64,000 nt of DNA from Candidatus Altimarinota bacterium. Lineage in GTDB: Bacteria; Patescibacteriota; Gracilibacteria; UBA4473. Under the pieces are notes generated by a model that did not search any database, was not told the DNA's origin, and saw only the letters and a list, made by a program, of their open reading frames with translations. Positions 1 to 64,000 of the stretch are shown here, piece by piece. Position 1 is the stretch's first letter. Each line of letters starts with the position of its first letter. The DNA lies in assembly GCA_020631075.1 (NCBI GenBank), contig JAHDHX010000003.1, positions 1-64,000 on the forward strand, in the 5' to 3' direction. The translations under genes were made by a program, and so were the position numbers.

Positions 1-90
1 CCATGCACTTGAAGGTTACTCCCTCAAGTGTTGCGTTTAAGATTTTAATTTTTCAGCTTTATCGGAAGTATCGCGGCTCCTATTTGGGCA

Positions 91-1265
91 TTGCTAACAG
101 AAAAAAAGAAGTCCGTTGTTATTCTCTTAGATAACAATGCTGAAATTGAAATACTCAGGGCAAACTTTCGCAAAATCATCTTCTCCAATAATACACTTAT
201 TCAAGATTTCCCAAAGATTAGAGCACGAGTAGGAATAAGTGGAGGATGGTATTTCAAGGATCAAAATGCAAGCCTCTCTCTTATCAGCATTGAAGATAAA
301 TCGCTTCATGAAAAACTAAAAACACTGGCACCAGATCTCATCGTATTTGATCCAATCATGCCAAAGAAAAAACGAAAAATAGATATGACCTACTTTACAC
401 TTGAGAAGTTAATGCTTGAAAGCAGGTACCGTGAAACGAAATTTTTATTTATCGGGCAAAATGACGGTCCAGATGGTGTAATAGGGAAACTGAAGTCATT
501 ATTTTGGAATAACCGAGAGAATGATAACTGGATGATCTCTCAGGTCTCTATTTCTGATGATAAACTCTGCCCAAGTTGGCCATTAAAGTTTCCTACGTAT
601 GATTCAATACAAGCCGAGATGTCTCGAGTTGGTATGAAAAAAATATCTCTCGCTTACTATAATCTCGACAAAGTATTGCAACGGCCTTGTCTTTTAGGCA
701 AATTAAGAATAATTGAGAAAAAAAATTATCTTCATTTATTCAAAATAATGGTGGTGAGAATATTGGATTTGCTGTTGCTGTGATACCAGCAAAAAATGGA
801 CAGTATGAGGTAATCACGGCTCTAGAATTTGGTGATTTTTTCTTTGATCAAGTCATATTTTTAGACTTTAAACGCAGCAAAACCCTTTCAGCTGTAAAGT
901 CATTTTGTCGAAATCAACGAAAAAAATTGGTGAATGTTTTTGGAGAATTATCATCTAAGGGCATCATACTTGTAGATTTGAATGAGCAGGAGAAGTTAGA
1001 ATCCACCGCAGAGAAAATCAAAAAGATACCAGATATAGAATGGTCTGTTTCAGAAAAGCTTTCCACTAAAGTTTTAGAACAAACCGTTATTGAGGGTTTT
1101 CAGGACGGGAGCTTTAAATGTACAAAGGAACTTGCTCAAAAATTTATTCCCGTAAATGAATTTGATATTTTCCAGCTGGAATCAGAGCAGTTGGATGCAT
1201 TTTCATTTGTATTACTCGGAAAGACAAACTATGCATTCGTGAAACAGAAAAGTCTTTTACACTAG
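91..1265 (+). pseudogene. decayed terminase large subunit-like gene
   Basis: Two reading frames join into one protein if one base in the A8 run at 718-725 is skipped back. The first frame runs to 783 and the second continues from the A-run with a sensible sequence (ENIGFAVAVIPAKNGQYEV) before its own nominal start at 780. The pattern fits a phage terminase ATPase: a strand-loop segment (SVVILLDNNAE), a Walker-B-like LAPDLIVFD, a coupling-type segment KFLFIGQNDGPDGVIGKLK, and PSWPLKFPTYDSI, which resembles the usual 'LWPerf' stretch before the nuclease domain. No Walker A is readable: upstream codons reach a stop at 46-48 and only a TTG serves as start. The second half would be the nuclease domain, but I cannot place its acidic residues. 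I read it as a broken prophage remnant; a programmed -1 shift on A-AAA-AAT is possible but less likely. Family assignment is by pattern only. Confidence 0.45.
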
Positions 1266-1537
1266 CTCTATTTGACAATTTGAATTCAGAAACAGACACT
1301 TCTTATAGCTACTGACTTTCGATAACTAAATTTCCTCGCGCTTTTGGTGGTACGACCACCAGCACGACAGAGATGGAGCAACCCCCCTGCCATCTTTCGT
1401 GTCCGCGAGGATCAAAAGTGGGTAGCTCAGGCGTTGCCTCGCGTTTTTGTATATGCCTTCCTTTTGGCAAATTGTGAAGTAGTTTCATCCTTCTCTCTGG
1501 CAACGTTTCTGTATTTATCCTTTCAAACAGTTGCCAT
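1266..1537. other. gene-free stretch with terminator-like hairpin
   Basis: No convincing gene. A 7-bp stem CGCGAGG (1404-1410) / CCTCGCG (1437-1443) is followed by TTTTT and could end transcription on the plus strand. A smaller hairpin GGTGGT-ACG-ACCACC lies near 1345-1360. Short ORFs here show no protein-like composition. Confidence 0.4.
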
Positions 1538-2395
1538 ATGAACACGACCCATAACACCCCCAACGCTGGTGCAAAAACCATCACGATATTCTTAAGTGAA
1601 GGTAATCCGAATGGGATCAAAGAAGTTGAGCTGAGTAATCGTATTATCAAAGCCATTCTCATACCCCGTGCCAAGCTCAAAGAATCCAAACAGCTGTCTG
1701 AGTTAGAACAACCGGCTCTGTATTTTTTATGTGAAAAGAACGGTGAGCAGGTCTACATTGGAGAGAGTGAGAACTTCTACACGCGAGCAAAAAACCATGA
1801 TCAGACGAAAGATTTTTGGGAAGTGGCTATTGCCTTCATTGCCAAAGACAACAGCCTGGAGAAAAGCGACGTGAAATATATGGAATCAGTAGCCGTAGAA
1901 GTGGGAAAGGCGGCTAAGCGATATACACTGACTAATACGACTATCCCATCACGCAATAACCTGCATAAATTCAAAATACCCATCATTGAAGAGTTTTTTG
2001 CCGATGTGAAACTACTCATCTCCGCGCTAGGCTACCCCGTCTTTGATATCATACAAACCAAAGATGTAAGTGAAGCTGAGCTATGGTACTACTCCGCTCG
2101 TGGCGGTGAGGCAAAGGGTATCTATGATGAGAATGGTTTTACGCTCTTGGCAGGATCTATTTTTTCACCGAGTGAAACAGCGTCATATCGTGGTTCTGAA
2201 GAACGAGCACAAGTCATTAAAAAGCATGCAGATACGCTGGATGATGGCTGCATAGTACTGCGAGAAAATCTCACTTGTAATTCACCGTCTTATGCCTCTT
2301 GCATTGTCGCTGGAGCGAGTTCAAACGGCTGGACGTCGTGGCGCAATGCGGATGGAAAAACACTCGATGAAGTGTATCGGGCGGGCAGTGAGTAG
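1538..2395 (+). CDS. GIY-YIG nuclease-fold protein with DUF4357-like C-terminus
   Basis: 285 residues. The middle carries a GIY-YIG-like core: ALYFLCEKNGEQVYIGESEN with a following YTRAKNH, where YFL and YIG correspond to the GIY and YIG strands. The last ~60 residues (SPSYASCIVAGASSNGWTSW, then GKTLDEVY) match the DUF4357 pattern of a small domain ending in a Trp-rich, K-x-L turn. Proteins of this build are common near restriction-modification genes, and a type I locus lies 7 kb downstream on the same strand. Nuclease activity is inferred from the fold and is not certain, because the catalytic Arg and Glu were not firmly placed. ATG start; no good ribosome binding site is visible. Confidence 0.75.
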   Translation: MNTTHNTPNAGAKTITIFLSEGNPNGIKEVELSNRIIKAILIPRAKLKESKQLSELEQPALYFLCEKNGEQVYIGESENFYTRAKNHDQTKDFWEVAIAFIAKDNSLEKSDVKYMESVAVEVGKAAKRYTLTNTTIPSRNNLHKFKIPIIEEFFADVKLLISALGYPVFDIIQTKDVSEAELWYYSARGGEAKGIYDENGFTLLAGSIFSPSETASYRGSEERAQVIKKHADTLDDGCIVLRENLTCNSPSYASCIVAGASSNGWTSWRNADGKTLDEVYRAGSE

Positions 2396-2403
2396 TAGGC
2401 TCT

Positions 2404-3621
2404 TTATTCTAAAATATGTGACAATCTGAGTGCACTCTCAACTCCATCCTCGTGGTAAGCTTTGCCCCAATATGCACCAATAAAATGAGCTCGGTTCTCT
2501 GTGTTTATATCTTCAAATTGAGCTTGGACATCGTACACAGCACTCGTTATAGATGTATGCCTGTAAGTAATTTTCTTCACAATCTTATCAACTGAAATGT
2601 CGATTGTGGGATTAAGAGTGAAGAAGTAGGGAGTTTTGGATTCAATGTTTTGTAGAGGGTTTAGATGTGATGTGAGACACGCTGGTGTCGAGTCTGGAGT
2701 GTGAAGTATCAATGCTGGAATCTTCTCTTTATCTTTCCAGGCTGAAGTATCCGTATGGAGGTATCCGTGGTTATCGTGGAAGTGAAATTTTTGTAGTAGT
2801 GCTTTTTGTAATGCGGTTGGATTGCTCAAGAGCCCCAAAGCAGTATCAGCGTGACAAGCAAATATAACTCGATCAAATGTGTGAAAATCCTTATCTGTTA
2901 TCACTTCAACGTAATCATCGTCAATTGTGACTGATTTTACTGGTGTATTTTTCAAAAAACATACATTTGATTGTCGAACAATCTCGGAAATATATTGGTC
3001 GTATCCACCTGGGATGCAGAGCCAGTCAAAAAGCATGTTCTTTCCCAAAAACCCATGCTGATCAAGAAATAAAAGAATTGGCTTAGCTTGGTAAGACTGC
3101 ATGGTCAAGAAATCATTAGACCAAGCCCCAGCCGCAAGCGGGAGTAAAACTTTTTCTAAAAACCAGATTGGAAGTCCTAAATTTTGACACACGTATTCTG
3201 TTAGTGATATCTCAGAATCAATGGTTGGTAAATCATCTGTAACTCGATCAAAGAACATTTCTAAAATCCTCTCATACTCCTTTTTATTTTCGATTGATTG
3301 AGCAACAGTTTGCCACCATGAATTTGCTGAGAGACAACTGTTTGTCACTTGCAAACCGAAAGAAACTTGAGACTTCTCATACGTGACACTTAATTCATCA
3401 AGAAGTGACAACAGATAAGGATATCGAGGCTTATTGAAGAATACAAAACCCGTATCTACCTTGATACTATTCCCAGCTTCATCAATTACGTCATGCGTAT
3501 GCACATGACCGCCAAAATACTTTTCTTTCTCAAATACAGTTACATCGTATCGTTCTTGTAAAAAGTAAGCTGCGGAAGCTCCAGCTACGCCACTCCCGAT
3601 GATGGCAATTTTTTCTTTCAT
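2404..3621 (-). CDS. FAD/NAD(P)-binding amine-oxidase-like oxidoreductase (COG2907 type)
   Basis: 405 residues. The N-terminus is a Rossmann dinucleotide-binding motif (IAIIGSGVAGASAAYFL) followed by the acidic residue of the second strand (VTVFEKEKYFGGH). The next segment, KVDTGFVFFNKPRYPYLLSL, is typical of predicted FAD proteins related to amine oxidases and desaturases (COG2907). The C-terminus repeats a FAD-contacting pattern (RAHFIGAYWGKAYHEDGVES). In other bacteria such proteins often accompany lipid-modifying enzymes; here it is the last gene of an operon with an ABC exporter and a DUF2156-GNAT fusion, so a membrane-lipid or envelope role is possible. The substrate is unknown. Confidence 0.8.
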   Translation of the reverse strand: MKEKIAIIGSGVAGASAAYFLQERYDVTVFEKEKYFGGHVHTHDVIDEAGNSIKVDTGFVFFNKPRYPYLLSLLDELSVTYEKSQVSFGLQVTNSCLSANSWWQTVAQSIENKKEYERILEMFFDRVTDDLPTIDSEISLTEYVCQNLGLPIWFLEKVLLPLAAGAWSNDFLTMQSYQAKPILLFLDQHGFLGKNMLFDWLCIPGGYDQYISEIVRQSNVCFLKNTPVKSVTIDDDYVEVITDKDFHTFDRVIFACHADTALGLLSNPTALQKALLQKFHFHDNHGYLHTDTSAWKDKEKIPALILHTPDSTPACLTSHLNPLQNIESKTPYFFTLNPTIDISVDKIVKKITYRHTSITSAVYDVQAQFEDINTENRAHFIGAYWGKAYHEDGVESALRLSHILE

Positions 3622-3625
3622 ACTT

Positions 3626-4399
3626 TTAAGATTTATAGCCGTACCCTTTTTTGAGGCACCAAATACAAAGAAATGCCAGCAAAATATTCAGACCAATAAG
3701 CATACTCAGGCCAATCCATAATGGTTGTTCGGATACTCCCAGGAAACTGGCTCTGAAGGCGTCTACAAGGTAGTACAGTGGATTGAAGAGAGAGATTTGC
3801 TTCCATATGCCTGGGAGAGAATCTATCGAGTAGAACACACCTCCAATGTACGTGAGAGGTGTTAGAATAAAGGTTGGCACAATTACAGAGTCATCCCAAT
3901 TACGTGAAAGGAGGCCAGATAAAAACCCGCCACTACCTAGCAGCAAACACGTGAGTAATGTGGTTGTTATGAGCAACACAGGATTCTGAATGCCAAGTGG
4001 AAAAAAGAAGAGCGAAATCAAGTAGACCAGCACACCAATGATGATTCCTCTGAGCGCTGCACCAAAACTAAACCCCGCCCAGATCGTCCAGTAAGGCATT
4101 CCTGAAACAATTATCTCTTCGAAACAACGCATGAATTTGGCATGGAAGAGTGACATCGAGACATTCACAAACACGCTGTTTATGATTGCCATAATAATCA
4201 TTCCCGGAATGAGGAACTCCGTGTAGCTAACCCCAGCAACAGCGGGCAAAGCCTGCCCTAAAAATGAACCAAAAATCAGCAAATAGAGGGTTTGGGTGAT
4301 AAGGGGCGGAATCAACGTTTGTGTCCACAAACGTGTAAAACGGTGAATTTCACGGAGCAATAAAGTCCAAAAAGCTGTAAAAGTCTGATACGTGTTCAT
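3626..4399 (-). CDS. ABC-2 type transporter permease
   Basis: 257 residues with about six hydrophobic segments, for example ILITTTLLTCLLL-like helices in the middle and a final one near LNILLAFLCIWCL. The layout and the segment PTFILTPLTYIGGVFYSIDSLP are hallmarks of ABC-2/NodJ-type export permeases. It overlaps the ATP-binding subunit upstream by four bases (ATGA), so the two are translationally coupled. The exported compound cannot be told from sequence. Confidence 0.85.
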   Translation of the reverse strand: MNTYQTFTAFWTLLLREIHRFTRLWTQTLIPPLITQTLYLLIFGSFLGQALPAVAGVSYTEFLIPGMIIMAIINSVFVNVSMSLFHAKFMRCFEEIIVSGMPYWTIWAGFSFGAALRGIIIGVLVYLISLFFFPLGIQNPVLLITTTLLTCLLLGSGGFLSGLLSRNWDDSVIVPTFILTPLTYIGGVFYSIDSLPGIWKQISLFNPLYYLVDAFRASFLGVSEQPLWIGLSMLIGLNILLAFLCIWCLKKGYGYKS

Positions 4400-5313
4400 G
4401 CGCTTAATTCGTTAAGTTTTCGGAGAAAGAATTGCTCCATGCGATTCATTTTGGGGCGCATATCTCGTACTATCACACCCGCTTGATGCATATCGGAGAC
4501 AAAGTCCGTGATTGGTTTTTTCTCAGGGATAGAAACGTGGGCTTGATTCTCTTGAACGTCAACGAGGTTGAGTTGTTTTATTTGCTCTTGGGTTGGCGAT
4601 GTGGCGAATTCGAGAGTGTAAACTCGGTCAGGCATTTGTTGTAGCAAGTTTTTCACACTGTCTTCGGCAATTATTTTTCCCTCATGAATCATGGCCATAT
4701 TTCGGCAGAGATATTCAACTTCCTCCAGGTAGTGGGTGGTGAGTAAAACAGTCATCCCGCCAGTGTTTAATTCTTTGAGTAACTCCCAAATCTCATGGCG
4801 TAATTCGACATCGACTCCCGCCGTTGGTTCATCCACAATTAAAATATCTGGATTATTTACAAGTGCACGAGCCAGCATAAGTCGGCGTTTCATTCCCCCT
4901 GACAAACTGTTGGCAGGTTGGTCTCGCTTTTCCCACAGGTTTACTTTCTTCAGCCATTTTTCTGTTTGTTGCTCGGCTTCTTTTGACGGCATGCCAAAAA
5001 ACCCAGCTTGGTTACTCAGTGTTCGTTCTAAAGTCTGATAGCCATCAAAATTAAATTCTTGCGGCATGATGCCGATATGTTGCTTGGCGAGCGGAAAAGC
5101 CGAGTCAATATCATGACCAAAGACAGAAACGTGCCCAGAGGTTTTTGTAATGGTATCGGTTAAGATCCCTAAAATGGTAGATTTTCCTGCACCGTTTGCT
5201 CCCAAAAGCGCAAAGAAATCACCTGTTTTGATTTGAATCGAAATTCCTTTCAAAGCCTGCGTTCCTGAGGCATACGTCTTTTGCAGATTTTGAATATTGA
5301 GTGCTGTTTTCAT
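4396..5313 (-). CDS. ABC exporter ATP-binding subunit
   Basis: 305 residues. Walker A is GANGAGKST, the signature is LSGGMKRRLMLARAL, Walker B is ILIVDEPTAGVD, and the H-loop is LLTTHYLEEVEYL. The C-terminal ~80 residues form an extra domain (VYTLEFATSPTQEQ onward) as in DrrA/NodI-type exporter ATPases. It overlaps its neighbours by four bases on both sides and pairs with the permease encoded next. Confidence 0.92.
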   Translation of the reverse strand: MKTALNIQNLQKTYASGTQALKGISIQIKTGDFFALLGANGAGKSTILGILTDTITKTSGHVSVFGHDIDSAFPLAKQHIGIMPQEFNFDGYQTLERTLSNQAGFFGMPSKEAEQQTEKWLKKVNLWEKRDQPANSLSGGMKRRLMLARALVNNPDILIVDEPTAGVDVELRHEIWELLKELNTGGMTVLLTTHYLEEVEYLCRNMAMIHEGKIIAEDSVKNLLQQMPDRVYTLEFATSPTQEQIKQLNLVDVQENQAHVSIPEKKPITDFVSDMHQAGVIVRDMRPKMNRMEQFFLRKLNELSA

Positions 5314-6599
5314 AGATCTTCACTGTTATGAATCCACATACCCTTGTGTGGGTCTGAAATTTGAAAACCTTGTTTCTTATAAAATCCCAAGGCTTCCTTG
5401 TGAGAAATAAGAATCTTCTGATCGAACGATTCATATTTTTTTATCATGCACTGCACGAGCATCTCGCCAATGCCCTGCTTTTGAAAATCTGGATGTACGA
5501 GCAGGTGCGGGAAGTAGGCTACAAGTGCTCCATCACTGATAGCTGTGGCGATACCAACAAGTTTATTTCTTTCCCATGCTGAGAGCACTGTGTCCGAGTG
5601 TTCAAGCGCATAAGCTAATTTTTCGGGTGCTCTTTCTACAACAGACCACTCACACGCTTTGTACAATTCCTGAACGCTGTCATCGTTTAACACCTTTGCA
5701 TCAAAAATTTGAAAACCACGTTCTTCGCATATTGGTTTTGTAGAACGAATACCAGAGAGCATATATTTCCCGACAAAGCCTGAGGGGCTCCAGCTCAATT
5801 TAGATTTACGGAGCCCAGGAATACCAAGATCTTGCTCTCGGTTGATTCTTGTGAATTGGGGATGAAGATATATCGCTAACTCATGGAGCAATGCTGCGTA
5901 AATCCCCTTAAATTCTGTAAAACCTTTTTCGTATCGTTCACCAAAAACATCATCAGACAACGCTTCTCCCAGAGCAAAGCCAGCCATTGTATTTTCAATA
6001 TAGATGCCGATACCTTGGAATGAGAAACGATCCCAGTTTTGAATAATTTCTTTCAGAGGGAAGAGATCCCCACTGTTCGATAGATTTTTTTGCTCTGCCC
6101 ATTTTACGGAAAGTTCATAACAATCACGGATATTTTCTTTCGTGATTGGTTTAACGGTTGCATTGTATTTTTCGTGGAATTTTTTTATGAAGTTGCGCTT
6201 CCCGTCGTATTTTTTCCCTTCGAGATACACGATATCTCTGACGTTATAGAGATAGTCATGATTGTCTCGGTCAAGTAAAACTTGGTCATCGACGGTAAGT
6301 TTATGTGCTGTTTTAGAGCTGATTCGCCCCCAGCTATATTCATCATCAATGGGCAGTTCTTCCTGAATAATTTTGTTGGGCTTGGGACCAATGGGTTCAT
6401 AAATCTTCCAATTTTTACTCACACTTGTGTCTGCGATCAGTAAGTGATTCTTGTATTCAGCATACAAGTAGTTTTTGTTTTCACGCCAAGAATAAAAGTT
6501 TGCAAACGAGTATTCGTGACCTGCGACAGGGTGCGATTGCAGTAATTCTTCAAATTTTGACTGCTGCTTTAGCGTTATCGGAGACCATTTTATGCTCAT
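5310..6599 (-). CDS. DUF2156-like acyltransferase fused to a GNAT domain
   Basis: About 429 residues from the ATG at 6599; a GTG three codons earlier is the alternative start. The N-terminal ~300 residues resemble DUF2156, the aminoacyl-/FemABX-like fold at the C-terminus of phosphatidylglycerol lysyltransferases (HEYSFANFYSW, DYLYNVRDIVYLEGKKYDGK, RINREQDLGIPGLRKSK). The final ~110 residues are a GNAT acetyltransferase with an acetyl-CoA loop (VHPDFQKQGIGEMLVQ) and the usual ALGFYKKQGF end. First gene of the reverse operon with the ABC exporter and FAD oxidoreductase. The substrate is unknown; transfer of an amino-acyl group to lipid or wall material is an inference. Confidence 0.78.
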   Translation of the reverse strand: MSIKWSPITLKQQSKFEELLQSHPVAGHEYSFANFYSWRENKNYLYAEYKNHLLIADTSVSKNWKIYEPIGPKPNKIIQEELPIDDEYSWGRISSKTAHKLTVDDQVLLDRDNHDYLYNVRDIVYLEGKKYDGKRNFIKKFHEKYNATVKPITKENIRDCYELSVKWAEQKNLSNSGDLFPLKEIIQNWDRFSFQGIGIYIENTMAGFALGEALSDDVFGERYEKGFTEFKGIYAALLHELAIYLHPQFTRINREQDLGIPGLRKSKLSWSPSGFVGKYMLSGIRSTKPICEERGFQIFDAKVLNDDSVQELYKACEWSVVERAPEKLAYALEHSDTVLSAWERNKLVGIATAISDGALVAYFPHLLVHPDFQKQGIGEMLVQCMIKKYESFDQKILISHKEALGFYKKQGFQISDPHKGMWIHNSEDL

Positions 6600-6654
6600 C
6601 GCGAGCACTTTAAATATTTTTTTGTCCTTGGGAATAGTTCAGAAAATGTATTGG

Positions 6655-7713
6655 CTACATGTTCTTACAAAGCTCGATGGCATCAATCTGCAAATCAAAG
6701 GCACCATCCTGACCATCATTGATAATAATCCCGATCTCACGAGCATTTTGTTTGCGAAACGGATCGGCCGCCACTGTGCGGCCAAAGAAGGCTGGCGTGA
6801 GGGTGGAGAATGGAATTGAAAGTTCTTCCCATTGATTGGTGGTCGTGAAATCAAGCGAAGTGCGATGAGAGACACCTTGCCAGTTATTATCCCGAAAAGT
6901 TATCTGGTAGCCACGTCCATCACTTTTAGCTCGAAGCTTGATCGTGTCGTATGCAGTCAACACACCATCCGATAGCGGCGCACGAATAGAAGAAAAACCG
7001 CCCCCGTTGGTGTTGGTACTGCCAAAGAGTAGGAGTGTATAATTTTCAATGGCAAAATCACCCAATGAACGCCCGCCCATGACGTTATCATTGACCATGC
7101 GCCAGCGGCGTTGGTTGTCAGTGGTGAAGTCATCAAACGTGACACATTTGTTTTCTGTATTGAGTATCTGATACATCATCTGTGCCATTTCACCACGGGT
7201 GATTTTAGCGTCAGAAGTAATGTAGGGTCTTGGAGTAGCGCCCGCTTGCAGTATCGCGCCTACGTAGGGGGTATACCACGCTTCTCCTTGGGGGCCGAGC
7301 GGGAGGTTGAATGTCTCGGTAAGTATTTTAGCACTTTCAGCATAGTTTATGCTCTGCGCTCCACGAAATGTGCCATCAGGGTAGCCAGACACAATATCAT
7401 TGACATACGCCATGCATACATACTTGGCGTACCAGTCACTAATCTTTACATCTGTAATCTGCCAGTTTTGCCAGTCACACGCATCTATCTGTTGCGAAGA
7501 GTAAGCCGCCTCAATGATAATTTTGGTAAACTCGGCTCGATTGATTTCATTCTCTGGCTTAAACGTGTCATCAGCGTAGCCTTTCACCATTCCTTCACGC
7601 TCTAAAAATCCGATAGCAGCGGAATATTCGTGTGACACAGGCACATCACGAAACGAGGCTAAAGCGTTTGGGCTCAAAACTAGAAGTGAAAATAGCAAGA
7701 GAAAGAACTTCAT
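6655..7713 (-). CDS. secreted S-layer-homology protein with CIA30 domain
   Basis: About 352 residues if started at the ATG at 7713, which begins a clean signal peptide (MKFFLLLFSLLVLSPNALA, then SFRDVP). A longer ORF upstream has no signal character. Three SLH-like repeats follow: FRDVPVSHEYSAAIGFLE...GYADDTFKPENEINRAEF, a second with GYPDGTFRGAQSINYAES, and a degenerate third (KITRGEMAQMMYQ). The last ~170 residues, from CVTFDDF through RWRMVNDNVMGGRSLGDF to IGIIINDGQDGAFDLQID, match a complex-I-intermediate-associated-protein-30 (CIA30) type jelly-roll, which in bacteria is probably carbohydrate binding. The protein is likely anchored in the cell wall through its SLH repeats. Confidence 0.82.
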   Translation of the reverse strand: MKFFLLLFSLLVLSPNALASFRDVPVSHEYSAAIGFLEREGMVKGYADDTFKPENEINRAEFTKIIIEAAYSSQQIDACDWQNWQITDVKISDWYAKYVCMAYVNDIVSGYPDGTFRGAQSINYAESAKILTETFNLPLGPQGEAWYTPYVGAILQAGATPRPYITSDAKITRGEMAQMMYQILNTENKCVTFDDFTTDNQRRWRMVNDNVMGGRSLGDFAIENYTLLLFGSTNTNGGGFSSIRAPLSDGVLTAYDTIKLRAKSDGRGYQITFRDNNWQGVSHRTSLDFTTTNQWEELSIPFSTLTPAFFGRTVAADPFRKQNAREIGIIINDGQDGAFDLQIDAIELCKNM

Positions 7714-7894
7714 GGGGGCAATATATCTGGAAGTTGAAACAAAAGAAAGGGAGCGAATTTGCGAACGCTCAACTATTAACGTGGCTTTTTTTTGGACTTC
7801 TCCCAAATCTTCAGGCTTGGTGTTGTTAGGCGACTTCATTGCGCCACGCAACAGTCTTCTCATGTGCCTATATGCCTACGCTATTCTCAAAACC

Positions 7895-8197
7895 ATGCCC
7901 GTACTATTCAAAGAAAACCGAACGCAACTCGCGAAAGCGTTCCTCCAAACAAAACTTTCCGTCAACACCTCTCACTGGGTAAAAAATGCGCTGATCAGCA
8001 TTTCACAAAAAGAGACGTTTCCGCTTCCCACCAATGAAAGTGAATTCACTCGCTGGCACTGGAAAATGACAACCTTGGCAGAGTTACGAGCGGCGAATCT
8101 CGACGATCTTATCACGGGGGAGGACGATTACTCTGGGCACATTCAAATGCAGGGGTACTGGCGAGCAGTGTGCAGTGCGTTGGCAAAGATGAAATAA
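7895..8197 (+). CDS. small hypothetical protein
   Basis: 100 residues from the ATG at 7895; the open frame extends further upstream, but that part lies on the promoter side of the divergent SLH gene and looks non-coding. The protein is soluble, rich in Ala and Leu, with a Trp-containing middle (FTRWHWKMTTLAELR). I do not recognise a family. It stands alone, 182 bp before the transcription unit of the restriction locus side. Confidence 0.5.
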   Translation: MPVLFKENRTQLAKAFLQTKLSVNTSHWVKNALISISQKETFPLPTNESEFTRWHWKMTTLAELRAANLDDLITGEDDYSGHIQMQGYWRAVCSALAKMK

Positions 8198-8333
8198 GGC
8201 GAGGCGTTATTTTAGAAAACAGGGGAAAAGTAGAATAAGGGAGATGATAAAATATTCGGTAATGTGCTTTTTCGCCTCGACTTATAGCCACCACGGAGGC
8301 TTTGTATGTGTGTACTTCATAACAAAACTCATC

Positions 8334-8627
8334 ATGAATATGACCGCAATGAACAACGTCCCTGTCGACCAAGATGAAGTGCGAGAACGAGCTATCATCG
8401 CCATGCAACAACTGCCACCGCACCTGCATAAAATGTGGCGAAGCGGATCAGAAAGGCAGCTGCTCAAGCTCTGGAAACGCATACAGATGTGGAAATCTAT
8501 GAGCTACAGTTCAGTGATTCGCTATCGTGGTGAAAATCACGAGCTGGCGATGAAGTATCGGAGGGAGGTCGCGAAGTTTGAATATATGGCTCAGCTGGTG
8601 GAGATGGAAATGCAGGAGGAGATTTGA
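8334..8627 (+). CDS. small helical hypothetical protein
   Basis: About 97 residues if started at 8334; ATGs at 8340 and 8349 are equally possible. The sequence is highly charged and probably all helical (QLLKLWKRIQMWKSM, KYRREVAKFEYMAQLVEMEM). No known domain was seen. It ends about 50 bp before the strong promoter of the restriction-modification operon, so it is not part of that transcript. Confidence 0.45.
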   Translation: MNMTAMNNVPVDQDEVRERAIIAMQQLPPHLHKMWRSGSERQLLKLWKRIQMWKSMSYSSVIRYRGENHELAMKYRREVAKFEYMAQLVEMEMQEEI

Positions 8628-8677
8628 GAATTAGCGGAATATTAAAAGTCTACATTCGAGATGTTATAAAAAAATGG

Positions 8678-8706
8678 TTGACAGGATGAGGGAAAATCTC
8701 TACAAT
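8678..8706 (+). promoter_or_regulatory. strong sigma70-type promoter of the type I R-M operon
   Basis: A perfect -35 TTGACA (8678-8683) and a -10 TACAAT (8701-8706) are separated by 17 bp. Transcription would start near 8713, exactly at an in-frame GTG of the mini-HsdS gene, which suggests a leaderless or nearly leaderless mRNA. Confidence 0.7.
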
Positions 8707-8712
8707 CTCTGT

Positions 8713-9282
8713 GTGAGACTTTTTAAAGAAATTGCTTCCATCGTCATTGGACACACATTTCGTGGCCTATTGCGCCACGAAGAAGGTGGCAATTGGCAAG
8801 CAATCCGAGCCAAAGATATTTTAGACAATAACGCCATCTCTGACGAGCTTATTCAAGTTCATATCGCAAAAAATCGAGCAAAGGCGCAGATTGTGTCAGG
8901 TGATGTTTTGATGACGAATAGGGGGAACATGCGAGCCGCTGTGTTTCGAGGGAGTAAAAATACACTGGCGGCATCATCTTTGGTGGCGATTAAAGAAATT
9001 TCTTCCGACTATGATCCAGATTTCATTGCGTTGTATCTCAACAGTGAGCCAGTGCAACGCAAGCTAAAAAGCATGACTCAGGGAGCAATGATTGCCACGC
9101 TGTCTATAAAAAAACTAAAAGAACTACCTGTGCCTAAATTATCTCTCAAGCAACAACAAAATTACATTGAGCTTCATCGACACTACGTACAACACCAGCA
9201 ATTATTGCGTCGCAAGCTCGCAACCTACAACAAGCTCTATCACGCTTCATTCTCGCCGCTTTTCTCATCACAAACACCATGA
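8713..9282 (+). CDS. short HsdS-like protein, single target-recognition domain
   Basis: 189 residues from GTG at 8713. ATGs at 8674 and 8686 lie in or upstream of the promoter and are rejected for that reason. The protein reads like one half of a type I specificity subunit: an opening KEIASIVIGHTFRG, which corresponds to the 'G-x-x-F+' start of a target-recognition domain, then IVSGDVLMTNRG, LNSEPVQRKLKSMTQGAMIATLSIKKL, and a C-terminal helix LKQQQNYIELHRHYVQHQQL. A normal HsdS has two such domains and twice the length. It overlaps hsdM by four bases. It may act as a dimer, as natural half-subunits do, or modulate the full HsdS downstream. Confidence 0.75.
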   Translation: MRLFKEIASIVIGHTFRGLLRHEEGGNWQAIRAKDILDNNAISDELIQVHIAKNRAKAQIVSGDVLMTNRGNMRAAVFRGSKNTLAASSLVAIKEISSDYDPDFIALYLNSEPVQRKLKSMTQGAMIATLSIKKLKELPVPKLSLKQQQNYIELHRHYVQHQQLLRRKLATYNKLYHASFSPLFSSQTP

Positions 9283-10784
9283 CCACTATCTCACAGTCCG
9301 AACTCAACACCATCCTCTGGAACGCCGCTGATTCATCACGCACTAACCTCGATGCGGGGGTATATAAAGACTACGTGCTGGCGATGCTGTTCTATAAGTA
9401 TCTCAGCGATCTCTCAAAGATGCAGTATGAAAAATATAAAGAGCGATATGCTGGCGACGAAGGGCGGATACAAGAAAAAATGAAGCTCGATCGGTTTTAT
9501 GTGCCGCCAGGGTGTAGTTTTGATGAGCTGTATGAAAAGCGAGAAGATGACAACTTGGGAGATATGATAAACAAGATATTTCACCAGATAGAAGACCTCA
9601 ACAAAGAAAAACTCGAGGGCACGCTGACGTCTAATGATTTCAACTCGGAGTCGACGCTGGGCAAGCTCGACCAACGCAATAAGATGCTACGCAACCTGAT
9701 GCATGACTTTCATAAGATTGACCTGACGAAGGTTGAGGGGGATCTGATCGGGGAATCTTATATGTATCTGATCGAGCGGTTTGGGGCGGACGCAGGCAAG
9801 AAGGCGGGCGAGTTCTTTACCGTGAAGGACGTAGCCAAACTGCTGGCACGACTGGCACAGCCTGCCGAAGGGGCGAGAATCTGCGACCCAGCTATGGGAT
9901 CAGGGGGACTCCTACTAATGACGGGCGAAGAAGTGGGCAATGATAATTATGCCCTTTATGGGCAGGAGTCCACTGGGACGACCTATCAGCTGGCGCGGAT
10001 GAATATGTTTTTGCATGGGCAAGACTCGGCGCGGCTCGAATGGGGCGACACGCTCAATAACCCCCTGCTGGTGGAGCATGACAAACTGATGCTCTTTGAC
10101 ATCTGTGTGGCCAACCCGCCCTTTAGCCTCAAGAAATGGGGCGCCGAGAATGCGGAGTCAGACAAGTATGATCGGTTTCATCGAGGCATACCGCCCAAAA
10201 ACAAAGGCGACTTTGCGTTTATCACGCACATGATAGAGACCGTGAAGCCCAAAAGCGGTCGGGTGGCGGTGATCGTACCCCATGGGGTGCTGTTTCGCGG
10301 GGGGGCGGAGGGCAAGATCCGCCAGCAGTTGCTGCAAGAAAACATCATCGAGGCAGTGATCGGCCTGCCAGCGGGGTTGTTTTCGACTACGGGCATCCCC
10401 GTGGCGATACTCATCATCGACCGAGCGCGTGAGGTGGGTGGGGCAAAAGAAAACGACAAAGACATCCTCTTTATAGAAGCCAGCAAGGAGTTTGTGCCTG
10501 GCAAGGCGCAAAACACCCTGAGCCAAGAGAATGCCGACAAGATCTATGACACCTATGCCGAGCGGAAGGAGAGAGAAAAGTTTAGCCGACTGGTGACGCC
10601 AGAGGAGATTGCTGAGAATGACTACAACCTCAACATCACGCGGTATATAGACACGTTTGAGGAAGAAGAACCCATAAACATCGCCGCCAACCTGAAAGAA
10701 CTGGCGGAGCTGCAGCCAGAGATAGAGAGGCTAGAGGGTGAGATGGCGGGGTACTTGCAGATTCTCAACATAACCACGAAATGA
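9279..10784 (+). CDS. hsdM: type I restriction-modification DNA methyltransferase subunit M
   Basis: 501 residues. The N-terminal helical HsdM domain begins with ILWNAADSSRTNLDAGVYKD and YVLAMLFYKYLSDL. The SAM-binding motif I region is FFTVKDVAKLLARLA then ICDPAMGSGGLLL. The catalytic motif IV is CVANPPFSLKKWG (N6-adenine type NPPF). Near the end, NLNITRYIDTFEEEEPI is typical before the C-terminal helix. It methylates the host site and forms the M2S core with HsdS. It overlaps both neighbours by four bases. Confidence 0.96.
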   Translation: MTTISQSELNTILWNAADSSRTNLDAGVYKDYVLAMLFYKYLSDLSKMQYEKYKERYAGDEGRIQEKMKLDRFYVPPGCSFDELYEKREDDNLGDMINKIFHQIEDLNKEKLEGTLTSNDFNSESTLGKLDQRNKMLRNLMHDFHKIDLTKVEGDLIGESYMYLIERFGADAGKKAGEFFTVKDVAKLLARLAQPAEGARICDPAMGSGGLLLMTGEEVGNDNYALYGQESTGTTYQLARMNMFLHGQDSARLEWGDTLNNPLLVEHDKLMLFDICVANPPFSLKKWGAENAESDKYDRFHRGIPPKNKGDFAFITHMIETVKPKSGRVAVIVPHGVLFRGGAEGKIRQQLLQENIIEAVIGLPAGLFSTTGIPVAILIIDRAREVGGAKENDKDILFIEASKEFVPGKAQNTLSQENADKIYDTYAERKEREKFSRLVTPEEIAENDYNLNITRYIDTFEEEEPINIAANLKELAELQPEIERLEGEMAGYLQILNITTK

Positions 10785-11122
10785 AAAAATCCCAAAAGCT
10801 GACCATACAAGGCGAAACAATCACGCTCGTACAAGAGTCGGGCGATGACTACATCTCACTCACGGATATAGCGAAATTTAAAAATGCTGAAAGAACGGGG
10901 GTAGTCATCGGGAACTGGATTAGTACTCGGTATGCTGTCGAGTTTATGGGCGGGTGGGAGAAGATTTACAACCCGAATTTTAATGTCATGGAATTCAATG
11001 ACATTAGAAATGAAAGCGGATCAAATGGATATTTTTTGTCACTCAAACAATGGACAGAAAAAACCAAGGCCGTTGGCATACGGTCAAAAGCGGGGCGATT
11101 AACCACCTTAAAAGATGAGTGA
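10781..11122 (+). CDS. truncated KilA-N domain protein
   Basis: 113 residues. DDYISLTDIAKFKNAER, VIGNWISTRYAVEFMGGWE, and the segment NPNFNVMEFNDIRNESGSNG match the KilA-N DNA-binding domain family that is often found inside type I restriction operons. Family members usually continue past 'SK-GR' into a G-G-T-F-A-H-x-D-I-A-F-E-F stretch; this one stops directly after GIRSKAGRLTTLKDE, so the final helices appear to be lost. It overlaps hsdM by four bases and the next gene by eight. Either a truncated relic or a minimal DNA-binding form. Confidence 0.75.
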   Translation: MKKSQKLTIQGETITLVQESGDDYISLTDIAKFKNAERTGVVIGNWISTRYAVEFMGGWEKIYNPNFNVMEFNDIRNESGSNGYFLSLKQWTEKTKAVGIRSKAGRLTTLKDE

Positions 11123-11864
11123 GAAATACTTCATATTTGTTGACGAAAGCGGAACAAACAAGCAAGAGAGATATTTTGGGGTTGGATGTTTGCTAGTACC
11201 TGTGAGTAAAATTGGTCTATATTATCAAGTGCTCTCTCGGCCTATTGAAAGGATTTATAGCAAAGTGATCGAAAAAAATTCCGAGCTTCTTCAACAGCTG
11301 GATGTTTCGGATAAGTTGAAATTTTTAAAGGGGAGAATGGAGAAGCCTTATGAAGCAAAATTTAAAAACATAAACGCTTCTACTTTTGAGCAATATCGTC
11401 GACTGATTACTGATTATTTTCGGTGTGATGACATGCGTTTTTGTTGCTTGATAATTGATAAAGAGAAAGATAATCCCCCCACGGAAATGTCTTATTATCA
11501 GATATATTTGCAACGATTATCTTTGCTGTTGCGAAACAATGTAAATGAGGCAGATTTTGTGCTGTTACCCGATAACATTACTACCCCAGTGGGGGTGGAT
11601 TATGAAAGTGACCTGCGCAAAAACCTTGTAAACAAATACAGTAAAAATTGCTTCGGTGTGCATCGGATCGAATCACACTCCAGTGTTTTTTTACAGATGG
11701 TGGATGTCTTAACTGGTGCAGTCACTTATGAATTTAAACAAGGGAAAAAAGAATGCAAAAAAGCAGTGGTGCAAAAAATAAAAGAGAAGATAGGACGTTC
11801 TTCGTTGGTCTGTGATTTTACAAAAAACACACCCAACTATTTTTCAGTGTGGCTCAAAACCTAA
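11115..11864 (+). CDS. DUF3800 protein (RNase H-like fold)
   Basis: 249 residues. The start YFIFVDESGT is the defining DxDESG-like motif of DUF3800; a second acidic cluster occurs at CCLIIDKEKDN and a third in FLQMVDVLTGAV, as in the family, where these are thought to bind metal in an RNase H-like fold. Members occur widely in defence islands. It is embedded between hsdM/KilA-N and hsdS and read on the same transcript. Nuclease activity is inferred, not shown. Confidence 0.85.
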   Translation: MSEKYFIFVDESGTNKQERYFGVGCLLVPVSKIGLYYQVLSRPIERIYSKVIEKNSELLQQLDVSDKLKFLKGRMEKPYEAKFKNINASTFEQYRRLITDYFRCDDMRFCCLIIDKEKDNPPTEMSYYQIYLQRLSLLLRNNVNEADFVLLPDNITTPVGVDYESDLRKNLVNKYSKNCFGVHRIESHSSVFLQMVDVLTGAVTYEFKQGKKECKKAVVQKIKEKIGRSSLVCDFTKNTPNYFSVWLKT

Positions 11865-11935
11865 AAAAGGAGGCAGTCATGGTTATAACCCACACCACCT
11901 CCTCACAACTATAGTCTATACCCCTCATAACACAG
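11865..11935 (+). other. hairpin-forming spacer before hsdS
   Basis: AGGAGG (near 11868) pairs with CCTCCT (near 11900) and encloses a 10-nt palindrome GGTTATAACC. There is no T-run, so it is not a standard terminator. It lies between DUF3800 and hsdS and could act as a regulatory RNA structure or be the trace of an insertion. Confidence 0.4.
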
Positions 11936-13174
11936 ATGTCAAAAACTAAACAAACAACAATGACCCACCCACCACACTGGCAACGCGTGAAGTTGGGAGA
12001 AGTCTTTAATTTTATACCAACGACTTCACATTCAAGAAAAGATCTAGAGTACAAAAATTCTGGCATTTTTAATATTCATTATGGCGACGTTCATACAAAA
12101 TACGAAAATTACGTTGATTTCAATAAAATCACACCACCCTCTTTGGTAAATGAAGACACTTATGCAGAAAGAAATTTATTAAAAGAAGGTGATTTAATAA
12201 TGGCAGACGCATCAGAAGACCTAGAAGGAGTAGGAACTGCGGTAGAACTAAAAAACTTGGGAAACAAAAAGTGCATAGCTGGATTGCACACTTTTGCTGT
12301 CAGAGATAAAGAAGGTAAAACGACAAATGGATTTAGATCTTTAATGTTAAAAAACCCAAGTGTTAAAACTAGAATGCAGCAAGTTTCTACTTATAGTAAA
12401 GTTTATGGAATCTCTAAAGGGAGTTTTACAAATATAAATTTAATTCTCCCCCCCCTCCCCGAACAGCACCGCATCGTCACCGTGCTCGAAACATGGGACA
12501 AAGCCATAGACGCCCTGACCCGAAAAATAACCCTGAAACAAAACGTAAAACGCGGGCTGATGCAACAACTGCTGACGGGAAAGGTGCGCCTGCCGGGGCA
12601 GAGTGGGGCGTGGCACGAAGTGAAGCTGGGAGAGGTGTGTGAGATAAATATGGGACAATCACCAAGTTCAAAATCATACAATGAAGAACATGATGGTATG
12701 GTTTTAGTTCAGGGAAATGCTGATATAAAAAATAGAAAAACAATACAAAGGATTTGGACAACCGAGATAACAAAAACAGCAGATTCAGGAAGTATAATTA
12801 TGACTGTACGTGCTCCTGTTGGCTGTGTTGGATTAGCACAGGAAAATATATGTATTGGGCGTGGCGTTTGTGCAATCAATCCTACTAAAGCTAATTTAGA
12901 ATATATCTTTATGTTTCTTATTTATTTTGAACCACTCTGGAAAAACTTTGAGCAAGGTTCAACTTTTACAGCAGTAAACAGCAAGGACGTAAAAGGATTA
13001 AAATTAAGAATACCAAAATCTATCGAAGAACAAACCGCCATTGCCGCAGTCCTTACGACGGCAGACGATGAGATAACCGCCCTGCAGGGCAAGCTGGCTC
13101 TGCTCAAAGACCAGAAGAAATACCTGCTCAATAGTCTCATCACGGGGCAGATTCTTACACCAGAAAATGTATAA
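11936..13174 (+). CDS. hsdS: type I restriction-modification specificity subunit S
   Basis: 412 residues with the full two-domain plan. The first target-recognition domain runs from WQRVKLGEVFNF to about residue 180, then a conserved helix with LPPLPEQHRIVTVLETWDKA. The second domain starts at WHEVKLGEVCEINMGQSPSS and ends with a matching helix (EEQTAIAAVLTTADDEITAL) and KKYLLNSLITGQI. The central and distal repeats are similar to each other, as usual. The target-recognition parts are AT-richer than the conserved helices, which fits frequent domain exchange by recombination. Confidence 0.95.
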   Translation: MSKTKQTTMTHPPHWQRVKLGEVFNFIPTTSHSRKDLEYKNSGIFNIHYGDVHTKYENYVDFNKITPPSLVNEDTYAERNLLKEGDLIMADASEDLEGVGTAVELKNLGNKKCIAGLHTFAVRDKEGKTTNGFRSLMLKNPSVKTRMQQVSTYSKVYGISKGSFTNINLILPPLPEQHRIVTVLETWDKAIDALTRKITLKQNVKRGLMQQLLTGKVRLPGQSGAWHEVKLGEVCEINMGQSPSSKSYNEEHDGMVLVQGNADIKNRKTIQRIWTTEITKTADSGSIIMTVRAPVGCVGLAQENICIGRGVCAINPTKANLEYIFMFLIYFEPLWKNFEQGSTFTAVNSKDVKGLKLRIPKSIEEQTAIAAVLTTADDEITALQGKLALLKDQKKYLLNSLITGQILTPENV

Positions 13175-13312
13175 ACAAAAAACCTCGGTATCTATTGCGA
13201 TGATTACTTGGGCTAGTTTGAGCCCCCAAGAGGCTATTTGCAAGGAAGAACGCCGAGGTTATACTGACTTGATGCTAGCATAAATCAAGATTTATTTCTA
13301 ACATTTTTCACC
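13175..13312 (+). other. structured intergenic RNA-like element before hsdR
   Basis: The 138-bp spacer can fold into several stems: an outer AACCTCGG/CCGAGGTT (near 13186 and 13252), an inner CTTGGGCT/AGCCCCCAAG, and a separate CTTGAT...ATCAAG enclosing the palindrome ATGCTAGCAT. No T-run follows. It is unusually long and structured for this otherwise tightly packed operon. Confidence 0.5.
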
Positions 13313-16300
13313 ATGCAAGCCCACTGGGACGAAGCCCGCCAATCACAACTGCCCACGCTCGAACTCCTCGTCAACATGGGGTATGAGTACATCTCCGCCG
13401 CGGAGGTAAACGCACAACGTGGTGAAGACACCAGCAAGTTTATCCTCAAAGACATTGCCTTTGCGGCGCTCAAGCGCATCAACCAGTTTGAATACAAAGG
13501 CGAGCAGTATGACTTCAGTGACAAAAATGTGCTGGATGCGATAGAAGAACTGGAAAACATCCCCCTCAATGGCCTGCAAGACACCGCCAAAGAAGTCTAT
13601 CAGCTGATTATGACCACCGGGGGCAAGACTTTCCCCCTTCTCATCGACGGCGCCAAGACGTCCAAAAACTTTCGGTTTATTGATTTCGAGAACCCTGAGA
13701 ATAATAGCTTTCACGTTACCGCCGAGATGCCCATAGCAGGGCGCGAGCACAACATCCGCCCCGACGTGGTGTGTTTCGTCAACGGCATCCCCTTCGTGGT
13801 GATAGAAAACAAAAAAAGCGGCACTGATGTGGCAGAGTCACTCCGCCAACACGTACGCAACCAGCAGCCAGACCGTTCGCCGAAGTTTTTTGTCTACCCG
13901 CAGCTGCTCATCGGTACCAATGTCGACCAGTGCTTATATGGCACCACGGGCACACCCAAAAAATTCTTCGCCGCGTGGAAGGAAAAAGAAAAAGACACCG
14001 CCGTGCTAGAGGCAGAAGTGAAAGATCTCATCGGGCAAAAGATCGATCCAGAGACGTATAAAACCATGTGCCGCGATTTGAATGGGGCGACCTTTAACCA
14101 CCAGCAAATCACCGAGCGCATACCCACCACGCAAGACAAAACGCTCTATAGCCTCCTTACCCCCCAGCGACTACTGCACCTCACCAAGCACTTCATGCTG
14201 TTTGACGCGGGGATCAAGAAAGTCGCTCGCTACCAGCAATACTTCGCCATTAACAAAATGCTCACCCGTGTGCAGCAGCAGGATGACAACGGCAAACGCC
14301 AAGGCGGGCTGGTGTGGCACACGCAAGGGTCAGGGAAGTCCCTGACCATGGTGTTGTTTGTCAAAGCGCTCATCGACAACCCAAAGATTACCAACCCGCG
14401 GGTGATCATCGTCACCGACCGCAAAAGCCTCGACAAACAAATGTCTGACACGTTTCGCAACTGCAATCTCAAAAAAGACGTCATCAAAGCCACCTCAGGC
14501 AAGAAATTACTGGAGATGATTAAAGACAAAGACCCACGGGTGATCACCTCGCTGGTGCATAAGTTTGAACGCTCAGCCAAGTCTGCTACGAAATTTGTCG
14601 ACGAAGACCCCAATATCTTTGTGCTGATCGACGAAGCCCACCGCACGCAGTACGGCATTGCTAGCGAAGAAATGCGACGGCTCATCCCCAATGCCTGCTT
14701 CATCGGTTTTACGGGTACGCCCCTACTCAAAAACGATAAATCCCACAATCGCTTTGGGGGCTTCATCGATAAATACACCATCGATGATGCGCTCTCTGAC
14801 GGCATTGTGCTGCCTCTCGTCTATGAAGGGCGCTACACCGAGCTCAAGCAAGACAAAGAAAAAGTCGACCGTATGGCCGAGCGGATCATGGGACATCTCG
14901 ATGATCAATCAAAAAAAGATCTACAAAAATACATCAGCCAAAAAGTGATCAAGAATAACCCCAACCGACTCACCGAGATCGCCTACGACATCGAAAAACA
15001 TTTCTGCCAGTCGTTTCAGGGCACGGGGCTCAAGGCGCAAGTAGTGGCGCCGTCTAAGTTTTCAGCGATTCTTATGCACCGCGTGTTTGCCGAGACCGCC
15101 AAGATAAAAACCGCCGTAGTGATGTCGGCCACGCAAGCCCAAGACGACGAAACTGACAGCCACAAAAAAGAAGTGGCGGATTTCTTGCAGCAGATCAGCC
15201 AAGACTACAAAGATCTAGACAGCTACGAAAAAGCCGTCGTGAAGGATTTTAAATCCAACGATGACGGGATCGAGTTGATCATAGTTGTGTCCAAGCTCCT
15301 CACGGGGTTTGATGCCCCAAGAAATACCGTATTGTACCTTACCAAAGACCTGAAGGATCACAACCTCCTGCAAGCCATTGCACGTGTTAATCGCTTGTAT
15401 GATAACGAAAAGAAACCCAAAACCAGTGGTTTCATTATAGATTACTCCGAGAACGCCCAGAATATACAAAGTGCCATGGAACTCTTTGGGAGCTTTGACG
15501 AGGAAGACGTAAAAGGCACTCTGATAGACACAGGGCAAAAAGTTTCTGAACTTGAGCAAGCCTACTTTGACCTTGAGGCACAATTTAAGACCATAAAAAA
15601 CAAGCAAGACACTGAAGAATATCTGCATTATCTCGGAAATGAACAAGCTGGCGAACAGCGCCGCAACGATTTTTATAAAAACTATAACTCGTTTTTACGA
15701 AACTTTGACGAGTGCCTGTCGCTGCCAGATTTCTCACAAAAATTCGCTCAGCTTGATCACTACAAACGCGAACTGAAACGGTATGGAGAGTTGCGTAAAA
15801 CCACTCGTTTCCGTTTCGCCGACAAACAAGATCTAAGTGAATACAAGCACCAAATAAAGCACATCTTAGATAAATACATCACCGCCGAAGAGGTGCAGCT
15901 GCTCACAGAACCCATCGACATCCACAATCCAGATGAGCTGGACAAAGCTTTAGCTGGTCTGCATACACCCAAGTCAAAAGCCGAAGCCATCGCCGCACAG
16001 ATGGAACGAACTATCCGCGAAAAACGAGAAACTGATCCCGAATTTTATGATCGCATATCAAAAAAAGTACGCGACATTTTGGACAAAATGCACGAAAAGA
16101 AACTGGCAGATGCCGAAGCATTGAAGCTTCTAACAGATGAAAACTTCAACATGGCGGGGAAGGTTGACGACACTCTGCCTGACGTACTCAAAAGAACTAA
16201 GGGAGCAGATATTTTTTACCGGAATATTCACACCGAATTTGAAAAACGAGGGCTGAATACCGAGCAACAGTGCAAAGTCATTCTGGATATTTTTTCCATC

Positions 16301-16489
16301 TTAAAGTCTCACACCACGGTCGACTGGCACCGTCAGCCTGACACCCAACGACAGATTAAAAACAAGCTCGATGATTACCTCTACGATGAAGTGAAGCTGT
16401 CCATGGATTTAGATTTGTCGCACGAAGAACTCGCTTTAATGCTCGATAACATCCTTAATCTGGCTGTCGCGAATTACGAGCTCTTCTAA
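13313..16489 (+). CDS. hsdR: type I restriction endonuclease subunit R
   Basis: 1058 residues. The N-terminal nuclease region has the PD-ExK-like pattern (IRPDVVCFVNGIPFVVIENKK). The motor domains follow: Walker A HTQGSGKSLTMV, TDRKSLDKQ, DEAH-box IDEAHRTQYG, motif III GFTGTPLL, and later SKLLTGFDAPRNTVLYL with QAIARVNRLY as motifs V and VI. The C-terminal helical domain binds the M2S core. Size and motif order are normal. It restricts unmodified DNA by ATP-driven translocation. Confidence 0.96.
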   Translation: MQAHWDEARQSQLPTLELLVNMGYEYISAAEVNAQRGEDTSKFILKDIAFAALKRINQFEYKGEQYDFSDKNVLDAIEELENIPLNGLQDTAKEVYQLIMTTGGKTFPLLIDGAKTSKNFRFIDFENPENNSFHVTAEMPIAGREHNIRPDVVCFVNGIPFVVIENKKSGTDVAESLRQHVRNQQPDRSPKFFVYPQLLIGTNVDQCLYGTTGTPKKFFAAWKEKEKDTAVLEAEVKDLIGQKIDPETYKTMCRDLNGATFNHQQITERIPTTQDKTLYSLLTPQRLLHLTKHFMLFDAGIKKVARYQQYFAINKMLTRVQQQDDNGKRQGGLVWHTQGSGKSLTMVLFVKALIDNPKITNPRVIIVTDRKSLDKQMSDTFRNCNLKKDVIKATSGKKLLEMIKDKDPRVITSLVHKFERSAKSATKFVDEDPNIFVLIDEAHRTQYGIASEEMRRLIPNACFIGFTGTPLLKNDKSHNRFGGFIDKYTIDDALSDGIVLPLVYEGRYTELKQDKEKVDRMAERIMGHLDDQSKKDLQKYISQKVIKNNPNRLTEIAYDIEKHFCQSFQGTGLKAQVVAPSKFSAILMHRVFAETAKIKTAVVMSATQAQDDETDSHKKEVADFLQQISQDYKDLDSYEKAVVKDFKSNDDGIELIIVVSKLLTGFDAPRNTVLYLTKDLKDHNLLQAIARVNRLYDNEKKPKTSGFIIDYSENAQNIQSAMELFGSFDEEDVKGTLIDTGQKVSELEQAYFDLEAQFKTIKNKQDTEEYLHYLGNEQAGEQRRNDFYKNYNSFLRNFDECLSLPDFSQKFAQLDHYKRELKRYGELRKTTRFRFADKQDLSEYKHQIKHILDKYITAEEVQLLTEPIDIHNPDELDKALAGLHTPKSKAEAIAAQMERTIREKRETDPEFYDRISKKVRDILDKMHEKKLADAEALKLLTDENFNMAGKVDDTLPDVLKRTKGADIFYRNIHTEFEKRGLNTEQQCKVILDIFSILKSHTTVDWHRQPDTQRQIKNKLDDYLYDEVKLSMDLDLSHEELALMLDNILNLAVANYELF

Positions 16490-16493
16490 CCCG

Positions 16494-17219
16494 ATGAAAT
16501 CAATTTCTGAACCACAAACACACACGCTTCGTTATGGTGATCACACGCACACATACACCATCACTGAGCAAGACCGAAAAACAATCCGCCTTACGGTGTA
16601 TCCTGACCTATCCATAAAGCTATTTAGTCCTCTGGGCTACCCACACGAAAAAATTGAGAAATTCATAAAGCGAAAAGACGCATGGATTCGAAAACAGTTG
16701 CGGGAGCTCAAACGGTTACAACGAAGTAGAAAACCGAAAGAGTATATATCTGGTGAGTCACATCTCTATCTCGGGCGACAGTATCGTTTACTCGTAGTAG
16801 AAAACTCCGATCCCATGGCAGTAGGAAATGTACGATTTGAGAACGGGCGAATTGTTATAACGACTGATCCACATCTTTCTAACCAAGAACTTTTAGAGGC
16901 ATGGTACTGCGAGCGTGCAGCCGAATTATTTCCCAAACGATATAAAGCAATGCTCCCCAAATTTAACTGTGAACCCCCTCAGCTCGTGATTCGTACCATG
17001 AAAACCCGTTGGGGCAGCTACACCAGCAAAAAGCGAGTCATACTCAACACAGAACTCATAAAAGCGGCGAAAGAGTGTATCGATTACGTGATCATTCATG
17101 AATTGTGCCACATAAAACATCAAAACCACAGCAAGGAATACTATCGCCATCTCAGTTCGAAATGCCCCAACTGGAAACAGCTCAAAGAAAAGTTAGAAAT
17201 GAGATTTGCGGGGATCTAG
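16494..17219 (+). CDS. YgjP-like (DUF45) zinc metallopeptidase
   Basis: 241 residues. The zinc motif HELCHIKHQNHSKEYYRHL supplies the HExxH-type residues (here HELCH) and a downstream His. Upstream, MKTRWGSYTSKKRVILNTEL is the family hallmark. Such proteins are routinely encoded right after hsdR in type I loci, and here only 4 bp separate them. Function is unknown; a processing or anti-toxin protease role is speculation. Confidence 0.9.
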   Translation: MKSISEPQTHTLRYGDHTHTYTITEQDRKTIRLTVYPDLSIKLFSPLGYPHEKIEKFIKRKDAWIRKQLRELKRLQRSRKPKEYISGESHLYLGRQYRLLVVENSDPMAVGNVRFENGRIVITTDPHLSNQELLEAWYCERAAELFPKRYKAMLPKFNCEPPQLVIRTMKTRWGSYTSKKRVILNTELIKAAKECIDYVIIHELCHIKHQNHSKEYYRHLSSKCPNWKQLKEKLEMRFAGI

Positions 17220-17253
17220 TTCCTTCTTGAGTTTCACCCTCGACTAACTTGGG

Positions 17254-17272
17254 TCGTCCTGACATTACTGTG
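17254..17272. repeat. 19-bp sequence, inverted copy at 61908-61926
   Basis: TCGTCCTGACATTACTGTG here is the exact reverse complement of 61908-61926. It lies 35 bp past the end of the metallopeptidase gene and 30 bp before the first serine recombinase. The other copy lies 48 bp past the end of the HEPN-like gene, in the same orientation relative to that gene. It may be a recombination half-site. Confidence 0.6.
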
Positions 17273-17301
17273 GGTAACATTACTTACTCACTCATTTCAT
17301 A

Positions 17302-18585
17302 ATGGAGCCCACAAAAACATCTGCCGAAGCACCACTTCGGTATTGTCTTTATGCCCGCAAGTCATCGGAAAGTGACGAAAAGCAAGCCATGAGCATCGAC
17401 TCGCAAATACGAGAAATGCTGGTAATAGCCGAGAGCCAAGAACTCAATGTGGTTGATATGCGACAAGAATCAAAATCTGCCAAAGCCACGGGGCAACGTG
17501 TCGCCTTCAATCAAATGATAGCCGACATTAGCGAAGGTCTATTTGATGCCATCATCGCTTGGGCACCAGATAGGCTGAGCCGTAATGCTGGCGATCTGGC
17601 ACAGCTGGTAGATCTGATGGATCAAGGAAAATTGCACGAAATCAAAACGCATGGTCAAATTTTCCGCAATAACCCCAATGAGAAATTCTTACTGATGATC
17701 CTTTGCTCACAAGCAAAGCTCGAGAATGATAACCGTGGTAAGAATGTGAAACGAGGCAATAGAGCTTGCTGCAAACAAGGGCGCAGACCCGGCAAACCGC
17801 CCATCGGCTATAAACTGTGGCGTGACCCAGATAATCTCAACATGAGAAGCATTGTGAAGCTCGATCCCGAAAGAGCCCCACTTATTCAAAAGCTCTTTGC
17901 ATATATCTACAAAGATGGACTCAGTGGGAGAATCGCATATGAAAAAATTTTAGAAGACGGCCTGACTACCCGATCGGGCAAGATTCCACCATTGAGCATG
18001 ATCTATCGGATACTCAAAGAACCTTTCTACACAGGTAAATTCGAATATCCGAGAGGTTCTGATGATTGGTACAAAGGCAGTTACGAACCATTGATTAATC
18101 AAAGACAATTCAAAAAAGTGCAAAATGCTCTGATGACATACCAAAAATCACCATGGGGAAGCAAAACCTTCTACTTCAACAAGCTCTTCAAATGTAAGAA
18201 ATGTGGCTCAGGCGTGTGCGGAGAACACCACACGAATCGACAAGGCAAGTCGTATACCTACTATAAATGCAATAAATTCGGCGGCAGAAAGAAGTGTGAC
18301 CAGAAGTATATCCGTGAAGAGAATCTGATAAATGAAGTGGCAACTATTGTGTCAAAACACCAAGAGCTACACGTAAATGTCAGTAAGAGAATTAAGCGAG
18401 ATTTAGACAAAATAAACCGCTTTCAAACCGAGCCAATCTCGGTGGATAAGTACATACGAGACGTCCTAAAAAAAGGAAACTCACTGGAAAAAAGAAACAT
18501 ATTACAAGCCCTCGATGGTCAGCTCTACCTTGCCGACGGCATGGTGACTTTTGAAGGAAAATCGATAAAAAACGAAATTCAATGA
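17302..18585 (+). CDS. large serine recombinase 1
   Basis: 427 residues. The N-terminal resolvase domain starts RYCLYARKSSESDEKQAMS, with the nucleophilic Ser in the ARKSS segment, and contains APDRLSRNAGD with catalytic Arg residues. A 'recombinase' domain follows (GRRPGKPPIGYKLW, LKEPFYTGKFEYPRG), then a zinc ribbon (CKKCGSGVCGEHH, with YYKCNK). It is shorter than typical phage integrases but complete. A related gene follows 0.3 kb downstream on the same strand. It probably moved a local island. Confidence 0.93.
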   Translation: MEPTKTSAEAPLRYCLYARKSSESDEKQAMSIDSQIREMLVIAESQELNVVDMRQESKSAKATGQRVAFNQMIADISEGLFDAIIAWAPDRLSRNAGDLAQLVDLMDQGKLHEIKTHGQIFRNNPNEKFLLMILCSQAKLENDNRGKNVKRGNRACCKQGRRPGKPPIGYKLWRDPDNLNMRSIVKLDPERAPLIQKLFAYIYKDGLSGRIAYEKILEDGLTTRSGKIPPLSMIYRILKEPFYTGKFEYPRGSDDWYKGSYEPLINQRQFKKVQNALMTYQKSPWGSKTFYFNKLFKCKKCGSGVCGEHHTNRQGKSYTYYKCNKFGGRKKCDQKYIREENLINEVATIVSKHQELHVNVSKRIKRDLDKINRFQTEPISVDKYIRDVLKKGNSLEKRNILQALDGQLYLADGMVTFEGKSIKNEIQ

Positions 18586-18599
18586 ACGCCCTACAATGT

Positions 18600-18750
18600 A
18601 GGCGCAATGGGTCTCGTACAAATCACGGTAATTCAAACAAGGCAAAAAGGCTTCCAAGGATTCTTATTCAAATGCTTGGTTGCCATACGAAAGTGGGAAT
18701 TGAGAATTTCGGTAGTCCCAAATGGCAGGCGCAACAGGATTCTAACCCAA
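18600..18750. repeat. att-like repeat copy A with tRNA-Trp 3' end
   Basis: This region aligns with 23074-23235. Shared blocks in the same order are AATGGGTCT-x-GTAC (18606-18619), AAGGCAA...AAGGCT, and TGGCAGGCGCA..AGGA.TC.AACCCA (18723-18749). The last block copies the T-arm and acceptor end of tRNA-Trp, with four mismatches in 27 bases. It lies directly upstream of recombinase 2 and is the likely far attachment site of a tRNA-Trp island. The rest of 18586-18897 holds no gene. Confidence 0.6.
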
Positions 18751-18897
18751 CTTTAAGGCCTAGCCAATGCAGTAAAGGCTTAAACAAATTCGAACGGATA
18801 CAATTGTAAGCAGATCTAAAAATGGTCAGTTGAATCAGGTGGGAAATAGTGGCTTATCGCCTAGCCTTTAAAGAATAAGGCAGGCTTAGTATTGATA

Positions 18898-20145
18898 ATG
18901 AAAAATCAAGAAAAACCGCTTCGCTACTGCCTCTATGCGCGCAAGTCTTCTGAATCTGAAGACAGACAATCGGCTAGTATAGACGCGCAAATATCAGAGT
19001 TGAAAAAACTGTCTGAAAAGCAGAATCTCAACATCGTTTATGTCATAGAGGAAAGCAAATCAGCCAAGTCTGTCGGAAAACGAGAAGGCTTTGAAAACCT
19101 TCTATACGGTGTGAGAGAAAAAGAATGGGATTCCATCCTCACATGGGCACCAGATCGACTGAGTCGTAATGCAGGGGATATGGGAAAGCTTATCGATATG
19201 ATGGACACTGGAAAGCTCAAAGAAATTCGAACCATCGATCAAGTGTTTGGTAATAAGCCAGATGAAAAATTCCTACTTATGATTCTCTGCTCTCAAGCAA
19301 AACTCGAAAATGACAACCGAGGAAAAAACGTGAAACGTGGAATGGCAGCCATGGCACGGAGTGGCAGAAAACCAGGCAAAACGCCGATAGGATATAAACT
19401 CTGGAGAGATCCCTACGATTTCACTGCGCCATCAAAAGTACAAGTAGATCCTGAAAGAGCAGCTCTGATTAAAGAAATGTTTAAAATGATTGGTGACCAT
19501 CAATGGTCTGCCAAAGATGCCTTTGATCATATCGTAGAGAAAGGTTTCACCAATCGAAAAGGGAAAGTACCAGCTTTAAGCACCATCTACATTCTCCTCA
19601 AAGAGCCATTCTATTATGGAGAATTTGAATACCCAAAAGGCTCAGGGAATTGGCACAAAGGAGTGCATAAGCCAATCATAAGCAAAGCACTCTATGAAAG
19701 AGTACAAACGGTGATGGATCAGAATAATACGAAGAAAGACATCGGTGGGCTCTCCTACTACTTCAAACGAATTCGATGTAATAGCTGTCACTCAACACTC
19801 GTGAGAACCAGTTCAATTAGGGGGAATAAGCGACACACGTATGTGAAATGCTACAAAGCTAGTTGTGGTAAATGCGATGAAAAGCCAATCCGAATTAAAG
19901 ACTTCTTTGATGGACTCGCTCAAGTATTAGTCAGTCGAGGATTGCATGAAAAAATCAAAAGACGGATGGAACGATTTCATAAACAACAGTCAGATTATTT
20001 CCTCACGCTTGATCCTGATTATGAATGTGGGACTGAAGTTCAATTCATCAACTATCTACTCATGTATGGGAACAGATTTGATCGATTCTTGCTGATGGAG
20101 AACCAAGATGGGATAGCGCTTTCTGGGAAAAGAATTATTCAATGA
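18898..20145 (+). CDS. large serine recombinase 2
   Basis: About 415 residues from the ATG at 18898; a TTG two codons earlier is possible. The architecture is the same as recombinase 1: RYCLYARKSSESEDRQSAS, APDRLSRNAGDMGKL, GRKPGKTPIGYKLWRDP, LKEPFYYGEFEYPKG, and a zinc ribbon with CNSCHS and CYKASCGKC. The two proteins are close paralogues throughout. The gene's stop codon overlaps by seven bases the 3' end of the convergent membrane-protein gene. It sits next to the att-like repeat A, as expected for the integrase of the tRNA-Trp island. Confidence 0.93.
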   Translation: MKNQEKPLRYCLYARKSSESEDRQSASIDAQISELKKLSEKQNLNIVYVIEESKSAKSVGKREGFENLLYGVREKEWDSILTWAPDRLSRNAGDMGKLIDMMDTGKLKEIRTIDQVFGNKPDEKFLLMILCSQAKLENDNRGKNVKRGMAAMARSGRKPGKTPIGYKLWRDPYDFTAPSKVQVDPERAALIKEMFKMIGDHQWSAKDAFDHIVEKGFTNRKGKVPALSTIYILLKEPFYYGEFEYPKGSGNWHKGVHKPIISKALYERVQTVMDQNNTKKDIGGLSYYFKRIRCNSCHSTLVRTSSIRGNKRHTYVKCYKASCGKCDEKPIRIKDFFDGLAQVLVSRGLHEKIKRRMERFHKQQSDYFLTLDPDYECGTEVQFINYLLMYGNRFDRFLLMENQDGIALSGKRIIQ

Positions 20146-20831
20146 ATTTTTGATGGTGGTACAAAGTAATTCAGGTACGCAATCATGCCCAGATAGGTAA
20201 ATATGAGGATTGGGATGTTGGTATTAAACCCAAGATCAAGAGGCGGAATTTCAAACCACTCTCTGAATGAAGTGGTTGAAATGCTCAGCATAAACAGAAT
20301 ATTAAAGGCAAAAAGTCCGATGATAGCTGTTTTGTTTTTACTAGTACGGATTACCCCATTTTGAGCTTCTTGCTTGAAGAAATACCACAGTGCAGCAATG
20401 GTGACTACTGCTTCGATTACGATCGCCAGCACAGGAGCAGAGGCATATAAACCAAGCGCAATATCATGAGACTCGGCTCCGAAAATGTGATGCGGGTGCC
20501 CTGAGAACAAATCAAGGATGAAGTGCGTCAGTACCAACCCAGCTCCGGCAAGACCAATTTTATTACTTTTGAACAAAAATTTCCCAACAAAGAAAATGAG
20601 AACCAGCCAAAATATTTGCGGTAATAAATCATGACTATAGAGCATATCGACGGTCATATTGCTCAACGTCGCATCAAATACGTCAGTTGGCTCTGTTGGC
20701 TCCAATCCCAAATAATGAAGTACAAACCAGGCTAAATCTTGGAGCTGCGAAGCTATCAAAAAGAAAAGAAGTGTTCCCTTTGGGAATTTTTGATGTGCGA
20801 CGAGCGCGGTTGCGTAATGCCCTGCAAGCAT
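20139..20831 (-). CDS. polytopic membrane protein, metal-dependent hydrolase-like
   Basis: 230 residues with about six membrane helices. Conserved polar residues sit as in the YdjM/DUF457 membrane metal-dependent hydrolase group: MLAGHYATALVAH at the start, SQLQDLAW, and THFILDLFSGHPHHIFG, giving a His/Asp set near the membrane. Last gene of the TetR-nitroreductase-Hsp31 operon, 5 bp after the preceding gene. Its end overlaps recombinase 2, so the C-terminus may have been reshaped by integration. Family assignment is moderate. Confidence 0.6.
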   Translation of the reverse strand: MLAGHYATALVAHQKFPKGTLLFFLIASQLQDLAWFVLHYLGLEPTEPTDVFDATLSNMTVDMLYSHDLLPQIFWLVLIFFVGKFLFKSNKIGLAGAGLVLTHFILDLFSGHPHHIFGAESHDIALGLYASAPVLAIVIEAVVTIAALWYFFKQEAQNGVIRTSKNKTAIIGLFAFNILFMLSISTTSFREWFEIPPLDLGFNTNIPILIFTYLGMIAYLNYFVPPSKIH

Positions 20832-20836
20832 TTTGT

Positions 20837-21697
20837 TTAGTTTAGTGATTTTAATAGAGTGTTCGCGGCCAGTTTCCCCAGTTCGTTTGAAGCCAAAGGG
20901 CTCGCGCCAGTAATCAATTTTCTATCAAGACAAACTGTTTTATCCGCCTTGGTGTTTGTCAGATTCACCCCCAAACTCTTTAATGTTTCACTTAGTCCTC
21001 TCGGCATTTTTCCTGGTAGATATCCAATCATCGGTGTGAAATTATCAACTGAATCAGGGAATACAGCCATGTCATATCCATCATACAAAAATGGCTGGTC
21101 GTTCAAGGTCGTGGCTAAAAATGCCCCCGGCCCATGGCACAGACTAATAGTAAACAAATCATTTTTGTGCGCCCATCGCAGAACCTTCCCAACGTTTTCG
21201 TCCTCTGGAATTCCGAGCATGGCTCCATGCCCCCCAGGCACAAACACCGCGGCATATGATTTAGCATCATCAAAAGAATCTGAAACAAAATCAGTAAGAT
21301 TTTTTGGTTCCTCAAATTGTGTTTTTAGCTCATCATACAAAGCCTTTACGTGCTTATCTTTCTCTGGAAACGCCCACATTTCAAATACGACGGGGTTGCC
21401 TGTAGGCGTGTAAATCTCAAAATCAAACCCAGCATTTTTCAGGTGCAACATGGGCAAAAGTGCTTCAATCGGATGATTCCCCGTAGAAAATATTTTCTCA
21501 TTTTTCATGGTCATATTCTTCTGTTCGGTGAAGATAATGAGTACATTTGACTTTCTTCCTGTGTATTTTTCATAGGCGATGTTTTCAAAGTCGGTCGTGG
21601 CCACGGTGCCCAAATTTAAGGCCAGCTTAGATGGTTTATAGGAACCGTCTGATTCTATTTGAGGAGCAATGCCGAGGATATTTTTGAGGAAGCTCAT
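20837..21697 (-). CDS. hchA: Hsp31/HchA-type DJ-1/PfpI protein (glyoxalase III / chaperone)
   Basis: 286 residues, the length of Hsp31. The nucleophile elbow is SLCHGPGAFL with catalytic Cys followed by His, and FVPGGHGAMLGIPED supplies the oxyanion region. The N-terminal extension (ALNLGTVATTDFENIAYEKY and STGNHPIEALLPMLHLKNAG) is typical of HchA rather than the shorter PfpI. It likely detoxifies methylglyoxal or repairs glycated protein. It is co-transcribed with a nitroreductase and a TetR regulator, which suggests an electrophile-stress operon. Confidence 0.88.
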   Translation of the reverse strand: MSFLKNILGIAPQIESDGSYKPSKLALNLGTVATTDFENIAYEKYTGRKSNVLIIFTEQKNMTMKNEKIFSTGNHPIEALLPMLHLKNAGFDFEIYTPTGNPVVFEMWAFPEKDKHVKALYDELKTQFEEPKNLTDFVSDSFDDAKSYAAVFVPGGHGAMLGIPEDENVGKVLRWAHKNDLFTISLCHGPGAFLATTLNDQPFLYDGYDMAVFPDSVDNFTPMIGYLPGKMPRGLSETLKSLGVNLTNTKADKTVCLDRKLITGASPLASNELGKLAANTLLKSLN

Positions 21698-21707
21698 GAT
21701 GTGTAGG

Positions 21708-22322
21708 TTATCGATTGTTAATTATGTTTTCAGCTCCAAATCGAAACTTTTGACGAGTTGGTTCTTCTGCTCGATAGCCAATTGGTAGGAGTACTGTAGG
21801 CGTAAAAATGTCGTCCAGTTGCAGGATTTCTTTAACTTCATGTGGGGCAAATCCGCCCATCGCACAGCTGTCTATTTTCAGCTCTGCACACGCCGCCATA
21901 GCAAACCCAAGGGCAATATGCGTCTGATTTTGCGCCCATAGTAAAATTTCTTCTGGAGATTTATTCGCCATGGCTCCATTCATCATATCTTCGTATCCTT
22001 CCATTTTTTCGCGCGCTTCTGGGTTCCCTCCGCTGGCTGTTTCAAAGAATTTATTGATTCGCGCCATTACATCCGTTCGAGCTGAAAACACCAGCAAATG
22101 CGAACATGTGCCGACTTGTGCTTGGTTCCATGATGATTTCTGGATTTTGTCCAATGTGGCCTGATCGGTAATGACATCAATGCGATATGGCTCAAGGCCA
22201 AACGAAGTCGGTGTCATCACAATAGCGTGAAGTATCTTTTCAAGGTCTGTGCCAGATACTTTTTTGTCTGTATCAAAGGATTTAGCGGCGAATCGCCAGT
22301 CGAGGTTTGCAAGGAAAGTCAT
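21708..22322 (-). CDS. nitroreductase-family NAD(P)H oxidoreductase
   Basis: 204 residues. MTPTSFGLEPYRIDVITDQ is the FMN-binding start of NfsB-like enzymes (S-x-x-N-x-Q-P region, here with FGLEPY), and GFAMAACAELKIDSCAMGGF with LLPIGYRAEEP is the conserved second half. FMN-dependent two-electron reduction of quinones or nitro compounds is expected. It lies 10 bp before hchA and 26 bp after the TetR gene in one operon. Confidence 0.88.
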   Translation of the reverse strand: MTFLANLDWRFAAKSFDTDKKVSGTDLEKILHAIVMTPTSFGLEPYRIDVITDQATLDKIQKSSWNQAQVGTCSHLLVFSARTDVMARINKFFETASGGNPEAREKMEGYEDMMNGAMANKSPEEILLWAQNQTHIALGFAMAACAELKIDSCAMGGFAPHEVKEILQLDDIFTPTVLLPIGYRAEEPTRQKFRFGAENIINNR

Positions 22323-22348
22323 GGTGAAATGGGTAAGAAATTATGTGA

Positions 22349-22900
22349 TTATGTGTCCAAATGCTTCATCATTTGGTGAAGCATTTCGAGGTTTGCAACA
22401 AGTATTATCGGATCTTTTTGCGCTTTCGCTAGCAGCAAAGCTCCTTGTAGTTGCGCCAGAAAAAACGTAGCCAAATGCTTATGACTTTGGGCTTTTGGTA
22501 GAATTCTCCGAAAGGTAGAAATCAGTTCCTCTTCCCAGTCTTGCAGCAACATGCAGCATTTTTTCTGTAATTCCTTATCAAGACCAGATGACTCTTGTGA
22601 CACGGTACCCAAGAGGCATGAAGTAGTCTTTTGTGATTTTGCTATAGCGATGCATTCATGAAAGAAATCATCTATATTGGACGCAGCATAAATAGAAGCG
22701 TAAGCCTTACTTCTTTGCGATGCGTTCGCTTCCAATGCAGCCACAATAAGCTCTTTCTTCGTCGGAAAATAGTAGGTCACATGCCCTTTTGATACCCCGA
22801 ATTTAGTTGCAACATCACTAATTGTGATGCCATTACAGCCTTTGACTTGTATCAACTCCTGCGCCGTTGCGAGTATTTTTTGTTTGGTCTCTTTGGACAT
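22349..22900 (-). CDS. TetR-family transcriptional regulator
   Basis: 183 residues. The N-terminal helix-turn-helix is clear: KQKILATAQELIQVKGCNGI then ISDVATKFGVSKGHVTYYFP, followed by TKKELIVAALE. The C-terminal ligand domain resembles the YxaF/LmrA type, with Cys residues (TTSCLLG, KKCCMLL) that might sense electrophiles. First gene of the operon and probably its repressor. Confidence 0.92.
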   Translation of the reverse strand: MSKETKQKILATAQELIQVKGCNGITISDVATKFGVSKGHVTYYFPTKKELIVAALEANASQRSKAYASIYAASNIDDFFHECIAIAKSQKTTSCLLGTVSQESSGLDKELQKKCCMLLQDWEEELISTFRRILPKAQSHKHLATFFLAQLQGALLLAKAQKDPIILVANLEMLHQMMKHLDT

Positions 22901-22939
22901 TCGTACAAATATTAAAGGGAATTAGTACAAATGTACAAT
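22901..22939 (-). promoter_or_regulatory. putative TetR operator
   Basis: Directly upstream of the TetR gene, GTACAAAT occurs twice, at 22903-22910 and within the near-palindrome TTAGTACAAATGTACAA at 22922-22938. Paired GTAC half-sites of this kind are common TetR operators. The position suggests autoregulation of the stress operon. Confidence 0.45.
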
Positions 22940-23073
22940 CTTTATCTTGTTTTTAATAAACCACTAATTGACAGCTCAAATAAGTATTTAGAACAATGGA
23001 ATTTCATTCCTGTTGCGTATATGAAATCGCTTATTTAAGGCCTTGCAGCGATGTTCAAGTGACACAAGATAGA

Positions 23074-23235
23074 AAGGGTAATGGGTCTAGTACCCTCTAA
23101 ATGCCTTATTTAAGGCAATAAAAGGCTATTATGGGGTTCGATTCCCATTGGGGTTGGTAGACACGAATACACTAAAAAACCGCTCTAGGGGCGGCTTGCG
23201 GGCATTTTGGCAGGCGCAGTAGGAATCGAACCCAC
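23074..23235. repeat. att-like repeat copy B abutting tRNA-Trp
   Basis: Counterpart of the repeat at 18600-18750. It contains AATGGGTCTAGTAC (23080-23093), a hairpin TGCCTTA-TT-TAAGGCA (23102-23117), AAAGGCT, a T-arm-like GGGTTCGATTCCC (23134-23146), and the intact 3' end of tRNA-Trp. Spacing between shared blocks is 117 bp in copy A and 128 bp here. The rest of the 307-bp gap before the tRNA holds no gene. Confidence 0.55.
23170..23195 (-). terminator. intrinsic terminator of tRNA-Trp
   Basis: Read on the minus strand, a CCGC...GCGG stem is followed by six T residues, 13 bp after the tRNA 3' end. Confidence 0.6.
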
Positions 23236-23281
23236 ACCAAGGGCTTTGGAGACCCTTGTACTACCATTATACTATGCGCCT
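23208..23281 (-). tRNA. tRNA-Trp (anticodon CCA)
   Basis: 74 nt including an encoded CCA. Acceptor AGGCGCA/TGCGCCT, D-arm with AATGGTAGTAC, anticodon loop CTCCAAA between GGGT and GCCC, and T-loop GGTTCGATTCC. The 3' end faces the low-GC arm to its left, and an imperfect copy of that end lies at 18723-18749. Confidence 0.95.
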
Positions 23282-23384
23282 GTGTGTGCGAAACAGCTGC
23301 GAGAGCCTAAAAAACTTACTGCCTAAAGTCAAAATGAGTGTGAGATTTTGACCGTGCCCTGACACTGCGTATCTTGGCCAGCGA

Positions 23385-24842
23385 ATGGAATTCCAAGTCA
23401 AACGCATCGGTGAAGAGACCCCCCGCACGCCCTGGGGGTGGCTGGTGCGTTGGATGGGGCGAGGCAAAGCCCTGCTGGTGGCGGGGATCCTCCTGCTGGT
23501 GGTGGGGGTGGCCACGGCCCAGGTGGTGGTGACGCGCGTGCTGCCTGACGCGGGGGGGGTGCTGCCGACGCGGAGTTTTTGGAGTAATCCGCTGGAGCAC
23601 ACGGCGGACGGGGTGACGAATCTCCTCATCCTTGGGAATGCGGGCTGGGGGGAGGAGGGGGCCCTGCTGACGGACTCCATCATTGTGGCGTCGATAGACC
23701 CCAAGGTGCCCAGTGTGACCATGCTGAGCCTGCCGCGTGACCTGTGGATGGCGGAGAGCCCGCTGGGGGCGTGGAAGCTCAATAGTATCTTTAGCCGAGG
23801 GTACAGCCGCTATGGCGAAGACCGCGGGCTGGAGATAGTAAAAGAGACGGTGGGCGGGTACCTCGGGACGGAGGTGCACTACGCGGCGATGGTGAATTTT
23901 GACCTCTTCACTGAGATGATCGACGAGCTGGGTGGGGTGGATATATACGTCACGCAGGATATATATGACACGCAGTATCCCGCGGCCAATTACCAGTACC
24001 AGACGTTTTATGTCCAGCGGGGGCAGCAAACGATGGACGGTGACACGGCGCTGAAATATGCGCGGTCACGGCAGACGACGTCTGACTTTGACCGTGCCCG
24101 ACGGCAGCAGGACCTCATTAAAGCCATTAAGGCCAAGGCGGAAGCGCTGGGGATCTTGGGCAATGCGGCGAAGCTCAAGAATTATTATGGGTTGTACCGT
24201 GAGAATGTGACGTCTGACCTGACGATGTTTGAGATCAGCAATCTGGCCAAGCTGGCCCTGCGGATCGACCGTGAGCAGATCAACCACCTCGTGCTGTCGA
24301 ACAACGTGGCCGACCCTGGGGGCATCCTCTGGACGCCTGACCCAGGGTGGTATGGGGGGCAGTTTGTGCTGGCGGCGGTGTCAGACGACCAGCTGGCGGA
24401 CTTAGTCAACCTGCAGCTGGGGCACCCGCAGGTGACGCTCGAAAAGGCGCAGGTGACGGTGCTCAATGCTTCTGACCGTGAGGGCGTGGCGCGGCGCAAT
24501 GCGAATTACCTGAACCAGATCGGGATACGGATAGACGAGGTCGACAGCTGGCCGCAGCAGCTGCCCGCCCCAGAGGGGATAGGAATATGGGTCAAGGACA
24601 GTGAACTGTATGGGGAAACGGCGGCGTATCTGGCGGAACTGTATGACGGTGAAGTAATAGAAAAAGCCGACTGGGGGGACCTCAACACCCAAACCAAAGA
24701 CCAGCAAGGCAACACCGTCAACACGCCACTGGCGCAATACAGTGATTTGATTTTAGTGCTCAACCCGCTCAAAAACACGACCACGAAGTCGGCCCCCGCC
24801 AAAACCGCCCCCAAAAGGGTGGCTCCGTCTGCGTCTGACTAA
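23385..24842 (+). CDS. LytR-CpsA-Psr (LCP) family wall-polymer ligase
   Basis: 485 residues. A membrane anchor lies at residues 28-50 (ALLVAGILLLVVGVAT). The LCP domain follows: TDSIIVASIDPKVPSVTMLS, the LPRDLW motif, FDLFTEMIDELGGVDIYV, and the MDGDTALKYARSRQTTSDFD motif with conserved Arg and Asp residues that bind pyrophosphate. A LytR_C domain occupies about 355-445 (VTVLNASDREGVARRNANYL). These enzymes attach polymers from polyprenyl phosphate to the wall. This is the first gene of the GC-rich core. The Thr/Lys/Pro-rich tail is probably disordered. Confidence 0.93.
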   Translation: MEFQVKRIGEETPRTPWGWLVRWMGRGKALLVAGILLLVVGVATAQVVVTRVLPDAGGVLPTRSFWSNPLEHTADGVTNLLILGNAGWGEEGALLTDSIIVASIDPKVPSVTMLSLPRDLWMAESPLGAWKLNSIFSRGYSRYGEDRGLEIVKETVGGYLGTEVHYAAMVNFDLFTEMIDELGGVDIYVTQDIYDTQYPAANYQYQTFYVQRGQQTMDGDTALKYARSRQTTSDFDRARRQQDLIKAIKAKAEALGILGNAAKLKNYYGLYRENVTSDLTMFEISNLAKLALRIDREQINHLVLSNNVADPGGILWTPDPGWYGGQFVLAAVSDDQLADLVNLQLGHPQVTLEKAQVTVLNASDREGVARRNANYLNQIGIRIDEVDSWPQQLPAPEGIGIWVKDSELYGETAAYLAELYDGEVIEKADWGDLNTQTKDQQGNTVNTPLAQYSDLILVLNPLKNTTTKSAPAKTAPKRVAPSASD

Positions 24843-24941
24843 TAACATGGCGGTTCCCACGGTTGCCGAAAGGTGCCCGAGTGAGCCTGCTGATGATTGA
24901 CCCACGTTTGCTCTGCAATTTCCTCGCCTTGCTTCCTGCCC

Positions 24942-25820
24942 ATGGCCCTCCACGAATTCACCCGCCAAACACACTACGGTGACCCCGCTGCCCCCACCCA
25001 CTGGGCGCTGATGTCACCCCACGGCGAACGCTGTGACTTATTTTTTGAGGTGTATCCGCACCTGCGTGAGCACCTGCGGATGACGGACGACCAGCTAGCG
25101 ACGTATGACCAGATCGAGTTTGACTTCGCTGCGACGTCGCTGGCCCACAGCATTGCGCAGCAAGTGGTGGAAATCGCGCCAGTGCGCGTCACCGTGCATG
25201 AAATCCTCCTCCCGCGGGGGTTTGTGGACGCCAACCGCATCCCTGAGTATGCCATTCGGCGGGTGTTTCCGCATGACATCCCCGAAGGTGACCGCCAACT
25301 GATGTATGACTTGCATCGGGTCAACGCCCTCGAAGGCATGGAAAAACTGCTGCGGGGGGCGGATTACTTCCTCAACGTGCACACGATGGCGGACTGCAAT
25401 CGGCTGTACCCTGTGATGGAAACCCCTGAGGTGGAAGATTATATCTTGAGCTACAACGACCCAGCGTTGCAGATACGCTCGCCGAAGCGGCAGTTTCAGT
25501 TTGTGTGTGGGAACCCGCTGAAGGAGTACGGTGATCGCTTACTGATGAAGTGCTTTGAGACGGTCTTTAAGCGTGAAGGGTACCGTTTTGAATATAATAA
25601 TCCGTACCAAGTGACACCGCACGTCACCCTGAAGCAATACTTTGACTGGAGCAATGGAACGAGCTTCGACGTGCCGAAGTCGCACCTGGCGACGGATGAG
25701 AATGAGATCATCCTGACGCGGCTGGAGGAAAGCCCCAGTCGGATCAGGCGGATCGGGAAGATGTTTGCCGATGTGTGTCGGCTGCGCACGGCGATGTGCA
25801 ATGAACAGGGGCAATGCTAG
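24942..25820 (+). CDS. N-formylglutamate amidohydrolase-like protein
   Basis: About 292 residues from the ATG at 24942; an ATG at 24897 would add 15 atypical residues. The pattern LPRGFVDANRIP is close to the 'vDlNR' motif, and MYDLHRVNALEGMEKLL followed by DYFLNVHTMADCN matches the 'Y.pYH..l...l' and 'iDlHSm' blocks of the N-formylglutamate amidohydrolase fold, a zinc carboxypeptidase-related hydrolase. A canonical first zinc His motif is less clear (THWALMSPHGERCD is a candidate). Histidine-degradation context is absent, so the substrate is open. Confidence 0.5.
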   Translation: MALHEFTRQTHYGDPAAPTHWALMSPHGERCDLFFEVYPHLREHLRMTDDQLATYDQIEFDFAATSLAHSIAQQVVEIAPVRVTVHEILLPRGFVDANRIPEYAIRRVFPHDIPEGDRQLMYDLHRVNALEGMEKLLRGADYFLNVHTMADCNRLYPVMETPEVEDYILSYNDPALQIRSPKRQFQFVCGNPLKEYGDRLLMKCFETVFKREGYRFEYNNPYQVTPHVTLKQYFDWSNGTSFDVPKSHLATDENEIILTRLEESPSRIRRIGKMFADVCRLRTAMCNEQGQC

Positions 25821-25876
25821 AGAGCAATGCTGAGTGAAGATTGACACAGGAAAACCTGCGTGATAAAAGAGGAGTG

Positions 25877-26365
25877 ATGAAGAAATCTGTCCAAGCGATG
25901 ATCGGGGCGGGGCTGCTGGCCACGGGGTACGGCGTGGGGCAAGTGGGTGGGGCACCGAGTGACCCCACACCCACCAGTGACGCAGACCTGACCGCCACCG
26001 TGGTCGAGGCCCCAGCACCGAAATGTGAGCCGCCCGTGACCATTGTGGAGCTGAAAGAGCTGATCGGGGATGAACTGCTGCTGGAAATCAGTGGGCCGAC
26101 CCGAGTGGTGTGGCCCGAAAACCAGATGGTCGAAGGGGAGGGGGAGCACCTCGTGCCCATGGGGCAGGTGCTGACGGCCAACGACAAGCCATTTTTGCAG
26201 TTTCCCTATGCGGGGAATGAGAAGACCAACAAATTCTACAATGCTGATAGCTACTCCGCGCGGGGCACGGCGGTCGAGCATCGGCGGTTTTTTGAGAGTT
26301 TTGCCGCGGCGGAAGCAGCGGGGTTTGTGCCTGCGAAGTCAACCAAGCGTGAAGGCGAGCAGTAG
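25877..26365 (+). CDS. exported protein with cysteine-less Ada-type domain
   Basis: About 162 residues from the second ATG (25877), which starts a hydrophobic leader (MKKSVQAMIGAGLLATGYGV). A Pro/Thr-rich linker follows, then a small domain, then a C-terminus NKFYNADSYSARGTAVEHRR with FFESFAAAEAAGFVPAKS. That end matches the Ada zinc-binding fold used in secreted nucleases ('F/Y-H-..C......F.S..EA.aaGyrPCk.C'), but the cysteines are replaced by Ser, Ala and Thr. It probably cannot bind zinc. Function unknown. Confidence 0.55.
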   Translation: MKKSVQAMIGAGLLATGYGVGQVGGAPSDPTPTSDADLTATVVEAPAPKCEPPVTIVELKELIGDELLLEISGPTRVVWPENQMVEGEGEHLVPMGQVLTANDKPFLQFPYAGNEKTNKFYNADSYSARGTAVEHRRFFESFAAAEAAGFVPAKSTKREGEQ

Positions 26366-26372
26366 GAGAACG

Positions 26373-27367
26373 TCACCCGCCTGCCTCCAGCGTGACAGAG
26401 CGGTCGTAGGCCGCGAGGGCCGCGGCGTGCATGACGGCCCTGACGGCGGTGTGCCGCTCGGACAATGAGCGGCTGAGCGCCCCCCCCGCGGGGGATTCGG
26501 TCGCGTCGGGCCCCAGCCCCAGCACCCCGAGTGCGGCCTGCGTAGTGCCGTTGGGTGACATGACCGACCGCCAACAATGCTCGAAGCCGTTTTGGGGGTG
26601 CTTGGTCAAGTGGGTGGTGGCGTAGGCGGCGGCACCTGCGCGCACCTGCGCGATGAGGGGGCGAAGGTCGTCCGTGGCGTAGCCCCAGTGCGTGCCGAGC
26701 TGCAAGAGGGCGTGGTCAATGGCGTCGTAGAGGGAAGAGGTCTGGGGCTGCTGCAAGGCGTACAACTGCGACTCTGGACTCCCTTCACCCCGAGCCAACA
26801 GGCGGTCCGCCAGGGCGAAGTAGTAGGCGGGGGCCGAGCCCGAGAGGGCGATGACGTGGTGGAGCTGTGGCTCGGTGTCGAGCCACCACGCGCGGGTGCC
26901 TGCCGTCAGCAGCTGGGTGAGCAGCGGGTCAGCCACAGGGCCCCCCGCGGTGACCAGCCCCGTCACGCCCAGGCCCGCCCGCTGGCCGAGATTCGGCATG
27001 GTGCGGATGATCTGGCGGACGGGGAGGCGGGGTTGCATCTCACGCAAACTAATGCCGGCCATGAGGCTGATGACGGTGGCGTGGGGGTTGACCGCGGGCC
27101 AGGTGCGGCGGCGGAAGACCTGCGGTTTGACGGCCAACACGATGATGTCCGCCGCGAAAGCCGTGGCGGCGTCGGGGCAGAGTGGCACGCCCGGGTAGAG
27201 CAGCTGGTGCTGGGCGACGCGCTCGGTGTAGGCCGCGGCGGAGGGGTACTGCGCGGGGTCGCGCAGGCGGACGCTGAAGTGACACTGGGTGGCGAGACCT
27301 GCGTCAAGCCAGCTGAGCAGCACGGCGCCGCCCATGTTGCCGCAACCGATCATGGTGACGGTGGGGG

Positions 27368-27371
<4 letters not shown>
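26373..27371 (-). CDS. proC: pyrroline-5-carboxylate reductase
   Basis: 332 residues, longer than the usual ~270. The N-terminal NAD(P)-binding motif is MIGCGNMGGAVLLSW; IIVLAVKPQV and ISLMAGISLREMQ are family blocks. IIRTMPNLGQRAGLGVTGL precedes the catalytic domain, where ALSGSAPAYYFALADRLLAR and NGTTQAALGVL correspond to the substrate-binding helices. It makes proline from pyrroline-5-carboxylate. It overlaps fumC by four bases and is co-transcribed with it. Insertions in the C-terminal half account for the extra length. Confidence 0.88.
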
Positions 27372-28750
<1,379 letters not shown>

Positions 28751-28807
28751 CGGGGGGAGTATACTTCGAGGAGCGAGGAAAGGAAACACGGGGAAACCCA
28801 AACGGAA

Positions 28808-28845
28808 AAACCCGCCCTGCGGGGGGCAGGGCGGGGTCTTTTTTC
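28808..28845. terminator. bidirectional intrinsic terminator
   Basis: A strong GC stem (CCCGCCCTGC / GCAGGGCGGG) has T-runs on both sides: TCTTTTTT on the plus strand and TTTTT on the minus strand. It probably ends the dioxygenase transcript before fumC begins. Confidence 0.8.
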
Positions 28846-28873
28846 CGCACTAGGGTGAGTGAAATGAGCCTCG

Positions 28874-30118
28874 CTAATCTGACGGGCTGGCCTTCTTAAG
28901 CTCGGCGTCGAGCCCTGCGGCGTGCGTCAGGGCGGCGACGTTGCCCCGTGTGAAAAAGCCTTGGAAATTATGACAGCGCTGGACGTATTCGGTGATCAAA
29001 AACGAGTAGGGGGACGTCTTGGAGAAGATTTGTTTGAGGTCGGGGATGTCTTTGCATTCGCCAAAAATCTTGGCCAGGAACGGGATGCCGTTGTCCTCAA
29101 GATTGCCGACGACGTAGTCGATGTTTTTGGTGCCGTCGGGGCGGGCGCCGTCATTCACGGCGAGGGCCATGTGGTGCATCCTGCGGCCGAAGTTGCGGAC
29201 GAAATTTTCGGTCGGGGAGGGGCGGCCGACGATGGAATTGACGTAGTAGGGGGTGTTGTTGGCGGTGAAGACCTTGGCGGGTGACTCCAGCTCGCCGCTG
29301 TCGGGGTTGCGACAGATGTTGGTGGAGGAGTTTTGCTCGTCGATGCTGTAGGCCCCCCAGAAGTAGTAGTTGGTGAGGCTGGCGAACTCTAAGATGGCGT
29401 GCTCGCGGTCGCCGCTCAGCACACGGGTCGCGAGGTGGTCGAGCCCTTTGACCAAGCCTGTAATTTCTAGCATTTGCTGGGCGTGGGCGGCCTTGGTGAT
29501 GGGTTCGAGTTCGGCTTCGGTGAGGGTGAAAGGCTCCCCCAGCCCCAGGGCGTCGAGGTCGAGGAGGTCGGTGCTGGTGTAGCCGACCATGTTATTCGTG
29601 TAGTAGCTGATCTCGGTGAAGGCGAAGTGCTCGTTGGCCATCAGCTGGTTAAACTTGGGGGTGGTGAAGCGAAATTCTTCGGCCTTAAGCAAGCCGACGG
29701 TCTCGCTTAAATCTTTGGTGTAATAGAGCTCGCCGATGTATTTGACATTGGGTTTCTCACTCGCGCGGGCAAAGCCCTTGTTTATGCCCGCAAACTTGCC
29801 GCTGTAGGCTGTGTCGCGGGGCTCGAGGATGAAGAAGTCGGGCTGGGTGTCGGAGACGCGCATAATAAAGACATTATGGCTGGCCCCACGGTAGCACCGT
29901 AGCAGGCGGTGGCTGGACATGAGGGTCATCTCGGCGATGTATTGCAGGGCCTCGCCCGGTTCGACCTGGATCACTACGGCGCGCATCTCCCCCACCAGTT
30001 GCTGCAACCCTGAAGCCTCCTTACGGGTGTAAATCTTGTAGAGGTACTCTTCAAAAAAGGGCGAGTTTTGCTTGTCGCCGTGTCGTTGGTGGTCAGCCAA
30101 GGGTGTGGTGGGGGCCAT
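28874..30118 (-). CDS. 4-hydroxyphenylpyruvate dioxygenase-like VOC protein
   Basis: 414 residues. The C-terminal half follows the HPPD pattern: DLKQIFSKTSPYSFLITEYVQR followed by NFQGFFTRGNVAAL corresponds to 'lkQiFsk...FeiIqR...GFg.GNf.aLf'. Three candidate iron ligands are present in order and spacing: His in KGLDHLATRV, His in MHHMALAVNDG, and Glu in ITEYVQR. NLEDNGIPFLAKIF matches the usual Y/L-x-x-L-x-x-x-GI-F stretch. The N-terminal half also fits a degenerate VOC module (GASHNVFIMRVSDTQPDFFI). Activity on 4-hydroxyphenylpyruvate is unproven; no other tyrosine-catabolism gene is seen nearby. Confidence 0.65.
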   Translation of the reverse strand: MAPTTPLADHQRHGDKQNSPFFEEYLYKIYTRKEASGLQQLVGEMRAVVIQVEPGEALQYIAEMTLMSSHRLLRCYRGASHNVFIMRVSDTQPDFFILEPRDTAYSGKFAGINKGFARASEKPNVKYIGELYYTKDLSETVGLLKAEEFRFTTPKFNQLMANEHFAFTEISYYTNNMVGYTSTDLLDLDALGLGEPFTLTEAELEPITKAAHAQQMLEITGLVKGLDHLATRVLSGDREHAILEFASLTNYYFWGAYSIDEQNSSTNICRNPDSGELESPAKVFTANNTPYYVNSIVGRPSPTENFVRNFGRRMHHMALAVNDGARPDGTKNIDYVVGNLEDNGIPFLAKIFGECKDIPDLKQIFSKTSPYSFLITEYVQRCHNFQGFFTRGNVAALTHAAGLDAELKKASPSD

Positions 30119-30518
30119 GGGCAGGGGGGTGAATTACACGGTAATGTATAATGATTTGGGGGAAACGGGGGAAGGGGAAGCGAAGGAAATGAGGTGGGGG
30201 GTCGTCGCTGGGTGATTTCGCCGTGGGTCGCTCATCGCTCCCGACTGGCTCAATCACCGCTCCTCTTTCCTCGGCGATCGCTCGGCTATGAGCCACACAG
30301 CGCGATCACCTCGGATATCTGAAACAGACAACCTGGCACCTTAAATGCTGTCGCCGCGGTTTGTCCTCCCTTTGGTCGGACGGCACGCTGGCGACGCATT
30401 CGCTTTTGTGCTTGGTGGACTCGCGCAGGGAACCGCTCTGGGACAGTTTCGGGGGCATGGCTAGAATGAGTGCTTGCCTCCTTCTTAATTCTTCTCAAGC
30501 CAACTTGCTAACAGTGCC
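30119..30518. other. gene-free stretch
   Basis: About 400 bp between the dioxygenase gene's start and the murE stop. It is rich in CGCTC-type repeats (30205-30290), but no gene, tRNA or clear terminator was found. It should contain the promoter of the dioxygenase gene. Confidence 0.4.
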
Positions 30519-31829
30519 CTAAACAGAATTATCTTTTTGCTGAAATGTAATGATTTCATTGGCCACGACTCGATCGTCAAACTCGATAACTTTGTCACCG
30601 ATGGTTTGAGTGCCTTCGTGGCCGCGACCAGCGATGAGCACGCAGTCTTCGGGCTCGGCGCAGGCGACGGCGTAGCGGATAGCCTCGTACCGATCTTCGA
30701 TCTCGAAAAAGCCTTGGCCTTCGTCACGCGTGACGACCTCCTTAATGGCGGCGGCGATTTCTTTGGGGTTTTGGTCGTAGGGGTCGTCGGTCGTGAGGAT
30801 GAATTCTTGTGCGAAGTTTTGGATGATCTTGGCTGATGCTTGCAGGTTTTCAACTGAACGGCCGCCTGCGCCCCCCCAAACCACCATCAGCTTGCCGGTG
30901 GTCAGCTGTGCGAGCATACTCAGCACAGATTGCAGGGCGGAGGGTTTGTAGGAAAAGTCGACAATGACGGGGAAATCTTGGCCGGCTTCGATGTATTGCA
31001 GGCGGCCTGGCACGCCAGGGAAATCCTCGAGGCAGGCTTGGATCTGCTCTATCCGCACCCCGTGTGACAGGGCGACTGCGCTGGCGCAGAGGACATTTTG
31101 CAGGTTGTGAACGCCCGTGAGGGGGACGGTGATCTGGGCTTGGTTATTGGGTAGGCGCAGGGTGAAGCGTAGCTGGCCATGCTGGTAGCCGATATTTTCG
31201 GCCTTGTAGTCTGAGGTTTTTTTGAGTGAGAAGGTCCACTTTTTGTCGGAGTTGATCTGGTCAAAAATCTCGAACCGAGGGTCGTCACGGTTGAGGATTG
31301 ACATCTTTTCTATGCCTGGTTTGCGCTGGGCGGAGTTGGTCATACGGAACAGCTGGGATTTAACCCGAACGTATTCGGCGAAGGTGCCGTGGTAGTCGAG
31401 GTGCTCGTTGTCGTAAATATTAGTCAAAACGGCGGTGTCTATGTTTACGTTTTTGATGCGGTCCTGGTCGATGGCATGGGATGAGACTTCGATGACGAGA
31501 ATCTTGCAGCCCTTTTGCACCATCTTGCGGATGAGTTTTTGGGTGGTCCAGGGGCGGAGGGTGGTGCGGAGGGTTTTATTGGGGTAGGCGGCTTCACCGA
31601 TATTGATCTGGACGGTGGAAATAGACCCACACATGATGCCAGCGGACTGGATGATGTGGTGGATCATCTCGACGGTGGTGGACTTGCCCGAGGTGCCCGT
31701 GACGGCGATGACCCTGAGCTGGTCAGAGGGGTTGCCGAACCGTAGCGCGGCGACCTGTGACGCGACGCTGTAGTAGAGCTTGCGCAGGCCTGAGTCTTGC
31801 GGAATGAGTGTGCGGAGTATCTGTAACAT
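30519..31829 (-). CDS. murE: short MurE-type UDP-MurNAc-tripeptide ligase
   Basis: 436 residues from the ATG at 31829; the frame is open further upstream through the tRNA-Ile region, which is not coding. The ATP-binding motif is VTGTSGKSTTVEMIHH, the Mur blocks are VIEVSSHAIDQDRI, DNEHLDYHGTFAEYVRVK and ILNRDDPRF, and the C-terminal block is GAGGRSVENL with AGRGHEGTQ. The usual N-terminal UDP-binding domain is mostly missing. The amino-acid selecting loop reads TTDDPYDQNP, not the DNPR of diaminopimelate-type enzymes, so lysine or another residue may be added. Confidence 0.85.
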   Translation of the reverse strand: MLQILRTLIPQDSGLRKLYYSVASQVAALRFGNPSDQLRVIAVTGTSGKSTTVEMIHHIIQSAGIMCGSISTVQINIGEAAYPNKTLRTTLRPWTTQKLIRKMVQKGCKILVIEVSSHAIDQDRIKNVNIDTAVLTNIYDNEHLDYHGTFAEYVRVKSQLFRMTNSAQRKPGIEKMSILNRDDPRFEIFDQINSDKKWTFSLKKTSDYKAENIGYQHGQLRFTLRLPNNQAQITVPLTGVHNLQNVLCASAVALSHGVRIEQIQACLEDFPGVPGRLQYIEAGQDFPVIVDFSYKPSALQSVLSMLAQLTTGKLMVVWGGAGGRSVENLQASAKIIQNFAQEFILTTDDPYDQNPKEIAAAIKEVVTRDEGQGFFEIEDRYEAIRYAVACAEPEDCVLIAGRGHEGTQTIGDKVIEFDDRVVANEIITFQQKDNSV

Positions 31830-31923
31830 CTTGTCTATTGTACTGCACTGACGCTGGTTTTGCCACTGCATCGCGGCTGCTTTCTGTCGGCTACTCTCTC
31901 TGGGCGCACTCTGGGTTCTTTGG

Positions 31924-31951
31924 TTGACAGCCTGTTTTGCTTCGCTACATT
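31924..31951 (+). promoter_or_regulatory. putative promoter of tRNA-Ile
   Basis: TTGACA at 31924-31929 and TACATT at 31946-31951 are separated by 16 bp. The tRNA begins 37 bp further on. The rest of the murE-tRNA gap shows nothing else. Confidence 0.5.
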
Positions 31952-31988
31952 CGCTCTCGCTTTGTGTGGGGGCAAAGATTGACATATC

Positions 31989-32065
<77 letters not shown>

Positions 32066-32069
32066 CTCC

Positions 32070-32094
32070 CCTCTTTTTGATTAGAGGTTTTTTT
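32070..32094 (+). terminator. intrinsic terminator of tRNA-Ile
   Basis: CCTCT (32070-32074) pairs with AGAGG (32083-32087), followed by seven T residues, five bases after the tRNA end. Confidence 0.7.
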
Positions 32095-32225
32095 ATTGAG
32101 GACGGTTTGGTGGATTTAGGGCGAGAACCATGTTTTTCTCCAAATTTCAGAATTCTCCTCATTTTTGGGCGATTTTTTCTTTGGTGGTCTTGTTTTTAGG
32201 GGGTTCCTCGCTAGTGTCCTGTGTG

Positions 32226-33590
32226 ATGTTGTTTTCTTCTTTTGCTTTCATCTGTGCCTTCTTGCCTGTGGTGGTGGCGGGGTACTTCACCCTGGCACGC
32301 GTGCGGCCACAGTGGCTGATGGGGTGGCTGACGCTGGCGTCGTTGTTTTTTTATGGGTTTTGGAAGTGGGAATATGTGCCCTTGATCCTTCTGTCGGTGG
32401 GGGTGAACTATGCGCTGTCGGTGCAGTTGCAGGGGGCGAAAAAGAAGTGGCCGCTGCTGACGCTGGGGATCCTCTTTAATGTGGGGTTGCTGGGATTTTT
32501 TAAGTATGTGGATTTCTTTCTGGAAAATTACTTTGCGGTCACGGGGGCCACTGACGGCCAGTTGCTGGGGGTGATCCTCCCTCTGGGGATTAGTTTCTTT
32601 ACGTTTCAGCAGATAGCGTATCTGGTCGATGCGGCCCAGGGAAAAGTGGAGGAATTTTCATGGTTGCGGTACACGACGTTTGTGACGTTCTTCCCGCAGC
32701 TGATAGCGGGGCCGATCGTCCACCATGCGGGGATGATGCCCCAATTTGCCACCCCTGAAAACCAACGGGTAAACTGGCACAACATTGCGCTGGGGGTGAC
32801 GATCTTTGCTTTTGGGTTGGGGAAGAAGATCTTAATTGCGGATAACCTCAGCCCTGAAGTGGCGGCGGGGTTTGCGGATGTGGGGGCGCTGTCGGTGCTA
32901 GAAGCGTGGCAAACGGCGCTGGCATATGCGGGGCAGCTGTATTTTGATTTCAGTGGGTACACGGACATGGCCATCGGGGCGGCGTTGCTGCTCAATGTTC
33001 GGCTGCCGTTTAACTTTAACCAGCCGTATACGGCGACGTCGCTGCAGGACTTCTGGCGGCGGTGGCACATGACGCTGACGCAATTTTTAACCGAATATAT
33101 CTACTTCCCGCTGGGGGGCAGCCGCAAGGGAGTGATACGTACATACCTCAACATCTTTCTGGTGTTTTTGATCTCTGGGTTTTGGCACGGGGCGGGGTGG
33201 ACATTTGTGCTGTGGGGGGTGGCCCACGGGGTGTGGATGATGCTCGAGCGGGTGGTCAAACGGTGGGTAACGGTGCCCGACGTGCTGGGGTGGGCGGTGA
33301 CGATGCTGTTTGTGCTCAGTAGTTGGGTGGTGTTTCGGGCGCCTGACCTGGCCACGGCCCAGACGATGCTGCTGAAAATGTGGACGCCTGAGCTGAGCTG
33401 GGAAACGGTGATGGGGGTCGGGAGTGGCTTGGGGCTGACGTACATCATCGGGAAGATAGCGCTGGACGCGCCGCAGATATGGGAGCGGTTTAAGCCAAAT
33501 TTCTGGTGGGGGGTGAGTACGATTGCCCTGTTTGTGGCCAGTATGATCTCGCTCAATAAAGCGACTGAATTCCTTTACTTCCAATTTTGA
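32226..33590 (+). CDS. MBOAT-family membrane O-acyltransferase 1 (AlgI-like)
   Basis: About 454 residues from the ATG at 32226; the start MLFSSFAFICAFLPVVVAGY aligns with the start of the paralogue at 36686, so an ATG at 32130 is rejected. About ten membrane helices. MBOAT landmarks are LPLGISFFTFQQIAYLVDA, TFFPQLIAGPIVHH, the DFSGYTDMAIG block, DFWRRWHMTLTQFL, and the catalytic-His segment SGFWHGAGWTFVLWG. It should transfer acyl groups, usually acetyl, across the membrane to a surface glycan, as AlgI, PatA or DltB do. Its stop overlaps the next ATG (TGATG). Confidence 0.94.
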   Translation: MLFSSFAFICAFLPVVVAGYFTLARVRPQWLMGWLTLASLFFYGFWKWEYVPLILLSVGVNYALSVQLQGAKKKWPLLTLGILFNVGLLGFFKYVDFFLENYFAVTGATDGQLLGVILPLGISFFTFQQIAYLVDAAQGKVEEFSWLRYTTFVTFFPQLIAGPIVHHAGMMPQFATPENQRVNWHNIALGVTIFAFGLGKKILIADNLSPEVAAGFADVGALSVLEAWQTALAYAGQLYFDFSGYTDMAIGAALLLNVRLPFNFNQPYTATSLQDFWRRWHMTLTQFLTEYIYFPLGGSRKGVIRTYLNIFLVFLISGFWHGAGWTFVLWGVAHGVWMMLERVVKRWVTVPDVLGWAVTMLFVLSSWVVFRAPDLATAQTMLLKMWTPELSWETVMGVGSGLGLTYIIGKIALDAPQIWERFKPNFWWGVSTIALFVASMISLNKATEFLYFQF

Positions 33591-34936
33591 TGAACTCCGC
33601 GCAACGCTATGGGCTCTGGGTGCTGGGGATCGGCTTCACGGTGGTGGCACTGGTGATGGGGTTTTGGGTGTGGGCGTATCACCAGATCTTGGACTACCCA
33701 CGGATGACCAACTCAATGAAGTATGAGGTGACAAAAAACTTGCCTGATGACTTCCCGCGGGCGGTGATCATTGGGGATAGTCGGGGGCTGGACATCAACC
33801 CGCTGGTGATAGAAGAGGTGACGGGGGAGAAAATCTACAACCTGTCGGCGGATTCGGGGAAGCTGATCTATGCGTACTATACGCTCAAACGGCTGATAGA
33901 GCAGGATGCGATCGATAAGGTGTATATGCAGTTTCCTGAATTCCTCGTGCGGGGGGAGGCGCTGTACACCGGGTCGCTGGGGACGATAGTGAGTCGGTAT
34001 AGCTTTGACCGTGCGGACGTGAAAGACCTCGACCAACATCTGCCTGGGATATATGACAAGTGGAAGAATATGCAGTTTCTGGGGCCTGAGTACTTCCGAC
34101 TGGATGTGTGGCGAACGCTGAGAAAGCAACCGTATAAGATTTTTGAAATACCCTTCGACAAGGAGATCTATATGAACACGGTTAAGCACTTCCGTGGGTT
34201 TCGGATGCGGCACAAGGACCAAAACAAGGGGTACTCGCAGATAGTAAACACGGAGAATGGGCTGATATATGACTGGAGTGAGGTGGATGATAAAATTAAC
34301 TATAAGCACGAAACGAACAACAACAACGTGGCGTATGAAGAAATCTGGGGGACTTACACCAAGAAGCTCATTGACCTGCTGGAAAGCAATGACATTGAGT
34401 ATACGGTATTCTTAGCGCCTTACCCGAAAGAGAAAGCGGGGCAGGCGGTGAATCTGGGGTTTAAGCCCGACAACCAAGCGGCGCTGGTGGGACTCTTCCC
34501 CAAAGAGCGGGTGAAAACCAAGGCGCTGGTGATGCCGAATGATCGGTTTCGGGATTTCTCGCACCTGAACTATCGCGGTTCGGAGAAGTATTCGCAGTAT
34601 GTGGCTGAATACATCGTGCAAGGGAAGGAGCCGAACCCGAAGAAATACCAAACGGTGGAGTTGCAGGTGAAGTGGGAGGGGGAGGCGGATACGCCGTACT
34701 TTGAGGCGGTGCGGGCGGCCGAGGAAGCCCGCACGAAAGAAATACAACAGCTGAAAGGGGAAGCGAGGAAAATAGAAAAAGCGGCGGAGAAAGAAGTCAA
34801 AGAGCTGCAAAAGCAGTGGGAGAAGGTGAAGATTGAGTTTACCTCGCCCGAGGTGAATGAGCCCCAGCCCGTGGCCCCACCGAAACCCGTGGAACCTGCG
34901 GGTGAGGCGGCCCCTGCCGCGGGCGAGGAGGCCTAA
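33590..34936 (+). CDS. SGNH/DltD-like partner of MBOAT 1
   Basis: 448 residues from the ATG at 33590 that overlaps the MBOAT stop. One N-terminal membrane anchor (VLGIGFTVVALVMGFWVW). The SGNH nucleophile block is RAVIIGDSRGLDINPLV, and a C-terminal D-x-x-H-like block is FRDFSHLNYRGSEKY. The Ser and His positions suit a hydrolase or acyltransferase working outside the membrane, as AlgJ, AlgX and DltD do with MBOAT partners. The last ~100 residues are a charged coiled coil (ARKIEKAAEKEVKELQKQWE) and a Pro/Ala tail missing from the paralogue. Confidence 0.75.
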   Translation: MNSAQRYGLWVLGIGFTVVALVMGFWVWAYHQILDYPRMTNSMKYEVTKNLPDDFPRAVIIGDSRGLDINPLVIEEVTGEKIYNLSADSGKLIYAYYTLKRLIEQDAIDKVYMQFPEFLVRGEALYTGSLGTIVSRYSFDRADVKDLDQHLPGIYDKWKNMQFLGPEYFRLDVWRTLRKQPYKIFEIPFDKEIYMNTVKHFRGFRMRHKDQNKGYSQIVNTENGLIYDWSEVDDKINYKHETNNNNVAYEEIWGTYTKKLIDLLESNDIEYTVFLAPYPKEKAGQAVNLGFKPDNQAALVGLFPKERVKTKALVMPNDRFRDFSHLNYRGSEKYSQYVAEYIVQGKEPNPKKYQTVELQVKWEGEADTPYFEAVRAAEEARTKEIQQLKGEARKIEKAAEKEVKELQKQWEKVKIEFTSPEVNEPQPVAPPKPVEPAGEAAPAAGEEA

Positions 34937-35107
34937 GCAATGGGTCGGGGGCGGTGAGGGGGGTGTCCCTTACACATATGCTACGTCTACTCATGTCTAA
35001 TGCTCCTAAAGACTTTTACGCCTCGCCCTTGACCACGCTTGCTCTCCCCTCCCCTTCAATTCCTTTCCAAAAAACTTTCACATCTTTCTCTCATCCCCTC
35101 TAAGCAC

Positions 35108-36664
35108 ATGAAAAAACTATCGACGCTGACACAAAACTCGCACTGGTGGCTGGCCCTCGGGGGGATATGGCTGGTGGGGTTCCTGATGTTGTACTTTGAC
35201 CTCGGGCAGCACCCCAACGGCCTGAACTGGGATGAGGCGGTGAATGCGCGAGATGGGATACGGGCGTGGTATCTGGGGGATTATCGGGCGTTTTATGAGC
35301 ATAACTTTGGGCGGGAGGGGTTCTTTGTCTGGCTGACCTCCTTTATGAACGCCTTTCTGGAGCCTTCGGTGCTGGCGGTGCGGTTGCCCTCGACCCTGCT
35401 GGGGACGGGCACCCTGCTGGCGCTGCTCTTCGCCGTGCGGGAACTGTGGCGGCCGAACCAGTCGCCCGAAACTGAGGCCGAAAAGGCGGCCGACGTCGCC
35501 CACACCCAAACGGGGATGCAGATGGCGCTCATTACGCTGGTGCTGGTGGCGGCGAGTTATTGGTTTGTGATGTTTTCGCGGTTTTCGTATCGGATCATGC
35601 CTGATGTGTTTTTTGCGGTGCTGAATGTGTGGCTGGTGTCGAAGGCCTTCCGCAAAGAGAGCCACTGGGGCTGGAGCGTGGTGGGGGGGCTGATGTGTGG
35701 GCTGGGGCTGTATGGGTATGGGACGTATAAATTCATGGTGTTTCCGCTGGGGGCGTTGCTGCTGTTTCGGCGGCCGTCGCTGCAAAAGGTGCTCGTCATG
35801 GGGGTGGCCGCCCTGGCCGCGGCGGCACCGCTGCTGCGGGTAATGGTGTTTGAGCCTGAGATTTTCTTTACGCGGTACCGCGCGCTGAGCGCCCCGACGG
35901 CGGCGCCGATCACGCCGTATCATCATAATTTTGTCCAATTGTTGCGCTTGCTGTTTGTGGAGGGGGACGCCTTTCCGCGGCGGAATCTGAACTCTTACCC
36001 GCAACTGAACCCCATCGCAGGGGTGCTGACACTGCTGGGGTTTGCGCAGTGTGTGTGGTTTGCCTGGCGCCAAAAAGCCGACGCGTGGCTGCCGCGACGC
36101 ATAGCCGTGGTGCTGGCGCTGTGGTGGGGGGCGATGTTTATCCCCCATATGGTGGTGATGATGGGGAAAGCCCAAGCGGTGCGCTCGATTGGTTTGTTGA
36201 TGCCGTCCTACTTCCTGGCGGGGGTGGGCGCGGTGGCGGTGTATCGTCAGCTGCGCGTGGGGTCGTTTCGGCAGGGGCTGGCGGTGATGCTGGGGGCGTT
36301 TCTGTTTGTCTCGACGGGGTGGCAGTACCACTACATGCTGCGGAACAGTGACAAGGATATTTTCCAATCGACGTATAACGCCTCGGCCAAGGCACTGGGG
36401 GAGGCGTATCGGCGGGGGGAAACGGTGGCTTTTGTGTACAAAAAGCGGGCCAAGGAGTCGATGGGGGAAGAGAATATCTTGGATCTATTTCGGTACTATA
36501 TGCTGGACCTGGACGGGACGAAGCTCGATGAGGTGATGATAGACCCGAAAAAGCTGAAAGAATATTATAAGCAAAACCCTGAGGCGTTTTTTGTCGCGAG
36601 TAAGAAGTACCTCAAGGATTTGGAGCGGTTGAAGATCCCGCAGGAGCAGATACAGGTGTGGTAG
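35108..36664 (+). CDS. GT-C fold membrane glycosyltransferase (PMT/ArnT-like)
   Basis: 518 residues from the ATG at 35108. The first periplasmic loop contains LNWDEAVNARDGIRAWYLGD, the acidic motif after helix 1 that defines GT39/GT83-like enzymes; NFGREGFFVWL follows as in the family. About ten membrane helices, then a soluble tail of about 90 residues. It probably moves a sugar from a polyprenyl phosphate carrier to a protein, lipid or glycan outside the membrane. It lies between two MBOAT-SGNH cassettes and may build the glycan they acetylate. Confidence 0.82.
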   Translation: MKKLSTLTQNSHWWLALGGIWLVGFLMLYFDLGQHPNGLNWDEAVNARDGIRAWYLGDYRAFYEHNFGREGFFVWLTSFMNAFLEPSVLAVRLPSTLLGTGTLLALLFAVRELWRPNQSPETEAEKAADVAHTQTGMQMALITLVLVAASYWFVMFSRFSYRIMPDVFFAVLNVWLVSKAFRKESHWGWSVVGGLMCGLGLYGYGTYKFMVFPLGALLLFRRPSLQKVLVMGVAALAAAAPLLRVMVFEPEIFFTRYRALSAPTAAPITPYHHNFVQLLRLLFVEGDAFPRRNLNSYPQLNPIAGVLTLLGFAQCVWFAWRQKADAWLPRRIAVVLALWWGAMFIPHMVVMMGKAQAVRSIGLLMPSYFLAGVGAVAVYRQLRVGSFRQGLAVMLGAFLFVSTGWQYHYMLRNSDKDIFQSTYNASAKALGEAYRRGETVAFVYKKRAKESMGEENILDLFRYYMLDLDGTKLDEVMIDPKKLKEYYKQNPEAFFVASKKYLKDLERLKIPQEQIQVW

Positions 36665-36685
36665 GGATATTATTTATGCGCAATT

Positions 36686-38129
36686 ATGCTCTTTAATTCG
36701 TTTGATTTTCTGTTTCTCTTCTTGCCGGTGGTGGTGGCGGGGTTTTACCTGCTGCGGATGCTGCCGATGCGCTGGCCACAGCAGCTGTGGCTGGTGGGGG
36801 CGTCGTTGTATTTTTATTCGTTTTGGGAGGTTGATTTTTTGCCCGTGTTGCTGGCCAGTCTGGGGGTGAATTATCTGGTGTCGCGGGGGGTCGACCGCTG
36901 GCGGAGTTGCTGGTTGCTGGTGCTGGGGATTGCTTTCAATGTTGGGTTGCTGGGGTACTTCAAGTATGCGGATTTTTTCATTGCACAGGTCAACGCCCTG
37001 TGGGGGACAAAACACTCGTTTTGGAACTTGGCCCTGCCGCTGGGGATTAGTTTTTATACGTTTCAGCAGATTGCCTTCCTCGTGGATGCGTATCGCGGGA
37101 AAGTCCCCCGCACAGTCGGGGCTGAGCTATGTGAACTTTGTGACGTTTTTCCCGCAGCTGATAGCGGGGCCGATCGTGCACCATGCGGAAATGATGCCAC
37201 AGTTTGCAGATCGGAAGCCCATCGACTGGCGGTTGATCCACTTGGGGGTGTTTTTGTTTGTGGTGGGGTTGAGTAAGAAAATCCTCGTGGCGGACTGGCG
37301 GAGTGAAGTCGTGGTGTTTGCCTACAAAGACCTGGCGGGGCTGTCGACCGTGGAGGCGTGGGTGACGGCGCTGAGCTATAGCCTGCAGCTGTGGTTGGAC
37401 TTTAGTGCCTACACTGACATGGCGCTCGGGCTGGGGATGATCTTTGGCATTCGGCTGCCGTTTAATTTTAACCAGCCGTATCGGGCGCTGGATATTCAGG
37501 ATTTTTGGCGACGGTGGCACATGACGCTGACGAAATTTCTGACGGAGTATGTGTACTTCCCGCTGGGGGGGAGCCGTATGGGGGCGGTGCGGACGTACGG
37601 CAACATTATGGTGGTTTTTGCGGTGAGTGGGTTCTGGCACGGGGCGGGGTGGACGTTCATCCTGTGGGGGTTGGCCCATGGGGTGGCCAGCTGTGTGCTG
37701 CGGCTGTGGCGAGCGTGGGGAGCAGTAACCCTGCCACGGGTGGTGGCGTGGGGGGTGACGTTTTTGTTTGTGGTGAGCACGTGGGTGCTGTTTCGGGCGG
37801 AGACAGTGGAGCAGGCGCTGACGCTGCTGCGGACGATGTATCTGGGGGGAGAGACCTGGGTGGGGACGGGCCTGTGGGAGGAGTTTGTCGTGGGGGAGCT
37901 GAAGTGGATGGACGACAAGGTGCTGGGGCCAACCCGTGCGAAAGCAGTGCTGGGGGGGCTGGTCGTGGCGGCGGTGTATGGGGTGGGGCGGTTTTGGCGG
38001 TTTGACGCGCCGAAGCTGATCGAGCGCTGGCGGCCCGGGCTGCTGACCACGGTGACGATCTGTGTGATGCTTTCACTGAGTTTGATCTATATGCAGAAAG
38101 CCTCTGAGTTCCTTTATTTCCAGTTCTGA
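36686..38129 (+). pseudogene. MBOAT O-acyltransferase 2, frameshifted at a C-run
   Basis: The gene is whole except for one extra base. It opens as MLFNSFDFLFLFLPVVVAG and is in frame to YRGKV; the remainder (AQSGLSYVNFVTFFPQLIAG onward) is in the +1 frame. Removing one C from the run at 37105-37109 joins them and restores the paralogue's alignment. All later MBOAT blocks are intact: WLDFSAYTDMALG, DFWRRWHMTLTKFLTEY, and SGFWHGAGWTFILWG. It may be a sequencing or assembly error, a phase-variable run, or +1 slippage at CCC-C. The intact rest argues against long decay. The stop overlaps the next ATG. Confidence 0.85.
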
Positions 38130-39226
38130 TGTTTCGTAGCCTTGGGTTTACATTGCTGGCGGTGGGGGCCACGGTCGTGGGGACGTATGTGGGGCTGGAG
38201 TGGTTGCAGTGGCGCAACCTGGACGTGAACCTCGTCAACTGGGAACTGAAAGATGAGGTGACGACGGACATCCCGCCTGATCTGCCGACGGTGTTTATCT
38301 TGGGCGATAGCCGCACGGTGGAAATAGACCCGCTGGCGGTGGAAGAGATGACGGGGGAGCGGATGTATAACCTCAGTGCGGGGGGGGCAAACTTGTCGTA
38401 CTACTACTTGGCACTCAAGCGGCTGCTGGAGGGGGGGCACCCGATCGAAAAGGTGTACATTGCGTTCTCAGACGAGAATGAAAATGCAGGGGGGTACCGT
38501 GGGGTGTTTTATAACCTGTTTGTGCGGTACTTTGTCAAAAAGTCGGAGGTGCCTGAGCTGGCGGTGGTCAGTGAAGACATCGAAGAGATCTGGCGTGACC
38601 GCCAGCCGTATCGGCAGAAATATTTTAATGGGAACCCGTTTGAATCGCTGTGGCGCAACCCCAAGAACCTGCTGCGGCCGACGGCCAGCAATGCCATCCT
38701 GCGAGAAACGCAAAAGCACGATCGCGGGATGCGGATACGGGCGCGGAAATACCCGCAGTATGAGCACGAGGGAAAAACACTGTACTCCTTTGCGGAGGTG
38801 CAGGGGCAATATAAGGTCAAAGATCGTGACTTTAACCGTAAAAGCTATGAAACGGTGCCTGAGATTTCGCAGCATTTCCTCAAAAATTTGTTGGTGTTAC
38901 TCGATGAATATGAAGTGGAGTATGAGTTTTTCTTTATGCCCGTGCCCAAGGTGAAGTATGAACGGGAGCCTGCGCTGGACATGTCGGGGTTGGAATTCAT
39001 CTATGAGATGATCCCGCCTGAGAATTTTGACACGCGGGTGTATTGGATAGGGAATAAGTTCTTTTATGACAAGAAGCACTATAATTCGGCGGGGGTGGAG
39101 AAGGTGAATCGGTACTTCAGCCGAGTGGTGGTGGAAGACAAAGCCCCCAACAAAAAGCAAACGTGGGACGTGAAAGCGGTCAACCAAGCCAATGTACAGA
39201 CCCCAGATGGCCAGAGCAGTGAGTGA
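38129..39226 (+). CDS. SGNH/DltD-like partner of MBOAT 2
   Basis: 365 residues. N-terminal anchor (LGFTLLAVGATVVGTYVGL), then the nucleophile block TVFILGDSRTVEIDPLAVEE and a late block FFYDKKHYNSAGVEKVNRYF that holds the His. It resembles the SGNH protein of the first cassette through residue ~100, but lacks the coiled-coil tail. It starts on the MBOAT stop (TGATG), the same junction as in the first cassette, so the pair was duplicated as a unit. Confidence 0.75.
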   Translation: MFRSLGFTLLAVGATVVGTYVGLEWLQWRNLDVNLVNWELKDEVTTDIPPDLPTVFILGDSRTVEIDPLAVEEMTGERMYNLSAGGANLSYYYLALKRLLEGGHPIEKVYIAFSDENENAGGYRGVFYNLFVRYFVKKSEVPELAVVSEDIEEIWRDRQPYRQKYFNGNPFESLWRNPKNLLRPTASNAILRETQKHDRGMRIRARKYPQYEHEGKTLYSFAEVQGQYKVKDRDFNRKSYETVPEISQHFLKNLLVLLDEYEVEYEFFFMPVPKVKYEREPALDMSGLEFIYEMIPPENFDTRVYWIGNKFFYDKKHYNSAGVEKVNRYFSRVVVEDKAPNKKQTWDVKAVNQANVQTPDGQSSE

Positions 39227-39326
39227 GGGGGGTACCTGCGCTTGTGGAGAATGGGCGGTTAGGTTTGGGGTAATGGGGGGAGGGCTGTTAGGGGAGAGGT
39301 AACTATTTCTTATCTCTTGTGTGACG

Positions 39327-40928
39327 ATGAAAAACCCGAGCCTGCAGCCGCGAGCCAGTCTGACTGATAATGGGGACGGAACGTATACGTTTGATGATGG
39401 GCTGGGGAACCAGACCGTCATAACCGCTGGTGGGGGGGCGGGGAACACGTCTGTGATGACGCTGACGACCAACCCCGACGGTACGGTCAGTGTGACGCAT
39501 GACGACGGCACGGGCACGGTGCAGAGTTTTTGCACGGGGGGGGTGCTGACCGACGAAGACGGCCGCACGACGACGCTCGACTGTGGGGGGCAGACACTGG
39601 GGCGGACGCTGCACGTAGCTTCGCCCGCGCACACCACCGGCACGATAGATGTCAGCCATGCCGACAGTGACCAGACAGACACCGGCGCCGTCACCACCAC
39701 CCACACTCGCGTGGTGCAGGGGTCGACCAACAGCCAAGCGTCGGCGGGCAACGCGGGGGCGTATAGCTGCACGAACTCGGTGGCGAGCAATGTGAACGCC
39801 GTGACCGTGGGGGCGGACAACGGGCAAAACAGCGGTCGGGCGTCGATCGTGACGGGGGGGAGTGGGGTCAACACGGGGCGGGCGTCGATCGTCTCGGGGG
39901 ATGGGTGCACCAACACGGGGAACCGTGGGTTTGTGGGGGGGTTGAATTCGGAGAATAATGCCAGTTTTGCGCTGGCGTGGGGCGAACAAGTGACCAACAA
40001 CCAGCGGGCGAATGCTGTCTTTGGCACGGGGGGGGAAGCCAATGGCCCACGCCAGCTGCTGCACGGGGAGGGGGGGCTGACGACTGGGGCGGCGTTTAAT
40101 GCGTTCCTCGGGGGGGAGATGAATGAGTCCCGCGCCAAAAACACCATCACGCATGGTCTCAATAACCTCTGTGCGGGGGGGGGCTTAAACTCACGCACGA
40201 CGGGGGAGAATAGTTACACCAATGGGTCGTGGAGTGATAACCATGGGTATGAGGTGACTACGAATACGGGGTTTAACTATGGCTATGGGCGGGGCACCAA
40301 CACGACGGGGAGCTATATCTGGGGGTTTGGGACGCAGGCCAACCCCGCGGTAGTCACCCAACCCAACACCCATGTGACCAACGGCGTCGACCACGGGATA
40401 GGCGTGCTGGCCCCAGCGGTGGCGCTGGATGTGGACGGAACTGTGATGGCCACGAGTGGGTTTGTGGTCAGTGACGAGCAAAAGAAGAAAAATTTGAAGA
40501 ACCTGAAAACGAAGGGGGACTTCATGGCGGTGCGGCCAAAGCAATATGCGTTTAAGAAGGAGGCTGACCCTGAAACGGGGAAAGCCCATGAAGGCCTGAC
40601 GCACTTTGGGTTTAGTGCGCAAGAAATACAAGCGCAGTACCCCGAGGCCGTGCGAGAGCGGGTGACTCCACCCCAAGCGGTGTATGAAGAAAAGACTGTG
40701 ACGCGGGCGGTGGTGGAGTATGTGTATGACGAAGCGGGGGAACTGCAAGTGGGCGAGCAGGGGCAGCCCGTGGGGAAAGTGAAGACCGTGAAGTACAACA
40801 CCCGCGTGGCCACGGGCGAGATGACGGCGCCCGTGCCGACGGGGGAGCTGTATGTGGAGCCGTTGGCGTTGATCGCCATCCTGTGGGGGGAGGTGCAGCA
40901 GCTGCGGGCGGGGCAGAAGGGCTCATAA
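39327..40928 (+). CDS. tail-fibre-like protein with C-terminal S74 chaperone domain
   Basis: About 533 residues; ATG 39327, with a GTG two codons earlier possible. The N-terminal ~100 residues repeat a D-G-T-x-T motif (DNGDGTYTFDDG, NPDGTVSVTHDDGTG). Residues 150-370 are Gly/Asn/Thr rich with spaced repeats (GRASIVTGGSGVNTGRASIV) suggesting a trimeric beta fold. The end is a peptidase_S74-type domain: VSDEQKKKNLKNLKTKGDF, VRPKQYAFKK, LTHFGFSAQEIQAQYPEAV, with the Ser-Lys dyad plausible in SDEQKKK. No signal peptide is visible. Such proteins trimerise and cut off the S74 part. An adhesin or tail-fibre role is likely. Confidence 0.8.
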   Translation: MKNPSLQPRASLTDNGDGTYTFDDGLGNQTVITAGGGAGNTSVMTLTTNPDGTVSVTHDDGTGTVQSFCTGGVLTDEDGRTTTLDCGGQTLGRTLHVASPAHTTGTIDVSHADSDQTDTGAVTTTHTRVVQGSTNSQASAGNAGAYSCTNSVASNVNAVTVGADNGQNSGRASIVTGGSGVNTGRASIVSGDGCTNTGNRGFVGGLNSENNASFALAWGEQVTNNQRANAVFGTGGEANGPRQLLHGEGGLTTGAAFNAFLGGEMNESRAKNTITHGLNNLCAGGGLNSRTTGENSYTNGSWSDNHGYEVTTNTGFNYGYGRGTNTTGSYIWGFGTQANPAVVTQPNTHVTNGVDHGIGVLAPAVALDVDGTVMATSGFVVSDEQKKKNLKNLKTKGDFMAVRPKQYAFKKEADPETGKAHEGLTHFGFSAQEIQAQYPEAVRERVTPPQAVYEEKTVTRAVVEYVYDEAGELQVGEQGQPVGKVKTVKYNTRVATGEMTAPVPTGELYVEPLALIAILWGEVQQLRAGQKGS

Positions 40929-40949
40929 AACTCTAGGGGGCAGCGATGA

Positions 40950-41879
40950 TCACCAGTCGCCCAAGCCGCTGAGACCATCGCTGAGCGACCCGAGGCTGTC
41001 ACCCAGTGACCCCATGACTGAGCTGCCCCCTGACCACGCCCCCGCGGAGCCAAAGATAGACCCGCCGCCCCGCCGTGCAGCCCCCGAGAGGCCTTTGACG
41101 AGCATGCCCCCGAGGTCGAGCGCGTCGACGACTGACCCGACGTCCGCCCGACCGCCCTGGGGCCAGGGCATGCCGCGGCGGACACGGCGGCGCTGGGTGG
41201 CTTTGTGGCGCATCATCTCGGCGAAGAGCTCGTCCCAGCCGTTGCGGCGCTGCCGCACGGGCCCCTGCCAGGTGGTGGAAAAGGGTGACTGCTGGGTGCC
41301 TTGGCGGAGGCGATCACGCTGGGCGCGGTAGTGGGCCTCCCTCTGCTGGGCGGCCAGGTATGCCCGTGTGTCTGTGAGGGCTTGGGTGATGTCTTGGTTG
41401 AGGTCTTGGAGCTCTGTCCGAGCGGCGCGGATGTCGGCGAGCTCGGCCGCGAAAAACTGACGGGGGCGGGACACGGGGGCCTGCCGTTGGCTGAGCTGGT
41501 GCAAGTAGTCACGGAGGGTGTAGTGCTCTTCGATCTGGAGCGAGGAGAGTCGCACGAGTGTCTGGCGCATATCACTGATCAGCTGGCGGATGGCCGGCTG
41601 CTTGAGCAGGGTTCGGAGCTCGGCACTGCGGGTTTGGAACTCCTGCTGGGCGAGCGCGACTTGCTTATACTCCTCGCCGATCTGGTCGATGAGCTCGACC
41701 ATGACCTGCACGTATTCGATCTTTTGGGTGTAGTCCATCTGGGCTTCGAGCTGGTCGTCGAGGTCAATGTGGTAGACGTCACGCAGGCGCTGGTAGCGGG
41801 CCAGCGCGTCGTGGTGGGCGGCGACGGTGTCGTGGCGTTGCTGCCATTGGGCCATGATGGAGTCACGGAGGGTTGTCAT
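40950..41879 (-). CDS. coiled-coil hypothetical protein with Gly/Ser-rich tail
   Basis: 309 residues. Residues 1-200 are almost all helical and charged (DYTQKIEYVQVMVELIDQIG, ELQDLNQDITQALTDTRAYL). A basic stretch RHKATQRRRVRRGM follows, and the last 60 residues are rich in Gly and Ser (GSSVMGSLGDSLGSLSDGLS). No known domain, no signal peptide or membrane helix. Last gene of the TelA-like/TPM operon, 30 bp after its neighbour. It may be a membrane-surface or filament-forming partner; this is a guess. Confidence 0.6.
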   Translation of the reverse strand: MTTLRDSIMAQWQQRHDTVAAHHDALARYQRLRDVYHIDLDDQLEAQMDYTQKIEYVQVMVELIDQIGEEYKQVALAQQEFQTRSAELRTLLKQPAIRQLISDMRQTLVRLSSLQIEEHYTLRDYLHQLSQRQAPVSRPRQFFAAELADIRAARTELQDLNQDITQALTDTRAYLAAQQREAHYRAQRDRLRQGTQQSPFSTTWQGPVRQRRNGWDELFAEMMRHKATQRRRVRRGMPWPQGGRADVGSVVDALDLGGMLVKGLSGAARRGGGSIFGSAGAWSGGSSVMGSLGDSLGSLSDGLSGLGDW

Positions 41880-41909
41880 GGGGGAGGGGCGGGAAGACAG
41901 TAGTGAGGT

Positions 41910-42917
41910 CTATAAATTCGTTTGGTCGAGCTTTGACCGCAGGGCGTTTTCGAGTTGGGTGACCTGGGCGCGGTGGCCCGCGGTGTCGGCTTCGATCTCG
42001 GCGTAGGTGTTGACGAGGTCGTTCCAGTGGTTTTCGAGGTGCTCGCAGCGGTCGTAGAGGGCTCTGACCTCGGCGGGGGTTTGTTGGCTTTGCTGGAGGA
42101 AGACTTCGATCTCGCTGGGGAGGGTGTGGAGGTCTTGCAGAAGCTGGTCGTAGTGCTGGCGCACGAGCGGGTCGGTGATCGGCTCGCCGATGACTTGGCT
42201 GTCGGCGGTGAAGAGCGGGACTTGGGTGTTATAAAACCCTGTGATCGCCCCCAGCCAGTGCCGCACGCGCCAGCGCTGCACCGTGGCCCAGGCCGCGTAA
42301 GCCCCCAGGCAGAGCGCCAGCACGGCCAGCCAGAAGAGGATCAATTGCTGCTGGGTGAAGCGGCGGACTTCCTCGGCGAGGAGCTCTTGCTGGCGGATTT
42401 CCTCCTGCGCGACGGCGATGTCGCGGGGGAGCTCCGCGATGGCGTAGTCGGCGAAGTCCGTGAGCCCGTCGTTGAAGTCGCCTTGGCGGAACTCAGCCGC
42501 GAGGAGGTCGAGCACCTCATCGGTGTCGGCGTCTGACCAGAGGGTTTTGCTCTCGAGTCGGGCGTCGACCAAGAGGTGGTTGCGGCGGTGAGTGGTGTCG
42601 ACCACGAGCAGGAGGGCGTTGGTGTTGTATTTGGCCTGGACTGTCTGGATGAAATCGGCCCAGGTGCTGGCGTATTGCTGGTGGTCGGTCACCAGCAGCA
42701 CGCCGATCTGGTTGCTGGTTTGGGCTTGGTATTGGGCGAGGGTGGCTTCGAGGGTTTGCTCGGCCCGTGGGGTGAGTGTCTGCCCCTGGGTGAGGTCTGT
42801 GACCATGTCGGTGGGGGCGGGCAAGGTGGCCGCCTGCACCCCGCCCGCCAGCAGCATGGCCCCCAGGCAGACCAGTGTGGCCAGTAGTCCACGAAAGCGA
42901 CGGAAAAACATAGTCAT
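41910..42917 (-). CDS. secreted/membrane TPM-domain protein
   Basis: 335 residues from the ATG at 42917, which overlaps the upstream stop (ATGA). A signal peptide (LLATLVCLGAMLLAGGVQA) is followed by a TPM domain: LTPRAEQTLEATLAQYQAQT, NQIGVLLV, and NTNALLLVVDTTHRRNHLLV. A membrane helix lies at about 190-212 (LILFWLAVLALCLGAYAAW), then a cytosolic helical tail. TPM domains occur in proteins for photosystem II repair and in bacterial envelope proteins of unknown role. It probably links an outside domain to the coiled-coil partners encoded beside it. Confidence 0.8.
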   Translation of the reverse strand: MTMFFRRFRGLLATLVCLGAMLLAGGVQAATLPAPTDMVTDLTQGQTLTPRAEQTLEATLAQYQAQTSNQIGVLLVTDHQQYASTWADFIQTVQAKYNTNALLLVVDTTHRRNHLLVDARLESKTLWSDADTDEVLDLLAAEFRQGDFNDGLTDFADYAIAELPRDIAVAQEEIRQQELLAEEVRRFTQQQLILFWLAVLALCLGAYAAWATVQRWRVRHWLGAITGFYNTQVPLFTADSQVIGEPITDPLVRQHYDQLLQDLHTLPSEIEVFLQQSQQTPAEVRALYDRCEHLENHWNDLVNTYAEIEADTAGHRAQVTQLENALRSKLDQTNL

Positions 42918-43354
42918 GATTCCAGTTGCTGAAAGATGGTTTCGAGCTGGTCGAGGCTGGCGGCATTGGGTGTGAGGACGCTCTGGGTGAACTGGCCGAG
43001 GAGGGCACGGGAGCGTTGCAGGTAGCGCAGGGCGGTGGCTTCGGACTCGCCTTCGGGGTCGTCGGGGTGGGCGGCGTTGTAGGTCTGCCAAAACTGCACG
43101 GCGGCGTGAAAGGTCTGCTGGGCGGACTCGAGGTCGGTGATGATGAGTTTTTGGTAGGGGACCAGCCGCCGCAGCAACCGCCGCAGCACCGCCAACCGCA
43201 GTCGCCCAGGGAGGTCACGCGCGGCGGCGAGGCGCGTTTCGTAGGCTTGGAGCTCCTGCCAGAGTCGGAGGGAGTCAAAGCAAGTGGCGAGGCTCTGCGC
43301 GGAGTATTGCTCCAGCGCGGACTCGGTCGATAAAGCCGTTTGGTGGGTCGCCAC
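42914..43354 (-). CDS. small helical hypothetical protein
   Basis: 146 residues, helical, with heptad-like Leu and Ala spacing (LWQELQAYETRLAAARDL; SLDQLETIFQQLES). No known domain was recognised. It lies 4 bp after the TelA-like gene and overlaps the TPM gene by four bases, so it belongs to the same operon. By position it could correspond to the small partner (XpaC-like) that accompanies TelA in other bacteria, but I see no sequence proof. Confidence 0.55.
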   Translation of the reverse strand: MATHQTALSTESALEQYSAQSLATCFDSLRLWQELQAYETRLAAARDLPGRLRLAVLRRLLRRLVPYQKLIITDLESAQQTFHAAVQFWQTYNAAHPDDPEGESEATALRYLQRSRALLGQFTQSVLTPNAASLDQLETIFQQLES

Positions 43355-43358
43355 GGCC

Positions 43359-44699
43359 TTAAGTGGCTGAGGGGTTGGGGGTGGCTGCAGGTGCCTCGGC
43401 CTGGGCAGCAGCCTGCTGGGCGGCGGTGCGCTGGGCCACGACGGTGGCGGTGTCGGGCAGGTCGGCGACTTCGGCCATCAGCTGCTGGTGCTGGGCGGCG
43501 ATCTGGGCTTCGTTCCACTCGTCGGCTTGCAGGAGCTCTGTCAGGGCGGCGCCTTGGGCTTTTTCTTGGCCGATGATTTCTTCGCGCATTTTCATCAGCT
43601 GTTTGTACGCCTCGCGGTATTGCGGGAGGTAAGCGCGGGTTTCGTCATTGAGGCGGGTGAGCTCGGCTTGGTAGGTGGCGTTGTCGTTTTGGATTTCGGC
43701 CAGTTTCGCTTCCAGACTTTTGAGTTTGCCGAGGTTGCCCGACTTGCGGTCGATCTCGACTTGCTGGTTGGCTTTGGCGAGGTCGACATTAGTTTGCTCA
43801 AGCGAGTCGATGCCTGACTCGATGCTCTGGGCAATGTCGTAGGCGGATTTGGTCTGGTTGCTGACCATGTTTTCGAGCACGAGGGTGCCGAGGTTCATGG
43901 TGAATTTCATTTCGACTTTGTCGAGGGTGAACTTGGCCTTCACGATGCGGTTGAGGCCCATCATGATGCGGAGGACGCTGACAGACGAGACTTGCTTCAT
44001 TTGCTCGACGGCCATCTGGTACTCACGGATGAATTCGAGGGCTTGGTCGCTGACTTTTTCCTTCACGCTGCTGCCAGTAAATTTGTCCAAGAACTGAGAG
44101 AGGTACTCCAAGCGGATGATGTCTTCGGTGACCTGTGGGAGGTAGTGCTTGGTCATACTGATGACCTGCTCGATGTCTTGCTCTTCGGCGGCGATGACGG
44201 CGTTGACGCGTTCGACTTTGCCCTTGAGGGTACTGACGCCGTAGCGGAAGATTTCCATTTCGTCGCGCTGTCGCCCCGTGAAGAGTGACCGCAGCCAGCC
44301 AAAGAACCCACCCGCTTGCAGGGCGACGCCTTCGGTGGAGAGGGAGGAGGTGATGTTTTTAATGTCTTTCATAGTGGCGTCGAGCGCGGTGCCGACGTCT
44401 TGGCCCAGGCCTTTGGCACTGGCTTCCTCCAGCAGAGAGCTCAGACGCTGCTCGACCGCTTCGTATTGGATGAAGTCCGCGAAGCGGGTGTTGAGCTCGT
44501 CGACCATGTTGAAATTGGTGGCGGAGAGTTCTTGCTCCAGCAGGGCTCGGACTTGGTTGGCGGACTCTTTGGAGGCGATGATGCCTTTCTCGGCTTGAGC
44601 CTCAAGCACGGCGTCGGCCTGGATGTCTTGGACGAGGGCGCTGATCTCTTGCCCGACGGGGGTGTCGGTGGTGGGGGTGGTGCCTGTGTCGGTGGTCAT
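43359..44699 (-). CDS. TelA-like coiled-coil protein (tentative)
   Basis: 446 residues, soluble, with long helices throughout. Layout and blocks such as FFGWLRSLFTGR, MEIFRYGVSTLKGKVERVNA, MGLNRIVKAKFTLDKVEMKF and AYDIAQSIESGIDSLEQTN resemble the TelA/toxic-anion-resistance family: a KlF-like turn, then helices around an 'L.....D...L' pattern, and a final helix pair. The match is weak and by eye. The C-terminal 40 residues are Ala/Gln/Pro rich and probably disordered. First gene of a four-gene operon with a TPM-domain membrane protein. Confidence 0.5.
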   Translation of the reverse strand: MTTDTGTTPTTDTPVGQEISALVQDIQADAVLEAQAEKGIIASKESANQVRALLEQELSATNFNMVDELNTRFADFIQYEAVEQRLSSLLEEASAKGLGQDVGTALDATMKDIKNITSSLSTEGVALQAGGFFGWLRSLFTGRQRDEMEIFRYGVSTLKGKVERVNAVIAAEEQDIEQVISMTKHYLPQVTEDIIRLEYLSQFLDKFTGSSVKEKVSDQALEFIREYQMAVEQMKQVSSVSVLRIMMGLNRIVKAKFTLDKVEMKFTMNLGTLVLENMVSNQTKSAYDIAQSIESGIDSLEQTNVDLAKANQQVEIDRKSGNLGKLKSLEAKLAEIQNDNATYQAELTRLNDETRAYLPQYREAYKQLMKMREEIIGQEKAQGAALTELLQADEWNEAQIAAQHQQLMAEVADLPDTATVVAQRTAAQQAAAQAEAPAATPNPSAT

Positions 44700-44834
44700 G
44701 GGGGGAGGGGGTGAAGCCAGAAGCCCCAGAAGTCAAGGCTTGGCAGAAGAAGAATTGAAGGACTTTCGGGATTCATCTTACCTGAATGGGAATGGGGGCA
44801 CAAACTGGGCTCATGCAAGTGATTTCGGCCACTA

Positions 44835-44847
44835 GCAACTGAGTTGC
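44835..44847. promoter_or_regulatory. inverted repeat upstream of zur
   Basis: GCAAC-TGA-GTTGC is a perfect short inverted repeat 14 bp before the Fur-family gene, followed by TTTTT. It may be an operator of the regulator or a weak terminator-like stem. The remaining 44700-44860 gap must also hold the promoter of the divergent TelA-like operon. Confidence 0.35.
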
Positions 44848-44860
44848 TTTTTAGGTTTAC

Positions 44861-45256
44861 ATGGCTATAAAGACTTTACAAATGCGGAAAACTAAGCTGT
44901 CGACAGCGGTGGAGAAGATGCTCGATGAGGCGACGCAGCCTTTGTCGGTGCCGAGCCTGTTGCAGGCACTGGGTGAGCGGGGACTGTCACCCAACAAGAC
45001 GACCCTCTATCGGATGCTGGATCGGTTTTGTGCGGTGGGGCAGACGCGGAAAATTGTCCTCAGTGATGGAGTGGCGCACTATGAGAAGGCTTCAGCCCCG
45101 CACGGGCACTTCGTGTGCACGGCGTGTGACGCGATAGAGTGTCTGCCGAGTTTTGACCCGCAGGTGCTGCTAGGGCAGCGGGGGCCCGACGCACAACCGA
45201 TGGTGGTCACGGGGGCGCAGGTGTCGGTGCAGGGGGTGTGTGCGCAATGTTTATAA
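44861..45256 (+). CDS. zur: Fur-family zinc regulator (Zur-like)
   Basis: 131 residues. The winged helix is clear (PLSVPSLLQALGERGLSPNKTTLYRMLDRF), with TLYR in the recognition helix. The metal part has HGHFVCTACDAIECLP and ends VCAQCL, giving the two CxxC pairs of the structural zinc site; HGHF supplies regulatory His. It is the first gene of an operon with znuA, znuC and znuB, which makes zinc the likely signal. It should repress the importer when zinc is plentiful. Confidence 0.88.
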   Translation: MAIKTLQMRKTKLSTAVEKMLDEATQPLSVPSLLQALGERGLSPNKTTLYRMLDRFCAVGQTRKIVLSDGVAHYEKASAPHGHFVCTACDAIECLPSFDPQVLLGQRGPDAQPMVVTGAQVSVQGVCAQCL

Positions 45257-45283
45257 TTCTTTTGTTTCTTTCTTTTGATTTTC

Positions 45284-46363
45284 ATGAAAAATTTCTTGCT
45301 GCTGGGGGTGCTGTCGTTGCTGCTGGTGGGGTGTGGCGGGGCGGAGCCAACCACTGACACCCAGCCGACCCCGAAGCCGTCAGTCGCGACCACCCCGCAA
45401 CCGACGGAAACCCGCACCACGGACACGGCCGCTGACCCAACCCCCACGGCAGCCGAGACAAACGACCCGGCCGACACTACCCCGAAAACGATCGTGGCGA
45501 GCTTTTACCCGCTGGCGTACTTCGCCGAGCAGGTGGTGGGTGATGGCTTGATGGTCGTGAATCTGGCGGGGGCAACCGACGTGCATGAGTACTCCCCTAC
45601 TCCGCAAGACATGGTGCGACTCAATGAAGCGGATTTGGTGTTGTATCTGGAGGAGCAGTTTGAGCCGTGGGTGGGGGACGTGATCCCTAACCTGGTGGCG
45701 GCAGGGGTGCCGACGCTGGAGGTGATAGAGGGGTTGGAGTTGCTGAAAATGGAGGAGCATGACGAGGATGATCATGATGAGCATGGTCACGAGGGGCATG
45801 AAGACGAGCACGAAGATGAGGACGACCACCACGGCCACAACCACGGTGAATATGACCCGCACACCTGGCTCGACCCAGTGCTGGCGCAAGCGATGATCGA
45901 GAAGATCACGGCGGCGGTCGTGCAAATAGACCCAGCCAATGAAGCCAACTATGTCGCCAATGCAGCGGCCGTCACCAAGCGGCTGGTGGCGCTGGATGAA
46001 ACGTATCGTGCGGGGCTGAGCGCCTGTGCGACGGACGAGGTGATCGTCTCGCACGATGCGTATGGGTACATTGCAGAAAGGTATGACCTCGACCTGCATG
46101 CCATTGCTGGGCTATCGACCCAGGACACACCGTCAGCGAAGATCCTCGCGGAGCTGAAAGAAGAGGCGGAAGAGGGCATAACCCACGTGCTGGTGGAAGA
46201 CAACAGCGTGAAAGAGTTTGCCGAAACGCTGGCGCGTGAAACCGGGCTGGCGACGCTGCCCCTCAACCCACTGGGGCGGGGCACGCTCGACACCAGCAAG
46301 GACTACTTTGATGTGATGGGGGACAACTTAGAGAGCTTTCGCATGGCGCTGTCGTGTGAATGA
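45284..46363 (+). CDS. znuA: zinc ABC importer substrate-binding lipoprotein
   Basis: About 359 residues from the ATG at 45284. A lipoprotein signal with lipobox ends LLVGCGG. A Thr/Pro-rich spacer follows, then the cluster A-I binding fold: VASFYPLAYFAEQVVGDG, DVHEYSPTPQDMVRL, a His/Asp/Glu-rich loop at about 155-190 (DDHDEHGHEGHEDEHEDEDD), DPHTWLDPVLAQAM, VIVSHDAYGYIAERYDL, and VLVEDNSVKEFAETLA. The His-rich loop marks zinc-specific members. It delivers zinc to ZnuB. It overlaps znuC by four bases. Confidence 0.95.
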   Translation: MKNFLLLGVLSLLLVGCGGAEPTTDTQPTPKPSVATTPQPTETRTTDTAADPTPTAAETNDPADTTPKTIVASFYPLAYFAEQVVGDGLMVVNLAGATDVHEYSPTPQDMVRLNEADLVLYLEEQFEPWVGDVIPNLVAAGVPTLEVIEGLELLKMEEHDEDDHDEHGHEGHEDEHEDEDDHHGHNHGEYDPHTWLDPVLAQAMIEKITAAVVQIDPANEANYVANAAAVTKRLVALDETYRAGLSACATDEVIVSHDAYGYIAERYDLDLHAIAGLSTQDTPSAKILAELKEEAEEGITHVLVEDNSVKEFAETLARETGLATLPLNPLGRGTLDTSKDYFDVMGDNLESFRMALSCE

Positions 46364-47154
46364 TAACGGTACAAAACCTGTCACTGTGCCTCAACGGACA
46401 CGTCATCCTCGATGACGTGTCCTTTACGTTGCGGGCGGGGGAATATGTCGGGCTGATCGGGCCCAATGGCGCGGGGAAGACGAGCCTAGTCAAGACACTG
46501 CTCGGGATGCACCGCCCCACCAGCGGCACGGTGACCATGGCCCCAGAGGTGAAGATCGGGTATGTGCCGCAGCGGTATCGACTGTCGGCGGTGGTGCCTG
46601 TGTCAGTGCGGGAGGTGCTGCGGATGGCCACCACGGAGCCAGACGACACACTGGCGAAGCTGCTGCAAACTGTAGAGCTGGATGCGTCATTTCTCGGGCG
46701 GAATTTCCACACGTTGTCAGGCGGGCAACAGCAACGGGTGGTGATAGCCCGAGCACTGGCGCAGCGCCCGACGGTGCTGGTGTTTGATGAGCCGCTGACT
46801 GGGGTGGACTACGACACGAAGCAGAAAATATACACCCTGTTGGCGGGGCTGCGCCAGCGTGAGGGTCTGACGATCTTGTTTGTCTCGCATGAGGTCGACC
46901 AAGTAGTCGCCGAGTGTGACCGCGTCCTGTGCCTTAACCAAACGCTGCACACGGGGTGCCACCCGCTGGACTTTGCCCGTGGGGTGCTGACCCCTTGCCC
47001 AGTGGGCACTGGCGGCTCGCCCACGGTGCGGCCCGTGCACCATCACCATGACGACCATCATGACGACGGCCAGCACCAGCGAGCGGGTGAGCATGAAAAT
47101 AATGGGGATGATGGGCAAGGGGTGTCTGGTACTCATAACCCTGACTGTTGCTGA
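46360..47154 (+). CDS. znuC: zinc ABC importer ATPase with His/Asp-rich tail
   Basis: 264 residues. Walker A is GPNGAGKTSLVKTLLG, signature LSGGQQQRVVIARAL, Walker B VLVFDEPLTGVD, and switch His in LFVSHEVDQV. The C-terminal ~45 residues add a metal-binding-like tail (VHHHHDDHHDDGQHQRAGEH) that ends with a CC pair. This suits a cytoplasmic zinc sensor or buffer on the importer. The tail could partly be extra coding caused by the overlap with znuB, but the His/Asp bias is strong. Confidence 0.93.
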   Translation: MITVQNLSLCLNGHVILDDVSFTLRAGEYVGLIGPNGAGKTSLVKTLLGMHRPTSGTVTMAPEVKIGYVPQRYRLSAVVPVSVREVLRMATTEPDDTLAKLLQTVELDASFLGRNFHTLSGGQQQRVVIARALAQRPTVLVFDEPLTGVDYDTKQKIYTLLAGLRQREGLTILFVSHEVDQVVAECDRVLCLNQTLHTGCHPLDFARGVLTPCPVGTGGSPTVRPVHHHHDDHHDDGQHQRAGEHENNGDDGQGVSGTHNPDCC

Positions 47155-47966
47155 TGTTTGGTTTTGAATTTCTCGAATATGGCTTTATGCGGGCGGCGCT
47201 GGTGGCGGGGGGGCTGACGGCGGTCAGTGGGGCGGTTTTGGGGAACTTTGTCGTGGCGGCGCGGCAGGCGGTGGTGTCGGATATGCTGGCCCATGTGGCG
47301 CTGGTGGGGGTGGGGGTGGGGATCCTCTGGGAGGTGTCGCCGTCGCTGATGGCACTGCTGGTGACGCTGGGGGCGGCGGTGCTGCTGTGGGCAGTGACGC
47401 GACGACCCGAAAACGCCCCTGAGGCGTACTCTATGCTGCTGCTGACGGGGGGGCTGGCGCTGGCGTTGCTGCTGGCGCACGTCAACAAAAACAATCCAAC
47501 GTCGCTCGAAACGTATCTGTTTGGCTCCTTGCTAACCATCACCCCGACGGAACTCGTGTGGTTTGCGGGTCTCAATGCGTTGATCCTCCTGTCGCTAGCT
47601 TGGCTGTGGCGGCCGTTTTTGACGCTGGTGTTTGACGCTGAGTACCTCCGCACGCAGCGCCGAGCGAGTGTGTATGAGGTGCTGTTTCTCCTCCTGCTGG
47701 GGGGGCTGGTGGGGGTGGGGATGAAGGTGATCGGGGGTTTGCTGCTGGGGGGATTGCTGGTGATACCCGTGTTGGTGGTGCGACCGTTTGCGCGGAGCTT
47801 CCGCCAGAGTGTGGGGATGAGCGTGCTGGTGAATGTGCTGTGTGCGCTGGGGGGGATTATCGCGTCGTTTTACCTCGACGTGCCGACGGGTAGTGCGATT
47901 ATTTTGAGCTTAGTGGGGTGCTTTGCCGTGGGGCAGGGGGTGGCGAGGGTGTGCCAGCTGGGGTAG
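47154..47966 (+). CDS. znuB: zinc ABC importer permease
   Basis: About 270 residues from the ATG at 47154, which overlaps the znuC stop (TGATG). About eight membrane helices with the ABC-3 family blocks AVSGAVLGNFVVAARQAVVS, DMLAHVALVGVGVG, LLLLGGLVGVGMKVIGGLL, and LVIPVLVVRPFARSF. It forms the translocation channel for the ZnuAC system. Confidence 0.94.
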   Translation: MFGFEFLEYGFMRAALVAGGLTAVSGAVLGNFVVAARQAVVSDMLAHVALVGVGVGILWEVSPSLMALLVTLGAAVLLWAVTRRPENAPEAYSMLLLTGGLALALLLAHVNKNNPTSLETYLFGSLLTITPTELVWFAGLNALILLSLAWLWRPFLTLVFDAEYLRTQRRASVYEVLFLLLLGGLVGVGMKVIGGLLLGGLLVIPVLVVRPFARSFRQSVGMSVLVNVLCALGGIIASFYLDVPTGSAIILSLVGCFAVGQGVARVCQLG

Positions 47967-48011
47967 CCCCCTGCCCTATTTTTGACGCCTCTAAATCTAT
48001 GAGCCCGCTCC

Positions 48012-48713
48012 TTAAGCCTCGTCCTCTAGATAGTACTTGGCGGTGACGGTGAGGTCGTCGGCAAACTCGTAGACGAGGGGCACCCCAGTGGGGATGTTTA
48101 CGCTGGTGATGTCTGCGTCACTCAGCTGGTCGAAGTACTTGACCATGGCGCGGATGGAGTTGCCGTGGGCGGACACCAGCAAGAGCTTTTCGGCCCTGAG
48201 CGCGGGTAAAAACACTTCGTCGATGACGGGCTGCACCCGAATGAGGGTGTCTTTGAGGGATTCGGAAGCGGGGAGCTGCGCGGGCGTAAGGTGGGCGTAG
48301 CGCGGGTCGTGGCGGGGGTGGCGGGGGTCGTTTGGGTCGAGCGCGGGGGGCGGGGTGTCGAAACTCCGTCGCCAGATGTGCACCTGCTCGGCACCGACTT
48401 TCTCGGCCATTTCGACTTTGCTCTCGCCTTGCAGCGCGCCGTAGTGGCGTTCGTTGATGCGCCAGTCTTTGGTCACGGGCAGATAGAGCTGGTCGCAGTG
48501 CTCGAGGGCGAGGTTGAGGGTTTTGATGGCTCGTTTTTGGTAGGAGGTGTAGCCTGCGTCGATCCGCCAGCCTTTGGCGGCGAGCTTTTTCCCCGCGCTG
48601 ATGGCCTCGGCCCGACCCTGGTCAGTGATGTCGACGTCTGTCCAGCCCGTGAAGAGTTTTTGCTGGTTCCACACGCTCTGGCCATGGCGGATGATGATGA
48701 GGCGGCGGGTCAT
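48012..48713 (-). CDS. gpmA: 2,3-bisphosphoglycerate-dependent phosphoglycerate mutase
   Basis: 233 residues. The catalytic RHGQSVWN block is at the N-terminus, followed by FTGWTDVDITDQGRAEA; acid residue in NERHYGALQG; second catalytic His in LVSAHGNSIRAMVKY; and the C-terminal PTGVPLVYE loop. All are typical of dPGM in glycolysis. Monocistronic; convergent to the zinc operon. Confidence 0.95.
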   Translation of the reverse strand: MTRRLIIIRHGQSVWNQQKLFTGWTDVDITDQGRAEAISAGKKLAAKGWRIDAGYTSYQKRAIKTLNLALEHCDQLYLPVTKDWRINERHYGALQGESKVEMAEKVGAEQVHIWRRSFDTPPPALDPNDPRHPRHDPRYAHLTPAQLPASESLKDTLIRVQPVIDEVFLPALRAEKLLLVSAHGNSIRAMVKYFDQLSDADITSVNIPTGVPLVYEFADDLTVTAKYYLEDEA

Positions 48714-48773
48714 GACGGTGGGGGTGAGTGAGCGAATAGAAATTTAGTCAGATATAGGCTAAACTGGTGCACG

Positions 48774-49694
48774 ATGAAACGCAAATCTGAGGGCTTGTCA
48801 TTACTGATCGTGCTGGTGCTCTGCTTTGCGGCAATGGGGGCGGCGGTGGCGGTGTTTGACGGGTTGGCGCGGTCGCTGGAGCAGAGCTACGCCGTGCAGC
48901 GTGGCTTGCAGATGTTTTATGCGGCGGAGTCGGGGGTGGAGGCGGGGATCTTTCACCATAATGCCCGGGGCCCGGGGGTAAACCTGTCAGCCAACACGAC
49001 CATCACCCACCCGAGTGTCGGCAGCCAGACGACCTGGGGGGTGACGGGGCGGGCAGTTTTTGCCGGGCCAGTGCTCATCCCTGAAAATGCCACGGTTGAG
49101 ATCCCCCTCAGCTATGACGCAGCGGCAGACACCGAAGCGGCGCCCAGCACGGCGGGGATCAATGCCTACACACTGGAACTGTCGAGTGACGCGGCGTCTG
49201 GGTTTGACTTCGGCACGAGCACCAACGACGTGGCGGTGGACTGGTCACTGAGCCGTGAAACCGCCAGTGGGGTGGTGCAGACCCTCCGCCCAGAGGCCGA
49301 TGACCCCAGCGCTGTGTGCGCCTCCAGCGGGACGAACCGTTTTGCGTGCAAAGATAATCTGGCGGGCGGTAGCTTTGTGCTGGACAATAGCATCACGATG
49401 GTGGGGATACCTTACCAATCTGTCGGGGGGCCACCTGATACTTTTCATAATATAGCAAGCCCCCCAAACAAGCCGAAGATTCGCTTCACGCAGCTGCTGG
49501 GCAACACCGACACCACGGGGGTGGTGATCGCGGGGGTAAATTATATGATTACGAATACGGCGGGGGAGGCGTTTCCGACGGATACCTACACGGTGGAGTC
49601 CAGCGTGGCAGATGGCCGCTATGGGCGCACCCTGTCGGCGACCATCCGTGAGGGGGTGGCGCCGTCGTTGCTGGATGTGCTGATCATTGAGTGA
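48774..49694 (+). CDS. PilX-like type IV pilus-associated minor pilin
   Basis: 306 residues. A short charged leader MKRKSEGLSLLIVLVLCFAA then helix and YAVQRGLQMFYAAESGVEAG match the N-terminus of PilX/GspK-type proteins, with the 'YAAESGveagi' hallmark after the helix. The rest is a Thr/Ser/Asp-rich beta domain. Residues AVCASSGTNRFACKD could form a disulphide. It probably primes or decorates a type IV pilus; no other pilus gene is in the window. Confidence 0.72.
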   Translation: MKRKSEGLSLLIVLVLCFAAMGAAVAVFDGLARSLEQSYAVQRGLQMFYAAESGVEAGIFHHNARGPGVNLSANTTITHPSVGSQTTWGVTGRAVFAGPVLIPENATVEIPLSYDAAADTEAAPSTAGINAYTLELSSDAASGFDFGTSTNDVAVDWSLSRETASGVVQTLRPEADDPSAVCASSGTNRFACKDNLAGGSFVLDNSITMVGIPYQSVGGPPDTFHNIASPPNKPKIRFTQLLGNTDTTGVVIAGVNYMITNTAGEAFPTDTYTVESSVADGRYGRTLSATIREGVAPSLLDVLIIE

Positions 49695-49743
49695 TGGCTC
49701 GGGGAGTGCGCAGAGAGCACGCAAATACGTAGGTGAAACTTTG

Positions 49744-50472
49744 CTAGCGCTGCTTCACGATGGTGGTGCCGATGGGCTCGCCAGTCAGCACGCGGCGGAG
49801 GTTGCCCGCTTCCATGAGCTTAAAAACAGTGATGGGCAAGCCGTGGTCGCGGCACTGGGCGATGGCCGTGGCGTCCATGACACGGAGGCCTTTTTGCAGC
49901 ACCTCGGCAAAGGTGACGGTTTGGTATTTGGTGGCTTCGGGGTGGGTGCGGGGGTCGGCGTCGTACACACCGTCGACGTTGGTGGCTTTGAGCACGATGT
50001 CGCAGGCGAGCTCCAACCCGCGCAGGGCGGCGGCGGAGTCAGTCGTGAAAAAGGGGTTGCCCGTGCCGCCTGCACAGACGACGATGCGGCCTTTTTGCAG
50101 GTGCTGGGCGGCGCGGCGCTTAATGTAGGGTTCGGCCACGGCGGGGACGTCAATAGTGGAGCAGACGCGGGACTCGAAGCCGTGCTTCTCAAGAGAGGCT
50201 TGCAGGGCGACAGAATTCATGATGGTGCCGAGCATACCGATGTAGTCAGAGCTGACGCGGTCGATGGGTGAGTCGGTGCGGTCGGCCCCGCGCCAGATGT
50301 TGCCCGCGCCGATGACGATGACAATCTCCACGCCTAAGTCACGGACGGACTCAATCTCGCTACAGATGTATTCGAGGACGGCGTCGTCGATGCCGAAGTC
50401 TTTGCCGCCGAGGAGGGCTTCGCCTGAAAGTTTGAGGAGGATGCGTCTGTATGGGGTCGATGGGGCGGTCAT
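49744..50472 (-). CDS. pyrH: UMP kinase
   Basis: 242 residues. RILLKLSGEALLGGKDFGID, IVIVIGAGNIWRGADR, MLGTIMNSVALQASLEKHG, and GGTGNPFFTTDSAAALRGLE with KATNVDGVYDADPRTHPEA are the complete set of UMP kinase (amino-acid kinase fold) blocks. It phosphorylates UMP to UDP. It lies 19 bp after tatD on the same strand. Confidence 0.97.
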   Translation of the reverse strand: MTAPSTPYRRILLKLSGEALLGGKDFGIDDAVLEYICSEIESVRDLGVEIVIVIGAGNIWRGADRTDSPIDRVSSDYIGMLGTIMNSVALQASLEKHGFESRVCSTIDVPAVAEPYIKRRAAQHLQKGRIVVCAGGTGNPFFTTDSAAALRGLELACDIVLKATNVDGVYDADPRTHPEATKYQTVTFAEVLQKGLRVMDATAIAQCRDHGLPITVFKLMEAGNLRRVLTGEPIGTTIVKQR

Positions 50473-50491
50473 GAAAGAGGGGGAAAAGAAA

Positions 50492-51373
50492 TCAAGAAGA
50501 GCGGAAGTCGGTGTCGTAAAAGCGCTGGGCGTTGGTGGCGAGCTGGTGCCCGACTTCGTCTGTGGGGAGGCCTTTGAGCTGGGCGATGAGGTCCACCACG
50601 GCGGTGATGTGACCCGCGTGGTTGCGCTTGACCCCTGACTGGCGGGCGGCGTGCGGCACGAGGAAGGGGGCGTCGGTTTCGGTCAAAATGTACTGGAGCG
50701 GGGTGCGACGGATGGCTTCGCGCACGAGGTCGCTCTGGGGGGAGGTCGCTACGCCGCCCACACCGATCATCAGGCCAAACTTGTCTGTCACCAGCTGGGC
50801 AAACTCGGGCCCTTCGCTGAAGCAGTGCACCACGCCACGGTAGGCCTGACCACTGAAGTGCTCGTGCAGGAAGACCTCTAGCGTGTCGGTCGCGGCCCGC
50901 GTGTGGATGACGACGGGCTTGTTGTGCTTCCGACAGAGGCGCAAATGGGCCACAAAGCACTCGGCCTGCAGGGCGACGAGCTCGGGGGTGTCGCGGTGGT
51001 GGCGGTCGAACCCTGTCTCGCCGAAGCCTACGACGAGGTCGCCCCACTCGGTCGCCCAGTGGTCAAAAAGCTCCCAGAGCTCATCATGGGTGGTGGCTTG
51101 GAGCTGGTAGTCGGCAAAGCCGTCGTAGCGGTGGAGGGCTGGGTCGCCGACCTGCGTGACGTCGCACGGGTGGAGCCCGAGGGTCAAACGGTGACCTGCG
51201 TGCTGCTCGCACAGTTGCTTGGCGGCGAGGCAGGAAACTTCGTCACAGCCTATCTGTACCTGTCCGACCACACCTGCGGCGTCGCACTCCGAAAGCACCG
51301 CGTCGTGCGCCCCCGCAAAAGCCGCAAAATAGAGGTGCGTGTGCGTGTCAATGATGGGGTAAGGCGTGGGCAT
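50492..51373 (-). CDS. tatD: TatD-family metal-dependent DNase
   Basis: About 293 residues from the ATG at 51373 (MPTPYPIIDTHTHLYF); an upstream ATG would add 13 residues. Metal ligands lie in DTHTHL, VVGFGETGFDRH, VVIHTRAATDTLE, VVHCFSEG, and ILTETDAPFL. The protein has the TIM-barrel layout of TatD 3'-5' DNases. It is followed by pyrH. Confidence 0.92.
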   Translation of the reverse strand: MPTPYPIIDTHTHLYFAAFAGAHDAVLSECDAAGVVGQVQIGCDEVSCLAAKQLCEQHAGHRLTLGLHPCDVTQVGDPALHRYDGFADYQLQATTHDELWELFDHWATEWGDLVVGFGETGFDRHHRDTPELVALQAECFVAHLRLCRKHNKPVVIHTRAATDTLEVFLHEHFSGQAYRGVVHCFSEGPEFAQLVTDKFGLMIGVGGVATSPQSDLVREAIRRTPLQYILTETDAPFLVPHAARQSGVKRNHAGHITAVVDLIAQLKGLPTDEVGHQLATNAQRFYDTDFRSS

Positions 51374-51449
51374 TTCAGACAGTAGTGTAGTGAGACTGGC
51401 TGCTGGGGGCAATCTGACCGTGGGTGTTTCGACTACCCGTGTGGTGAGG

Positions 51450-51908
51450 CTACTGCGGGCGGAAGTGAAAGAGGCCTATGCCTGCGGCGACGGACACGTT
51501 GAGGGAGGTTTTTTGGCCGTAGAGGGGGATCTCAGCATGAGTCTGACACAGGGCCAGCACGTCGGGAGTCACGCCTTCGACCTCATTACCCAGCACGATG
51601 GCGAAGTCGCCCGTGGGGCACCCAACGGTGAAAAGGGACTGAGAACTTTGTGACTGCTCTAGGGCGATGAGGGTCACGCCCGTGTCAATGAGTGACTGAC
51701 ACAAGGCCACTGTGTCGGCGGCGTGCTCCCACTTGAGCATCTGTTCGGCCCCGAGTGAGACTTTTTCTATCCGTCTGTCGGGTGGGGTACCCGTGTAGCC
51801 GCCCAGCCACACTTCTGTGAACCCTGCGCACTCCGCTGTACGAAAAATCGCCCCAACATTATGGAGCGATCGAATATTTTCACAGATGACTATGCGACGC
51901 TGGGCCAC
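51450..51908 (-). CDS. SpoU/TrmH-family RNA 2'-O-methyltransferase
   Basis: 152 residues starting at the GTG that overlaps the rpmB stop by one base (TAGTG); a start 13 codons earlier inside rpmB is less likely. The three SPOUT motifs are NIRSLHNVGAIFRTAE, VLGNEVEGV, and SLNVSVAAGIGLF, which form the deep knot. The length fits the short TrmL/YibK-like form without an N-terminal substrate domain. It probably modifies tRNA or rRNA ribose. Confidence 0.9.
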   Translation of the reverse strand: MAQRRIVICENIRSLHNVGAIFRTAECAGFTEVWLGGYTGTPPDRRIEKVSLGAEQMLKWEHAADTVALCQSLIDTGVTLIALEQSQSSQSLFTVGCPTGDFAIVLGNEVEGVTPDVLALCQTHAEIPLYGQKTSLNVSVAAGIGLFHFRPQ

Positions 51909-52129
51909 TATTTTTTCGCTTTTTGGGCTTCGGCTTTTTTGGCCCACTTTTTCAGTGTGCGGATAGCCTTAGCGGACAATTTCATCTTTTCGACTTTCCC
52001 TGTCAGGGGGTTAAACATCTTTTTCACAAAGAGGTTAGGGCGGAAGACCCGCTTGGTGGCTTTCATCGAGAAAGGGCGGTTATTACCTGCGGTGGGCTTC
52101 TTGCCGGTCATGGCGCACGTTCGACTCAT
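51908..52129 (-). CDS. rpmB: ribosomal protein bL28
   Basis: 73 residues from the ATG at 52129 ([20 protein letters not shown]); the open frame extends to 52198 with unrelated residues. [13 protein letters not shown] and [15 protein letters not shown] are the usual L28 blocks. It has only one Cys at the N-terminus, so it is the zinc-free form. It is translationally coupled to the SpoU methylase. Confidence 0.96.
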
Positions 52130-52191
52130 GGTGTGGGTGGAGCGATAAATTTCGTTTGCCAAGCTACAACTCCACACTGACTCGTCAAGAT

Positions 52192-52219
52192 TTGCCAATA
52201 GAAAAAATCTCTCTATGGT
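52192..52219 (+). promoter_or_regulatory. putative promoter of tRNA-Ser
   Basis: TTGCCA (52192-52197) and TATGGT (52214-52219) are separated by 16 bp and lie 35 bp before the tRNA. Confidence 0.4.
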
Positions 52220-52253
52220 CTGACCGCTCTGGCCTGCCAGAGTGCATGACCGC

Positions 52254-52343
52254 GGAGAGGTGCCGGAGTGGTCGAACGGGCACGCCTGGAAAGCGTGTGT
52301 GCCAGCAATGGTACCGAGGGTTCGAATCCCTTCCTCTCCGCCA
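52254..52343 (+). tRNA. tRNA-Ser (anticodon GGA)
   Basis: 90 nt with long variable arm and encoded CCA. Acceptor GGAGAGG/CCTCTCC, anticodon loop CTGGAAA, T-loop GTTCGAATC. The 3' end faces the low-GC right arm. Confidence 0.96.
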
Positions 52344-52568
52344 GCCCGATCTAATAAGTGCTTTATAGTGCTTATTTATGCACCCTAATGGAATTTGTAA
52401 GTAAAAATTGCATACAGTCTTTCGTGCTACGGAGAAACTCGATTACTCAGTCATAGACTATCTTCGTGCGATTCTGTGTACCCATATACTTCATCGCTAA
52501 ATTTTGATGAAATTTGTTTCTTCTTTCAGGAGTCTGTAGCAATCAAATCTCGAACCGTCTTGGAAATA
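52319..52568. repeat. tandem non-coding repeat, copy 1 (with tRNA-Ser 3' end)
   Basis: Begins with the last 25 nt of tRNA-Ser and continues about 225 bp. It aligns with 52676-52922 with an offset of 357 bp. The best-conserved part (52425-52555) includes CATAGACTATCTTCGTGCGA and TACTTCATCGCTAAATTTTG in both copies. Single-base indels between copies break any common reading frame, so it is not a gene in both. Confidence 0.8.
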
Positions 52569-52625
52569 GTACTTGATTATGTTCTGGTCAGATACTGTCT
52601 AACTATGTCTTCAAACACAGATAAT

Positions 52626-52654
52626 CTCCCGCTAGGGAGTCCTTATTTTTTTTA
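52626..52654 (+). terminator. intrinsic terminator between repeat copies
   Basis: CTCCC-GCTA-GGGAG stem (52626-52639) is followed by TCCTTATTTTTTTT. It may end the tRNA-Ser transcript or a non-coding RNA from repeat copy 1. Confidence 0.6.
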
Positions 52655-52675
52655 ATCTATGAGCGTAAATACACA

Positions 52676-52922
52676 GGTTCGAATCCCTCTCCCTCCGCCA
52701 GCCCGACCTAATAATTGCCTTACAGCCCTTAATTATGAACCCTAATAGGATTTATGAACAATAATTGCATACAGCCTTTCGTACTACGGGAAAACTCGAT
52801 TCTTTAGTCATAGACTATCTTCGTGCGATTCTGTGTGCCCATATACTTCATCGCTAAATTTTGATGAAATTGTCTCCTCTTTCAGAAGTCTGTAGCAATC
52901 AAATCGAGAAAGATGTTGGAGT
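52676..52922. repeat. tandem non-coding repeat, copy 2
   Basis: Starts with GGTTCGAATCCC-type T-arm and an acceptor end CTCCGCCA that copy tRNA-Ser with three mismatches in 25. The remainder matches copy 1. The tRNA body is absent, so this looks like an attachment-site or tandem-integration scar. Downstream to 52958 there is only an A/T-rich tail. Confidence 0.75.
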
Positions 52923-52958
52923 AGGTGGGCTGTTTCTATACCTTCATTAGGTGCTTTT

Positions 52959-53666
52959 TTAAGTGTAATATTCTCGTGTGCTCATGCGCCCGTGGCAGTA
53001 CTTTGAAATAGCCACATTTACCGCACTATCAAAGCATGGAAAATCACGAAACCATGACGGCAGACAGGTATTGAATTTTACTTCCATTTCGATGACATCG
53101 ACCCGCTGGAGCGGATGCGTGACTACGTCGGGCGAAAATAAGCGAAAATCTTGGGTGTTGGCCCGCAGGTGCTTGTCAAACGTGATGCGGATCTCGTTGT
53201 AATTCAGCTTATACACGTCACGGATGTAATCGACTATCACAACTGGGCGAAAATATTTTCGCTTCAAATCAAAATAAATCGACACAGCATCGGCTGATTT
53301 TTGCGCGAGCAGGCAATCATATTCCCCTCGAATGATCTGCTCTGCCTCTACTCTCGTCACCTTCACCGAAGTTTTTTTTACAAAATTATTCCACTTGCGT
53401 TTACGTTCAAATTTGGCCCAGTTCATATCGGTTCCATAAATACGCAGACGGTATTTGTCGCGAAACTCTATGCCGTCCAGCTTCTCTTCGACGGAGCTGT
53501 CATACATATCATCAAAATACAAACTGCGGATAAAGTAGCCCCGTTCGGCTTTTTGGTGGCTGTCTTTTTGCATCAGCGAGCCCAGTGCGGCCGACGCGGT
53601 TTCGTAGTCGGCGCGGCTGATATAAAATTTGAGCTCGTGGCGTTGGACTTTGAGGGCGGTTTTCAT
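52959..53666 (-). CDS. VTC-domain polyphosphate polymerase-like protein
   Basis: 235 residues. The VTC tunnel motifs are all recognisable: VQRHELKFYIS, FIRSLYFDDMYD, DKYRLRIYG, FERKRKWNNFVKKTS, RPVVIVDYIRDVY, IRITFDKHLRAN, VIEMEVKF, and AISKYCHGR. These Lys/Arg residues bind polyphosphate and the Glu a metal. It may make polyphosphate from nucleotide at the membrane, next to the DUF4956 protein of the same operon. It overlaps the upstream lamin-tail gene by four bases. Confidence 0.9.
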   Translation of the reverse strand: MKTALKVQRHELKFYISRADYETASAALGSLMQKDSHQKAERGYFIRSLYFDDMYDSSVEEKLDGIEFRDKYRLRIYGTDMNWAKFERKRKWNNFVKKTSVKVTRVEAEQIIRGEYDCLLAQKSADAVSIYFDLKRKYFRPVVIVDYIRDVYKLNYNEIRITFDKHLRANTQDFRLFSPDVVTHPLQRVDVIEMEVKFNTCLPSWFRDFPCFDSAVNVAISKYCHGRMSTREYYT

Positions 53667-54172
53667 GGCTTGTCTTTTTTATTTCTATCTCCGGGTGTGA
53701 GGGTCGAAAACGTAAAGGTTTCGCTTTCACCGTCAGGAAAACGCCCAACGCTTTGCGTGCGGGTTTCGTCTGCGGCCACCAGCGGCAGGGTGTCGATGAG
53801 GGTCACGCCATCTGTATCAAAAAGTGAAAGGGTTTCGCCATTTTTGAGGCCAAAATTTGCCTGTAAGGGTGTAAGGGTGTCGTCTGAGCCTTGCCCCCCT
53901 ATCACCACAAAACTCTTGGGGTTAAGGGCAATGTCTTGCTCTATCTGATATTTTTGGGGCTCTTTGCTGTCATCTGTCAGATACATACCTTTCAGGTTTA
54001 CCGCGTGGAGCTTCGGGTTATAAATCTCTATCCAGTCTTGCCCGTTGTTATTGGCAAAAGAAACTTCATTGAGAGTAATATTTCGGGTGATTCTTTTTTG
54101 GTACCAGACAGCGCCCCCCAGCATCACCAAGAGCGCCAGAAAAGTGAATGATTGCATCAGAGTTCGGTTCAT
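53663..54172 (-). CDS. membrane-anchored lamin-tail (LTD) domain protein
   Basis: 169 residues. An N-terminal helix (LMQSFTFLALLVMLGGAVWY) anchors it or acts as signal. The remainder is one lamin tail domain: ITLNEVSFANNNGQDWIEIY, NLKGMYLTDDS, FGLKNGETLSLFDTDG, and TRTQSVGRFPDG, the Ig-like layout used by bacterial secreted LTD proteins. In other bacteria such domains occur with CotH kinases and VTC proteins. It is extracellular and probably binds a surface ligand. Confidence 0.8.
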   Translation of the reverse strand: MNRTLMQSFTFLALLVMLGGAVWYQKRITRNITLNEVSFANNNGQDWIEIYNPKLHAVNLKGMYLTDDSKEPQKYQIEQDIALNPKSFVVIGGQGSDDTLTPLQANFGLKNGETLSLFDTDGVTLIDTLPLVAADETRTQSVGRFPDGESETFTFSTLTPGDRNKKDKP

Positions 54173-54208
54173 CTTTTGAAAGGGAATAAACGAATGAAGT
54201 AAGTTCTT

Positions 54209-55786
54209 TTATCGCCCGCCGCCACGCGCGCGCTCACCTTCGCCATATTGGGTTGTCATGCCGTCTAAGGTTATATCCAGCACTTTGGCGTCATTGACCA
54301 GCAGTGAGTAAGTCATGCCCTGCACCAGATCGGGTGAAGAATAAGTAATAGACTGAAACACTTTGGTAGGGGTGTAGGTAAATATCTCTGTGCCAGATTC
54401 GTCTTGCAGGGTGATGGTGGTGCCTGCGCTTTGGAGGGTTTCGAGGTTGAGCTGCAGGGTTGGCTGGGTGGAAGTCTCCTCTGGCATTTGCGCCATGCCC
54501 ACACTGCCCACAGCCAGCAATGTGCCGCCGTTTATGATAAACTCATCATTTGCGTCGAGCGCGCCTTCAACTGACGTTGTCGGGCCTTCTACGGTTGTGT
54601 CGCCGCCATTTATCACCATTGACCCGTTGGAGTCGAGCCCATCGCCTCCGGCATTTACCATCAGGGTGCCGCCGTTTATGACCAACAGGCCCTCGGCAAA
54701 AGCGGGTTCATTGCCCCCGCCGCCCCCTCCCCCGCCCCCATCATTTGGCCCTCTGCCGCCGGTGGGGCGCTCGCCTCTAGCGGGGCGGGCTTCGTCTGTG
54801 GTGGCAAATGCGCCCACCACTTGGGCCGCTTCTTCGCGGGCTACACGTTCGAGCTTCGATGCCGAACGAGCCGCTTTGGCCGCTTTTTCTTCTTCTGTTT
54901 GGTAACCCATGTAAGCAATATTGATGCCGTCATCTTCGGCCACAATGTTTACCACCCCACCGTCTATGGTGATTGTCTGGCTTTCGAGCCCTTCATACGA
55001 CGCTAAGATATCAAGCGTGCCGCTGATAAAATCAAGCGACGTAACGGCATGCACGGCGTCGTCTCCGGCGGTGATGGTAAACGCACTATCGGTAAACACC
55101 ATAAAGCCCTTGCCTTCGGTTTCATAATTATCGGTCTTGAGCGCGTCACCCCCAGCGGTAATGATGAGCATGGAATTTTCTACTTCGATGCTGTCTTTGC
55201 CGATTATGCCATCATCAGCCGCGGTCACTTCTATTTGTGCATCACGAATGTCGAGATCATCTTTGGTGGTTATGCCGTCATTGAGGTTTGCTGTTATAGC
55301 CAGGGTGGCGTTTTCACCGCCTTCGATTTTGAGGTCTGCCATGCTGTAGATGGCCGCATTGGGAAAATCTTGGGTGTCTTCTTCACTCGTTCGGTTATCG
55401 GTAATTGTATTGGTAGAATTATCGGCCAAAGTGATCGTCACGTCTTTGGCTTCCATAATGTGTATCGGTGCTTGGCTGGTGCTGGTTATTGCTACATTTT
55501 CCAAAATAATTTCCACGTCATCTTCTTTGGTCGCCGCTATTACTATAGGTTCGGAGGTGCCTGTGAAAGTATAAGTGCCGGCTTGGGTTATGGCATCTTC
55601 GGGCAAAGATGTTTCGGGGGCTGGGGCTTCTTCCGCTACAGGAGTTGGGGATTTCCCAACCACTGGGGCCGAGGCTTGAGTGAGCGTGTCTTGAGTCGCG
55701 GCAGGAGCCTCTGGCGGCGCTTGTGTACAACCCGTGAGCAGTAAAATCGTACAAAAACAGAAAGCGGGAATGGGTAAGTTTTTCAT
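54209..55786 (-). CDS. lipoprotein with Cthe_2159-like beta-helix carbohydrate-binding domain
   Basis: 525 residues. A lipobox signal ends LLLTGCTQ. A Pro/Ala spacer follows, then beta-helix turns: AGTYTFTGTSEPIVI, DVTITLADNSTNTITDN, DGITTKDDLDIRDAQIEVTA, DALKTDNYETEGKGFMVFTD, GDDAVHAVTSLDFISGTL, and GGDGLDSNGSMVINGG. This 'G-x-D-[AG]-[IVL]' ladder is the mark of Cthe_2159, a calcium-rich polygalacturonate-binding fold. An insert of GGGG-type low complexity interrupts at ~345-360. It lies between the LTD and DUF4956 genes, which matches the known neighbourhood. Confidence 0.85.
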   Translation of the reverse strand: MKNLPIPAFCFCTILLLTGCTQAPPEAPAATQDTLTQASAPVVGKSPTPVAEEAPAPETSLPEDAITQAGTYTFTGTSEPIVIAATKEDDVEIILENVAITSTSQAPIHIMEAKDVTITLADNSTNTITDNRTSEEDTQDFPNAAIYSMADLKIEGGENATLAITANLNDGITTKDDLDIRDAQIEVTAADDGIIGKDSIEVENSMLIITAGGDALKTDNYETEGKGFMVFTDSAFTITAGDDAVHAVTSLDFISGTLDILASYEGLESQTITIDGGVVNIVAEDDGINIAYMGYQTEEEKAAKAARSASKLERVAREEAAQVVGAFATTDEARPARGERPTGGRGPNDGGGGGGGGGNEPAFAEGLLVINGGTLMVNAGGDGLDSNGSMVINGGDTTVEGPTTSVEGALDANDEFIINGGTLLAVGSVGMAQMPEETSTQPTLQLNLETLQSAGTTITLQDESGTEIFTYTPTKVFQSITYSSPDLVQGMTYSLLVNDAKVLDITLDGMTTQYGEGERARGGGR

Positions 55787-55800
55787 GAGAGAGAAAAGAA

Positions 55801-56481
55801 TTATTCGGCAAATTCGCCGTTACTAGAAATTAAAATACAGCTCTGTACACCGTGAATGTTTCTTATTTTTTGCAGAGCCTTTTCGTGATTTTTTTGTGTC
55901 ACTTGCACCTCAATTACTTTTTCGGTGTAGTCTTTTTTGCGGGTGTCGGTGCGCACAAAGCACTTTTTAAATTCCTTTTGGAGTATTGGCTCTATATCGG
56001 AATACGTCCCCTGTGCATATTGCAACACCAGCATGTAGTTGGGCGTGTTGGTGATTTGGCGCGAGAGTAAGAAAACAACCAAGGCAATAAAGAGGGTCAT
56101 AAGAATAGAAAGCTCAAAAAACCCAACGCCGTTTATGACCCCAATGCTAATGGCCCAAAAGATAAAGGCGGTGTCTTTGGGGTCTTTGACCGCAGTGCGA
56201 AAACGCACAATAGACAGCGCCCCCACCAGCCCGAGTGATAGCACCAGATTTCCGCTGATGCCGATCATCAGCGCATTAACAATTAGTGCCACCATGACCA
56301 GCGTGGTATTGAAATTTTTAGAGTACAGCACGCCGTTGTAGGTTTTTTTGTAAACCCAAAAGATAAACAAAGCGATCAGCAAAGTAATTAAGAGTGACAA
56401 AGCGATCTGCACCACGCTTTGGGTTGAACTAATCAAGATTTTATCAAGCGAGAGCAATTGGCTCAGATCCGTTCCGTTCAT
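55801..56481 (-). CDS. DUF4956 membrane protein
   Basis: 226 residues. Four membrane helices lie in the first ~150 residues (QIALSLLITLLIALFIFWVY, ISGNLVLSLGLVGALSIVRF and others). The block GALSIVRFRTAVKDPKDTAF is the DUF4956 signature. A cytosolic ferredoxin-like tail follows (EVQVTQKNHEKALQKIRNIH). DUF4956 is regularly encoded with VTC polyphosphate polymerases and may act as their membrane partner. It starts this four-gene operon. Confidence 0.9.
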   Translation of the reverse strand: MNGTDLSQLLSLDKILISSTQSVVQIALSLLITLLIALFIFWVYKKTYNGVLYSKNFNTTLVMVALIVNALMIGISGNLVLSLGLVGALSIVRFRTAVKDPKDTAFIFWAISIGVINGVGFFELSILMTLFIALVVFLLSRQITNTPNYMLVLQYAQGTYSDIEPILQKEFKKCFVRTDTRKKDYTEKVIEVQVTQKNHEKALQKIRNIHGVQSCILISSNGEFAE

Positions 56482-56752
56482 GGGAGTGTAATGAGTGAAT
56501 GTGTATGGAAGAGATGCTCTTCAAAGTGTTTTACGGACAAGCCCTATCTTTGTATTCAAAAAAGTCTGTTTTTTCGAGTATCACGTTGTGGTCTTCAACT
56601 GTATCGGTGTGGATGGTGCCCTCAGAGAGCAAGACAGAAAAAAAATAATCACGCATTGTTCTATATTGTTGACCCCCCAGAAGACACATTTCGATTTTGC
56701 TTGTTTCATCAATACGGTATACGCCCATTTGCACAAACGTATTCAATAATCT
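56482..56752. other. gene-free stretch, promoter region of the VTC operon
   Basis: 271 bp between the DUF4956 start and the end of the membrane partner gene. A minus-strand frame of 71 codons at 56531-56746 has no family features and may be chance. No terminator or tRNA is seen. Confidence 0.35.
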
Positions 56753-57463
56753 TTACCTCTGCGGTGGTTCTGTGGGTCTGAGTATCGGGCTGGGCGTAAA
56801 AAAGAGAATCTGCTTCGCCCGAAAAACTCCATCAGAGATAATTTCTCCTCGTATCTTTATTGTTCGGTTTGGTTCAATTTTTTCAGTTTGTGGGGCAAAT
56901 TCCACCTGCCAGCGACCGAGTGTGGGAGCATTTAATACAAAACCCGTTTCATTGATTTCTATTATTCGCCCCATGAGAAATCCTTCTGTCGGACGAAGCC
57001 AGAAATTCGCGCGGCGATCAAAAATAGATTCGTACGCGTTAATATTTCGCCCAAGAAAATGGTCAATCCTCTCGCCTAGAGAAGAGTTGATAAGCCAGTA
57101 CCCCAGAACAATTTGCGGCAAAACTATGATCAGAAACCATTTTGGGGGCGTGAGGAGATAGCCATGGTGAATTTTTTTTCCGAGTTTTATGGCCAGCACG
57201 CTGGCAAACACAAAAGCAATAAACCAAATAGCAAACAGATCTAAATGAAAAATAGAGATAATATCAGACCAAGAGTCTTGCACCAACGGAAGTGCCTCGA
57301 TCGTATGCCCCAGACCCCACATGAGAGCCCAGCTGAAAACCCCTAAAATAAAAAATATAATCAACGCAAGCCATTTTATCACCTTCCATACGAAAAAATG
57401 ATGCCAGGGGGTTTGCTTTTTTTGTGCTATTTGCTTCAAAACCAAATCACTTATATGAGTCAT
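56753..57463 (-). CDS. membrane protein, possible anti-sigma partner
   Basis: 236 residues. Four membrane helices in the first 130 residues (WLALIIFFILGVFSWALMWG; FAIWFIAFVFASVLAIKL; WFLIIVLPQIVLGYWL), then a soluble beta part (GFVLNAPTLGRWQVEFAPQ, RTIKIRGEIISDGVF). It overlaps the ECF sigma gene by four bases, the usual place for an anti-sigma factor. The cytosolic N-terminal ~25 residues are too short for a classical zinc anti-sigma domain. No family was recognised. Confidence 0.6.
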   Translation of the reverse strand: MTHISDLVLKQIAQKKQTPWHHFFVWKVIKWLALIIFFILGVFSWALMWGLGHTIEALPLVQDSWSDIISIFHLDLFAIWFIAFVFASVLAIKLGKKIHHGYLLTPPKWFLIIVLPQIVLGYWLINSSLGERIDHFLGRNINAYESIFDRRANFWLRPTEGFLMGRIIEINETGFVLNAPTLGRWQVEFAPQTEKIEPNRTIKIRGEIISDGVFRAKQILFFTPSPILRPTEPPQR

Positions 57464-58023
57464 GCGATGGGGTTAAGATGAGAAAGTTTTTGTTTTAATG
57501 CAGTTCTACCACGGTTCAAATATGTTGAGATAGTCCCCTTCGGTTTTTCTAAAATATGGGCTATTTCCATAAGCGTTTTCCCTTCAAAGTAATGCAAAAT
57601 AAGAGCATCTTTATATTCAGATTTCAAATTTCCTAAGGCTTTTTTTACTTCAACAGCATTGGCTTTTTGTTCGATTTCATCGAGGAGTGAGTGATTATCG
57701 GTCAGTAGCCCAAGCGCTGTCTCATCGTGTGTTGTGTTTTGGTTGTTTCGCTTTTTTTTCCTCAGATCATCATAGGTCGCATTTCGAGCTATGCGATAAA
57801 GCCAGGTGCTAAAAGCAAAAGAGTGGTCGTAGCCCTGTAGATTTATCCAGACCTTTACAAATATATCTTGCAGCACGTCATCGCTTTCTGGTGGTGTGTA
57901 GCCCGAAATGCGATAGATAAAGGATCTGAGCGGGTTTTCGTATTTCACGACTATGGCCCCAAAAGCAGCTGGCTGAGCGATTGCTTTCACAACAAGCGAT
58001 TTGTCTTCATTTTCCACAGGCAT
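57460..58023 (-). CDS. ECF-family RNA polymerase sigma factor
   Basis: 187 residues from the ATG at 58023 (MPVENEDKSLVVKAIAQ). Region 2 is AFGAIVVKYENPLRSFIYRI then DDVLQDIFVKVWINL and FSTWLYRIARNATYDDLRKK; region 4 is ILHYFEGKTLMEIAHILEKP with GTISTYLNRGRTALKQ. Layout is normal for ECF sigma factors. It is followed by an overlapping membrane protein, its probable regulator, and preceded by the YHYH-SLH gene 80 bp upstream, which may be a target or co-transcribed. Confidence 0.93.
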   Translation of the reverse strand: MPVENEDKSLVVKAIAQPAAFGAIVVKYENPLRSFIYRISGYTPPESDDVLQDIFVKVWINLQGYDHSFAFSTWLYRIARNATYDDLRKKKRNNQNTTHDETALGLLTDNHSLLDEIEQKANAVEVKKALGNLKSEYKDALILHYFEGKTLMEIAHILEKPKGTISTYLNRGRTALKQKLSHLNPIA

Positions 58024-58103
58024 GTATTTCCACGGATATTTTTTTATAAAAAATAGAAAAATATCAGAAAATATCAATGCATGAGGGGTATGTATAAGCA
58101 TGT

Positions 58104-60572
58104 CTATCGAGGTGGACCGCCAGCTGATCGTCCACCTCTTTGATTACTGGCGCTGGCGTCACAGCTGCTGGCATTTTCGCTGGCGCAGCCGTATTCACCT
58201 GTAAAACATCCCAGAAACTCATTTTTTCCCGTTTCGGCGATGTGGTAATGATAGCCCTCCGTTTCCGAATAATGCCCTTGGCATTCATCTAAATCTGTTT
58301 CATCTGTTTGCCGATACATGCCGTATCCGTCCAGCGCAATCCCAATTAGCGCCTCATGATTTGTCACCGCAATCTCTTTCGAGCAGCCTGTGTGCTCATG
58401 ATAGTGGTACCCCACATGCAGGTTCACATGGCCGCCACAGTCGTCAAACGGGGCAATGGTGTAGGCGGACAGAATGTCACTGGTTGGGGCTGAGGCGTCA
58501 AACCGCGTGCCGTTAAACGAAACCCCGGTGCCAGACTGGCTAATGCGCTGAGGTGTACCTGCATTTACGGGCATAACTGGAATAGTATACGTAATTTCTG
58601 GTATGGCGTCCATGTACTCCAAGCGGCATTCTACGCAGTGGTTTTGGTACTCTGGGTCGACATCCGGCCGCGCGGCGGCCGCGCACGCCACGGCGCTGTC
58701 GGTGACATTTATTTCTCCGGTTGATTCGTCAAACAGCTGCCAGTTTGGGTCATTATAAAAATCACTCAGGTTTGCGATAAACTCACCACTCACGGGGTTA
58801 ATCTCACCGCCATCGGGCCAGATGCCCCCCTGGGTGTCTGCATCGGCAATGTTGGTTGGGCACCACGGACCAATGGTGTGGTCGCGGGTTGCGTCTGGCG
58901 CAACGGTAAACTGATAGCAACTCGTCTTGGTTCCACCAGAAAGCGTACAGTCAACGGTCGTTACCCCACTCGTCAAGCTGCCCCCAAAGAAATTTTCTAT
59001 TTCATCAGCGGTAAATGCCCCCCCAGCAAAAGCCATTGTTGTAACAGCATTTTTAGGGTTATTGGTCTGTCTGCCCAGCAAGGCATCTTGTTGCATGATC
59101 AACCTATACACCACCTCTGCAAAGGCTTCACGCGTCATGGGCTCGTCTGGAGCCAGCGTATCAATTAACTTAGTTTCGGTGGCGTACTTGGCATATGGCG
59201 CAAACCAGGCTTTGCCCTCTGTGGCACTACGAATCGGCACCCCAAAGCTTTCCAGGAGCATCTTCAGCAGCTCGGCTTGGTTTACCGTTTCTACCGGGCG
59301 AAATGTTCCGTCTGGGTACCCCTCCACGATGTTTTCTTGTTTTGCTTTCGCAATATATCCGCCATACCACGCCGATGCATTAACGTCCGGAAAGGGATTT
59401 GTAGCGGTGTTTTCAGGATCTATAGACAAGGCTTCCAGCAGCGTTTTGATAGATTCTGCCCGGTTAATTGGACGACTCGGGGCAAAGGTTCCGTCGTCGT
59501 TTCCCGTCATAATATTTCTCTGCGAGAGCAGATTCACTGCGGCTGTGTTGGTTATTTGGTCTTGATCCGAATAGGTTTTAACTGCGCTCAAACTCCCATT
59601 ATAAGCAATATAATTTTGTGCTTGTTGGGGAATTATGTGTGTATGGCTGTTATCTTCATGCCTGTGCTGATCATCATGTGCATGCGTATGGTCTGTGGTA
59701 TGATTATGCTCATTTTGTACTGGAACTTCATTGCGCGGTGGGCGCTCACCTCGAGGTCCGCCACGGCCTCCTTGGCCGCCTTGTTCACTGCCGCCAGGTG
59801 CTCCAAAGCTCGCATCAGCGTCGCCCCACAGGCACCGGGCAATGTATGGATATTCATTCGTAATTAGGTAGACCATCTCGCCGTTGTGCATCATTGCATT
59901 ACACTCATCTAAATCTCCAAGCCCTGCGATGTACTCGAAATCCTGTGTAAAGGTTCCGTCATATTCGCCCCCTAGCCCCCCATTGCGTGTGCCATTTTTC
60001 AGTCTGTAACTTGAATCGTAAGCGCCACTTTGGGAATAATACATCTTAAATCCGTCTGCTGCGTACCCAACATGCACCATGTCATCGCCGGTGTTTAACA
60101 GCGAAACAAGACCCGTGGGCGTGCCATGATAATGGTATTTTCCTGTGGGCTGCACATGGGCGTTGTTGGCATCTAGACCTAAATCTCGGGTGTCTTGTAG
60201 AGCTTCATACCGCCAGCTTCGATCATTCTCATATGTTTCGCCCGTGCCCGGCTGAAACACAATCCCATTCAGAGCAATGCCAACCACATTTGCCGGAGAT
60301 GAACTCGCGTTTTTTACAGGGTATTTTGTGACCCGAAAATCAACTTCTTGCTCTGAAATAGTATTTGGATTGCCCGGATTTGGAAATGCGCCTGTGTCAT
60401 GATTCGGGAGTCCATTTCCCTGAAAGTAGATATAAGAAGCGTCTTCTGTGATGGTGAAATTTGCGGTATTGGTATTTGTTTGGGCTGAGACTCGTGTAAG
60501 TCCCCAAGATAAAAGTGCTAGGCAAATACAACCACAAGCTATCTGGATATGTGTACGGTATGTGTGAATCAT
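58104..60572 (-). CDS. secreted YHYH-SLH-YHYH surface protein
   Basis: 822 residues from the ATG at 60572, which begins a signal-like stretch (IQIACGCICLALLSWGLTRV). A first YHYH domain holds VVGIALNGIVFQPGTG and TGKYHYHGTPTG. A His-rich linker follows (NEHNHTTDHTHAHDDQHRHE). SLH repeats come next (IMTGNDDGTFAPSRPINRAE; IVEGYPDGTFRPVETVNQAE). A second YHYH domain closes (CGGHVNLHVGYHYHEHTG, IGIALDGYGMY, TEGYHYHIAETG). It is probably wall-bound through SLH, with metal-binding ability in the His-rich linker. The YHYH function is unknown. Confidence 0.85.
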   Translation of the reverse strand: MIHTYRTHIQIACGCICLALLSWGLTRVSAQTNTNTANFTITEDASYIYFQGNGLPNHDTGAFPNPGNPNTISEQEVDFRVTKYPVKNASSSPANVVGIALNGIVFQPGTGETYENDRSWRYEALQDTRDLGLDANNAHVQPTGKYHYHGTPTGLVSLLNTGDDMVHVGYAADGFKMYYSQSGAYDSSYRLKNGTRNGGLGGEYDGTFTQDFEYIAGLGDLDECNAMMHNGEMVYLITNEYPYIARCLWGDADASFGAPGGSEQGGQGGRGGPRGERPPRNEVPVQNEHNHTTDHTHAHDDQHRHEDNSHTHIIPQQAQNYIAYNGSLSAVKTYSDQDQITNTAAVNLLSQRNIMTGNDDGTFAPSRPINRAESIKTLLEALSIDPENTATNPFPDVNASAWYGGYIAKAKQENIVEGYPDGTFRPVETVNQAELLKMLLESFGVPIRSATEGKAWFAPYAKYATETKLIDTLAPDEPMTREAFAEVVYRLIMQQDALLGRQTNNPKNAVTTMAFAGGAFTADEIENFFGGSLTSGVTTVDCTLSGGTKTSCYQFTVAPDATRDHTIGPWCPTNIADADTQGGIWPDGGEINPVSGEFIANLSDFYNDPNWQLFDESTGEINVTDSAVACAAAARPDVDPEYQNHCVECRLEYMDAIPEITYTIPVMPVNAGTPQRISQSGTGVSFNGTRFDASAPTSDILSAYTIAPFDDCGGHVNLHVGYHYHEHTGCSKEIAVTNHEALIGIALDGYGMYRQTDETDLDECQGHYSETEGYHYHIAETGKNEFLGCFTGEYGCASENASSCDASASNQRGGRSAGGPPR

Positions 60573-60916
60573 AGGAAAAAAAGTTATGTCATAGTTGTAT
60601 ACGTTTGATTTCATAATCGTATTCAAAAAAGTTAAATATACACAACTATTCCTGTTGTTAAACATAGCTGTCCCGTAAAAGCCTTTAGCAGTTTCTGCTT
60701 CTGCGTCACCGTGTCATGCCTTAACTGATGCGCTACATACTGCTCGAGTGTCATCGGCCTTTAGTCAGATCTCATACTTTGCGGCATCTGGTTAAATAAC
60801 TTCAGTTGGGCGTAAAAATCTGAATCTATATCAATGCTGTTTGCTAAATTAATTTTTTCTGCGCGAATATATTTTGCTTTGCAAATCTTTTTACCGCCCC
60901 ACTTCGTGCACATGCA
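60573..60916 (-). pseudogene. remnants of genes cut by the IS630 insertion
   Basis: On the minus strand, a coding-like tail from the IS edge reads CTKWGGKKICKAKYIRAEKI to FNQMPQSMRSD and stops at 60761. Ten bases later a second short frame (MTLEQYVAHQLRHDTVTQKQ, about 39 codons) runs into the YHYH leader region. The first is open through the IS end, so it looks like the 3' end of a gene that the IS interrupted. I do not recognise either family. Confidence 0.45.
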
Positions 60917-61799
60917 TAGCCAAGCAAGTATAAAAATACATAATAGAAGCAGTGACATATTCAGTAGATTTTCGGCAACGAGTAATGAGGATGAGAAAAA
61001 AAGAAAAACTGACGTATGAGCAAACAAGTAAACGATTTGGTGTAGCAATAAGAACACTATTCAACTGGGCAAAAAAGTTAGAACCAGAGAAAACAAGAAA
61101 TAAGCCAGCAACAAAAATAGACATGAAGGCACTGAAAAAAGATGTAGAGGAGAATCCAGATCGATTTCAGTACGAAAGAGCCAAAGATTATGGGGTAACA
61201 CCATGGGCAATAGGACTTGCGTTGAAACGACTAAAAATAAGCCGAAAAAAAACTCTGTATCATCCCAAGACTGACATTGTGAAGCGAGTAAAGTTTCAAG
61301 GCAAGTTGCTCTGGCACCAATACTTTGAAAAACGGCCAATAGTTTATCTCGACGAAAGCGGATTTGCGGTAGATACGCCACGGCCACATGGTTATAGCCA
61401 AAGAGGTGCACGTTGTTATGGATGCAAAGATTGGCATGCACGAGGGAGACTCAATGCTATTGGAGCCATCATCGACTTCAAATTCATCACCGTATCACTG
61501 TTTGATTCCTACGTCGACTCGGAGGTATTTTTTGCTTGGTCACAGCAAGACCTTCTTCCAAAGCTTCCTCCTCATTCAGTCATTGTCCTCGATAATGCAA
61601 CCTTCCACAAACGTTCGGACATTCTCCAGCTGTACCAAAACGCTGGTCATACCCTTCTCTTTCTTCCTCCGTACTCTCCTGACCTTAATCCCATCGAACA
61701 AAATTGGGCTCAAGCCAAATCCATCCGCCGTCGTTCTCTTTGTTCTCCCTTTAATCTTTTTTCTGCTCCTAATTATGCAAATTTATAATTGTCTAGCTA
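60917..61799 (+). mobile_element. IS630-family insertion sequence
   Basis: The transposase gene is flanked by imperfect terminal inverted repeats: ATAGCCAAGCAAGTATAAA on the left and, read inward on the other strand, ATAGCTAGACAATTATAAA on the right (15 of 19 match). The ends coincide with TA dinucleotides at 60917-60918 and 61798-61799, the usual IS630 target. Confidence 0.75.
60952..61788 (+). CDS. IS630-family transposase
   Basis: 278 residues from GTG at 60952. N-terminal helix-turn-helix: RQRVMRMRKKEKLTYEQTSK then RFGVAIRTLFNWAKKLE. The DDE domain has IVYLDESGFAVDTPRPHGY, SVIVLDNATFHK, and FLPPYSPDLNPIEQNWAQAK, so the three acidic residues are present. The frame is intact and ends 11 bp from the right IS end. 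It is shorter than two-frame IS630 elements but looks complete. Confidence 0.93.
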   Translation: MTYSVDFRQRVMRMRKKEKLTYEQTSKRFGVAIRTLFNWAKKLEPEKTRNKPATKIDMKALKKDVEENPDRFQYERAKDYGVTPWAIGLALKRLKISRKKTLYHPKTDIVKRVKFQGKLLWHQYFEKRPIVYLDESGFAVDTPRPHGYSQRGARCYGCKDWHARGRLNAIGAIIDFKFITVSLFDSYVDSEVFFAWSQQDLLPKLPPHSVIVLDNATFHKRSDILQLYQNAGHTLLFLPPYSPDLNPIEQNWAQAKSIRRRSLCSPFNLFSAPNYANL

Positions 61800-61880
61800 T
61801 AATTTGAAAATTTCATTTAATTACGGATTTTCGCTCGTCTGACTCTGTGGATTTGCGGGCGTAGAGGCAGTATTTGAGAT

Positions 61881-61921
61881 CTGACATGATGGCTGTGACT
61901 ATTTAGTCACAGTAATGTCAG
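61881..61921. repeat. nested palindrome containing the 19-bp shared sequence
   Basis: CTGACAT (61881-61887) pairs with ATGTCAG (61915-61921), and inside it CTGTGACTA (61893-61901) pairs with TAGTCACAG (61904-61912). The right half with five more bases (61908-61926) is the exact inverse of 17254-17272. No T-run follows, so it is not a simple terminator. The rest of 61800-61973 holds nothing else. Confidence 0.65.
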
Positions 61922-61973
61922 GACGAAGCGCACAAGGCGAGAGGGAGACAGATCAAGCCCGTGAAATTAATTT

Positions 61974-62633
61974 TCAATATTTCAAGTGTTGAAGTCTATT
62001 TTCAAAAAAGGACGTATCACAATTATTACAATCGCATTCAGAATATCTTTGAATGTGTTTGATCAGTTCGATGTCTTCTTTGTATCTATCGTGAAGTTGT
62101 AATGCGCAGAGAATTTCTTTAAAACATTCAGCGTCGTTGAAATTAAGAAACTGCGTTACACCTTCTTTTTCTATTATGTATTCTTGTAAGATTTCGACGT
62201 ATATGTCTCTGAATGGTCGAAATTTTTCTATATTGATGTCTTTCAGAGCTTCGTATTGTTGATCATGGTTGTCTAAATGTGAAAAACGCTTGTTTCTTGC
62301 GTTTTTTAAGATGGTGAATTCAGATGACAGCGTTTTGAGCTTTTTTTCTAGTTCACGTCTTTTTTCTGTTCTTAGCTGGCTGAGGAGTACGTGTACTCCT
62401 TTTGTTTGAGAGTTGTCGCTGTGGTGCAATTTGCAGATGGTAGTTGTGATAGTGGCATGTAACGACCAAGCGATTGTGTTGAATAATCCGGCACGAAGTT
62501 TTAGGCACTCTTTATTTTCTTTACTCTCTTGCTTTGAGGGGTCTGTTGCGTCCACCATTGCGTTTAGGAGCAGAAAGGATTTTTCAAGCATGAATATCTC
62601 ACTTTCGATGAGATTGGGATTGTCGTCACTCAT
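61974..62633 (-). CDS. HEPN/AbiU2-like helical protein
   Basis: 219 residues, all helical. The segment LKNARNKRFSHLDNHDQQYE carries an R-x5-H motif (RNKRFSH) of the HEPN RNase superfamily and resembles the 'iRNkr.aHlD' core of AbiU2-like proteins. C-terminal Cys residues (YSECDCNNCDTSF) are a local oddity. It overlaps the DNA methyltransferase gene by four bases, so the two are one transcript. A toxin that acts when modification or infection is sensed is a reasonable but untested idea. Confidence 0.6.
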   Translation of the reverse strand: MSDDNPNLIESEIFMLEKSFLLLNAMVDATDPSKQESKENKECLKLRAGLFNTIAWSLHATITTTICKLHHSDNSQTKGVHVLLSQLRTEKRRELEKKLKTLSSEFTILKNARNKRFSHLDNHDQQYEALKDINIEKFRPFRDIYVEILQEYIIEKEGVTQFLNFNDAECFKEILCALQLHDRYKEDIELIKHIQRYSECDCNNCDTSFFENRLQHLKY

Positions 62634-64000
62634 TTCTGTTTCTTCTCTTTAGCAACTAACCCCTCATACAACCCAAACAACAACTCCACCCGCTCGCTGT
62701 CGCTGGCAAAGGCAGCCTTGCGATACAACCCATCCACAGCCTTATCCAGCTTGGTGTGGGCGCGGCGCAGGCTGGGGGGCATGGTGAGCGGGTCATACAG
62801 ATCTGCCAAGCTGCTGTCGGGGTACTGCGCACGGGCGTCTAGCACGGCTTGCGCGAGGGTGGCTATTTTGTCTTGCTCTGCCTCGCTGGCATCTGCCCAA
62901 GGAAAGTTATTATAGACAATGTCTTTGCTGTATCTGTAATCACCCTTGAGTCGGCCACAGGTGTAGCGCATCCACGCCATGTGCATTTGGCTGGTGAGGA
63001 CGCCGAAGTGGTAGAGGGTGGCGTTGGGCATAGAGAAGCAGAGATCACTCAAGACTACATCCTTAGACATGTAACCAAATGGCACGTATTTACGCCGTTC
63101 TGATGAAACTCGTGGCATCATTATATAATCAGAATCTGGTTGGTTTATTTGTTTAAATAATGTTGGATATTCAGCAGCATCACGAGTGGATTTTGCGACA
63201 CTCGCCAAACGAAATTCTTTGACCCCTTGAATACGCTTTAGAACTGTTGGACATTTTTTGATAAGAGCTGGATCGGCTTTGTGCAACCATAAGCAGTACC
63301 GTTTCAATCGACGAATAAACTCACGAGAACCAATATACATTTTTACAAGTGGCTCGGCTTGCGGTTCATTTTTCAAAAGCTCATCTCTTTGCTCAGGACT
63401 CAAAACAAAATTACCACCATCTTTGGGCATGCTCCCAAGGGTTATGGCAGGCACGTCACAAAGAGGTTTTCGCCTGTGCTCCACAACCACGTTGCTACCC
63501 GCCACCAAATAAGGGCTAATAGTTTTAACTATTTTTTCATGTGGTTCAGCCTTCACGTTATCATATTCATAGAGGACTGCTTGCTTTGGTTTTACCAGCC
63601 CAAAGCCAATGATGACCACAAACACTTGGGCTTTTCCGCTGGCTTGGTTGTCCCATTTGAAGGTTTCATGTGCAAAGTGAATCTGCACCCCGTGATGCTC
63701 AATAAGATGCTTCCATAGAATGCAAACTTGCTCGCCTTGCGTGATGCTGTTGGTGGATACTAGCCCCACGGTTATATCCGTGCCGTCTATGTATTCAGCC
63801 GATTTCTCATACCACGCTGACACGTAATCTAGTGACTTCCACATTTTTACTTTGCCATCAAACACAGATTGCATATCTGCTTTTTGTTCTTTTGTTTGCC
63901 ATTGATAACCATAAAACGGCGGGTTGCCGATGATGTGGCTGCACTGGTCGGGTGGCAGCAGGCTTGCCCAGTCAACTTGCAGGGCGTTGGCGTGGGTGAT
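62630..64000 (-). CDS. class I SAM-dependent DNA methyltransferase (MmeI-like), N-terminus outside window
   Basis: At least 456 residues; the frame is open to the window edge, so the true start lies further on. The catalytic motif IV is CSHIIGNPPFYGYQWQTKEQ just inside the edge. SITQGEQVCILWKHLIEHHG, FVVIIGFGL, and the C-terminal recognition part (MPRVSSERRKYVPFGYMSKD, HFGVLTSQMHMAWMRYTCGR, YNNFPWADAS) are typical of the COG1002/MmeI group that joins N6-adenine methylation, and often restriction, in one chain. The N-terminal nuclease and SAM motif I are not visible. It is co-transcribed with the HEPN-like gene. Confidence 0.88.
   Translation of the reverse strand: MTHANALQVDWASLLPPDQCSHIIGNPPFYGYQWQTKEQKADMQSVFDGKVKMWKSLDYVSAWYEKSAEYIDGTDITVGLVSTNSITQGEQVCILWKHLIEHHGVQIHFAHETFKWDNQASGKAQVFVVIIGFGLVKPKQAVLYEYDNVKAEPHEKIVKTISPYLVAGSNVVVEHRRKPLCDVPAITLGSMPKDGGNFVLSPEQRDELLKNEPQAEPLVKMYIGSREFIRRLKRYCLWLHKADPALIKKCPTVLKRIQGVKEFRLASVAKSTRDAAEYPTLFKQINQPDSDYIMMPRVSSERRKYVPFGYMSKDVVLSDLCFSMPNATLYHFGVLTSQMHMAWMRYTCGRLKGDYRYSKDIVYNNFPWADASEAEQDKIATLAQAVLDARAQYPDSSLADLYDPLTMPPSLRRAHTKLDKAVDGLYRKAAFASDSERVELLFGLYEGLVAKEKKQK

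Follow-up and report, generated by a model that had tools for sequence, protein, structure and literature searches.

In Gram-positive bacteria, genes for CotH, a polyphosphate polymerase and DUF4956 (/DUF4832) accompany Pel clusters (PMC7112168). A cluster of VTC, membrane protein and CotH genes is likewise found in NELoc-2 of C. perfringens, where a sigma-factor gene is listed nearby and no regulatory link is described (PMC2879425). In the yeast VTC complex (Vtc4/Vtc1), residues R264/R266 of Vtc4, the R-x-R pair, are essential (PMC8749416). Of the other families that concern us here, Cthe_2159 binds polygalacturonate (PMC6712302) and YHYH has been predicted to be a Zn-dependent hydrolase (PMC7824862), for which a full-text literature search found no functional study. 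Proteins of the YHYH and DUF4956 families, and bacterial ones with VTC or LTD domains, occur widely and have hardly been characterised, and no published description of a surface system of the present kind, or of the flavobacterial clusters discussed below, was found in the literature searched.

The window, which is the whole 64,000 nt stretch of DNA analysed, contains seven minus-strand genes in two tight runs (Table 1); these had been drawn in the earlier note, and ORF and Pfam searches confirmed them as real and correctly placed. Pfam families were assigned to every gene of the module except that of the membrane partner of the ECF sigma factor. The two runs are separated by 271 bp, from the membrane protein gene to the DUF4956 gene. 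The LTD and VTC genes overlap by 4 bp, as do the ECF and membrane protein genes, and the YHYH-SLH and ECF genes are spaced 2 bp apart. Both Pfam families of the YHYH-SLH protein match in two stretches (YHYH, 5e-55; SLH, 2.5e-25). Its start at 60572, as in the earlier note, is preferred over a longer ORF start at 60665 because of the promoter-like motif at 60600–60624 and the signal peptide that begins from 60572. The architecture of the module and the regulatory link between its runs are well supported.

Table 1. Genes, domains and promoter-like motifs of the module (positions in the window)
Feature	Position	Strand	Evidence
VTC-domain protein, polyphosphate-polymerase type, 235 aa	52959..53666	(-)	Pfam PF09359, E 3.5e-31
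LTD (lamin tail domain) protein with a membrane anchor at the N-terminus, 169 aa	53663..54172	(-)	PF00932, E 6e-13
Cthe_2159 beta-helix lipoprotein, 525 aa	54209..55786	(-)	PF14262, E 1.5e-61; LTGC lipobox by eye
DUF4956 membrane protein, 226 aa	55801..56481	(-)	PF16316, E 9e-15
ECF-type promoter-like motif GAATAC-N16-CGTA, proximal copy before DUF4956	56532..56557	(-)	
ECF-type promoter-like motif GAATAC-N15-CGTATA, distal copy before DUF4956	56720..56744	(-)	
Putative anti-sigma factor, membrane protein, 236 aa	56753..57463	(-)	ECF adjacency, predicted OB-fold
ECF sigma factor, 213 aa	57460..58101	(-)	Pfam sigma70 r2 (8e-16) / r4
Secreted YHYH - His-rich linker - SLH - YHYH protein, 822 aa	58104..60572	(-)	PF14240, PF00395
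C-terminal YHYH domain of the YHYH-SLH protein	58305..58592	(-)	
N-terminal YHYH domain of the YHYH-SLH protein	59823..60338	(-)	
ECF-type promoter-like motif GAATAC-N15-CGTATA before the YHYH-SLH gene	60600..60624	(-)	

The two runs belong together: they share a promoter-like element, GAATAC-N15/16-CGTA. The 1.46 Mb genome has four copies of it, of which three lie on the coding strand upstream of module genes, one before the YHYH-SLH gene and two before the DUF4956 gene. The fourth (C7:66224-66248, 5.6 kb further on) falls inside a plus-strand coding frame and was set aside as chance. Within the window, GAATAC-N14-17-CGTA is found three times, always in the two upstream regions of the module (0.13 expected; 0/100 shuffles reach three), a count that is not independent since the pattern was derived from two of its own sites; more weight attaches to the third site and to the genome-wide distribution of the copies. 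The two best sites, upstream of YHYH-SLH and DUF4956, share two identical 7-mers at identical spacing, which 4 of 3000 dinucleotide shuffles reach and which none of 2934 comparisons with other contig stretches match. The proposal of the earlier note that this may be one regulated module is supported by a promoter-like motif common to both runs. The form of the motif (GAA, about 18 bases, CGTA) resembles that of SigW-type ECF promoters, and the closest NCBIfam model for the window ECF is SigW, below its cut-off. The genome has six sigma-70-family genes, five besides this one, so the motif is assigned to the window ECF by its location. A search upstream of the ECF/anti-sigma pairs of relatives showed no conservation of the motif, and scans for sigma-70 promoters and terminators gave results no better than shuffles.

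The window ECF carries ECF-type sigma domains and adjoins its membrane partner. Relatives of the latter are present in 36 of 99 relative genomes, and in all 14 loci examined the homologue adjoins an ECF gene. The protein has a cytosolic N-terminus; its predicted structure (pLDDT 78) shows membrane helices and a C-terminal domain that prediction and Foldseek identify as an OB-fold. The natural reading from this adjacency and topology is of a putative anti-sigma factor that would bind and inhibit the sigma factor.

The VTC domain scores 109 bits against a curated cut-off of 23. A phmmer search of PDB with the single window sequence gave no match and a profile was needed; one built from VTCs of the class and of Polaribacter matches yeast Vtc4 structures in the catalytic domain (E 5e-19). 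In alignment with yeast Vtc4 the active-site pattern R-x-R, E-x-K, K, R, R, E-x-K, SK is kept, with R69, K71, R73, R75, E87, K89, K98, R149, R160, E195, K197 and K222 retained in the window protein. The retained residues suggest that this VTC is of the polymerase type, in line with the earlier note. SPX is missing from the window VTC, and inspection by eye shows no transmembrane segment in it, which makes DUF4956 its plausible membrane partner. The two genes share one run, two genes apart, and are adjacent at locus L041 and in many relatives of the class. The C-terminal part of DUF4956 gives a weak MgtC/SapB-like match.

The N-terminal half of the window YHYH protein is 53 % identical to the main flavobacterial YHYH protein and the C-terminal half is 49 % identical to the second, the two being encoded by neighbouring genes of locus L104; in eight Winogradskyella loci the second YHYH gene lies directly upstream of the main one. 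Both flavobacterial types are therefore present in the window protein, which can be described as a two-partner fusion on an SLH anchor. The N-terminal domain is predicted with high confidence (pLDDT 93, pTM 0.89), yet Foldseek against PDB returned no match (best E 0.5, TM 0.14 or less among the best hits), and the fold resembles only viral YHYH proteins. Three histidines and several acidic residues, including H107, H115, H117, D102 and D141, are invariant in 45 sequences, a pattern consistent with the predicted role as a Zn-hydrolase.

The absence of CotH, to which the earlier note had drawn attention, holds for the whole assembly (1.46 Mb, 95.9 % complete), in which no PF08757 match was found. 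Among the 99 relatives, VTC is present in 25, usually with DUF4956 and often with CotH, including CotH-SLH fusions. A 5.7 kb contig of G016, the nearest relative to carry the set and a member of the same family, bears LTD-VTC-DUF4956-Cthe_2159-CotH-SLH, with identities to the window of 69 % for VTC and 72 % for DUF4956. Flavobacterial VTCs reach only 20–22 %, and horizontal transfer of VTC from Flavobacteriaceae was discarded. G016 also has a fragment of N-type YHYH at the end of another contig; a single locus spanning the two contigs (C30 and C74) was considered and cannot be shown. In a tree sampled from the CotHs of the class and of Flavobacteriaceae, the CotH of G016 groups with those of flavobacterial YHYH clusters, apart from other CotHs of the class (support 99/99). 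Some relatives have genomes in which TGA is read as an amino acid.

Only 13 of 353 genomes of the class carry YHYH, and the named relatives of the window protein are from ‘Candidatus Gracilibacteria’; on this ground, and because of the TGA-reading relatives, the window genome is placed in that class. The other copies in the class are found alone or, in four genomes, fused or adjacent to sulfatases. In 14 other loci of the class, genes of the window's ECF/anti-sigma family adjoin neither VTC, CotH nor YHYH, and thus the arrangement in the window is unique in the class sample.

A YHYH domain scan of 85,000 species genomes returned mostly marine Flavobacteriaceae. In 33 of 45 Flavobacteriales YHYH loci an ECF gene is followed on the same strand by that of a small membrane protein, a putative anti-sigma factor with no Pfam match. 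CotH is present in 28 of these loci, SCO1/SenC in 35, a Spy-like protein in 35 (by appearance; no Pfam match), sulfatase in 6 and Cthe_2159 in 5. Several of the CotH proteins carry LTD domains, to which the window LTD is similar. VTC-DUF4956 is present in 3 of the 45 loci, all Polaribacter. The earlier note had held that its proposal would fail if the VTC part and the ECF/YHYH part never co-occurred elsewhere; in Polaribacter they do. Across 29 flavobacterial genomes, a YHYH gene is found no more than 10 kb from 18 of 29 CotH genes (0.26 expected) and from 3 of 4 VTC genes (0.06 expected), and since these genomes are related the p-values are only indicative. The linkage of YHYH with CotH and with VTC in Flavobacteriaceae is not due to chance. 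VTC is absent from 25 of the 29 genomes, and the three in-cluster cases are of one genus; VTC is therefore optional there. Outside the flavobacteria, the scan returned YHYH loci from SAR116, Actinomycetota, Verrucomicrobiota, Planctomycetota and others, and none of these has CotH or VTC nearby. SLH apart, every type of domain in the window module has a counterpart in the flavobacterial clusters; YHYH is a recurrent partner and not an oddity, and the gene combination is not unique to the window genome, its parts recurring across two phyla.

The module lies next to tRNA-Ser, within an island of low GC. GC content falls from about 61 % to 38–50 % directly after the tRNA gene (52254–52343), stays low until about 72 kb of the contig, and recovers to 56–63 % beyond that point (other samples of the genome, 53–59 %). 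A 14 bp copy of the tRNA-Ser 3′ end is located at 52693, and the tRNA was the sole Rfam match. The island also carries IS630, an AbiU2-like HEPN gene, a MmeI restriction gene and, about 5 kb from the module, an operon encoding MauE together with a His-rich DUF305 protein. The genes examined include no integrase.

With moderate confidence, the locus can be taken as one ECF-switched cell-surface module. The computed results (gene identities, kept active-site residues, the shared local motif, the recurrence of the parts in two phyla and the linkage of YHYH with CotH and VTC) are best read as an envelope- or metal-responsive ECF regulon whose products may form a layer at the surface that handles polyanions and metal; the chemistry is the conjectural part. 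The membrane protein would hold the ECF factor through its anti-sigma role, with its OB-fold domain, until a putative envelope or metal signal frees it. The ECF factor would then read the GAATAC-N15/16-CGTA promoters before its own operon (YHYH-SLH, ECF, anti-sigma) and likewise those before DUF4956-Cthe_2159-LTD-VTC. Inside the cell, VTC may make polyphosphate or a related phosphate polymer, which DUF4956, as its likely membrane partner, would accept or perhaps export. Outside the cell, acidic polymers would be bound by the Cthe_2159 lipoprotein and by the LTD protein, and YHYH, anchored to the S-layer, could serve on that layer as an enzyme or binder that depends on a metal (Zn or Cu). In short, the most likely reading is of a module whose set of genes can vary and in which the synthase of a phosphate polymer would be coupled to surface proteins that bind acidic polymers or depend on metal. 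The interpretation in the earlier note, of a possible regulated surface-mineral or polyphosphate system, stands in part: the regulated module, the VTC active-site residues and the surface-facing partners are upheld, and a mineral role and actual synthesis of polyphosphate stay presumptive. A wider proposal is offered tentatively, as one that may well prove wrong: that marine Flavobacteriaceae and the Gracilibacteria class have in common an undescribed ECF-switched surface system, whose metal-dependent YHYH enzyme, of a new fold, acts on a phosphate-bearing or acidic polymer from VTC-DUF4956, CotH-modified where CotH is present.

Copper or other metal handling and modification of acidic glycans are the two most likely frames for the chemistry. 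As a metal (copper) stress module, which is possible without being probable, the ECF pair would sense metal or a damaged envelope, and copper would be bound at the surface by the His-rich YHYH-SLH protein together with an anionic polymer (polyphosphate, as a metal buffer, or acidic glycan). The SCO1/SenC and Spy-like genes, each in 35 of 45 flavobacterial YHYH loci, point this way, although the window module has neither and SCO1 has thiol roles too. The His-rich linker of the window protein and the His-rich N-termini in Polaribacter agree with this reading, as does a sulfatase-YHYH gene of one class genome (G013) that lies near a CsoR/RND-like set (by eye). The DUF305 operon in the island is of the CopM type, a copper protein in Synechocystis (PMC4335983), but the island neighbours may be unrelated passengers. 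Modification of a surface polysaccharide is a rather doubtful alternative, in which CotH/VTC/DUF4956-type genes would act on an acidic exopolysaccharide and YHYH would attack a sulfated or acidic glycan as a hydrolase or lyase. It draws on the company, by association, of these genes with Gram-positive Pel clusters (PMC7112168), on the sulfatases beside or fused to YHYH in four class genomes and present in 6 of 45 flavobacterial loci, and on the binding of polygalacturonate by Cthe_2159 (PMC6712302); however, no glycosyltransferase cluster adjoins the window genes, and catalysis by YHYH is itself only a prediction. That an ECF/YHYH operon merely neighbours an unrelated, CotH-less VTC operon in a mosaic island, as the low-GC, tRNA-adjacent setting with IS630 and the MmeI restriction gene and the ECF/anti-sigma pairs unlinked to VTC elsewhere in the class might suggest, is improbable given the local promoter motif common to both runs, the YHYH-CotH-VTC-DUF4956-Cthe-LTD association in Flavobacteriaceae and the presence of both parts in G016.

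If these genes form a single regulated unit, for which a promoter is predicted and whose parts recur in marine relatives that can be cultured, several orphan families would become one testable pathway, and a first ECF regulon prediction would be at hand for this locus, which belongs to an uncultured lineage.

Compared with known systems, the window shares with the Gram-positive Pel accessory set a VTC-type polymerase together with DUF4956 in a surface context, but lacks CotH and Pel genes and adds YHYH-SLH, the ECF pair, LTD and Cthe_2159. The NELoc-2 cluster (PMC2879425) likewise places VTC beside a small membrane protein in a surface-gene locus; unlike the window, it has CotH and no YHYH. 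The likeness to the yeast VTC complex lies in the catalytic-domain residues and in the logic of a polymerase with a membrane partner, whereas the window has no SPX domain or Vtc1 homologue and DUF4956 is a different membrane protein. The ECF - CotH - YHYH - MORN - SCO1 clusters of Flavobacteriaceae differ in having CotH, SCO1, MORN and EF-hands, all missing from the window (SCO1 judged for the window module), and in their type of anti-sigma factor. They resemble it in the ECF with a membrane partner, both YHYH types, LTD (on CotH), Cthe_2159 and, in Polaribacter, VTC-DUF4956. The ECF gene, which would head a typical flavobacterial cluster, is the second gene in the window module, where the two YHYH domains are fused on an SLH anchor.

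A low-GC island begins at a tRNA-Ser gene, with a GC content of 38–50 % against 53–61 % in other DNA of the genome, and the 3′ end of the tRNA is repeated as a 14 bp copy at window position 52693. Ahead of it, window positions 24000–52000 form a block of high GC (55–68 %) with strongly positive GC skew, flanked on either side by lower-GC DNA.

Within the island, the MmeI-type restriction-modification gene is complete and the HEPN AbiU2-like gene is located immediately 3′ of it; the two probably constitute a defence pair. The MauE operon resembles one for copper or metal handling, and its DUF305 protein is very rich in His and CopM-like. An IS630-family transposase lies ~300 bp from the YHYH gene of the window.

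Features located (C7, contig carrying the window; L032, same genome; other L-numbers, relatives)
Feature	Coordinates	Basis
Low-GC island	window 52254-52706 to about C7:72000	GC content; 14-bp tRNA 3′-end repeat
IS630-family transposase	window 60952-61788	
MmeI-type and HEPN AbiU2-like genes	window 61974-64000, on to C7:65383	
MauE, DUF305 protein, thioredoxin-like lipoprotein, DUF6008 operon	L032:5584-8535 = C7:65583-68534	
YHYH-sulfatase loci	L098:1-2427; L097:8199-10409; L194:26-2353; L192:6184-8888	

In four Gracilibacteria genomes, two of which read TGA as an amino acid, sulfatases are fused to or adjoin YHYH domains. Relatives represented by L045–L053, most with TGA recoding, carry a VTC protein with neither DUF4956 nor CotH close by; this is a separate use of VTC.
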